From Methanosaeta sp. PtaB.Bin018 (GTDB lineage Archaea; Halobacteriota; Methanosarcinia; Methanotrichales; Methanotrichaceae), in the NCBI GenBank assembly GCA_002067755.1, contig MVQH01000078.1:1-36159 (forward strand): 36,159 nucleotides of DNA. Direction: 5' to 3'. Within the stretch, counting starts at the first letter, position 1, and each line of letters opens with the position of its first letter. The notes below the pieces were generated by a model. It was not told the DNA's origin, did no database searches, and saw only the letters and a list, made by a program, of their open reading frames with translations. This document shows, one piece after another, positions 1 to 36,159 of this stretch. The translations under genes were made by a program, and so were the position numbers.

Positions 1-1
1 T

Positions 2-439
2 GAGGTGATATTGCCACGCCTGAAGACAGACTTTTACCAGCTTTCCCAGGCCATTTGGGACAGGGAACTTGAGGCAGTCGAGCTGGAGTGGTCGCAGGAA
101 TTCTGTCTGGGAATTTGTGCGATCTCGGGAAGGGCCATCAAGCCACTCTCGTCAGGAGGCGAGGAGCGGCCAGGCTATCCAGGAGAGCATTACACCAACA
201 TGCCAATCAGCGGCCTGGAGAAGATCGACCCAGATGTGCTGGTCTACCACAATGGCACCGCCTTTGGAGCAGACGCCACTGGCAAACACAGGCTTTTCAC
301 AACCGGTGGCCGAGTGCTGACGCTGGTGGCCCGGGGAGATACCCTTGGCGAGGCCAGGAGCAAGGCATATGAGAACATCAAGAGGATACATTTCAATGGA
401 ATGCGCTACAGAAGGGACATCGGCCTCGGTTATGTTTAA
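2..439 (+). CDS. purD: Phosphoribosylamine-glycine ligase, C-terminal part (cut by window edge)
   Basis: This is the last ~145 residues of PurD (GAR synthetase), the ATP-grasp enzyme that joins glycine to phosphoribosylamine in the second step of purine synthesis. The frame is open to the left edge, so the gene starts outside the window; the internal GTG at 5 is not a true start. Visible family signatures are EVILPRLKTDFY, GYPGEHY, a GGRVLTLVARGDTLGEAR stretch and the terminal IHFNGMRYRRDIG, which match the PurD C-terminal domain. A short insert (about residues 44-53, GRAIKPLSSGGEERP) precedes GYPGEHY compared with the bacterial enzyme. kae1 follows 40 bp downstream on the same strand. The identification is firm. 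Confidence 0.93.
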   Translation, partial: EVILPRLKTDFYQLSQAIWDRELEAVELEWSQEFCLGICAISGRAIKPLSSGGEERPGYPGEHYTNMPISGLEKIDPDVLVYHNGTAFGADATGKHRLFTTGGRVLTLVARGDTLGEARSKAYENIKRIHFNGMRYRRDIGLGYV

Positions 440-479
440 GATCCATCCAGCATCAGCATAAATAGGGGCTAAAATTCCG

Positions 480-1460
480 ATGATAGTATTTGGTTTGGAA
501 GGGACCGCCTGGAACCTGAGCGCAGCCCTGGTGGACGAAAATGGCGTGATTTGCGAGAAGAGCGCAACTTATGTTCCTGCCAGGGGCGGCATCCATCCAC
601 GTGAGGCTTCACAGCATCATGCAGACCACATGGCAGAAGTGGTGGGCGGTGTACTGGCTGAAGCTCGCGAGCAGAGCCTGAAGATAGACGCCATCGCCTT
701 CTCTCAGGGTCCTGGCCTGGGACCGTGCCTTCGCACCGTCGCCACTGCTGCACGCGTGCTATCGCTGCGCTTTGGAGTCCCGCTGGTAGGCGTCAACCAC
801 TGCGTGGCCCACATAGAGGTTGGAAAGTGGCAGTCGGGCGCGAAGGACCCTGCCATCATCTATGTCAGTGGAGCCAACTCTCAGGTCCTTGCCCTGCGCC
901 GTGGCCGGTATAGGATATTTGGAGAGACCCTGGACATCAGCATCGGAAATGCAATCGACAAATTCGCGCGCTCTGTGGGGCTGCCACACCCTGGCGGTCC
1001 CAAGGTCGAGGCGCTGGCGAGAGATGCCAAGCATTACATCCCGCTGCCCTATACGGTAAAGGGCATGGACCTCTCCTTCTCAGGACTGTCCACGGCTGCG
1101 ACCGAGGCTGCCAAAAGACACGACCTGGCCGATGTCTGCTATAGCCTGCAGGAGACTGCCTTTGCAATGCTTGTGGAGGTGACGGAGCGCGCCATGGCCC
1201 ATGCAGAGAAGAAGGAGGCGATGCTTGTCGGGGGCGTGGGAGCAAACAAGAGATTGGGCGAGATGCTGAACACCATGTGCCTGGAGAGGGGAGCTAGGTT
1301 CTTCCTTCCGCCAAAGAAGTTCATGGGCGACAACGGCTCTATGATCGCGTACACTGGATTGATCATGCTTAAAAGCGGCTCCACGACCCCACTGGAGGAG
1401 TCCAAGGTTCGCCCCGGTTACAGGACGGACGACGTGGCGGTGACGTGGGCCTCGAGCTGA
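480..1460 (+). CDS. kae1: tRNA N6-adenosine threonylcarbamoyltransferase (Kae1/TsaD/OSGEP)
   Basis: Kae1 is the catalytic subunit of the KEOPS complex and transfers threonylcarbamoyl from TC-AMP to A37 of ANN-decoding tRNAs in the cytoplasm. The 326-residue product has the ASKHA nucleotide-binding fold. The metal-binding HxxxH pair is H107 and H111 (GVNHCVAHIEVG), with the third ligand in GDNGSMIAYTG near residue 286; the VSGANSQV and LSFSGLSTAA loops are also present. The length matches Kae1 alone. Many methanogens fuse Kae1 to the kinase Bud32, but no Bud32 domain follows here, so that partner must be encoded elsewhere. The gene converges tail to tail with the secreted-protein cluster, leaving three bases between stop codons. 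Confidence 0.95.
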   Translation: MIVFGLEGTAWNLSAALVDENGVICEKSATYVPARGGIHPREASQHHADHMAEVVGGVLAEAREQSLKIDAIAFSQGPGLGPCLRTVATAARVLSLRFGVPLVGVNHCVAHIEVGKWQSGAKDPAIIYVSGANSQVLALRRGRYRIFGETLDISIGNAIDKFARSVGLPHPGGPKVEALARDAKHYIPLPYTVKGMDLSFSGLSTAATEAAKRHDLADVCYSLQETAFAMLVEVTERAMAHAEKKEAMLVGGVGANKRLGEMLNTMCLERGARFFLPPKKFMGDNGSMIAYTGLIMLKSGSTTPLEESKVRPGYRTDDVAVTWASS

Positions 1461-1463
1461 ATT

Positions 1464-1925
1464 TCAAACTGAATGATAGCTTAGACTGACCGTCGGGTCG
1501 GTCAGGTCGAACCCCTGAACATCCAGCACCAAAGTTCCGTTGTATGTGGAGGAGAGGAACTCTAGACCTGGGGTGCAATTGATCTGGCTGAACTCATAAT
1601 TGCCAGGAATGTAGAAGACTGCATGATACTCATCATAATGGCCGTTTGCAGGAAAGTTCAGCACCCAACCTTGAGCATCGTCTTTTAGGAGAGACTCGCA
1701 AACAGCATAAAGCTGCCCGTTCTCTTCGTAGATGCGCTCAGAGGAGGTGTTCATAAATGGCAGTCCGGACACGTCATCGACATTGCCAACTATTAGCGTC
1801 TTTTTGTTGCTTGTATCATCTACGTATACGTTTAAAAATAGCTGCTTGCCCTCGCTAACGCCAGCGGAGGAGATCATGAGCAGCAGTGCAATGAGCAAGC
1901 CTGCAGGCCTGACGGTGATCGGCAT
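1464..1925 (-). CDS. Secreted paralogue of the sensor domain of the downstream membrane regulator
   Basis: The 153-residue product begins with a clear signal peptide (about residues 1-26, hydrophobic core GLLIALLLMISSAG). The mature part aligns along its whole length with the extracellular domain of the regulator at 3492-4607. Shared blocks are LFLNVYVDD/LILNVYLDN, QLYAVCESL/QLYALTDSL, a FxxDFR/YDEYHAVFYIP-like strand and LDVQGFDLTDP/LADVQGYEVHDP. It has no transmembrane anchor and no DNA-binding domain, so it should be a free exported version of the sensor. Two or three N-x-S/T sequons are present. It is the last gene of the leftward cluster of exported proteins. I do not recognise a named family and infer only a shared ligand or interaction with the regulator. 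Confidence 0.75.
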   Translation of the reverse strand: MPITVRPAGLLIALLLMISSAGVSEGKQLFLNVYVDDTSNKKTLIVGNVDDVSGLPFMNTSSERIYEENGQLYAVCESLLKDDAQGWVLNFPANGHYDEYHAVFYIPGNYEFSQINCTPGLEFLSSTYNGTLVLDVQGFDLTDPTVSLSYHSV

Positions 1926-1961
1926 TTGCGCCTCGATTGAGGTTGGAGTCGTGGCGTAAGC

Positions 1962-2597
1962 CTAGTGGCTCCGATCTCCAGCATTATTCTTCTCGTATCT
2001 GTGCATTGGGGGGTGCATATCCAGCAAAACAGCGTATCTCTCCGCCCTCTCTGTGCGATTCAGCTCTAGCTGGCCCCTGCCAACTATGCCGCCATCTGAG
2101 GATGAGATGACAAGTGTGATGCGGCCTGCGTTGACAGGCTCCTCGCTTACAAGTTCCGGGCTCGAGGCAAGCACATCAGCCCAGAGAGTAGTTGAGTTGT
2201 TGCCTGAGGGTGATATTGATATGTTGACGAGCGGATAGATGCTCCTGTCCAGCATCAAACTCCCTCGATAGGTAGTATTATAGGTAGTATTACATCTTTT
2301 TGTTCTGATGTCATCTCTTATCTCGTCCAGGCTCTTGTTTGAGGCCATTAGGTTTCTGACCTGCATAGGTTCGAGAGGACATAGGGCCTCCACATTAAGC
2401 CTCATGATATGAGACTCATTGCCCAATAGAGCAAATCCGTGACCACTCTCGAGTACCTCAATTGGCACACCCATGGGATGGCCGACCATTTGCTGGCCCA
2501 TCATTTGATCGGGCTGTGCAAGGCACATGCCAAAAAGGCATACGACAAATAAACCCGCCAGCCACATGCATGAGAGCCTTCTACAAACATCCATCAT
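1962..2597 (-). CDS. Exported protein of unknown function, rich in N-glycosylation sequons
   Basis: I chose the ATG at 2597 because it opens directly into a signal peptide (MMDVCRRLSC then a WLAGLFVVCLFGMCLAQ core); the longer open frame reaching 2840 adds an implausible hydrophilic lead. The mature protein of about 185 residues has a Met/Gln-rich start (QPDQMMGQQMVGHPMG). Next comes a segment resembling the heptad unit of the neighbouring sequon-repeat protein (MQVRNLMASNKSLDEIRDDI), then an NTTYNTTY tandem and a beta-rich tail with several N-x-S/T sites. No family is recognised. It lies between the sensor paralogue and the sequon-repeat protein on the same strand. Confidence 0.65.
   Translation of the reverse strand: MMDVCRRLSCMWLAGLFVVCLFGMCLAQPDQMMGQQMVGHPMGVPIEVLESGHGFALLGNESHIMRLNVEALCPLEPMQVRNLMASNKSLDEIRDDIRTKRCNTTYNTTYRGSLMLDRSIYPLVNISISPSGNNSTTLWADVLASSPELVSEEPVNAGRITLVISSSDGGIVGRGQLELNRTERAERYAVLLDMHPPMHRYEKNNAGDRSH
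2269..2292. repeat. 12-bp perfect tandem duplication inside a coding region
   Basis: The unit taggtagtatta occurs twice in a row. Read on the minus strand it encodes the doubled N-T-T-Y in the exported protein at 1962-2597, so it keeps the frame and doubles a glycosylation sequon. Confidence 0.8.
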
Positions 2598-2833
2598 TTT
2601 GAGCCCCGTCATCAAATGAATTCCCAAACTTAAAAGATTAATCGCCCAATAAGATAAGTGCTCTATTTGATGATGAATCCCAAAAAAACACCCATGACCC
2701 AAGGTCACCCATGTGGATGAAAATGGACCTTTGCGAGAACCATTTTCATACCAAGAGGATGAGTTAGGTCCTGCTATATCTCGAAGCAGACTTGACCTAC
2801 TCACCCATCTTCTGGTTAGGAGGGGATAAATCA

Positions 2834-3322
2834 TCACCAACGATCGGGTCTCAGGAGGTTGGGCCCACCATCGCGTTCACATCCAATAAACCTGGCCATT
2901 TCACGCAGTTGCAGCCTCTCTTTTTTCAGCTCGCCCAAGGTCATATTCTCTCTCGCTTGTATCCTCTTTTGCATCATGTCATCGATCTGAGCCTGTGTCA
3001 TATTGTTCAGTTCGTCCATCTTCTCTCTCTTCAGCTCCTTGATCTGAGCCAAAGTCATATTGTTAAGATCTTCCGCAGCCAGACCATCCATCATCAGCAG
3101 GAGCATCGGAGGCTCGCATCCCATCATGCAGCCTTCATGCCTCATATTTCGTAGCTCTCCCAGGGTCATGTTCTCCATCTCTTCCTGGGTCAGATTATTC
3201 ATCGAGAGCACCATACCATTATGCATTGCCCTGTGCGCGCCTCCATCGACAGGCCTCGATAATGCTGGTGCCGCGAGAAGGCAGACCATGACCAATGCAA
3301 TTGCAGCGTTCTTCTGTTTCAT
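2834..3322 (-). CDS. Exported protein with N-x-T sequons at 19-residue spacing
   Basis: The 162-residue product starts with a signal peptide (MKQKNAAIALVMVCLLAAPA, cleavage near ALS). The mature part is predicted to be helical, highly charged and methionine-rich. Asparagines in N-[ML]-T sequons fall at residues 43, 51, 88, 107 and 126; the last three are exactly 19 apart. Each begins a unit of the form NMT-x-[AG]-[QE]-[IL], as in NMTLAQIKELK, NMTQAQIDDMM and NMTLGELKKER. A central segment HEGCMMGCEPPM holds two cysteines. The pattern suggests a glycosylated coiled-coil or helical surface protein, but I recognise no named family. It shares strand and export signal with both neighbours in the cluster. 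Confidence 0.7.
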   Translation of the reverse strand: MKQKNAAIALVMVCLLAAPALSRPVDGGAHRAMHNGMVLSMNNLTQEEMENMTLGELRNMRHEGCMMGCEPPMLLLMMDGLAAEDLNNMTLAQIKELKREKMDELNNMTQAQIDDMMQKRIQARENMTLGELKKERLQLREMARFIGCERDGGPNLLRPDRW

Positions 3323-3491
3323 CTAAGATCGTACCTCACACTTGACTTGAATTTCAGCTCACTCCCTACCCGCTTACGGACGGCCCTACATATTTTGCCG
3401 CCCTGTGAACATGCCTGTGGTGCGAACGATACAAAAGGCTAGAGCAGAACGAACGATCTGGTATGCTAGCTTGGTCAATTTAAAAAAAGGT

Positions 3492-4607
3492 TCAAGAACG
3501 TTCTTTTCCAGACAAAAACCAATCAGAAAGTTCAATTATATTGGTCCTGCCATATTCCTTCTTGGTTACGAGCTTTCTCCTCTCAAGAGAGATCAAAATG
3601 CCAGTGAGGGACGATTTTGGTGTGCCAGTCTCATATCTGATCTCCGCTTGGGTCATTCTGCCACCATGATCGATCAGAGTCTTCAGCACTGCGCGCTCCC
3701 TTGCAGTTAGAGTCTGCATAACTGCTTCCATCTCGCTGCTGACCACAATCTCCCTCTTCACAGCCTCTCCATGAGTCCCTGCTGCCTCATGGGCTGAGGG
3801 CTCTGGTTTCAATTGCATATCCTCAGGGGGCTGATCCGAGGGGAGATATGGTTCCTGCTCCTGTGCAAAGTAGACTCCGTCATCGACCTGATCTGTTTCA
3901 ACAACCCCGTTTCCTTCCTCTGGAGGCGATGACGCTGCTGTTATGGCGTCTGCTACTTCAATAGCACTTTTACGAGACGCACTCTCGCGATGGGCCATGA
4001 AGACGATGAGAGCTGCACCCGCAAATAGGAGCGATGCGGCTGCTAAAATTAAAGCTAAATTGAGATAGTTACCTACGAACCCAGGTGGTGGTGGAAGCGG
4101 CATTGAGCCTTGATTTGTGAGGGGGTGCTGATATTCTACGGTGATGTTCGGGTCGTGTACCTCATACCCCTGCACATCAGCCAGCAGAGATTCGTTGGAC
4201 GCAGAGAGCAGATAGCTCAAGCCATTCGATGCATTTATCTTTCCAAGCCGCATGTCGCTCGGGAGGATGAAGGTGGTGCGAAAGTCTCCAAAAAAACCAC
4301 GGGCATCGAACCTCAATGTCCAGAGGTCTCCCTCCTTAGTGGTTAAACTATCGGTGAGGGCGTAGAGCTGGTTTGTCTCATTTTCGTAACGATATTGGGA
4401 GGAGTTTAGAAAAGACAGGCTGCTGATGTTCTCAGCATAGCCAGTTATCAGGGCCTTGCCAGCATTGTCCAGGTAGACATTCAATATTAGCCTTTGCCCA
4501 AATGCTGTGTCCTGCTCCTGGGCAGAGGCAGATGCGACTGCAAGTGCAAAAACCAATGAGACCAAGATTTGCCAATGCAGCATCCTTCTCGTGTGAGTCC
4601 ACCCCAT
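3492..4607 (-). CDS. Membrane-anchored winged-helix transcriptional regulator with extracellular sensor domain
   Basis: The order of parts, numbered from the chosen ATG, is as follows. A signal or N-terminal hydrophobic segment covers about 8-30. An outside domain of ~140 residues has several N-x-S/T sequons. A PLPPPPGF hinge precedes one transmembrane helix at about 180-204. An acidic linker leads to a C-terminal winged helix at about 295-371 (LTARERAVLKTLIDHGGRMTQAEI, then TPKSSLTGILISLERRKLVTK). This is a one-component signal transducer: a surface event would alter DNA binding directly, without a kinase. Such regulators recur in Methanosarcinales. The GTG at 4619 is an alternative start. 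Gene order suggests it controls the linked exported proteins; that is inference. Confidence 0.82.
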   Translation of the reverse strand: MGWTHTRRMLHWQILVSLVFALAVASASAQEQDTAFGQRLILNVYLDNAGKALITGYAENISSLSFLNSSQYRYENETNQLYALTDSLTTKEGDLWTLRFDARGFFGDFRTTFILPSDMRLGKINASNGLSYLLSASNESLLADVQGYEVHDPNITVEYQHPLTNQGSMPLPPPPGFVGNYLNLALILAAASLLFAGAALIVFMAHRESASRKSAIEVADAITAASSPPEEGNGVVETDQVDDGVYFAQEQEPYLPSDQPPEDMQLKPEPSAHEAAGTHGEAVKREIVVSSEMEAVMQTLTARERAVLKTLIDHGGRMTQAEIRYETGTPKSSLTGILISLERRKLVTKKEYGRTNIIELSDWFLSGKERS

Positions 4608-4665
4608 ACTTAATAGCACGTCTTAATGACTTAATCTATTTAAACAACACTCAAAATTACCATTG

Positions 4666-6300
4666 CTACCAGGCCCGACTGGCGATGGGCATCCTCCAGC
4701 CACTCCCAAAGGCACGATCTGTTACCTTTAATCCCGGAGCTGCTTGTTTTCTCTTGAACTCTGAATTTCTGACAAGGCTCAGCACGCGGCTCACAGTCTG
4801 TTGGTCGAATCCCAGCTGCACGATCTCCTTCATGGATCGATGATGCTCGATATAATTCTCAAGAATCGCATCCAGCACATCATAGGGAGGCAAGCTGTCC
4901 TGGTCTGTCTGGCATGGGCGAAGTTCCGCCGAAGGGGCCTTGACCATGACCGCTGTGGGGATGACATCCCGCCCGCGCGAGGCATTCAACCATTTTGCCA
5001 AGCGGTACACAATGGTCTTGGGAACATCGGAGATCACAGCAAGTCCGCCTGACATGTCGCCGTAAATTGTGCAGTACCCCACAGCCAGCTCGGATTTGTT
5101 TCCAGTGGTCAGAAGGATGGAGCCGTACTTATTGGACAGAGCCATAAGCAGGTTGCCACGAATGCGCGCCTGGATGTTCTCCTCAGTTACATCCTTCTCC
5201 CTGCCCCTAAAGGCTTCCTTGAGGCCGAGATCAAAAGACTTCATGATCTCTGTGATGGAGATCAAGATCGTCTTTATGCCGAGGTTTTGCGCCACGGCCT
5301 TTGCATCCTCAATGCTCCCCGGGCTTGAGTAGGGCGAGGGCATGAGCACCCCCAGGACGTTCTCCGGGCCCAGGGCATCGGCTGCCACTGCTGCCACAAT
5401 GGATGAGTCGATGCCCCCGGAGAGCCCCAGAAGCACACTAGAGAAACCGCACTTGTGGACGTAATCCCTGGTACCGAGTACCAGAGCGCGCCAAATCTCC
5501 GACTCAGGCCCAAAATCGTCTTTTGCTATTGTTCCTGTGAGGGAGGCCAGATCTGCGATAACCAGGTCCTCTTCAAATCCACGCCCACGGGCCACGAGAC
5601 GTCCTCTTCCATCGAAGAAGCTGCTTCTGCCATCGAAGACTAGGTCGTCGTTGCCGCCAACCTGATTGACGTACAGGAAGGGAACATCGTACTTGCGGGC
5701 CATGGCGCTCAGCATGGCCTCGCGATGCATCTGCTTTCCAACAGTGAATGGCGACGCAGATAAGTTGATGACAGCCCTGGCTCCCGCCTCGACCATCTCC
5801 TCGATGGGATCTGTATGGTAACGCCTGCGCCTCCACAGGTCGCGATCATTCCAGATGTCCTCGCAGATGGAGACGCCGAGCTTCATGCCCTTCAGCTCCA
5901 GAATTTGAGGCTTTTTCTCTGGTTCAAAGTAGCGGTCCTCGTCGAAGACATCATACGTGGGCAGCAGCGTCTTGTGAAAGGTCTTCTCGACCGCCCCTGC
6001 CCTGAGCAGCGCTGCTGAATTGAACAGAGGACGGCCTACCTCACTGGAATTGACCTCTGCCACGCCCACAAGAAGAGGAGGCGAGTCTGCGAGATCCTTG
6101 GCGAGCTTGTGCAAAATCTCCCAGCTACGCTGCACAAAATCCGCATTGAGGAGAAGGTCGCGAGGAGGATAACCCAAGAGCGCCAGCTCCGAGGTGACAG
6201 CCAAATCAGCTTTTGCCTGGCGGACAGCTCTGGCAATTCGATCTGCATTGCCTTCGAGATCCCCAACTGTGGGATTGAGCTGTAAGAGCGCTAATTTCAT
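4666..6300 (-). CDS. nadE: Glutamine-dependent NAD+ synthetase
   Basis: NadE converts nicotinic acid adenine dinucleotide to NAD+ using ATP and ammonia released from glutamine. The ATG at 6300 gives MKLALLQLNPTVGDLEGN, the normal start of the nitrilase-type glutaminase domain; the open frame continues to 6456 but that lead is not homologous. The glutaminase triad is visible as SELALLGYPPRD (Glu), HKTLLPTYDVF (Lys) and SICEDIWND (Cys). The synthetase domain begins near residue 275 with the PP-loop LGLSGGIDSSIVA and contains TTGNKSELAVGYCTIYGDMSGG. At 544 residues it is a normal length for the bacterial-type two-domain enzyme; many archaea have only the ammonia-dependent form. Confidence 0.95.
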   Translation of the reverse strand: MKLALLQLNPTVGDLEGNADRIARAVRQAKADLAVTSELALLGYPPRDLLLNADFVQRSWEILHKLAKDLADSPPLLVGVAEVNSSEVGRPLFNSAALLRAGAVEKTFHKTLLPTYDVFDEDRYFEPEKKPQILELKGMKLGVSICEDIWNDRDLWRRRRYHTDPIEEMVEAGARAVINLSASPFTVGKQMHREAMLSAMARKYDVPFLYVNQVGGNDDLVFDGRSSFFDGRGRLVARGRGFEEDLVIADLASLTGTIAKDDFGPESEIWRALVLGTRDYVHKCGFSSVLLGLSGGIDSSIVAAVAADALGPENVLGVLMPSPYSSPGSIEDAKAVAQNLGIKTILISITEIMKSFDLGLKEAFRGREKDVTEENIQARIRGNLLMALSNKYGSILLTTGNKSELAVGYCTIYGDMSGGLAVISDVPKTIVYRLAKWLNASRGRDVIPTAVMVKAPSAELRPCQTDQDSLPPYDVLDAILENYIEHHRSMKEIVQLGFDQQTVSRVLSLVRNSEFKRKQAAPGLKVTDRAFGSGWRMPIASRAW

Positions 6301-6407
6301 CTTATTGCGAGGAGATTGGAATTTAAGCATTAAGCTCTTTCGTATGCCCGGCGCGATGATGATCTGGCCTGACTGATCTGTGATGAAGATATTGAGTTCT
6401 GAGCGCC

Positions 6408-7379
6408 TCAAAGATCCTTGCCAGGTGCAAGATCGCAGCCAGTGCAACGATAGCACCCAGTCAGGGCAAGATCGCCCCTGAGATCATTTCTATCGAGCGC
6501 CGATTTCAGATAACGAGCCAATCCCAGGAGGCGCTCAGCCGAAGGCCGTGCCATCTTTGCATCTCCCAACCTGAGGGGATGGGGATATACGGCCCGCAAA
6601 ACAGGCAGAATGCCACTCTCAGCTAGCTCGTCAATGCCCCTGCAAAGCGTTTTATTGGACTCGCCCAGCCCCACGAGGATATTGGTGAAGACCCTATTTT
6701 TGCCGAAGATGCCCACTGCCTCCTGCAAGGCATCCATGATCGCCTGGAAGCTGATCCCAGGACAGACCACCTCGAATAGGTCGCGATCCACTGTCTCAAG
6801 GTTGTACTTCACCTCATCGACTCCAGCCTCTTTGAGCAGCCGATTGACGCCAGGATAAGGGCTCACCGATACGCCCACAGGAACATGGAAACGCCTCAAG
6901 TGCCTGGCGATCTCAGCAATCCTCTCAGCCTCACTTTGTGGCGAGACCTCCACGCCGCTTGTCAGGGATATTGCCCGGAGATGGCCTGTCTTTTTCGCCC
7001 TATCCACCATCATCCGAACCACTTGCATGGACTTCACGCTCCCCTTTAACTTTGGCACTGCGCAGAACTTGCAGTCATAGATGCAACGCTCTGAGACTGT
7101 GATGTACGCCTGCTCTGGACAGTGCAAGAGCGGCTCGACAAGCTGTCCACTGGCAACCTCCCTGTTGTCCAAAAGGATGGCACAGCCTTCAGTCCTCTCC
7201 TCCAACCGCAGGCGCGAGCTTTCAACCACACTCAGCCGCACCATTCGCTCACCAGAACGAAAGAAAATCGACTGCCCGCCAGCGCCAGGTCCCGCTGTGG
7301 AGACCTGGTTGCATTCCACGTGAAGGGGAGACTGCACAGTTCCAAATGAGAGGAGGAGCGCTTTGGTCTCGAGGTCCAT
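6408..7379 (-). CDS. Radical SAM protein of unknown substrate
   Basis: The 323-residue protein carries the radical SAM cluster motif CxxxCxxC as CIYDCKFC near residue 98-105, preceded by a ~90-residue N-terminal region. A glycine-rich SAM-binding stretch (ISLTSGVEVS), VKYNLETVDRDLF and TNILVGLGESN follow, a layout resembling the biotin synthase/lipoate synthase-like branch. The C-terminus ends in GCYRCTGCDLAPG, a CxxCxxC cluster that could hold a second iron-sulfur centre or zinc. A GAGG ribosome-binding site lies upstream of the ATG at 7379. It precedes nadE by 107 bp. I cannot name the reaction. Confidence 0.8.
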   Translation of the reverse strand: MDLETKALLLSFGTVQSPLHVECNQVSTAGPGAGGQSIFFRSGERMVRLSVVESSRLRLEERTEGCAILLDNREVASGQLVEPLLHCPEQAYITVSERCIYDCKFCAVPKLKGSVKSMQVVRMMVDRAKKTGHLRAISLTSGVEVSPQSEAERIAEIARHLRRFHVPVGVSVSPYPGVNRLLKEAGVDEVKYNLETVDRDLFEVVCPGISFQAIMDALQEAVGIFGKNRVFTNILVGLGESNKTLCRGIDELAESGILPVLRAVYPHPLRLGDAKMARPSAERLLGLARYLKSALDRNDLRGDLALTGCYRCTGCDLAPGKDL

Positions 7380-7479
7380 ATCTGATGGTATTAGGCCTCC
7401 TCGGGTTTAAAGAGATTATGCCCAAGTGTTGATGCCAGGAAGGCCTCATTAACCCCTTCTGCTAAATAACCTAGATGCA

Positions 7480-7962
7480 ATGATCCTGCTCATCCTTCAT
7501 GACCGGCGCTCTCTTGCAAATGTCGCCAGCATTAAAGGAGCTATCGAAGAATGCTATGGGCACTATGGACTGATGGTTCAGGAGAGCGGCTACCTCTACG
7601 TTCCTCTGGAAGGGCAAAAGCTGAACGCAGCCTTGCTTTTGAAGTATCTTGGACGAGAGTTCAGTACAAAAAGAGTGCTCTGGTTAGTTGATCGTGAGCT
7701 GCTTTATCCAAAGATCGGCCCTGTTGTGGGCTGCACCTCAGATAAAGCTGCTCTTCTTTATGCTGGCATTGAGCCTGAGGTGCTCATCAAAGAGGCTTTG
7801 CACGAGGTCGGCCACCTCATGGGCTTGGATCACTGTCTTCAGGACTGCGTCATGCAGCTATCCAGAACAGAAAAAAATGCCTGGGAGAAGCCTTCCAGGC
7901 TTTGCCCGACCTGTACAACTCGCTTGAATCAGAGGGCCCAATTGAGATCAGGATCTCCCTAG
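7480..7962 (+). CDS. amzA: Archaemetzincin zinc metalloprotease
   Basis: The 160-residue product fits the compact archaeal archaemetzincins. The zinc site is HEVGHLMGLDHC, with the catalytic Glu and three histidine ligands; it is followed by CLQDCVM and a late CPTC pair, the cysteine pattern that forms the second, structural zinc site of the family. The Met-turn is the VMQLS segment. The spacing between the first two cysteines is three residues, one fewer than in the published consensus I remember. Natural substrates of archaeal AmzA are unknown. The 3' end overlaps the convergent NosD-like gene by four bases. Confidence 0.92.
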   Translation: MILLILHDRRSLANVASIKGAIEECYGHYGLMVQESGYLYVPLEGQKLNAALLLKYLGREFSTKRVLWLVDRELLYPKIGPVVGCTSDKAALLYAGIEPEVLIKEALHEVGHLMGLDHCLQDCVMQLSRTEKNAWEKPSRLCPTCTTRLNQRAQLRSGSP

Positions 7963-9857
7963 CTCACAGTCACTACATTGCTCTGGGCCAAGAGCTGATA
8001 AGCCCCTTGATTGATATCGGTGATGTCAGAGTAGAACATCCTGAAGTCATATTGCCCGGCAGCAGAGGGGAGCCGCCAGGTCATGCTGCCACAGCTCTTG
8101 CTACCAATCGATCTCTTCTCCACTGGGAACTTGTCGGGCCTGTTCATACCATACATGCCGATCATGCCAGTCCCTGACGAGGGCGCACCCCAGTATGTTA
8201 CTGTGACAGTGCCGCCAGGGGAAACGCGCGTTGGCTCTGCAATTACCTTGTAGCCTGATCTGGACTTGACCTCAACCGCATTGCTAGTAACCACCGGCGC
8301 AGAGGCCCCGGCCGCGAACAACTTGAACTCAAAGCTCCCTGCCTCTGAACTGGAGAATGTGATATTGCCATCTTCGTGGCCCTTCAAGTATTGCCGCGAG
8401 ATGAAATCCGATGAACCTACGCGAGACATGCCAATCCAGTCGTTGTTCTGGCCGAAGGCCCCTGAGTAGGCCACGAAGATCTTTTCGCATGTGTTCACAG
8501 AGGATGGAGATGCAGAGATGCTTGGCACTGTTACATTAAACGGCAACGAGATGACCTCAGTGCCATTTTGGTCGTACATGCGTAACCTATAGGAGCCCTC
8601 TTTATCGGGTGCTGTGAGAACTGCATTGCCTGTGGTATTCCTGCCCAGGTAAAGGTCGTTCTGACTTGCATTGCCTGTATTTATGCCTGCCCACACCTCG
8701 ATATTTGCAGGCGATGTGTAATTCAACCTCATCTTGCCCCCAGGAACGAAGCTGGTCTGGAAGATCCGGAGGATGGCTCCGTACGGGCCAGTATAAAGTC
8801 CTGGGACCTTTAGCGGAGCTGCCTGTGGATACTCATCGACGCTTGGGCCTCCGGGAATTCTGTATTCGGAGCTGCAGATCTTCTTTCCTGTGCAGCCCTC
8901 TGAGACCTCATTAAAATCGCTGTAGTTGTTGCCAATTTGGCCGAAATCCCAGTGGTCAAGGGCATCATCATAGGCATTATCCTTGTTGGAGAGGTTGTTT
9001 TGATAAATTGTATTATTAGTGGAGGCTGATCCCTCAGAGGGCATGCTGTTGTAGGAGATGACAACACCCTTTCCCTTTGATTGGACCTCATTGCTCGTAT
9101 CAAGATATGAGATCGAGATGCCAAATTCGTTCTCAACAAAATCGTTCTTCCGGACGATATTGTCTCGACAGGTATCCATGACCAGCCCGCCTTCGTTCTC
9201 GCTAGCATAGTTTCCTTCGATCATATTTCTCTGGCAGTCCTGCAGGTAAATTGCATCGAATTTATTTCCACTTATGGTATTTCCCACGATCTCATTGCTG
9301 TAAGATGACTGCATTCGAATGCCATATTTGTTGTTTTTAACCTGGTTTCCCTCCAAGAGGTTCCGGCTGCAGTTCTTCAGGAATATGCCTTCGTTGCCAT
9401 TCCCTTGGGCCACATTTCCATAGAGAGTGTTGTTGGTGCACTCCTGTAAGATCATCCCTGCATTTCCATTGCCGCTTGCCATGTTATTGCGAAGAACGTT
9501 GTCGTTCGAGAGTACCAGGATCCCCGCATCACCCGTCCAGCCGCTTGTGCTCTTGGCCCAGATGCCCTCTAAGACGATGCCGTTCGCCTTCAATGTTATG
9601 GCAGGGCCTCTCTCTGTTTGCACAATGGCAAGGCCACTTCCTGAATCGATGCCTCTTATGATGAGCTGCTTGTCGACTACCAGGCCTTCATTGTAGGTGC
9701 CACTGTAAACTTCAATGATCTCGCCTGGCCGGGCAGCATCAATCGCCGCCTGAATTCGATCTCCCTGCTTGACTGCAATGGATGCACTCGCAACTCCCGC
9801 AGCCAGGAGGAACATCCCTGCAATCACCACCACTAACATCTCTGGCATGGCCTTCAT
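7959..9857 (-). CDS. NosD-like right-handed beta-helix surface protein with C-terminal Ig-like domains
   Basis: A signal peptide (about residues 1-26) leads into the QAAIDAARPGEIIEVYSGTYNE motif that opens NosD/CASH-type carbohydrate-binding beta-helices. Residues ~60-300 carry repeated coils of the form N-x-[LI]-x-x-N (NVLRNNMASGNGNAG, NTLYGNVAQGNGNEG, NLLEGNQVKNNKYG, NEIVGNTISGNKFD). From about residue 360 the protein changes to two beta-sandwich-like segments (VPGGKMRLNYTSPANIEVWAG and VSPGGTVTVTYWGAP). It is most likely a secreted or cell-surface polysaccharide-binding protein. No anchor helix is seen at the C-terminus. It lies 84 bp downstream of a second NosD-like gene on the same strand. 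Confidence 0.88.
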   Translation of the reverse strand: MKAMPEMLVVVIAGMFLLAAGVASASIAVKQGDRIQAAIDAARPGEIIEVYSGTYNEGLVVDKQLIIRGIDSGSGLAIVQTERGPAITLKANGIVLEGIWAKSTSGWTGDAGILVLSNDNVLRNNMASGNGNAGMILQECTNNTLYGNVAQGNGNEGIFLKNCSRNLLEGNQVKNNKYGIRMQSSYSNEIVGNTISGNKFDAIYLQDCQRNMIEGNYASENEGGLVMDTCRDNIVRKNDFVENEFGISISYLDTSNEVQSKGKGVVISYNSMPSEGSASTNNTIYQNNLSNKDNAYDDALDHWDFGQIGNNYSDFNEVSEGCTGKKICSSEYRIPGGPSVDEYPQAAPLKVPGLYTGPYGAILRIFQTSFVPGGKMRLNYTSPANIEVWAGINTGNASQNDLYLGRNTTGNAVLTAPDKEGSYRLRMYDQNGTEVISLPFNVTVPSISASPSSVNTCEKIFVAYSGAFGQNNDWIGMSRVGSSDFISRQYLKGHEDGNITFSSSEAGSFEFKLFAAGASAPVVTSNAVEVKSRSGYKVIAEPTRVSPGGTVTVTYWGAPSSGTGMIGMYGMNRPDKFPVEKRSIGSKSCGSMTWRLPSAAGQYDFRMFYSDITDINQGAYQLLAQSNVVTVS

Positions 9858-9941
9858 ACGAGCTAGACGTAACGGACCTTACAATATAAAATGCCATTCC
9901 TCGCACTCCCCCCCTTGCAAAACACCTGACCGATTGGCAGT

Positions 9942-11363
9942 TTACTTATAAAATGGTGGTGTAGTCACATCAAGCGGCTTGGAATCCGACCACTTGGGCG
10001 GCGATGTTGGGATCTTTGAGGCTATTACGATTGTGCCGCCTTTTAATTGATAAGCTGGCACCTCATCGTCCGCCAGCTCGTATGTGGCATATTTTTTGAC
10101 ATCGTCCTTTAGCGTAGCATAATCAATGCTGGCATTGCGACAAAATGCGATCATTGGACGATGGTCGTAGGACTTTGAGTCCTGGCCGCGCAGAGCATAC
10201 GGCTGGTCGCCGATGCCGTCTCCATCCTCGTCTTTGCCATGATAATCATCGTAATAGTTTCCTCGGGTGGTGTTCCAGATATTCTGGCTGGCGTTTTCAT
10301 AGGCATTGATGTTGTTGTCATAAAAGTTGTTGCCGAAGATGAGGTTGTTCCTGTTCTCATTGAGCCTTATTCCATGGCTGTTGTCCGATACATCGTTTCC
10401 ATAAACCACATTGAACTTGCAGCCTCTGGACACCTCCAGGCCATTGAAGTTGCCCTTTGCCGTATTTCTGGTCACGATATTATAACTGCTGTTCTCCTCA
10501 AGGCTGATGCCGATGCCAAAGCCGGCTATGATCTCGCCTCTGCTGTTATCTTCGGCCAGGTTGTCTGTTATCGTATTGTTGTTCGAGCTGTCTGTTATCA
10601 GAATCCCATAGTAATTGTGATCTGCTCTGTTCCTTGCAACCTGGCTGAGGGTGGATCTCCAGAGGGAGAGCCCGAAGGCATTCCCGGAGAAGACATTATC
10701 TTGAATCTCGCATACCTCAGATTCCTTGAAGAGAGCGCCACTGCCCGAAGTATTTACAATGCGGTTGGAATTAAATTCGATGCCTTGGCACTCTTCTGCG
10801 TCCAGGCCATATTTTTTGCAGTTGGAGAAGCTACAGCCCGCCACTTTGCTGGAGCGGCACTGCAGAAGAGCTACGCCCGACTCGCAACTTTCCAGGGTGG
10901 TATTCTGGATGCTCAGATTTCCAACGTTTTCGGCCTTAACGCCCACCTGGGCCCCAAAGATGCTTATATTTTCAAGAATTACATCGCTTGAACTGATGAC
11001 TACGGCTGCATTGGGCATGTCAAGTCGTTTGCCCGCTGCTGCCGCAGGATTATTCATGAAGTAATTGAACTTGGCAGTTGAGTCCTTGCCCACTCCAATG
11101 ATCTTGAAGCCCGAGATCTTGACGCCATCAGATGAGACCTGTATGGCTGGCTTCTGAATTGCTGCGTGAAGTACAGATCCTTCCTGCCCCGCGATGGTCA
11201 GAGCCCTATCCACCTCGAAGGCGTTGTGCTCTCCAGGCCCTACCAGAATGATGTCACCAGCCCTTGCTGAGTTGATGGCAGCCTGAATGTCCTGGCCCGA
11301 TTGTATGGTACTGGCCTGGGCGCATGTGAGAAGGGCCAAGGCTATTAGTGCTGCAAATATCAT
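9942..11363 (-). CDS. NosD-like right-handed beta-helix exported protein
   Basis: The ATG at 11363 begins a signal peptide (MIFAALIALALLTCAQAS) and lies 10 bp after the purH stop; the upstream part of the open frame overlaps purH and is rejected. The 473-residue product has the opening QAAINSARAGDIILVGPGEHN, then repeated NosD coils (residues ~120-370), ending with NIWNTTRGNYYDDYHGKDEDGDGIGDQPY. That last is the typical NosD terminal block with a calcium-loop-like DEDGDGIGD. A ~75-residue tail follows. It is similar in fold to, but clearly diverged from, its neighbour at 7959-9857. Probably a surface or secreted sugar-binding protein. Confidence 0.88.
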   Translation of the reverse strand: MIFAALIALALLTCAQASTIQSGQDIQAAINSARAGDIILVGPGEHNAFEVDRALTIAGQEGSVLHAAIQKPAIQVSSDGVKISGFKIIGVGKDSTAKFNYFMNNPAAAAGKRLDMPNAAVVISSSDVILENISIFGAQVGVKAENVGNLSIQNTTLESCESGVALLQCRSSKVAGCSFSNCKKYGLDAEECQGIEFNSNRIVNTSGSGALFKESEVCEIQDNVFSGNAFGLSLWRSTLSQVARNRADHNYYGILITDSSNNNTITDNLAEDNSRGEIIAGFGIGISLEENSSYNIVTRNTAKGNFNGLEVSRGCKFNVVYGNDVSDNSHGIRLNENRNNLIFGNNFYDNNINAYENASQNIWNTTRGNYYDDYHGKDEDGDGIGDQPYALRGQDSKSYDHRPMIAFCRNASIDYATLKDDVKKYATYELADDEVPAYQLKGGTIVIASKIPTSPPKWSDSKPLDVTTPPFYK

Positions 11364-11373
11364 TCGACGCAAT

Positions 11374-12726
11374 TCAATGACGGAAGTGGCGCATGCCGGT
11401 GAAGACCATGGCCATGCCGTGCTCATCTGCTGCATCAATCACCTCAGCATCCCGGATGGATCCGCCAGGATGAATTACGGCGGTAGCCCCAGCCTTAAAT
11501 GCTTCATCCAGTCCATCGCGGAAGGGGAAGAACGAATCTGTGGCGGCCACTGTGCCTAAAGTGCATAGGCCGTGCTCTTCCGCCTTCTCTGCACCAAAAC
11601 GAGCAGAGTCCACGCGGCTCACCTGGCCGGATCCGATGCCCACTGTCTGGCATTCGCTGGTATAGACCAATGCATTGGATTTCACATACTTTGCGACCTT
11701 CCATGCAAATCTCAAAGCCCTGGTCTCATAATCCGTCGGCGAACGTTTTGTGACGACCTTCCACTCAGAGATGTCGCCAGTGTCGTAGTCCTGCAACATC
11801 ATGCCACCAAAGATGCTTCGCAGATAGTGGCCACGGTATAGCTCCTCTCTTCTCTGCAGCAGATCTCCAATATCCAGGATCCTGCGATTGGGCTTCTTCT
11901 CCGTGAGCAGCTTCAAAGCCTTTGGATCGAAACCTGGTGCCAGCAGCACCTCCACGAAGCTGTCACCGATGGCGCGAGCGGTATTTTCGTCCACCGGACG
12001 GTTGAAGCCGATGACGCCACCAAATGCAGACTTGGGATCAGTGGCAAACGAGAGGCGGTAAGCCTCTTGCAGAGTGTTCCCGTAGGCCACACCACACGGA
12101 TTGGCGTGCTTCACAATCACAGAGAGGGGCTTCTCGACCCTGACGCCGTCGTAATGCGACAGGTCCATGAGCATCTCCAGCACAGTCTCAGCATCCACCA
12201 TGTTGTTGTAGGACATCTCTCTGCCATTGAGCTTCTTTGCCCTGTGCAGCCCCAAACCATCCTTTTTCCGGTAAAGCGCTGCTTTTTGATGCCAGTTTTC
12301 GCCATAACGCAGATCCTGCACCTTTTCAAAAGCCGTCACCACGTAGCGAGGCATCTCGGATTTATTGCCCTGAAGAGCAGCAAGCAGCTGCGCATCGCTC
12401 TGCAAGCATTTGTAGAGGGCCCAAGCTGCCAGCTCATCTCTTGTCTCCTTGCACAAGCAGCCCGTCCGCTTTATCTCTTCAACTACAGACGAGCACCTCT
12501 GTGGATCGAGAACTATCGGACATCCACAGCTTAAGGCCTGATGTATGAGCGCTGAGCCTGATGGCGTTTCCTCAAAGCCCTCACCGCATATCAAAAGGAG
12601 GTCCAATCCGCTGCCGTCGGAGGGAAATCTGTCGCATATTTGCAGGCCAAGCTGCTCCAAGCCAGATGGAATAAAACTCGGCCCTTTTGCTGGATCGGCC
12701 AGGACGACGACTTGCTTTATCCTCAT
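11374..12726 (-). CDS. purH: AICAR transformylase (PurH type) with degenerate N-terminal domain
   Basis: PurH normally performs the last two steps of IMP synthesis. Residues ~125-450 form the AICAR formyltransferase domain, with [30 protein letters not shown], the catalytic [10 protein letters not shown] (Lys-His pair), [14 protein letters not shown] and [21 protein letters not shown] all intact. The first ~120 residues take the place of the IMP cyclohydrolase (MGS-like) domain but are shortened, and they lack the DGRVKTLHP motif and other signature residues. The cyclization step is therefore probably done by another protein, such as archaeal PurO. It heads a leftward unit with the NosD-like genes and diverges from the DUF167 gene. 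Confidence 0.9.
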
Positions 12727-12810
12727 CGAACCTCGTTCCTTTCGTCGCTTGCGCTATTTTAACCTTTTGTAGATAAGGTTTAAACTCCCAGGCAACTCTT
12801 AAGATAGATC

Positions 12811-13143
12811 ATGGACCTTCATGAGGCAGTAAAGCCACATCCCCAGGGATGCACAATCCGATTTGAGGTCGCTCCATGTTCATCCAGGCTGGTCGTGCCA
12901 TCGGGATTCAATCCATGGAGGAGAGCCCTGGAGGCCAGGCTGACTGAGGAGCCACAGAGGGGAAGGGCCAACCAGCAGCTGGCCGAGGAGCTGGCTTTCG
13001 CCCTGGGAGTTTCGAGCTCAGATGTGGATGTGTTGAGCGGACATAAGAGTTCACGAAAGGTTCTGCTCGTCAGAGGTGTAGGCGCAATGAACGCTATCAC
13101 AATTCTCTGTCAGAGAATAAAAAGCGAGCTCTGCATTCGATGA
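12811..13143 (+). CDS. DUF167 (YggU/UPF0235) family protein
   Basis: The 110-residue product has the DUF167 pattern: an N-terminal strand pair (GCTIRFEVAPCSSRLVVP), a central RANQQLAEELAFALGV helix, then VDVLSGHKSSRKVLLVRGV. The family is conserved across bacteria, archaea and eukaryotes; its function is unknown. The reading frame overlaps the following Toprim gene by ATGA (13140-13143), so the two are translationally coupled. A TATA-like tttaaa at 12779-12784 lies about 30 bp upstream. Confidence 0.88.
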   Translation: MDLHEAVKPHPQGCTIRFEVAPCSSRLVVPSGFNPWRRALEARLTEEPQRGRANQQLAEELAFALGVSSSDVDVLSGHKSSRKVLLVRGVGAMNAITILCQRIKSELCIR

Positions 13144-13571
13144 AGTGCCAAAAAGCGCAGCAGGATGTCCGGCAGAGGGGAACATACGACCTGGAGGCGC
13201 TCGAGGAGCTGATCGCCTCTCTCCATGAAGCATCTTGCGAAGGCGCAGCGATCATCGTTGAGGGAAGGCGCGATGAGATGGCACTGCGCTCTCTGGGCTT
13301 GCCAGGACCTGTGATCATGGCTTCACGCCGATCAGCTCTGGACCTGGCAGAGGATGCTGCCAGAAACTTTCCAAGGATCGTGCTGCTCACCGACTGGGAC
13401 GAGAAGGGTGATGAGATGGCCAAGAAGATCGAGATGCATCTGCGCTCAGCAGGCCTCAAGCCCGACATTGAGATTCGCAGCAGGATAGCGAAGCTTGTCA
13501 GAAAGGAGATAAAAGACGTCCAGAGCTTAAGCCAATACGCGGAGAGGATGAGGGCACAATACGGCAATTAG
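13140..13571 (+). CDS. Small Toprim-domain protein (UPF0292 type)
   Basis: The 143-residue protein is essentially one Toprim fold. The catalytic Glu lies in IIVEGRRDEMALRSLG, and the DxD-type metal site in IVLLTDWDEKGDEMA. This resembles the small archaeal UPF0292/RNase M5-like proteins rather than full DnaG or topoisomerase. Toprim domains bind Mg2+ and act on nucleic-acid phosphodiesters, so a nuclease or primase-like role is plausible but unproven. Translation is coupled to the DUF167 gene. About 200 bp separate its end from the convergent TPR gene. Confidence 0.82.
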   Translation: MKCQKAQQDVRQRGTYDLEALEELIASLHEASCEGAAIIVEGRRDEMALRSLGLPGPVIMASRRSALDLAEDAARNFPRIVLLTDWDEKGDEMAKKIEMHLRSAGLKPDIEIRSRIAKLVRKEIKDVQSLSQYAERMRAQYGN

Positions 13572-13775
13572 AATTGCATGTGGATGAAGTAGGACCTGAT
13601 GGACGTCCAAAATCGCATTCCATATGACATTCTCACAATTGCTCTCAATAAAATTGATATGTCGATGGAGCATAAGGTTGATCTGCCCTTGCTGTGGGGG
13701 CACTACTTGGGCAGGAAGCCCGCATCCATCATGTTACCACCTGAGGGCTTCTTGCTTCATAATTTATTGAGAATT

Positions 13776-14501
13776 TCAATCCAATCCTAGATCTTTCGCC
13801 CTCTGGGTGGCCTCATCAGCCTCAGCCTCTCGGCGTTGAGACCTCAGAGCAAGCCCAAGGTTCTTCCAGGCAGTGGCATAAGACGGCTCGATCTGTATTG
13901 CCTTCTGGAAGCTTCGGGCGGCATCTTCATACCTCCCCAAGGTCGCCAGTGCCACGCCTCTGTTATTCCAGGCATAGATATCGAAAGGATCGATCATGAT
14001 CGCTTCATCATAGCTCTCGATGGCTTCCTCGTGCCTGTGCAAGTTATCCAGTGCTGCACCTCGATTATTCCATGCCCTTCGTCCATCGGCGCCTAACGGA
14101 TTTAGTTCAATGGCCCTGGCATAGCTCTCTACAGCTGCCTCATACTGGCCCAAACAGTGCAGAGCAAAGCCTCTCACAATCCATGTCCTGGAGCTGGATG
14201 GATCGATGGCTATTGCCTTTTCGCAGGACGAAACTGCTTCCGCATTCCTGTTCAGTTGGTTCAGGGCCACGGCACGGTTCCTCCATGCATCTGCATTCTT
14301 CGATTCAAGCTCAAGGGACCTATCAAAGGCCTGCACAGCCTCTTCGTATCGCTCAAGCTTTCGAAGGGCAATGCCTCGTTTGTGCCACTGCACAGCATCC
14401 AGAGACATTGTCTTTTCGGCCGCAAGCCAGGCTGACAGCGCTCCCTCGAAGTCCCCTTGTACATATAGGCGTTCTGCCAGCTCATTCAAATCCAAAGACA
14501 T
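13776..14501 (-). CDS. Tetratricopeptide repeat protein
   Basis: From the ATG at 14501 (MSLDLNELAERLYVQGD) the 241-residue product consists of about six 34-residue TPR units with the usual W-x-x-[LR]-G / A-x-x-x-[FY]-x-[KR]-A-[IL] pattern. Examples are AWNNRGAALDNLHRHEEAIESYDEAI and AWNNRGVALATLGRYEDAARSFQKAI. TPR arrays mediate protein-protein contacts; no other domain, signal peptide or membrane segment is seen after trimming the upstream lead. It is transcribed toward the Toprim gene. Partner unknown. Confidence 0.85.
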   Translation of the reverse strand: MSLDLNELAERLYVQGDFEGALSAWLAAEKTMSLDAVQWHKRGIALRKLERYEEAVQAFDRSLELESKNADAWRNRAVALNQLNRNAEAVSSCEKAIAIDPSSSRTWIVRGFALHCLGQYEAAVESYARAIELNPLGADGRRAWNNRGAALDNLHRHEEAIESYDEAIMIDPFDIYAWNNRGVALATLGRYEDAARSFQKAIQIEPSYATAWKNLGLALRSQRREAEADEATQRAKDLGLD

Positions 14502-14753
14502 AAATGTACCTTTATCACAGGCGAGCCTGATGGTCAACGGTTGAATGGGTATCAACACGAATATAGATATAGTTGATCTAAGCGGCACGAATGGTGCGGC
14601 GTGTCTGTGCATTCGAGCAGTAGCCCATCAGACTACTACCACTTTAGGACGAACTCAGGGCTAATCCCCGCCAATTCATCGGAAGGAGGAGGCACTGAGA
14701 TGAGGATGCAGTGAAAGCAGATCGACTTGTTGGCAACGAATCATATAGTAAGG

Positions 14754-14763
14754 TTTATATTAT
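14754..14763 (+). promoter_or_regulatory. Probable TATA box for the DUF2551-wHTH operon
   Basis: The sequence tttatattat lies about 48 bp before the ATG at 14811 and is the best archaeal TATA match in the gap. A strong ribosome-binding site (ggaggggt) lies just before the start codon. Confidence 0.55.
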
Positions 14764-14810
14764 AGAGAAACTATTAGCAAATATAAATGGGGTAGTCCCG
14801 GAGGGGTGTG

Positions 14811-15116
14811 ATGAAACCACAACGGTCCGAGATACTGAGCCGGATGGTCAGGTTCCTTAATCTGGACACTGATGGTCTGAGGCGATCTGTTTTAGAGTCG
14901 ATGGTAGAGGCTCGAGAGTTCACAGTAGCCTCCCTTCATGAGAGCGTTAAAGGGAGGTTTAATGTCTCCAGGAGGGTGGTGGCCTCAATGATAGGCTATA
15001 TCTGTTCACGCCTGGGGATATTGCATGTAAACAAGAAGTCGTATCGTGCACCCACGACCTATGTCTTAAGAGATGAGTATGCAGATATAGCCAGAGCGGT
15101 GCTGACTGCCTTATGA
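14811..15116 (+). CDS. DUF2551-like small DNA-binding-type protein
   Basis: The 101-residue protein, preceded by a GGAGGGG ribosome-binding site, has a winged-helix-like layout: LRRSVLESMVEAREFTVASLHESV, FNVSRRVVASMIGYICSRLGILHV and YRAPTTYVLRDEY. This fits the archaeal DUF2551 family as I remember it, a short uncharacterised family common in Methanosarcinales. It overlaps the next gene by ATGA. The VSRRVVASMIGYICSRLGIL stretch looks like a recognition helix, so a regulatory role is plausible. The family assignment is from memory of motifs. Confidence 0.7.
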   Translation: MKPQRSEILSRMVRFLNLDTDGLRRSVLESMVEAREFTVASLHESVKGRFNVSRRVVASMIGYICSRLGILHVNKKSYRAPTTYVLRDEYADIARAVLTAL

Positions 15117-15514
15117 CAAATGTTAAAAAAGCTCCAAGGACTGCCACAACTCTCAAGGTTCGTTCCAAATCTGAGTTTGCTATCAGCCGCTCTCGCGATC
15201 CATACCACGAGCTCATGCTTCGACTTTTTCAAGAGGAGACAACTGCTCTGCGAGGCCGCAAATTTCTGTCCATGGTGGAGGAGCGGCAGAGGAGAGGAGA
15301 TCCTCTGAAGACACGGGAATGGAGACAGCTGTTAGATGAGCTGGAGATCAGCCGTTCAGCCTTTTACGCTATGAGAAACAAACTGCTTGGCGCAGGCCTG
15401 ATCTCCAACAAAGGAGGAGAATACAGGCTCTCAGGAATGTTCAGTCGCGACCTGGTGGATATGGCTCGCTGGTGGTGGACTGCGATCCTGAACAACAACC
15501 TAGAGAACCTGTAA
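15113..15514 (+). CDS. Small winged-helix protein of unknown function
   Basis: The 133-residue product has a basic N-terminus. A helical middle (HELMLRLFQEETTALRGRKFLSMVEERQRRG) is followed by a winged-helix motif (REWRQLLDELEISRSAFYAMRNKLLGAGLISNKGGEYRLSG) and a tryptophan-rich tail (DMARWWWTAI). No named family is recognised. It is coupled through ATGA to the DUF2551-like gene, and the pair probably acts together in transcription control. It converges with tfe, leaving 13 bp between stops. Confidence 0.65.
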   Translation: MTNVKKAPRTATTLKVRSKSEFAISRSRDPYHELMLRLFQEETTALRGRKFLSMVEERQRRGDPLKTREWRQLLDELEISRSAFYAMRNKLLGAGLISNKGGEYRLSGMFSRDLVDMARWWWTAILNNNLENL

Positions 15515-15527
15515 AGCCCTGATTTGC

Positions 15528-16040
15528 TCACAGGCAGGCTTTGAGATCTTCTATCTGTTTTTCTATGGCCTCAACGACCTTTGCATTCTCCATGTATTCC
15601 AGGCTGCCCTGGCAGAAGGGACAGACAAAATTTGCCTCGCTTGCCTCATCGAAGACGAATCTGGCACAACCCTCGGTGCAGGCATAAAATATATTCTCCT
15701 TCTCATAGGCCAGCCGCTCATCCAGTTTTCGCAGCAACCTCTTAGCCTCGGACTCCAGAGCCTTGTCGAAATTCTCGGGACAAAGCTGCCATAGGTATGT
15801 AAGCCATCCAGAGTCCGGATCTCGTTTGCGCCGATATATGGCCAGCCTGTGCTCGTAAAGAAGATACAGTGTACGCCTCACTGTGTTCAAGCTGATGCCC
15901 GTCAGTTCAGCCAGCCGCTCATCAGTGATCTCTTCGCCTGGTATGCATTCTACTATTCGCAAACCCTCTTCTCCCACGAGCTTGTTGAGATATGCCCTAT
16001 GAATTACTTCATCGATAACCGTCAATGAATCACTACCCAA
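15528..16040 (-). CDS. tfe: Transcription factor E, alpha subunit
   Basis: Archaeal TFE helps TBP and TFB open promoter DNA. The 170-residue protein has the N-terminal winged helix (HRAYLNKLVGEEGLRIVE, then DERLAELTGISLNTVRRTLYLLYEHRLA) and WLTYLWQ. A long helix leads to the C-terminal zinc ribbon with cysteines in CTEGCARF and CPFC. The size and layout are normal. The chosen start is a TTG at 16040; a second in-frame TTG at 16025 is possible, because a TATA-like element lies close upstream at 16051-16059. It converges with the wHTH gene. Confidence 0.9.
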   Translation of the reverse strand: MGSDSLTVIDEVIHRAYLNKLVGEEGLRIVECIPGEEITDERLAELTGISLNTVRRTLYLLYEHRLAIYRRKRDPDSGWLTYLWQLCPENFDKALESEAKRLLRKLDERLAYEKENIFYACTEGCARFVFDEASEANFVCPFCQGSLEYMENAKVVEAIEKQIEDLKACL

Positions 16041-16357
16041 TGCAATATTCGATTAAATCATACAACGGGAACAAATCGACACTTACATTCTTCATTATTG
16101 AAGACCGATCTGATGAGTTGTCTTTTTTCAGCAAAGCTTGAGGTCGCTTCTGTGATTTGATTTGGCCTTGTCCATATTTCATCTCAAATTAATCTTACGC
16201 CTTCCTTCTATATATCCCCATCGTGAAAACGTTTTTTGGGTAGTTGATACGGATGAATGGATCTATATTAAAATCGCTGATGATACAAGCGACTTTTGAC
16301 ACTTGAAAAGCAATAAAACTTAAAATAAATGTAAAAAATTGAATGACAATTACGTAC
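16041..16357. other. AT-rich intergenic stretch between tfe and a small regulator gene
   Basis: No supportable gene is seen. It should hold the leftward tfe promoter (TATA-like gattaaatca at 16051-16060) and the 3' end of the regulator transcript. A 61-residue open frame on the minus strand is not convincing. A CTGATGA at about 16278 resembles a C box, but no D box or guide arrangement accompanies it. Confidence 0.5.
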
Positions 16358-16747
16358 TCAGCTAGACCCTGTCTCCGCAAGGAGGCTCTTCAATTTTTGA
16401 ATGGACGCCATGGCCCGGTTCGCCTCGTTCAGCTTCTCCTGCTCATAGTAATGGAGGATCTCCTCGATGGGCGCCTTGAGACGATAGATCTTCATAGGCC
16501 TGCCGGTGCCATCGCTTCTGCCTATCTTCTCCTCGATCCAATTGTTCTTTCGCAGCGTTCGCAGGGCGATGCTCACCTCTGGCTGACGGAGGTCGGAACC
16601 CCTCTCGATCTCGCGGGAGGTGGCCTCTGTGCCGCTGGCGAGATAGGCGATCATGTTGGAGACCTTTCTTGGAACTCCCAGGCTCTTCAGAGTCTCAACG
16701 ACTTCGATATCCTTCTCATCAAATCTCATTACGAAAGATTCCTTCAT
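16358..16747 (-). CDS. Winged-helix transcriptional regulator (ArsR/TrmB-like)
   Basis: The 129-residue protein contains a winged helix: VSNMIAYLASGTEATSREIE, the recognition helix LRQPEVSIALRTLRKNNW, and a wing EEKIGRSDGTGRPMKIYRL. A C-terminal helix (EEILHYYEQEKLNEANRAMASIQKLKSLL) is suited to dimerisation. A GGGAGA ribosome-binding site and a TATA box precede it. Related small regulators are common in methanogens. The target is unknown, and the divergent AT-rich upstream DNA is the natural place to look for its operator. Confidence 0.8.
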   Translation of the reverse strand: MKESFVMRFDEKDIEVVETLKSLGVPRKVSNMIAYLASGTEATSREIERGSDLRQPEVSIALRTLRKNNWIEEKIGRSDGTGRPMKIYRLKAPIEEILHYYEQEKLNEANRAMASIQKLKSLLAETGSS

Positions 16748-16795
16748 TGTTATCTTCTCCCTTTTTTGTCCCCTTGGGTTAAATGAGGTACGTTA

Positions 16796-16806
16796 TGATA
16801 TAAATA
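16796..16806 (-). promoter_or_regulatory. Probable TATA box for the small regulator gene
   Basis: On the minus strand the sequence reads ctatttatatc, about 50 bp before the ATG at 16747, within a strongly AT-rich run extending to about 16880. Confidence 0.5.
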
Positions 16807-16889
16807 GTTTATTTATGTTAATTAAATTTTTACTATTATTACTACAATGCGCAAAGTCGCAAAAATAAATATCTTTGTAAAAATTTGAG

Positions 16890-18200
16890 TCAATTTCCCT
16901 TTATTCTCTTTATAAATCGTCTCTTCTTTTCTACAGCATTCCTGGCTGCCAGGTCAACCAAACGGGTCATCTCAGCGACGTTGCGTTGCGCATCCTGGCC
17001 AATGGCCTTTTTTATGGGCGTGTAAGCAGCTTCCCTGAACCTCGGCTCAAAGTCGACGAAACGCCCATCCATATGCAGCTGCGCTCCTGTGCCCTCCTCG
17101 ACGTAACCTATCTCGTCAACTGCCACCCCGGCACCACTAATTGTCTTGGAGATCTTTTGCGCCTCGTCTGGCGGGGCGATGATGAGCAGAGCATCGATGG
17201 AGACGCCCAGATAATCTATTTGCAGGCCTTCGAGCATCTCAAGGACTCGCGAATTTACCAGACGCCGCATGCGCTCCTCCTCGAAGACGAGCTTTACTTT
17301 GGCTGTGTAGGAGATCTCCTTGGCGTCGCCGCGAATGCCACCATTTGTCACATCGGTCATGGCATGGATTGCCAGATCCTCTTTTAACAGGGCTTCGCAT
17401 GCCTCCAGGAATTTGATGTTGAGCGTCTCATCAACGAGTTCATGCATTCCATAGTAAAGAGCTGCAGCGCAGACCGTCCCGCCGCCCGCGCCCTCGGTCA
17501 TCATGATGACATCCCCCGGCCTGGCTTCTTTCCGAGCTGCCAACCTCTGGGAGACGCCCACTGCACCAACGCAACCTGTGAGCCGATCGCCGATGACCAT
17601 ATCTCCGCCGATGCGCAGTGTGCTGCCTGTGATGAGCGGAACCTGGATGAGCTCCGAGACTGTGGCGATGCCCGCGAGGTGATCGAAGAGCTTGGCCACG
17701 TCACCGTCGTCCGCCAGGTGGATATCCGACAGCAATGCCACCGGCTTTGCGCCCATGACGTAGATGTCGCGAAGAGCTGCGCGGGTCACGTGAAATCCAG
17801 CCAGAAAGGGATAGTCGCTGAGCCTGGAGTGCATGCCGTCCACTGTCACAACTATGAATTTGTCGCCTGCCTTCACCACCCCAGAGTCGTCCAACTGGCG
17901 AGAGTCGACGACTGCACTCGTCTGGCCGATGACCTCTGCAATCTTTTTGTGAGTGTAAAAGTCGCCCGAGCCACGCGAGCCAATCCCAAAGTCGCCCATG
18001 CTGACCCCAACTGGATCCAGCTGGAAGACATCTCCCCTGGGATGAAGCGTCGCCACTGCCTCTTGCATGACTGCCCGAGCCAATGGCTCTGCCCGCTCGC
18101 GAGGGAGGCCTTTTACCTCTCTGATGAGCATGGCGAGCTTAGATTCGACCTCGGGATCGTTCCTCTTCAGGCCTCTCTTGGCAAAACCTTCCAGATCCAT
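16890..18200 (-). CDS. AIR synthase-related (PurM/HypE/SelD superfamily) protein
   Basis: The product of about 436 residues has the PurM-like N-terminal ATP-binding domain (IGSRGSGDFYTHKKIAEVIG, DDSGVVKAGDKFIVVTVDGMHSR, RDIYVMGAKPVALL). The C-terminal PurM domain follows (PGDVIMMTEGAGGG, HAMTDVTNGGIRGDAKEIS, LGVSIDALLIIAPP). It ends in a basic helical tail of ~60 residues ending RRFIKRIKGN. The superfamily activates amides, carbamoyl groups or selenium with ATP; this branch is an uncharacterised archaeal family, not purM itself. The ATG at 18200 is preferred over an in-frame TTG at 18209. It follows mutL by 30 bp. Confidence 0.8.
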   Translation of the reverse strand: MDLEGFAKRGLKRNDPEVESKLAMLIREVKGLPRERAEPLARAVMQEAVATLHPRGDVFQLDPVGVSMGDFGIGSRGSGDFYTHKKIAEVIGQTSAVVDSRQLDDSGVVKAGDKFIVVTVDGMHSRLSDYPFLAGFHVTRAALRDIYVMGAKPVALLSDIHLADDGDVAKLFDHLAGIATVSELIQVPLITGSTLRIGGDMVIGDRLTGCVGAVGVSQRLAARKEARPGDVIMMTEGAGGGTVCAAALYYGMHELVDETLNIKFLEACEALLKEDLAIHAMTDVTNGGIRGDAKEISYTAKVKLVFEEERMRRLVNSRVLEMLEGLQIDYLGVSIDALLIIAPPDEAQKISKTISGAGVAVDEIGYVEEGTGAQLHMDGRFVDFEPRFREAAYTPIKKAIGQDAQRNVAEMTRLVDLAARNAVEKKRRFIKRIKGN

Positions 18201-18230
18201 GGCAGGCAATTATCCTGCCTGTAGAAAAGT

Positions 18231-19952
18231 TCATCTCCTGGCGAAGAGTCGCTCCAACTGATTCTGGTCAATTGTCACTGCCACCGGCCTTCCGTGAGGG
18301 CATGTGAGGGGGTTTTGGCATTCGTAGAGCTCCTCCAGCAGCCTTTGCATCTCAGCCATGCCCAGCTCCTTTCCAGATTTTATGGAGCCTTTGCAGGCCA
18401 GGAGCCTGAGGATCTCATCGCGGTTTATGGAGCCCTGGCCGACCTTGCCGACTGCGAAGAGGTCTGAGAGGATGTCGTGAATCGCCTCAGCGCTCTCAAG
18501 CCATTTGCCAAGAGCCGGAACAGACCTGACGCTGATTGTGTCTCCTCCAAACGGCGCAATCTCAAAGCCAATTTCGCTGAGCTTCTCATTCCAGGACTCC
18601 ATCAGGATTCTCTCGCTAGGAGAGAGGTCTATGGTGATAGGCACTGCAAGCTCCTGTCTGATCTTTCGGTTGATGTATCGCTCTTGCAGCCGCTCAAATC
18701 TGATCCTCTCAGCAGCTGCATGCTGATCGATGAGCATCAAACACTGCTCGCCCTCGGCCACGATGTACAAGTCCAAGATCTGACCCAGTATCTTAACCCG
18801 GGGCCTTCTCATTTCAGCCGCCCTTTCCTCTAAGCCGGATTTTTCATCCAGACCTAACTGCAATGGAAGAGTTACCTGCTCTGATCCTTGGGCAATCATC
18901 GCTCTGGACGGATGAAGGCTCACATGAGGACTCCGCTCGGGCGCTGCCTGCGAACCCTGGGCCCGTGCCGCAAGAGCCCCTGCCACTGCTTGCGAGAGTG
19001 CACTACAGATCTCCTCCTCTCGCAGCAGTCGGATCTCCCGTTTGGCAGGATGGACGTTCACATCAACCAGCTCGGGCTCAACCACCAGCGACAAAACTGC
19101 CACAGGGCTCTTTGCTTGCGGGATGATATTTCTGTAGGCGTCCCTCAGTGCTCCTGCCAGTGCCCTGGATGAGACTGCCCGGCCGTTAACGAAGATGAAT
19201 ATCCTATCAGAACTGCTCCTGGCGCTGAAGGGGTCTCCAGCAGTGCCAGTCAGACGCCACCCTCGGCCTTCTGCCTGCAGCGGTGCCATCGAGTTGAAGG
19301 TCTTCAGGCCGAAGATGCGCAGGAGGACGTCGTCCCAGCAGGAGGCTCTTGCAGACTTGAAGATCGTGCGACGTCCTGATAATAGCTCAAATGCGATTGT
19401 GTAGTTGATGATGGCCATCTCTGTAATCGTATTGGTGACGTGCACAAGCTCTGCCCCCCCGCCCTTGAGATGCTTTCGCCTGGCAGGCACATTGTAGAAG
19501 AGATCCCAGACTGTGATCGTGGTGCCCACTGCACAGCCCACGCCTTTTATCTCTGCTACCTTTCCAGCCTCCATTCGCATGTACGTGCCAGAAAGCGACC
19601 CTGGGATCCTGGTGCGAACTTCTACGCATCGTGAGACGCTGGCAATGCTGGCCAGCGCCTCGCCCCGAAAGCCTAGGGTCTTGATGCTCTCCAAATCCCT
19701 GGCATTGCTGATCTTGGAGGTAGCATGCTTCATGAAGGCCAGGGGCAGATCGTCTGGCTCTATGCCGCATCCGTCGTCCGTCACACGAATGAGGCTCGAG
19801 CCTCCATCATTGACCTCAACGATGATCCGTCTTGCTCTTGCATCGATGGAATTCTCTACAAGCTCCTTGACGGCTGAGGCTGGCCGCTCGATGACCTCGC
19901 CAGCTGCGATCTTGTTTATGGTGTCCTCGTCCAGGTGCTTAATTCTTGCCAT
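18231..19952 (-). CDS. mutL: DNA mismatch repair protein MutL
   Basis: MutL couples mismatch recognition by MutS to strand incision. The 573-residue protein has the GHKL ATPase motifs (NKIAAGEVIERPASAVKELVENS, VTDDGCGI, HATSKI, TLGFRGEALASIAS). Its C-terminal dimerisation domain contains the endonuclease motif DQHAAAERIRFE, which fits DQHAx2Ex4E, and a CPHGRP motif near the end. It is therefore the nicking type used by organisms without MutH. Its start overlaps the mutS stop by 14 bp, so the two are co-translated. MutS/MutL in Methanosarcinales is generally regarded as acquired from bacteria. Confidence 0.96.
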   Translation of the reverse strand: MARIKHLDEDTINKIAAGEVIERPASAVKELVENSIDARARRIIVEVNDGGSSLIRVTDDGCGIEPDDLPLAFMKHATSKISNARDLESIKTLGFRGEALASIASVSRCVEVRTRIPGSLSGTYMRMEAGKVAEIKGVGCAVGTTITVWDLFYNVPARRKHLKGGGAELVHVTNTITEMAIINYTIAFELLSGRRTIFKSARASCWDDVLLRIFGLKTFNSMAPLQAEGRGWRLTGTAGDPFSARSSSDRIFIFVNGRAVSSRALAGALRDAYRNIIPQAKSPVAVLSLVVEPELVDVNVHPAKREIRLLREEEICSALSQAVAGALAARAQGSQAAPERSPHVSLHPSRAMIAQGSEQVTLPLQLGLDEKSGLEERAAEMRRPRVKILGQILDLYIVAEGEQCLMLIDQHAAAERIRFERLQERYINRKIRQELAVPITIDLSPSERILMESWNEKLSEIGFEIAPFGGDTISVRSVPALGKWLESAEAIHDILSDLFAVGKVGQGSINRDEILRLLACKGSIKSGKELGMAEMQRLLEELYECQNPLTCPHGRPVAVTIDQNQLERLFARR

Positions 19953-22557
19953 CTCTTTCTCTCAGCTTCCTTTGGTATTTGGCCAAACTATTCAGGGCCT
20001 CGAGGGGCGTCATGTGATCCAAGTCGAGGCCCAGTATCTCCTCCAAAACAGGATCAAGTGTCTGGGGCTGCAATATTTTTTCGCTGCTTTCAGGAGCATC
20101 GAAGAATATGAGCTGAGTGTATCGAGACGATCTTTTCGTCTTCGCCTTCTTGGAGAGGGGCTCGATTATAGCCTCTCTTTCGATCTCCTTGAGGATCTCA
20201 TCAGCCCTTCTCGTCACGGTATCTGGCACGCCTGCAAGCCTTGCCACATGCACTCCATAGCTCTTGTCTGTGGCTCCTGGCACCACTGTGCGCAAGAATG
20301 TGATGCTGCCCCCCTCCTCCAGCACAGCGATGCTGAAATTCCGAACACCAGGCAGCACTCCCTCAAGCTGCGTCAACTGGTGGTAGTGGGTGGCAAAGAC
20401 TGCCTTGCATTTAATGCTGCTATGAAGGTATTCGGATATTGCCCATGCGAGAGACAGGCCGTCAAATGTGGACGTTCCACGACCCACCTCATCAAGAAGC
20501 ACCAGACTGTCGCGCGTAGCAGAGGAAAGTATGCTGGCAATCTCCATCATCTCAACCATGAAGGTGCTCTGGCCTGCTGACAGGTCGTCATAAGCCCCCA
20601 CGCGAGTGAATATGCGGTCCACGAGGCAGAGGGATGCGAATGAGGCTGGCACAAAAGACCCAGCTTGGGCCATGATCTGGCAGATGGCAATCTGCCTCAT
20701 GAATGTGGACTTGCCTGCCATGTTTGGGCCGGTGAGTATGATAAGACGATTGCGATCGTTGTCGAGATGCACGTCGTTGGGCACAAAGCCTCCGCGCATG
20801 TCCCTGTCCAGAACGGGATGCTTGCAGCCCCGCAGAGAGATCCTGCCTTCCTGGTTGAACTCAGGCTTGACATATGAGTTCTCTGTGGCCACGACTGCCA
20901 GTGCTACGAGCACATCCAGCTCGCCCAGGCCTGCAGCCCTCTGCAAGATCTCTTTTGCATATGCAGCAACGCCCTGTCGAACTTTTCCGAAGATCTCTTG
21001 CTCAAGCGCAATGGCCCGCTCCTGGGCTGAGAGGACCTTGGCCTCCATCTCTTTGAGTTCCGGAGTGATGAAGCGTTCAGCGTTGGCGGTTGTTTGTTTG
21101 CGAATGTAATTTTCCGGGACCAGGTGCAGATTTGCTCGAGAGACCTCAATGTAGTAGCCAAAGACGTTATTGTAGGCGATCTTCAGGGACTTGATGCCTG
21201 TTCGTGCTCTCTCTGTTCCTTCCAGGCGCGATATCCAGCCCTTGCCATCCCGCAGCAGAGAGCGAAGGTCATCGAGCTCTTGGTTGTAGCCATCCCTGAT
21301 CACGCCGCCATCACGTATATTGGCTGGCGGATCGTCAGCTATTGATCTTTCAATCAAAGCCACAACCTCGTCGAGCGGGCCAAGCTGACATTGCAGATCC
21401 TTGAGATAGCGCGCAGCAACGTCTTGAAGGACCTGGTATAACGCCGGAAGCCTTTGCAATGTGCTCTTCAGCACCACAAGTTCCTTGGGATTGACGATGG
21501 CGCATGAGACCCTGCTCATCAACCTCTCCAGATCTGATGCACATTTCAGCTCCTCGGCCAGCCTGGTCTGCAGCATGGCACTGTGGCAGAGCTCCTCCAC
21601 AGCATCCAGCCTTCGCATGATCAACTCTTGAGAGAGAAGAGGCATCTGAATCCAACGGGCCATGGCCCGAGAGCCCATTGGCGTCGACGTCCTGCTCAGA
21701 AACTCGAGCAACGTTCCTCTGCGAGACCTGTCCCGGATGTTCCTCAGGATCTCAAGATTGCGCAAAGTGACATCATCGAGCCTCATGAACTCAGAGCCCG
21801 AGTAGATGACGATGTCCTTCAGGTGGCCCAGGGCATCGAAGTGAGATTTGTGCAGGTAAGAGAGGATCGCTCCACAGGCGCGAGCCGAAAGCACCTTGTC
21901 CTCCAGTCGTAGCCGCGCCTCCCATCCTGGACCAAACTGGCCCTCCAGGGCCAAAGCCGCATTTTCCCATGAGAAGTGAGCCTCTTCCAGAACCTGCTGG
22001 CGAGTCTCTTCCCAGTTGAGACGGACGGGCGAGATGCATTCGCTTGGCCGGAACTTGGCCAGCTCTGACGTCAGCCTTTCAGATGGAATTTCAGTGGTCA
22101 GGAATTCTCCTGTGGATACGTCCGCGAATGCCAGCCCGATCCTGCCTCCATCTTCTACCACAGCTGCCAGAAAATTGTTGGATGACTCGTCCAGCATCGA
22201 GGGCTCGATGACGGTGCCTGGCGTTACCACGCGAGTTATCCTTCGCTTTACCAAGCCCTTGGCAGCCTTCGGATCCTCCACCTGATCGCAGATGGCAACT
22301 TTATGTCCTGCCTTGATGAGCTTGGCAAGATAAGCTTCAAGCGCATGGTATGGCACGCCAGCCAGCGGGATCTTGTTGCCATCGTCGTCCTTCTGGCGCG
22401 AGGTCAGGGTGATGTTCAGATCCCGAGAGACGATGACAGCATCCTCGGCAAAGGTCTCGTAGAAGTCGCCCACTCTGAACAGCAGTATTGCATCCGGATA
22501 TTGTCTCTTCTCTCTATAGTACTGCTCCATCAGTGGGGAGAGCTTAGTCGCTGACAT
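19939..22557 (-). CDS. mutS: DNA mismatch repair protein MutS
   Basis: MutS binds mispaired bases and small loops and uses ATP to signal MutL. The 872-residue protein has the mismatch-contact motif GDFYETFAEDA near the N-terminus (Phe-x-Glu wedge), then connector, lever and clamp regions. The ATPase follows with Walker A GPNMAGKST, YDDLSAGQSTFMVEM, Walker B VLLDEVGRGTSTFDGLS and the ATHYHQL loop. The length is normal for MutS1. It is the first gene of the mutS-mutL pair. Confidence 0.97.
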   Translation of the reverse strand: MSATKLSPLMEQYYREKRQYPDAILLFRVGDFYETFAEDAVIVSRDLNITLTSRQKDDDGNKIPLAGVPYHALEAYLAKLIKAGHKVAICDQVEDPKAAKGLVKRRITRVVTPGTVIEPSMLDESSNNFLAAVVEDGGRIGLAFADVSTGEFLTTEIPSERLTSELAKFRPSECISPVRLNWEETRQQVLEEAHFSWENAALALEGQFGPGWEARLRLEDKVLSARACGAILSYLHKSHFDALGHLKDIVIYSGSEFMRLDDVTLRNLEILRNIRDRSRRGTLLEFLSRTSTPMGSRAMARWIQMPLLSQELIMRRLDAVEELCHSAMLQTRLAEELKCASDLERLMSRVSCAIVNPKELVVLKSTLQRLPALYQVLQDVAARYLKDLQCQLGPLDEVVALIERSIADDPPANIRDGGVIRDGYNQELDDLRSLLRDGKGWISRLEGTERARTGIKSLKIAYNNVFGYYIEVSRANLHLVPENYIRKQTTANAERFITPELKEMEAKVLSAQERAIALEQEIFGKVRQGVAAYAKEILQRAAGLGELDVLVALAVVATENSYVKPEFNQEGRISLRGCKHPVLDRDMRGGFVPNDVHLDNDRNRLIILTGPNMAGKSTFMRQIAICQIMAQAGSFVPASFASLCLVDRIFTRVGAYDDLSAGQSTFMVEMMEIASILSSATRDSLVLLDEVGRGTSTFDGLSLAWAISEYLHSSIKCKAVFATHYHQLTQLEGVLPGVRNFSIAVLEEGGSITFLRTVVPGATDKSYGVHVARLAGVPDTVTRRADEILKEIEREAIIEPLSKKAKTKRSSRYTQLIFFDAPESSEKILQPQTLDPVLEEILGLDLDHMTPLEALNSLAKYQRKLRERDGKN

Positions 22558-22639
22558 CCTGGTCCATCATCCTTGTGTCTTCCTGATATTTTCCCTTTTT
22601 GAGGTCTCATTTCAAAAACTTCCAAAGTGGAGAAAGTGC

Positions 22640-23833
22640 TCATCTGATATCTGGGACCGATATCTGCTGCTGTTCATGCACAGCCAGCGTAAATAGCGTC
22701 ACTGCAGCGGCTATTGCTACGAATGCCGCCAGTGAGCCACTCAGGCCGTATGCATCGGCCGTGAGGCCTGCTATCAGCGGACCTGCTACAACGCCCAACA
22801 TTCGGGAGGTGTTGAAGATCCCATAGATCTCGCCCCGGCGGCTCTGACTCGTGATATCGGAGATAAGCGCCGCAGCTGCCGGGCTGCCGATCCCAAGGCC
22901 TGTGCCAAGGCCCGCATAAAGAGCTGCAATCTGAAGCAAGTCGCTTGCAGCCAAGAGCGCTGCGAAGGAGATGGCTCCTGCGAGACATCCAGCGAACATG
23001 AGTTGCTTTCTTCTTCCTCTGTCTGCCTGCCGGCCAAAGTAAATATTAGACAATGCCGTGCAGCCTCCGTAAGACAGGTAAATCAATCCAACATCTGTTG
23101 CTGAGAGCCCTAGCTGTGCAGCATAGCTTGGCAGCATGGTATAGTTGAAGCCTCCAACGATTCCAGCCCAGAGGACGACAGAACAACATGCGAGAAACGT
23201 GAGCTGATACCCTGGACCGATCAGCTGCTCCTTTGCCTTTTCGCTCTGGCAAGTGATCACGAGATTCTTCTTGTCCGGCTCTTGCACTTTAAGATAAACT
23301 ATTACGACGGACACTACGCCGAGCAATGCCCAGAAATAAAAAGGCGCTTTCAGGCCGTATAGGTCATAGAGAGATCCTCCCAGAAATGGGCCGAAGGCCA
23401 GGGCAGAGAAGAACGAGGCATTATACCAGCCCATGGCTGCCCCTCTCTCCTGGGCCTCGGCCTGATCAATTATCAAGGCCATGGCCAGCGGCCAGACTGC
23501 TGAGGCTCCAACGCCCCCTAAGGCCCTGATGAAAAGGAGCATGTAGGCATTGCTGGCATTGATGTAGAGTAGCGGCAGAAATGTAAATGTGAGAAGCCCA
23601 AGCAGGAGGATATTCTTTCGTCCCAGCCGGTCTGATCTGCGGCCGATGGGAACCTGGCTGACCAGTTGCACTGCCCCATAAATCGAGACTATGATGCCTA
23701 GCACCGTGTAGGAAGCCCCAAGATCCATGGCGTAGCTTGGAAATATGGGCGCGACCAGTGAAAATCCCAAGACAGCTACGAAAACGCTGAGATATAATGG
23801 TGCCTGGCGACCGAAATCGTGCTTGGAAATCAT
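22640..23833 (-). CDS. Major facilitator superfamily transporter
   Basis: The 397-residue product has about twelve hydrophobic segments and the MFS loop 2-3 signature GRRSDRLGRKNILLLG, repeated in the second half as GRQADRGRRKQLMFAG. It fits the drug:H+ antiporter-like branch (12 TM). The substrate cannot be told from sequence. The gene lies 11 bp downstream of the AsnC-type gene on the same strand, so that RAM-domain protein might sense a related small molecule. Confidence 0.85.
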   Translation of the reverse strand: MISKHDFGRQAPLYLSVFVAVLGFSLVAPIFPSYAMDLGASYTVLGIIVSIYGAVQLVSQVPIGRRSDRLGRKNILLLGLLTFTFLPLLYINASNAYMLLFIRALGGVGASAVWPLAMALIIDQAEAQERGAAMGWYNASFFSALAFGPFLGGSLYDLYGLKAPFYFWALLGVVSVVIVYLKVQEPDKKNLVITCQSEKAKEQLIGPGYQLTFLACCSVVLWAGIVGGFNYTMLPSYAAQLGLSATDVGLIYLSYGGCTALSNIYFGRQADRGRRKQLMFAGCLAGAISFAALLAASDLLQIAALYAGLGTGLGIGSPAAAALISDITSQSRRGEIYGIFNTSRMLGVVAGPLIAGLTADAYGLSGSLAAFVAIAAAVTLFTLAVHEQQQISVPDIR

Positions 23834-23844
23834 CCATCCCAGCT

Positions 23845-24099
23845 TTAAAACTTCAGCTCCATGCCAAGGATAGTCTCAGTATAAGACACTCCATTGATCT
23901 TTCGAATGCTGAGCACAGCTCGATTTAGATCGGAGATGCTCTCCACATCGGCGATGGCGATGAAATCCCTCTCGCCATAGACAGGAACGACCTCACGAAT
24001 TCCCCTGATTCGTTCCAGAGCATCGTGGACAGCCTTCTCAGCCCCAGGCTCGACGTTGATCATGATGAAACCTTTCAAATCTCGACCCCGCCAGAACAT
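23845..24099 (-). CDS. Stand-alone AsnC/Lrp ligand-binding (RAM) domain protein
   Basis: The ~84-residue product is a RAM domain only: GFIMINVEPGAEKAVHDALERIRGI, VVPVYGERDFIAIADVES, LNRAVLSIRKINGVSYTETIL. It lacks the helix-turn-helix of full Lrp/AsnC regulators. Such stand-alone RAM proteins can bind amino acids and modulate partner regulators. An ATG at 24099 is chosen; a TTG at 24102 or an internal ATG at 24063 are alternatives. Confidence 0.85.
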   Translation of the reverse strand: MFWRGRDLKGFIMINVEPGAEKAVHDALERIRGIREVVPVYGERDFIAIADVESISDLNRAVLSIRKINGVSYTETILGMELKF

Positions 24100-24140
24100 C
24101 AAGCTTTGATGATTGCAACTATAGTGTGTTTAGCACAGTA

Positions 24141-24611
24141 TTATTCTTTCGCCTGGATCATCCCTTTCAGCACCTCGATCTCCCTCTCAAAGCGATCCAG
24201 ATGCATTTTTTCATTTGCAAGCAACAGACAATGCATTGCTTCCTCCAATCTCCCCAGAGCAATGAGCACTACAGCCATGGATTCTAGATCAATCGCATCC
24301 CCGCCCTTCTGGAGCACAGTGTCGTATGCCTGCAGAGCCTCCTCCATCCTGCCAAGGCTGTGCAATGCTAAACCCTTGTTCCGAAAGGCATCCATATTTT
24401 CAGGGTCTAGGGCCAGTGATCGATCGTAGCACTCTATGGATTCTTCGGGGCGCCCCAGCCGATAGAGTGCTACACCTTTGTTATTCCAGGCCTCGGGAAT
24501 ATGCGGATTCATGTCTATTAAGCGCTCGAAGATCTCCAATGCCTCCTCATACTTCATGCGCTTGACCTTATCCATGCCCTTGTGAATCAGAACCTTCTCT
24601 TTGCTGTTCAT
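24141..24611 (-). CDS. Small tetratricopeptide repeat protein
   Basis: The 156-residue protein has about four TPR units, including AWNNKGVALYRLGRPEESIECYDRSL and AFRNKGLALHSLGRMEEALQAYDTVL, with no signal peptide or other domain. It lies 6 bp downstream of the DUF3467 gene and is probably in one transcript with it. Similar units occur in the TPR gene at 13776-14501, which suggests a shared lineage-specific TPR family. Confidence 0.85.
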   Translation of the reverse strand: MNSKEKVLIHKGMDKVKRMKYEEALEIFERLIDMNPHIPEAWNNKGVALYRLGRPEESIECYDRSLALDPENMDAFRNKGLALHSLGRMEEALQAYDTVLQKGGDAIDLESMAVVLIALGRLEEAMHCLLLANEKMHLDRFEREIEVLKGMIQAKE

Positions 24612-24617
24612 CGAGCA

Positions 24618-24962
24618 TCACATGTAGCCCTGGATCGATGCAGATTCGCTGGCTTTTACCTGACTGCCTTGCCCCTTGAGCGCCTCTCCCGGCCTCTTTA
24701 TCTCGCCAAAGAGCTTCTCGTAGTCCTTGATGTGACCGCCCAGCCAGTTGTAAAGCTCCTTGGCTGCCAGGGGAGACAGGATGAGCTCAGTCTCTATCGT
24801 TCTCTCCATGACCGTCAGGCTCTTTCCTCCTTCCACCAAGGCCTTGGGTGAGTCGTTGTAGAATGCGATTCTGAAGTCGTAGGGGCTGTGGCCACCGATG
24901 GCACCGATTGCATAGATCTGCTTGAAGTCGGGATTGCGCCGGATCTCTACTGAAACTTCCAT
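24618..24962 (-). CDS. DUF3467-like protein
   Basis: The 114-residue product shows a beta-rich N-terminal part (VSVEIRRNPDFKQIYAIGAIGG, YDFRIAFYNDS), then ETELILSPLAAKELYNWLGGHIKDYEKLFGEI. This resembles the DUF3467 pattern in which a strand ending LSP is followed by an A-K-x-L helix and a YE-x-x-FGEI end. The function is unknown. It is the first gene of a leftward run with TPR, RAM and MFS genes, and diverges from carA across 124 bp. Confidence 0.75.
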   Translation of the reverse strand: MEVSVEIRRNPDFKQIYAIGAIGGHSPYDFRIAFYNDSPKALVEGGKSLTVMERTIETELILSPLAAKELYNWLGGHIKDYEKLFGEIKRPGEALKGQGSQVKASESASIQGYM

Positions 24963-25086
24963 GGATGTTGAAGAGGGCTCATGCTTAAAAAAGATGATGT
25001 TAGATCTGGCTATCTCAGATGCCTGAGCGCAATTTCCAGCATCGAAATGTATTTAGGTGACTATTGCTTGTTGTGTTGCCGATACT

Positions 25087-26196
25087 ATGATTGGGGTCTT
25101 AGGGTTAGAAGACGGAACGCTGGTGGAAGGTTCCGGTTTTGGCGCGCCCGGCATTGTCTCCGGGGAGCTGGTCTTCACCACAATCATGTCCGGCTACGAG
25201 GAGGCACTGACAGATCCCTCCTATCACGGACAGATGCTGATGTTCACATATCCTCTGCAGGGCAACTATGGAGTAAGCGGTGACGATTTTCAATCCGACA
25301 GGATGTGGCCAGTGGCCATGGTATGCAGGGAGTACTGGGATCGCCCCACGCATCACCGCTCAGTGAGGACTCTGAATAAATTTCTGCTCGACGAAGGAAA
25401 GCCGGGACTTTGCGGCGTTGACACCCGAATGCTCACTTTGAAAGTGAGGACGCAAGGCGTGATGAGGGCGACGATCGCTGTGGGCGCGAGAGATGAGATC
25501 TGCGACCTTGATGTTGTGAAGATGGCCAGATCTCAGCCGGATATCTCTGCACAGGATCTCTTGGGAGATGTAACTTGCAAGAGCTCATATCACATCAAGG
25601 GCAGTGGCCCCCGGATTGCGATGCTCGATCTTGGCATAAAGAGGAACATACTGAGGAGCCTGTCAGCTCGCGGGTTCGACATTCATGTTCTTCCTGCGCA
25701 CGCCAGCATCTCCGACATCGAGGCTACAAGCCCAGAGGCCCTGTTCGTCTCCAATGGGCCGGGGGATCCACAGAGGGCTGTGGCAGCCATGGCTGCTGTG
25801 AAGCACTTCGCAGGCCAGATCCCAGTCTTTGGAATATGCCTCGGACACCAGATCATCGCCCTCGCACTGGGGGCAGATACTTTCAAGCTCAAGTTCGGTC
25901 ACCACGGAGGCAACCAGCCCGTAAAAGACCTGGAGAAAAATATCGTCTACATCACCTCCCAAAATCATAACTTTGCCGTAGTCCCTGGCTCAGAGGAAGG
26001 CACTGGCCTTGAGATCGTCCAAGTCAACACCAATGACGGCACCGTGGAAGGAATAAAAAGCGACGAATTAGATATACTGGCGGTCCAGTACCACCCCGAG
26101 GCCCACCCGGGACCGCTCTGCACCGAAGACCCCTTCTTCGCCTCTGTCAAGCGAATGATGAAGCGCAAAGTTCCTGCGGCTGGCGGGGGGCGATGA
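25087..26196 (+). CDS. carA: Carbamoyl-phosphate synthase small (glutaminase) subunit
   Basis: CarA hydrolyses glutamine and passes ammonia to CarB for carbamoyl phosphate, used in pyrimidine and arginine synthesis. The ATG at 25087 gives [22 protein letters not shown], the standard CarA opening; the frame extends 30 bp further up but without homology. The N-terminal domain has [20 protein letters not shown]. The class I glutaminase domain has the nucleophile Cys near residue 251 (FGICLGHQI), the HGGNQPV loop, and the His-Glu pair of [10 protein letters not shown]. At 369 residues it is a normal length. It overlaps carB by four bases. Confidence 0.97.
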
Positions 26197-29100
26197 GGAT
26201 GCCCAAGCGAAATGACATTCACAAGGTCCTTCTCATAGGCTCTGGGCCCATACAGATTGGTCAGGCAGCCGAGTTTGATTTCTCTGGCTCTCAAGCCTGC
26301 AAATCGCTACGAGAGGAGGGAGTCGAGGTCGTCCTGGTCAACTCCAATCCAGCCACCATCATGACAGATCCAGATATGGCGGACAAAGTCTACATCGAGC
26401 CCCTGGTGCCGGAGATCGTGGCCAAGATCATCGAGAAGGAGAGGCCAGACGGCATAATAGCCGGGATCGGCGGCCAGACGGGGCTGAACATCACCAGCGA
26501 GCTGGCTGAGATGGGCATTCTGGAGAAATATGGTGTCGAGGTTCTGGGAACCTCAGTCAAGTCCATCCAGGAGGCTGAGGACCGCGACCTCTTCAAGAAG
26601 GCCATGCAACGGATTGGAGAGCCCGTCCCGAAGAGCAAGGCAGTGGGATCATTGGAAGAGGCCCTGCAGGTCATGGATGAGCTTGGCCTGCCCCTGGTGG
26701 TCAGGCCTGCATACACCCTTGGCGGCTCAGGCGGCGGCATCGCCAAGACGCGCGAAGATCTCCTGAGGATATGTGAGATGGGGCTTAAGAGATCCCGCAT
26801 TCATCAGGTTCTTCTTGAGGAGAGCGTTGGCGGATGGATCGAGCTGGAGTATGAGGTGATGAGGGACTCGAACGACACTTGTATCACCATCTGTAACATG
26901 GAGAACATGGACCCCATGGGCATCCACACAGGCGAGTCCATAGTGGTAACTCCAATCCAGACGCTAGCAGATCACGAGATTCAGATGCTCAGAAGCGCAG
27001 CCATCAATATAATTCGCGCCCTGGGAATTGAGGGAGGCTGCAACATCCAGTTCGCCGTCAAGAGTGGCGAGTATCGCGTCATCGAGGTCAATCCGCGAGT
27101 ATCCAGGTCATCTGCTCTGGCGTCAAAGGCCACGGGCTATCCAATTGCCCGCGTCACAGCCAAGATCGCCATTGGCATGACCCTGGACGAGATAAGAAAT
27201 GATGTGACGAAGGAGACCCCCGCATCCTTCGAGCCTACCGTCGATTATGTGGTGACAAAGATTCCACGCTGGCCCTTTGACAAGTTCGTCAAGGCGGACA
27301 AGACCCTGACCACAGCCATGAAGTCCACAGGAGAGGTCATGGCCATCGGCAGAAGTTATGAGGAGTCTTTGATGAAGGCTGTGCGCTCGCTGGACATCGA
27401 CAAAGAGTTTGGGTATGCCGGCAAGTACACCACATGGACGGATGACGATATCAGAGATATTTTGCAGAGACCAACGGACGATCGGCTCTTCGCCATCTAT
27501 CAGGCCTTGAAAAGAAAGATGTCGCCCGAGGAGATCTCCAAGATAACGGGCATCGAGCCCTACTTCCTCCACAGGATCGAGAACATCATAGCCGTGGAGG
27601 ATGAGATCTGCAGGGAGCTGAACCCCGAGACCCTCAGGAAGGCCAAGCGCACAGGCTTTACTGACGAGCAAATAGCCCGCCTGGTCAAAAAGACTCGGGA
27701 AGAGATAACAGACTTGCGTATCTCTTTGGGCATAGTTCCCACTTACAAGATGGTGGACACATGTGCTGCAGAATTCGCGGCTGCAACACCCTATTATTAC
27801 TCTTCATACGATACCGAATGCGAACTCAAACCCTCTGACCGCAAGAAGGTCCTGATACTTGGATCTGGGCCGATAAGGATCGGCCAGGGCATCGAGTTCG
27901 ATTACTGTACAGTCCATGCGGTGATGGCGCTGCGCGAGCAGGGCATCGAGGCTCACATCGTCAACAACAATCCAGAGACTGTATCGACCGATTATGATAC
28001 ATCGGACAAGCTATTCTTCGAGCCCGTGACCCTGGAAGATGTCATGAACATCATCGAGAAGGAACGCCCATATGGGGTGATGGTTCAGTTCGGAGGCCAG
28101 ACTGCCATTAACCTGGCCATACCTTTGGAAAAAGAGATTGCCAGGCGCGGCCTGAATACGCGGATACTGGGGACGTCTCCTGATAGCATTGACCTCGCCG
28201 AGGACAGAGAGAGGTTCAACGCATTGATGAAAGAGCTGAACATTCCTCAGCCCAACGCAGGAATTGCATTCTCTCCGGCTGAGGCAAAGGCAGTCGCCGC
28301 CAGGATCGGCTATCCTGTTCTGGTCAGGCCGTCTTATGTTCTTGGAGGCCGGGCCATGGAGATCGTCTACGATGAGGCGGGGCTGGATGTCTACATGCGT
28401 GAGGCTGTGAGGGTATCGCATGAGCATCCTGTGCTCATAGACGATTTCCTGCAAGATGCCGTGGAGATCGACGTAGATGCAGTCTGTGACGGCAAGGATG
28501 TCCTCATTGGTGCCATCATGGAGCACATCGAGGAGGCCGGTATTCACTCAGGCGACAGTGCCTGCATGATTCCGCCCCAGACGCTGCCAGGCGTGGTCTT
28601 GGAGGTTGTGCGGGACTACGTGAAGAGGATCGCCCTTGCCCTGAAGGTCAAAGGAATTGTAAACCTGCAGATGGCCTACAAGGACGGAACAGTCTATGTG
28701 CTAGAGGCAAATCCCCGTTCCAGCCGGACCATACCGTTTGTCTCCAAAGCGGTTGGCCTGCCATTGGCCAAGATCGCAGCCAATGTGATGATAGGAAAAT
28801 CTTTGCGCGAGCAGGGCTATACCAAGGAGCCGAAAACGCCATACGTTTCTGTCAAGGAAGTTCTCTTGCCGTTTGACAAACTGCCGGGCGCAGATGTTCT
28901 GCTGGGACCGGAGATGAGGTCTACAGGAGAGGTCATGGGAATAGACTACAACCTGGGCCTGGCGTTCTTCAAGGCAGAGCTCTCTGCGGACAACTCGCTG
29001 CCACTGGATGGTTTGGTCTTCATATCTGTCAAGGATGACGATAAAGCGGCTGCGGCAGTGGCTGCCAAGAAACTCTCGGAGGCTGGTTTGAAGATCATCG

Positions 29101-29417
29101 CCACTGACAACACTGCTGAGTATCTGAAGAGATCTGGCATTAGCGTTGAGCGGGTGAACAAGATCTTCAATGGCAGCCCAAATGTCTTGGATTATATGAA
29201 ACGCGGAGAGGTACGGCTCATCATCAATACGCCTACTACGAAGCAGTCCGTGAAAGACGGCTACCAGATCAGGCGTAGCGCAGTGGACTACCACGTTCCC
29301 TACATCACCACCATTCAGGCAGCGCAGGCATCTGCGGATGCCATTTGCAAGGCCAAGAAGGATCAGGTAACCATCAAGGCGTTGGATGAGTATCACAAAG
29401 AGGTATTCTACAAGTGA
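26193..29417 (+). CDS. carB: Carbamoyl-phosphate synthase large subunit
   Basis: CarB has two homologous ATP-grasp halves that phosphorylate bicarbonate and carbamate. Both halves are intact in this 1074-residue protein. The first starts with [22 protein letters not shown], and the second, near residue 550, starts with [20 protein letters not shown]. The paired motifs [42 protein letters not shown] and [28 protein letters not shown] are present. The C-terminal MGS-like allosteric domain ends with [31 protein letters not shown]. It is encoded as a single chain, unlike the split CarB of some methanogens. Confidence 0.97.
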
Positions 29418-29522
29418 CGGCTCCAAAAAAATCCAAGAGGAGGCCTCGCAGGAGGGGGGGCAAATGGGCAAGGGACAGACCGAAGCCTTTATCTGCGAGA
29501 AGGCGAGAGGAAATCTGCTTTC

Positions 29523-29596
29523 GGGCCCGTGGTCTAGCTGGTTATGACGTCGCCTTGACATGGCGGAGGTCATGCGTTCGAATCGCGTCGGGCCCA
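29523..29596 (+). tRNA. tRNA-Val (anticodon GAC)
   Basis: The acceptor stem GGGCCCG pairs with CGGGCCC. The D arm has GUC/GAC, and the anticodon stem UCGCC/GGCGG carries loop UUGACAU with GAC at 34-36. The T arm is AUGCG-UUCGAAU-CGCGU, followed by discriminator A at 29596. The 3' CCA is not encoded. It starts 106 bp after carB and is followed after five bases by tRNA-Phe. Confidence 0.95.
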
Positions 29597-29601
29597 CTTT
29601 G

Positions 29602-29674
<73 letters not shown>

Positions 29675-29676
29675 TA

Positions 29677-29682
29677 TTTTTT
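29677..29682 (+). terminator. T-run terminator after the tRNA pair
   Basis: Six T residues directly follow the tRNA-Phe 3' end, the usual archaeal stop signal for tRNA transcripts. Confidence 0.6.
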
Positions 29683-29793
29683 ACCTGTATATTTTGGACG
29701 CCTAAATTGCGAATTTGGCTCTTATCATCGAGCGTCACGCAACCAGGATTCGGAGATTTAGGAACTTTTTCATATGCATTTCTTTTATTTTAT

Positions 29794-29844
29794 CTCCTTT
29801 GGAGACCGGACTGTAAAGTCCAGACCGCTAATGCGAAATATTAG
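29794..29844 (+). other. Three consecutive small hairpins in the polymerase gene leader
   Basis: Reading rightward, ctcc-ttt-ggag, ggact-gtaa-agtcc and ctaat-gcgaaat-attag follow each other at 29794-29804, 29808-29821 and 29828-29844. They end 28 bp before the polymerase start. Each stem is only 4-5 bp, so a structured leader is possible but not proven. Confidence 0.35.
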
Positions 29845-29871
29845 ATAGACGATCATCGTTTTTGATTTAGG

Positions 29872-31789
29872 ATGACAGTCCCTCCCGAATTCCGTCCAGA
29901 ATTCATAGAATCGCAGCCGGAATGGAGGTCCGCACTTCAAGAGATAGAGCAATTCGGGATCTGCGGTCTGAACCTGTTGGCAACCGGGCCGGACCCATTG
30001 AGCCATGAGGTCGGGCTTGTTTTGCTGGCTCTACCAGACACAGAATACGTCGCCAATTGCTTTGAGCTGGGACATGACATCCTGAGAGATCTTGCATGGC
30101 TCCTGGAGAATAAAAAGATCAGAAAGGTCCTGTATGATGCCAAATTCTGCATCTCCTTTGTGAGGGCCTCGGAGAGTCGCAAGCTTTATGCAGAAAATAT
30201 CTTCGACCTGCTACTGGCCTCGCAGATCTGCTGGTCAGGATACTACGAACTGTCGCCCTCCAGCTCTCCAAAGAATCCCTGGAAGAAAAGGGCTCCAGAT
30301 CACAGCCTTGCAGCCCTGGCCGAGAGGCACCTGGGGATCCGTTTGAACGATGTATTGGGCAAGAGCCTCTTGGAACTGTGCTCGGATGAGAGAATTGATG
30401 ATCTATCATCAGAATCTATCAAATCTGCAGCCATGCAGACTGCGGTTCTGCTGCCCATCCATAGCATCCTTGAGCAGCTGATTGATAAAAACTGCCTGCA
30501 AAAGATTGCGGATCTGGAGTTCAAAGCGATCTCCTCGCTGGCTGAGATGGAGATCTCGGGGATTTATCTGGACCCTCGGGGGGCCAGCACAATCCTTGGT
30601 CAAAGGGAGAATGAGCTATGCGATCTGGTATGGACGATGCAGGATGAAGCGCAAAGGAAGGGCTTTGTGAGGGTCTCTCATGATGGCAAGAGGCTCTGCT
30701 ATTATCTGAATCCGGACAGACAGGAGGATGTCATGGCTTTTTTGAGAAGGCGGGGATTTGCTGTGACCAGCACCAAGGCAGAAGTCCTGAGAGGGCTCGC
30801 GGCTGCAGGCTGCGGCTTTGCCGAGGCAGTTTTGCGCTACAGGCATGTCTGCCAAACTCTCTCATTTCTGAAGAACTGGATGGAACGAGTCCATGCGAAG
30901 GATGGCCGGGTTCATCCTCAATACTTTCAGATATCCCACATCTACCGGCAGGATCAGCTCTCGAAGGCCCAATGCCCAGCAGATCCCAAGGACAGGAGAA
31001 GACGCGCCTGCCATAAGGAGGCTTTTTATGCCTCAGGCCAAAAGGAGGTTTGTCAAGGCTGATTTCTCAACCATTGAGCTACGCATCATGGCACGTCTTT
31101 CAGGGGACAAGGCTATGGAGGACGCATTTCGGGACGGAGTGGATCTGCACCGTCTGACTGCCTCCAAGATCGGAGGAGGGCCTCCAGAAGATGTGACTGA
31201 TTCACAGAGGCAGGCGGCGAAGATCATGAACTTCCTGCTCATCTATGGAGGATCTGCCAAATCATTGCAGTGGCGAATCCTTTCAGACTATGGAGTCTTC
31301 ATCTCTTCAGATGAGGCAGAGGAGGCAAAAGAGAGATTTTTCCAGACCTATGAAGGAGTGAGAGAATGGCAGAAGCAGCAGCTGTCCATGATGAGCTGTA
31401 CAGTACAGCACCACTTTCACAACTGTGTGCAGGGATTCTTTGAACTGCCGCTCACCTGCACGAAGACCATCCTTGGCAGGAGGCGGGTCTGGCCGCGGTT
31501 TGGGACAGGGATCACTGCATCGAAGTTTCAGATGTACAATACTCCCTGTCAGGGGACTGGCGCAGATCTGATCAAGCTGGTGCTATCAGAGGTCTATGAG
31601 AAGATATCAAGCGAGGATGCCAGGATAATCGGATGCATTCATGATGAGATCATCCTGGAGGTCCCGGAGGAGAGAGCTTCTGAGTATGCCTGCCAGCTGC
31701 AAGAGATCATGGAGAGGATTGGATCGCAGCTGCTCTATCCCGTGCCAGTGAAGGCAGAGGCTGTGGTGCTGGCAACGCTAGCTGATTGA
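29872..31789 (+). pseudogene. Family A DNA polymerase (PolA-like), frameshifted by one extra T
   Basis: Two overlapping frames (29872-31062 and the frame running to 31789) together encode one ~638-residue family A polymerase. Removing one T from the TTT at 30925-30927 joins HPQY to FRYPTSTGRISSRRPNAQQIP, restoring the usual HPSFxQxGTxTGRxSS spacing. The polymerase motifs are intact: A, KADFSTIELRIMARLSGD; B, RQAAKIMNFLLIYGGS; C, CIHDEIILEVPEE. The N-terminal 3'-5' exonuclease-like domain is degenerate: the catalytic DxE is replaced in GLNLLATGPDP, and the later Asp is Cys in KVLYDAKFCISF. No 5'-nuclease domain is present. Family A polymerases are unusual in archaea. The break may be a real mutation, a sequencing error or recoding. 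Confidence 0.88.
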
Positions 31790-31794
31790 ACTGA

Positions 31795-31830
31795 GCTTCA
31801 ATGGGGCCACGTCCTTTCAGACATGGAAAT
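31795..31830 (-). repeat. Solitary CRISPR-like repeat downstream of hicA
   Basis: These 36 bp match the array repeat at 35216-35761 at most positions (core caatggggccac shared; then gtcctttcagacatgg for ttcttttcagaaatgg). On the minus strand the copy ends in ATTGAAGC, one base from the canonical ATTGAAAC handle. It lies 126 bp beyond the hicA stop, in the same orientation as hicBA and the two other remnant repeats. Confidence 0.8.
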
Positions 31831-31956
31831 TTCAACAGTCCTGGACCAGAGCATTGCCTGGATCATCCGACTCTGATCCTGTCTATCCGTCTGACCTTGT
31901 CCTGGAAGGAAGACCTGTGACCAGAGATTGGGCTGATATGGCTTATACAAGATAGT

Positions 31957-32181
31957 TTAATCTGCAGAAAACCACTCTTCTCGACTAATCCCGCCATCTC
32001 TTAGAATCTTAGACAAAAGATCTACGCCAATCTCGTCGCCGTGATGAGGATTGGGGATTATGATTGTATCGATCCCTCTGACCATGTACTGATGTCTCTT
32101 GCCTTGAAAGGGCCCTACAGCGCCTAAGCCTCTCAGCTTCCTGATTAGTTCTCTTCTTGATACCGGCGAGAGCTTATGCAA
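31957..32181 (-). CDS. hicA: HicA-type toxin (mRNA interferase)
   Basis: The 74-residue protein has the HicA double-stranded-RNA-binding-like fold: SRRELIRKLRGLGAV, then GKRHQYM, where the conserved His sits in the usual G-x-x-H position. IIIPNPHHGDEIGVDLLSKILRDGGISREEW follows. HicA toxins cleave mRNA and are neutralised by HicB. It overlaps the end of hicB by 8 bp and is translated after it, so antitoxin comes first here, the reverse of the E. coli order. The catalytic His is intact, so it is probably active. Confidence 0.9.
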   Translation of the reverse strand: MHKLSPVSRRELIRKLRGLGAVGPFQGKRHQYMVRGIDTIIIPNPHHGDEIGVDLLSKILRDGGISREEWFSAD

Positions 32182-32449
32182 CAGGTATCGGCTCCTTGGA
32201 AGAGGTAGCTATAGTGTGGCCTCCTATGGGCGGTATGGGCTGTCCCCATTGAAGCTTTGCTACAATCCATTCTTCAATGACCTCTACAAGCTCCTTGCGG
32301 CATTCTTCGATGGTCTTGCCAGTTGCCCAAACACCAACCAAGCCGGGCACATGGGCATAATACGGCTCAAGGTTATCTATTACCTCGTACTCGGCTTTTT
32401 CCAGGGCGGCCTGAATGTATTCTGCAAACATGTCATTGATTGTTAGCAT
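32174..32449 (-). CDS. hicB: HicB-type antitoxin
   Basis: The ATG at 32449 opens MLTINDMFAEYIQAALEKAEYEVI; an open lead up to 32563 runs through the CRISPR-like repeat and is rejected. The core YYAHVPGLVGVWATGKTIEECRKELVEVIEEWIVAKLQWGQPIPPIG is the degraded-RNase-H fold of HicB. No C-terminal ribbon-helix-helix or HTH DNA-binding domain is visible in its 91 residues, so it may not self-repress as larger HicB proteins do. The start codon lies 24 bp from the nearest CRISPR-like repeat. Confidence 0.88.
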   Translation of the reverse strand: MLTINDMFAEYIQAALEKAEYEVIDNLEPYYAHVPGLVGVWATGKTIEECRKELVEVIEEWIVAKLQWGQPIPPIGGHTIATSSKEPIPVA

Positions 32450-32473
32450 GCATAAAGAGAAAAAGATAACGCT

Positions 32474-32583
32474 GCTGATACAAAGGCCACGTCCTTTCAG
32501 ACATGGATAGGGCACATGTGACAGCCTCGTGGAGGAGCCCATCGTGGCTGATACAAAGGCCACGTCCTTTCAGACATGGATAG
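32474..32583 (-). CRISPR. Two-repeat CRISPR-like mini-array just upstream of hicB
   Basis: Two identical 37-bp units at 32474-32510 and 32547-32583 flank a unique 36-bp segment (32511-32546), the same geometry as the main array. Their minus-strand 5' half (ctatccatgtctgaaagg, then acgtggcc) matches the array repeat, but the last ~11 bases are changed (tttgtatcagc in place of ccattgaaac), so the canonical handle is missing in both. Their orientation is the same as hicB. Confidence 0.78.
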
Positions 32584-32880
32584 AGCGGCAATTTTTAAGC
32601 CTTCACAGATGTCGAAAAAATGGCGATTTTCACGCACCTCTTCGACTTCTGTATAGAAGTTTAGGATGTCAGCCCTCCTTTGAGGGCACTTTCGATAATC
32701 GTTGGCATTTCACGCACCTCCCGGGTTTTTGGGCAAAAATTAGGTGCGTGAAAAATGGGGCGTTCTCCGTCACTTAGCCCATCCGTCTGGTCGGATGGCC
32801 CCCATAAGGGAGGGGGCCTGCTCGCCAGATCCAACGCTTGTGCAATTATTGCTCGAGGTTTATATCGATTGCGCTTCAGA
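32584..32880. other. Non-coding stretch with repeated TTTCACGCACCT boxes and paired hairpins
   Basis: No gene is seen. A box ttttcacgcacctc occurs at 32627-32640 and nearly again at 32708-32720 (atttcacgcacctc). An inverted copy aggtgcgtgaaa at 32742-32753 can pair with the second to form a 12-bp stem. Further right, ccatccg-tctggt-cggatgg (32779-32798) and ggccccc-ataaggga-gggggcc (32797-32818) are two hairpins that share GG and so compete. A TATA-like cttaaaaat on the minus strand (32591-32599) could drive the mini-array and hicBA. Confidence 0.6.
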
Positions 32881-33587
32881 TGCTGTGTTGAATAAAACCT
32901 TGAGTCTCCCAAGCGATCGTCTTGGCGGCCACCTTTTTTCCACCTTAATGTATCCACAGGTTATAAAAGGCAAACTTCAGAACTACTTCTGCCCGGTCAA
33001 TATGCTTCCATCTGATACATGCTCATCCATGACTTCGATTGCAACTATCTCTTTGTTTTTGACATCCACCGCTAGATGGACCTTTATCCAGCTTCGATGG
33101 ACCTTCCATTACTCTAGCATCCATTCGCCACAGTTGGTTACCTCGATACCCGTAGAGTCTACAGCTATCACGACAGGCTCATCGCTTCTTGATGTCGTTT
33201 CTGAAAGGCTGAGCTTCAGTTGAGTACCGCGTCTCCAAATATTGGTGTAATCCGTAGGCTTGATATCAGGCATCAGCTCCGAGAGCTATCTCAAGAAGCC
33301 CTCTAGCCGCCGGTATGGCAGATGAAAGATGGCGTGAATCAGCATCATTAGCTCGATAAAGGCCCAGGTATATGCAAACATTCGTCCTAGCTTGCCACGA
33401 TTAAGCTCCTCTAGATCCTTTTCCCAGCTATCCAGAAACCTGAATGTCAAATACATCTCGCCACGCTTGACGAGATACTCATTATGCTCTTGCCAATTAC
33501 GTGCTTTAGGCTCGCCGCGTCCCTTCATCGCTAATATCCCCACTTAATAATAGTATCTATGGGATTTAAATTTTATTCAACACAACA
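32881..33587 (-). mobile_element. Decayed IS5-like insertion sequence, copy 1
   Basis: The ends are inverted repeats: tgctgtgttgaataaaa at 32881-32897 and its complement at 33571-33587 with one mismatch. The element is only ~707 bp, below the ~1 kb expected, so it has lost part of its interior. A clear target duplication is not visible. A related copy begins at 36033 in the opposite orientation. Confidence 0.8.
32935..33528 (-). pseudogene. IS5-like transposase, broken by in-frame stops and deletion
   Basis: From ATG 33528 the frame reads MKGRGEPKARNWQEHNEYLV and on through HLPYRRLEGFLR to a TAG at 33286-33288. Past that stop, the same frame continues as a transposase: LSELMPDIKPTDYTNIWRRG, DEPVVIAVDSTGIEVTNCGEW, a TAA, WKVHRSWIKVHLAVDVKNKE, then TAG and TGA. 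The first catalytic Asp (IAVDSTG) and the HLAVD block fit an IS5-type DDE enzyme. The later D and E region is missing. The TAG codons alone might suggest pyrrolysine, but the TAA and TGA show it is dead. Confidence 0.8.
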
Positions 33588-33742
33588 CTTCTTTTGGCTT
33601 CCTAAAGATCCGCAGAGAAGCACAGCCGCCAGGGATCACGGGTTTCGAATGAATAGCATCAGACGCGTTCTTATGTAATCGGATCGATCTCCTCTTGTGA
33701 ATCCGTTACGTAAGAAGGCCGAAAAGCTAACTAATCCAAAGA

Positions 33743-34399
33743 TTAAGAAGGAGTCATTATTAAATAGGATATAATTGCGCCAATTGCTGCCGCCACTATT
33801 GCGATTATTCCATATATTGCATATTGTTTCATTTCTTTTTGCTGTTCCTCCCTTTTCATACGATTTTCGTAATCTACCAAAGAGGGCATCCTTTCGTTAA
33901 TTTTTGCAAAATGTGTCTTGGTACCCTCGATTATCTCAACATAACCTTTGACACTTTCCAAATTCGGATTGCCGATATCTTTCTCACTCTTGTATCTGGG
34001 AATTTTTTGCATCGCGCTTTCTATTTCAGGCACGATCGTGTTATAATATTCGGGAAAGACCTTTACCAAGGTCTCTCTGGAGAAATCCTTGACTGATTCA
34101 TAAATACGTTCTTTTTGCAGAAATCGTATGAAATCCAATAGATCAAAAGTTGCTCGATATAAATGCCGAAAAGTCGCATCAAGGTTATCATTGACATAAT
34201 TTGAATCTCGCTCTCTCAATCCAAACTTAACAGAAAATACCCTCATCAGATGATCAAAAGCATCTTTGATCTCATTTATCGCCGGAATGAAAGATTCATC
34301 AGCCAATTCTTCGGCGTAAATCATTAAGCCCTTTTCATAATTATAGAGCTTCGCAATCTTCTCCAGCGTCTCGGCCTCCTCTGCATCAAAATGATCCAT
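33743..34399 (-). CDS. Tail-anchored helical protein of unknown function
   Basis: The 218-residue product is mostly charged helices (residues 1-195) with no signal peptide. It ends with a single hydrophobic segment (QYAIYGIIAIVAAAIGAIISYLIM, about 191-214) and three residues beyond, so it is probably a C-terminal tail-anchored membrane protein facing the cytoplasm. A coiled-coil-like stretch (YENRMKREEQQKEMK) precedes the anchor. Its base composition is clearly more AT-rich than the housekeeping half of the window, which suggests transfer. No family is recognised. Confidence 0.7.
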   Translation of the reverse strand: MDHFDAEEAETLEKIAKLYNYEKGLMIYAEELADESFIPAINEIKDAFDHLMRVFSVKFGLRERDSNYVNDNLDATFRHLYRATFDLLDFIRFLQKERIYESVKDFSRETLVKVFPEYYNTIVPEIESAMQKIPRYKSEKDIGNPNLESVKGYVEIIEGTKTHFAKINERMPSLVDYENRMKREEQQKEMKQYAIYGIIAIVAAAIGAIISYLIMTPS

Positions 34400-34432
34400 C
34401 GAATCACCGGAAGATGGGGGAACTAAAATGTT

Positions 34433-34615
34433 TTAGGGAAGCCGAAGTTCCAGAATTCTTTTCCTATCCTTTTCGAATTCCTCTCGCGTTCGCCCGCGTC
34501 CAAGCGCGAGTTTCACATTCCCCATGCGATACTTCTGTGCCTGCTGTTTTGTGGATTCCCTATTAAATTTTATCTGAGGAAGATCTATATCCCAAACATC
34601 CTTCTTCTTTGTCAT
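34433..34615 (-). CDS. Small basic protein of unknown function
   Basis: The ATG at 34615 is preceded by a strong aaggaggtg ribosome-binding site, which decides the start over the longer frame. The 60-residue product (MTKKKDVWDIDLPQIKFN ... RTREEFEKDRKRILELRLP) is basic and helical, without membrane segments. It lies 33 bp upstream of the tail-anchored protein gene on the same strand, and the two probably form an operon. No family is recognised. Confidence 0.6.
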   Translation of the reverse strand: MTKKKDVWDIDLPQIKFNRESTKQQAQKYRMGNVKLALGRGRTREEFEKDRKRILELRLP

Positions 34616-34912
34616 GGGCCCACCTCCTTGCCAGCTGGATGCCATGCAACAACATCAACACGAGCATAGAATACAGCTTCTTATACGTCGTTTATTAAAC
34701 TCATATATAACATTACGCTCTATTTTAATAGATAACATGAGTTATATAAAGAGCTATGTCTAACCGTTTTCCGCTTCAACGAGAACATGTAATAATATCT
34801 AGTCATAATCACCAACGAGATAGCACACTCAGACGTTTAGCTATGCGGTATATGAACTAATCCCACGTAGCAATGGTAGTTTTGCGCGAATATCATTCTC
34901 TTGACCAACTGA
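34616..34912. other. AT-rich intergenic stretch upstream of the small protein operon
   Basis: No gene is seen. The part from 34680 to 34760 is very AT-rich and holds several TATA-like sequences (ttatatatgag on the minus strand at about 34700-34710), the likely promoter of the leftward small-protein operon. An inverted repeat-like ataac-atga-gttat lies at about 34733-34746. Confidence 0.5.
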
Positions 34913-35215
34913 CTAGATTCCAAGCTGCGGTATGCACGCCAGATAGATCCTGCGAACGTCTTCTGGATTGAGATGTAGGTATCCGTCAAACGCGCTCAAC
35001 GGCGCATCGCCCCGCAGCCACATGATGTGCTCCCGGCTCATCCCAGCCCGGAATAGGTGAGTACAGAACCAATGACGACAGGCATGCGCTGAGAACCGCT
35101 CGTCCATCTTCTCCGACTCAGGATCTGTGAGTCCCACCCTCTCGGCGGCTTTCGCTACCACGATCCAGACGCCGCCGCCATGCAGGCGTGAGCCTCCCTT
35201 CTCGGTGAAGAGAGC
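34913..35215 (-). pseudogene. Tyrosine recombinase (phage integrase family) C-terminal remnant
   Basis: The frame reads NALFTEKGGSRLHGGGVWIV, then VAKAAERVGL, FSAHACRHWFCTHLFRAGM, REHIMWLRGDAPLSAFDGYLH and a short tail. HACR is the H-x-x-R of the catalytic domain, LRGD stands in for the usual L-G-H, and the Tyr of YLH is the likely nucleophile. The N-terminal two thirds, with the first catalytic Arg, are absent: the frame meets a stop inside the first CRISPR repeat at 35216. It is a truncated integrase, probably from a past element. Confidence 0.8.
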
Positions 35216-35761
35216 GTTTCAATGGGGCCACTTCTTTTCAGAAATGGATAGAGGATAGACTGCCCAGATTGCGGAAAAGTGTTCCGGTCGTTTCAATGGG
35301 GCCACTTCTTTTCAGAAATGGATAGATGCTGCTATCCGCAGGATTGTCTTTGGGAGATACTGTTTCAATGGGGCCACTTCTTTTCAGAAATGGATAGGTA
35401 TCGCGAGTGCAGATGCATTAGTCAACCCGAACGAGTTTCAATGGGGCCACTTCTTTTCAGAAATGGATAGGTTTCTTTAACTGCCGAAAGCACAGACCGC
35501 ATGACATACGTTTCAATGGGGCCACTTCTTTTCAGAAATGGATAGTCTTTGTTCAGTCCTTCGGTGAAGGTATGGACGAGGGTTTCAATGGGGCCACTTC
35601 TTTTCAGAAATGGATAGTTTGCGCTTGCTGATCATAATAGCGCAGATAAGGCAGTTTCAATGGGGCCACTTCTTTTCAGAAATGGATAGTTGTTCTGCAG
35701 GGCAAGATCAGTATGCACCTCTTCCGTTTCAATGGGGCCACTTCTTTTCAGAAATGGATAG
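35216..35761 (-). CRISPR. CRISPR array: eight identical 36-bp repeats, seven spacers
   Basis: Repeats lie at 35216, 35290, 35362, 35435, 35510, 35582, 35654 and 35726, each 36 bp and with no mismatch among them. The plus-strand unit begins gtttcaatggggcc and ends cagaaatggatag. Spacers are 38, 36, 37, 39, 36, 36 and 36 bp, all different. Read on the minus strand the repeat ends ATTGAAAC, the common 5' handle of type I-B and III crRNAs, so transcription is probably leftward and the newest spacer is at the right. No cas gene is in the window, so the effector must act from elsewhere. Confidence 0.98.
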
Positions 35762-36032
35762 GGCAGACGTTTTTTGGCCGTTGCCGCCATCGAAAAAAAC
35801 CGGATTTGCGCGGATCGACCGAACTGCCGAACAAATTTTAAATTCAAACCAAATAATATAACCAAAACCAGTACGCGTATATTCAGCGCGGACCTACGAT
35901 ACTCTCTATATTTTTTATTGGTGTGCGTATGTCATCTCGGGAGTATTCGTAACACCGGCTCTAAGGCCTTATGACTCCCGGAACCACTTTAGTTTGGTGA
36001 GCTATCATTCTATAATAAATTTCCGCTCCATA
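35762..36032 (-). promoter_or_regulatory. Probable CRISPR leader with promoter
   Basis: This AT-rich, gene-free stretch sits at the handle-distal end of the array, where a leader is expected for leftward transcription. A TATA-like element on the minus strand (tatattatt, 35852-35860) lies about 90 bp before the first repeat. The leader ends at the terminal repeat of IS copy 2 at 36033. Confidence 0.6.
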
Positions 36033-36058
36033 TGCTGTGTTGAATAATGTTTAAATAT

Positions 36059-36083
36059 TCCCACTACTATTTATTAAGTGGGG
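36059..36083 (+). promoter_or_regulatory. Hairpin that can cover the transposase ribosome-binding site
   Basis: Tcccac at 36059-36064 can pair with gtggga at 36078-36083, which contains the GGGG ribosome-binding site 8 bp before the ATG at 36092. Such hairpins are known in IS elements to block translation of read-through transcripts. Copy 1 keeps the ggggat half but has a weaker partner (atccca). Confidence 0.5.
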
Positions 36084-36091
36084 ATAGCAGC

Positions 36092-36159
36092 ATGGAGGGA
36101 TATGCGGTAACCAAAAAACGCAATTGGCAAGAATATAACGAGGCTCTTGTCAAGCGTGG
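36092..36159 (+). CDS. IS5-like transposase, N-terminal fragment (cut by window edge)
   Basis: The visible product MEGYAVTKKRNWQEYNEALV then KR matches the start of copy 1 (KARNWQEHNEYLVKRG). The frame is open to the end of the window, so this copy may be intact, unlike copy 1. Confidence 0.8.
   Translation, partial: MEGYAVTKKRNWQEYNEALVKR

Follow-up and report, generated by a model that had tools for sequence, protein, structure and literature searches.

Why should a methanogen keep a membrane-bound transcription regulator and a secreted copy of that regulator's own sensor in one gene cluster? The question is raised by four genes of Methanosaeta sp. PtaB.Bin018, here called REG, P3, P4 and SOL (Table 1), in the window, that is, the whole stretch of 36,159 nt that was analyzed. 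The most probable answer in our view is that a surface-protein regulon is controlled by REG, a transmembrane one-component regulator that acts via the element CGTTC-N16-ATCGTTC, with P4 as its feedback partner or main output and SOL as a buffer of the signal. The shared promoter element and the genome-wide regulon were absent from the initial annotation of this DNA and were found in the follow-up analysis.

The regulator, its secreted paralogue and their neighbors

In REG a signal peptide is followed by a beta-rich outer domain and a single membrane helix, from which a disordered linker leads to a DUF7343 winged helix. Positive residues come after the hydrophobic helix (about residues 181-207), as judged from the sequence and the AlphaFold model, in which the winged helix (residues 290-366) is also modeled confidently. 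The helix-turn-helix part of REG passed the curated Pfam cut-off for DUF7343 (52.8 vs. 27.6 bits) as well as that of the IclR HTH model (25.4 vs. 22 bits). DUF7343 was matched by 34 of 34 relatives, REG is the sole DUF7343 protein of the PtaB.Bin018 genome, and no part of REG is conserved as well as the winged helix, which is often 60-90% identical between genera. An Ost1-like fold suggested for the sensor by Foldseek (E 4e-4) was kept as a lead only, given the low TM and the high rmsd over a mixed alignment.

Table 1. Features of the REG cluster, with positions in the window.
Feature	Position	Strand	Basis or remark
SOL, soluble secreted protein paralogous to the outer domain of REG, encoded last in the cluster, 36 nt after P4	1464..1925	(-)	homology search
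P4, exported, predicted beta-barrel with helical hairpin, constant REG partner	about 1962..2597	(-)	
P3, exported protein with helical NMTLxEI repeats, many N-glycosylation sequons and much Met, first gene behind predicted operator	2834..3322	(-)	
Predicted REG operator CGTTC-N16-ATCGTTC, 18 nt between half-sites, upstream of P3	3424..3451	(-)	only exact match in the window
Extra half-site GATCGTTCGTTC overlapping upstream end of operator	3447..3458	(-)	conserved in Methanothrix loci
REG, single-pass membrane one-component regulator, 371 aa	3492..4607	(-)	kept in Methanotrichaceae and Methanophagales
Palindromic half-site pair GAACGTTC within last REG codons K-E-R-S-stop	3496..3503	(-)	most Methanothrix loci
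REG winged helix DUF7343, residues about 290-362	3522..3740	(-)	PF24034 3.5e-14, above cut-off; AlphaFold model
REG membrane helix, about residues 181-207	3987..4067	(-)	hydrophobic stretch; helix 181-216 in AlphaFold model
REG outer (sensor) domain, residues 36-163, beta-rich	4119..4502	(-)	AlphaFold pLDDT mostly 94-98; SOL homologous
Putative REG TATA box TTTAAATAG, without CGTTC half-sites	4636..4644	(-)	by eye, in the gap between nadE and REG

The free protein SOL had been described in the initial annotation as a match to the outside domain of the regulator that lacks the anchor and the DNA-binding part. Indeed, a search of the whole genome with REG returned two matches only, REG itself and SOL (E 2.2e-25, 37% identity), the latter confined to the REG outer domain (REG residues 27-166), and SOL consists of 153 aa with a signal peptide and without a membrane helix. 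On sequence grounds this similarity is far beyond chance and the two outer domains are homologous, which speaks against the unrelated folds that the initial annotation had named as a refutation. The two further exported proteins that had been noticed between them on the same strand, P3 and P4, both carry signal peptides.

When 102 outer domains were placed in a tree, those of SOL fell into two well-supported groups and one long branch, apart from the REGs of their own genomes; the tree is based on few columns, which leave one to three SOL origins indistinguishable, and a single origin followed by losses is also compatible with it. That SOL is a recent copy of the local REG was rejected, since the SOLs cluster together across genera, and we regard it as an old paralogue confined to Methanotrichaceae. 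The REG signature QLYAxTxxLTxK is partly missing in SOL, with LTxK lost, and a search of PDB sequences with SOL gave no match. SOL may be a carrier or a structural surface protein that shares only the fold with the sensor, or an accessory ligand-binding protein that delivers the ligand to REG, as an old paralogue with conserved features of its own and without LTxK would allow; however, SOL is almost always found directly behind P4, at the end of a REG-type cluster, and we consider this reading possible, if rather doubtful. The same position makes it probable that SOL and P4 are produced jointly and share their control. The earlier suggestion that the soluble domain could compete for, carry or present the ligand is a possible one; in the circuit that we favor, this soluble sensor copy from the same cluster would most likely damp the response by binding either the ligand of REG or P4.

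The order nadE-REG-P3-P4-SOL is found repeatedly across Methanotrichaceae, often with an oppositely oriented kae1 behind it, so that the genes are not scattered in relatives, a point which the initial annotation had proposed to check. P3 or SOL is missing from part of these clusters, at least nine of which have no SOL although the downstream DNA is present. Since several clusters do without it, SOL would not be essential to the circuit. Among named genomes, REG turned up in Methanothrix, Methanotrichaceae, Methanophagales (ANME-1) and unplaced Methanosarcinales. Nearly all REG loci of Methanophagales have P4 next, usually after a gap of 70-90 nt, and neither SOL nor P3 was found there. In a sample of 393 genomes of the phylum the sensor occurred in 45 and P4 in 46, nearly all in two families (f1 and f10), a co-occurrence that is confounded by phylogeny; a genome of another family (G369) has a P4-like gene after REG. 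The neighborhood of P4 and REG in Methanophagales, their shared two-family distribution and the P4-like neighbor in G369 together identify REG-P4 as the old core of the cluster, to which SOL and P3 are later, losable additions. The surface sensing unit that had been proposed from this DNA thus stands as a conserved gene cluster, but its center is REG with P4 and not REG with SOL.

The P4 model (mean pLDDT 82.5) shows a small beta-barrel and a helical hairpin, and its best solved match was the C-terminal barrel of fHbp (Foldseek, E about 1e-3 to 3e-3), a likeness that we read from the model as a resemblance of fold and not as evidence of kinship. N-glycosylation sequons are five times more frequent in P3 than in shuffles, and three to four times more frequent in P4, SOL and the outer part of REG. 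Membership of P3 in the CpxP/Spy family was unsupported, since P3 passed the cut-off of neither the LTxxQ nor the Metal_resist Pfam model (the latter with 16.6 bits for the P3 of the window vs. a cut-off of 29.2, and weak matches in 2 of 16 P3 members) and no CpxP/Spy-type protein was matched among PDB sequences. A second promoter-like stretch (CTTTTAAGTTTGGGAATTCA) upstream of P4 (window 2606-2680) is seen again in several Methanothrix loci.

The CGTTC-N16-ATCGTTC element

Comparison across loci revealed that GAACG/CGTTC half-sites form a conserved stretch in the gap that separates REG from the following gene. The half-sites of the predicted operator enclose a TATA box (CTTTTGTAT, about 3429-3437), and with up to 1 mismatch the chance expectation of the element is 0.09 in the whole window. 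Coding and predicted operator sequence overlap at the 3' end of REG (window 3492-3506, GAACGTTC). The element precedes the first exported gene after REG, be that P3 or P4; in the window the gaps between P3 and P4 and between P4 and SOL have no copy, and autoregulation of REG via the element was rejected, as none lies upstream of this gene either. At locus L083 (9137-9481) an internal deletion leaves about 21 P3 codons, and the element now stands directly before P4. P3-P4(-SOL) clusters that lie apart from REG keep the element (L062, L068, L088, L140, L142, L147, L148 and, in PtaB.Bin018, L136), and REG genes that stand alone (L097 and L098, for instance) have no element alongside. This implies that the element belongs to the targets and is not merely sequence adjacent to REG.

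All 37 Methanotrichaceae genomes contain exact copies of the element, 121 sites in total, compared with 2 for the reversed-pattern control. A single site was present in 24 related genomes without the REG sensor (families f2 and f3), and a sample of 120 genomes of the phylum contained 3 sites outside the two REG families, none of which resembles a TATA promoter. The exact site is absent in some REG-bearing genomes (G252 and about half of the sampled Methanophagales). Some exact sites, mainly those without a T-rich center (e.g., G017:C117, G036:C32 and several in Methanophagales), look like chance.

A different cytoplasmic regulator that Methanotrichaceae and Methanophagales share could also bind the element, which would make REG one of its neighbors that regulates something else; binding of REG to the element is predicted only, and scattered targets need not be those of the neighboring regulator. 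This explanation appears unlikely to us, given that REG is flanked by the element in two divergent lineages, that a variant with the same 18-nt spacing follows REG in a third (locus L137), that genomes without REG nearly lack the element and that the conservation of the REG winged helix fits a fixed DNA target.

Genes behind the element

A signal-peptide-like ORF follows 58 of the 74 examined sites, compared with 36 of 116 control genes of the same stretches, by a simple rule that counts membrane proteins too and with control genes that include regulon genes; most of the remaining sites precede a MacB-type ABC operon. PtaB.Bin018 has four exact sites, one in the window, two on contig C22 and one on C101. 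On C22, one site precedes an exported protein rich in Met and Cys, after which a second P4 comes, and the other a MacB-type ABC operon; the site on C101 precedes an exported protein of 200 aa. In the corresponding C22 locus (L136, 5310-10004 of G000:C22), which holds the second P4, the MacB-type ABC operon lies behind its own element together with a small HTH-like gene and an AbrB-like gene. Family-wide, as read from individual stretches of the genomes, the gene right behind a site encodes an exported repeat protein, a P3-like protein or an exported two-cluster ferredoxin, or it opens the ABC operon, and carboxypeptidase-regulatory-like proteins are often encoded by the second gene. The exported ferredoxin (signal peptide and two 4Fe-4S motifs) was seen behind the element at L200 (11791-12060), L214 and L236; an electron carrier outside the membrane would be unusual. 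Met/Cys-rich exported proteins with SMMDGK/KSMMGEDGKQ repeats and CxC motifs were seen behind it at L204, L207, L208, L213, L217, L229 and others. Since promoter-like sites in Methanophagales lie mainly at P4, the regulon appears to have been widened in Methanotrichaceae.

Such a gene content invites the explanation that the system answers soft-metal or thiol stress (e.g., copper) and that the regulon consists of metal-binding exported proteins and an exporter. The richness of exported regulon members in Met and Cys with CxC motifs, the Met-rich P3, the MacB-type ABC operon and the weak Metal_resist matches in P3 would agree with it, whereas these matches stay below the cut-off, the P4 of Methanophagales is not Met-rich and no Cys, His or Met is conserved across the aligned REG sensors, so that direct sensing of a metal by such residues was rejected. 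We therefore give a metal or thiol response little credence.

Proposed circuit and known systems

To arrive at a circuit we infer that REG binds the element, and likewise the direction of control, the signal and the roles of P4 and SOL. The outer domain of REG would read a signal at the cell surface, and the cytoplasmic winged helix would act directly on DNA. Its first targets would be the adjoining genes of the exported proteins P3, P4 and SOL, via the TATA-bracketing element, joined in Methanotrichaceae by several scattered operons of exported proteins and the MacB-type ABC transporter. In the quiet state REG may block the basal factors and be released upon the signal. Repression is somewhat likelier than activation because the half-sites bracket the TATA box; the upstream half-site arrays would also suit an activator. 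P4, a predicted secreted beta-barrel that would be under the control of REG, is likely the main output, the feedback ligand of the REG outer domain, or both. A further-reaching picture, a widespread archaeal response of the surface-stress type with one membrane regulator and a TATA-bracketing element, P4 as a secreted ligand and SOL closing an extracellular negative feedback, is offered tentatively and seems to us less probable than its opposite.

The initial annotation knew of no described system of this kind. Our search of the open-license literature on DUF7343, on regulators of Methanothrix and Methanophagales and on archaeal one-component systems of envelope stress likewise found no description of a REG-type system, nor of any regulator that controls surface proteins of Methanothrix or ANME-1; the claim has to be narrowed, though, since transmembrane transcription regulators (TTRs, e.g., ToxR, CadC, and TcpP), mostly single-pass, are a described class, as are co-component pairs with a lipocalin-like partner (PMC10269533). 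With a predicted DNA-binding domain (DUF7343) and at least one predicted transmembrane region REG is best read as a member of this class, and the element and regulon are consistent with a protein that would regulate transcription from the membrane on outside information. Like TTRs, REG combines an outer part, a single membrane helix and a cytoplasmic DNA-binding domain in one protein; unlike other TTRs, it uses a DUF7343 winged helix and has a family-wide predicted regulon with a fixed element. The domain order of ToxR is opposite to that of REG, in which the outer domain is N-terminal and the winged helix C-terminal.

In bacterial co-component systems (VtrA/VtrC, ToxR/ToxS) a regulator is encoded next to an exported partner, some of these partners being lipocalin-like barrels (PMC10269533). 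REG similarly adjoins the exported P4, a predicted beta-barrel (best Foldseek E 1.3e-3, fHbp barrel), but P4 is a predicted target gene of its regulator, its best solved match is fHbp and not VtrC, and the likeness to a lipocalin-like partner lies in the outline of the predicted fold. The nearest studied archaeal membrane-bound regulators are ArnR and ArnR1 of Sulfolobus, one-component HTH regulators of cell-surface structures (PMC6396743). Their layout is unlike that of REG, ArnR having its HTH at the N-terminus and two membrane helices at the C-terminus, besides a putative HAMP and sensor domain (PMC6396743), and no secreted sensor copy has been described for them. The predicted regulon of REG, with its exported proteins and the possible feedback of one of them on the sensor, resembles that of the Cpx envelope stress response with CpxP/Spy. 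Cpx is a two-component system, whereas REG is one-component, and P3 passes no Spy/CpxP-type Pfam model.

The defined element and regulon make the REG system testable. In dominant acetate-consuming methanogens, one sensor would tie together exported barrels, repeat proteins of a metal-like kind, an ABC exporter and a ferredoxin that is exported. If true, a regulated cluster that supplies a secreted copy of its regulator's sensor would be an unusual feedback design. In one Methanothrix genome (G004, locus L043, 6329-12039) three REG genes are arranged in tandem, with element-like half-sites behind at least the first two.
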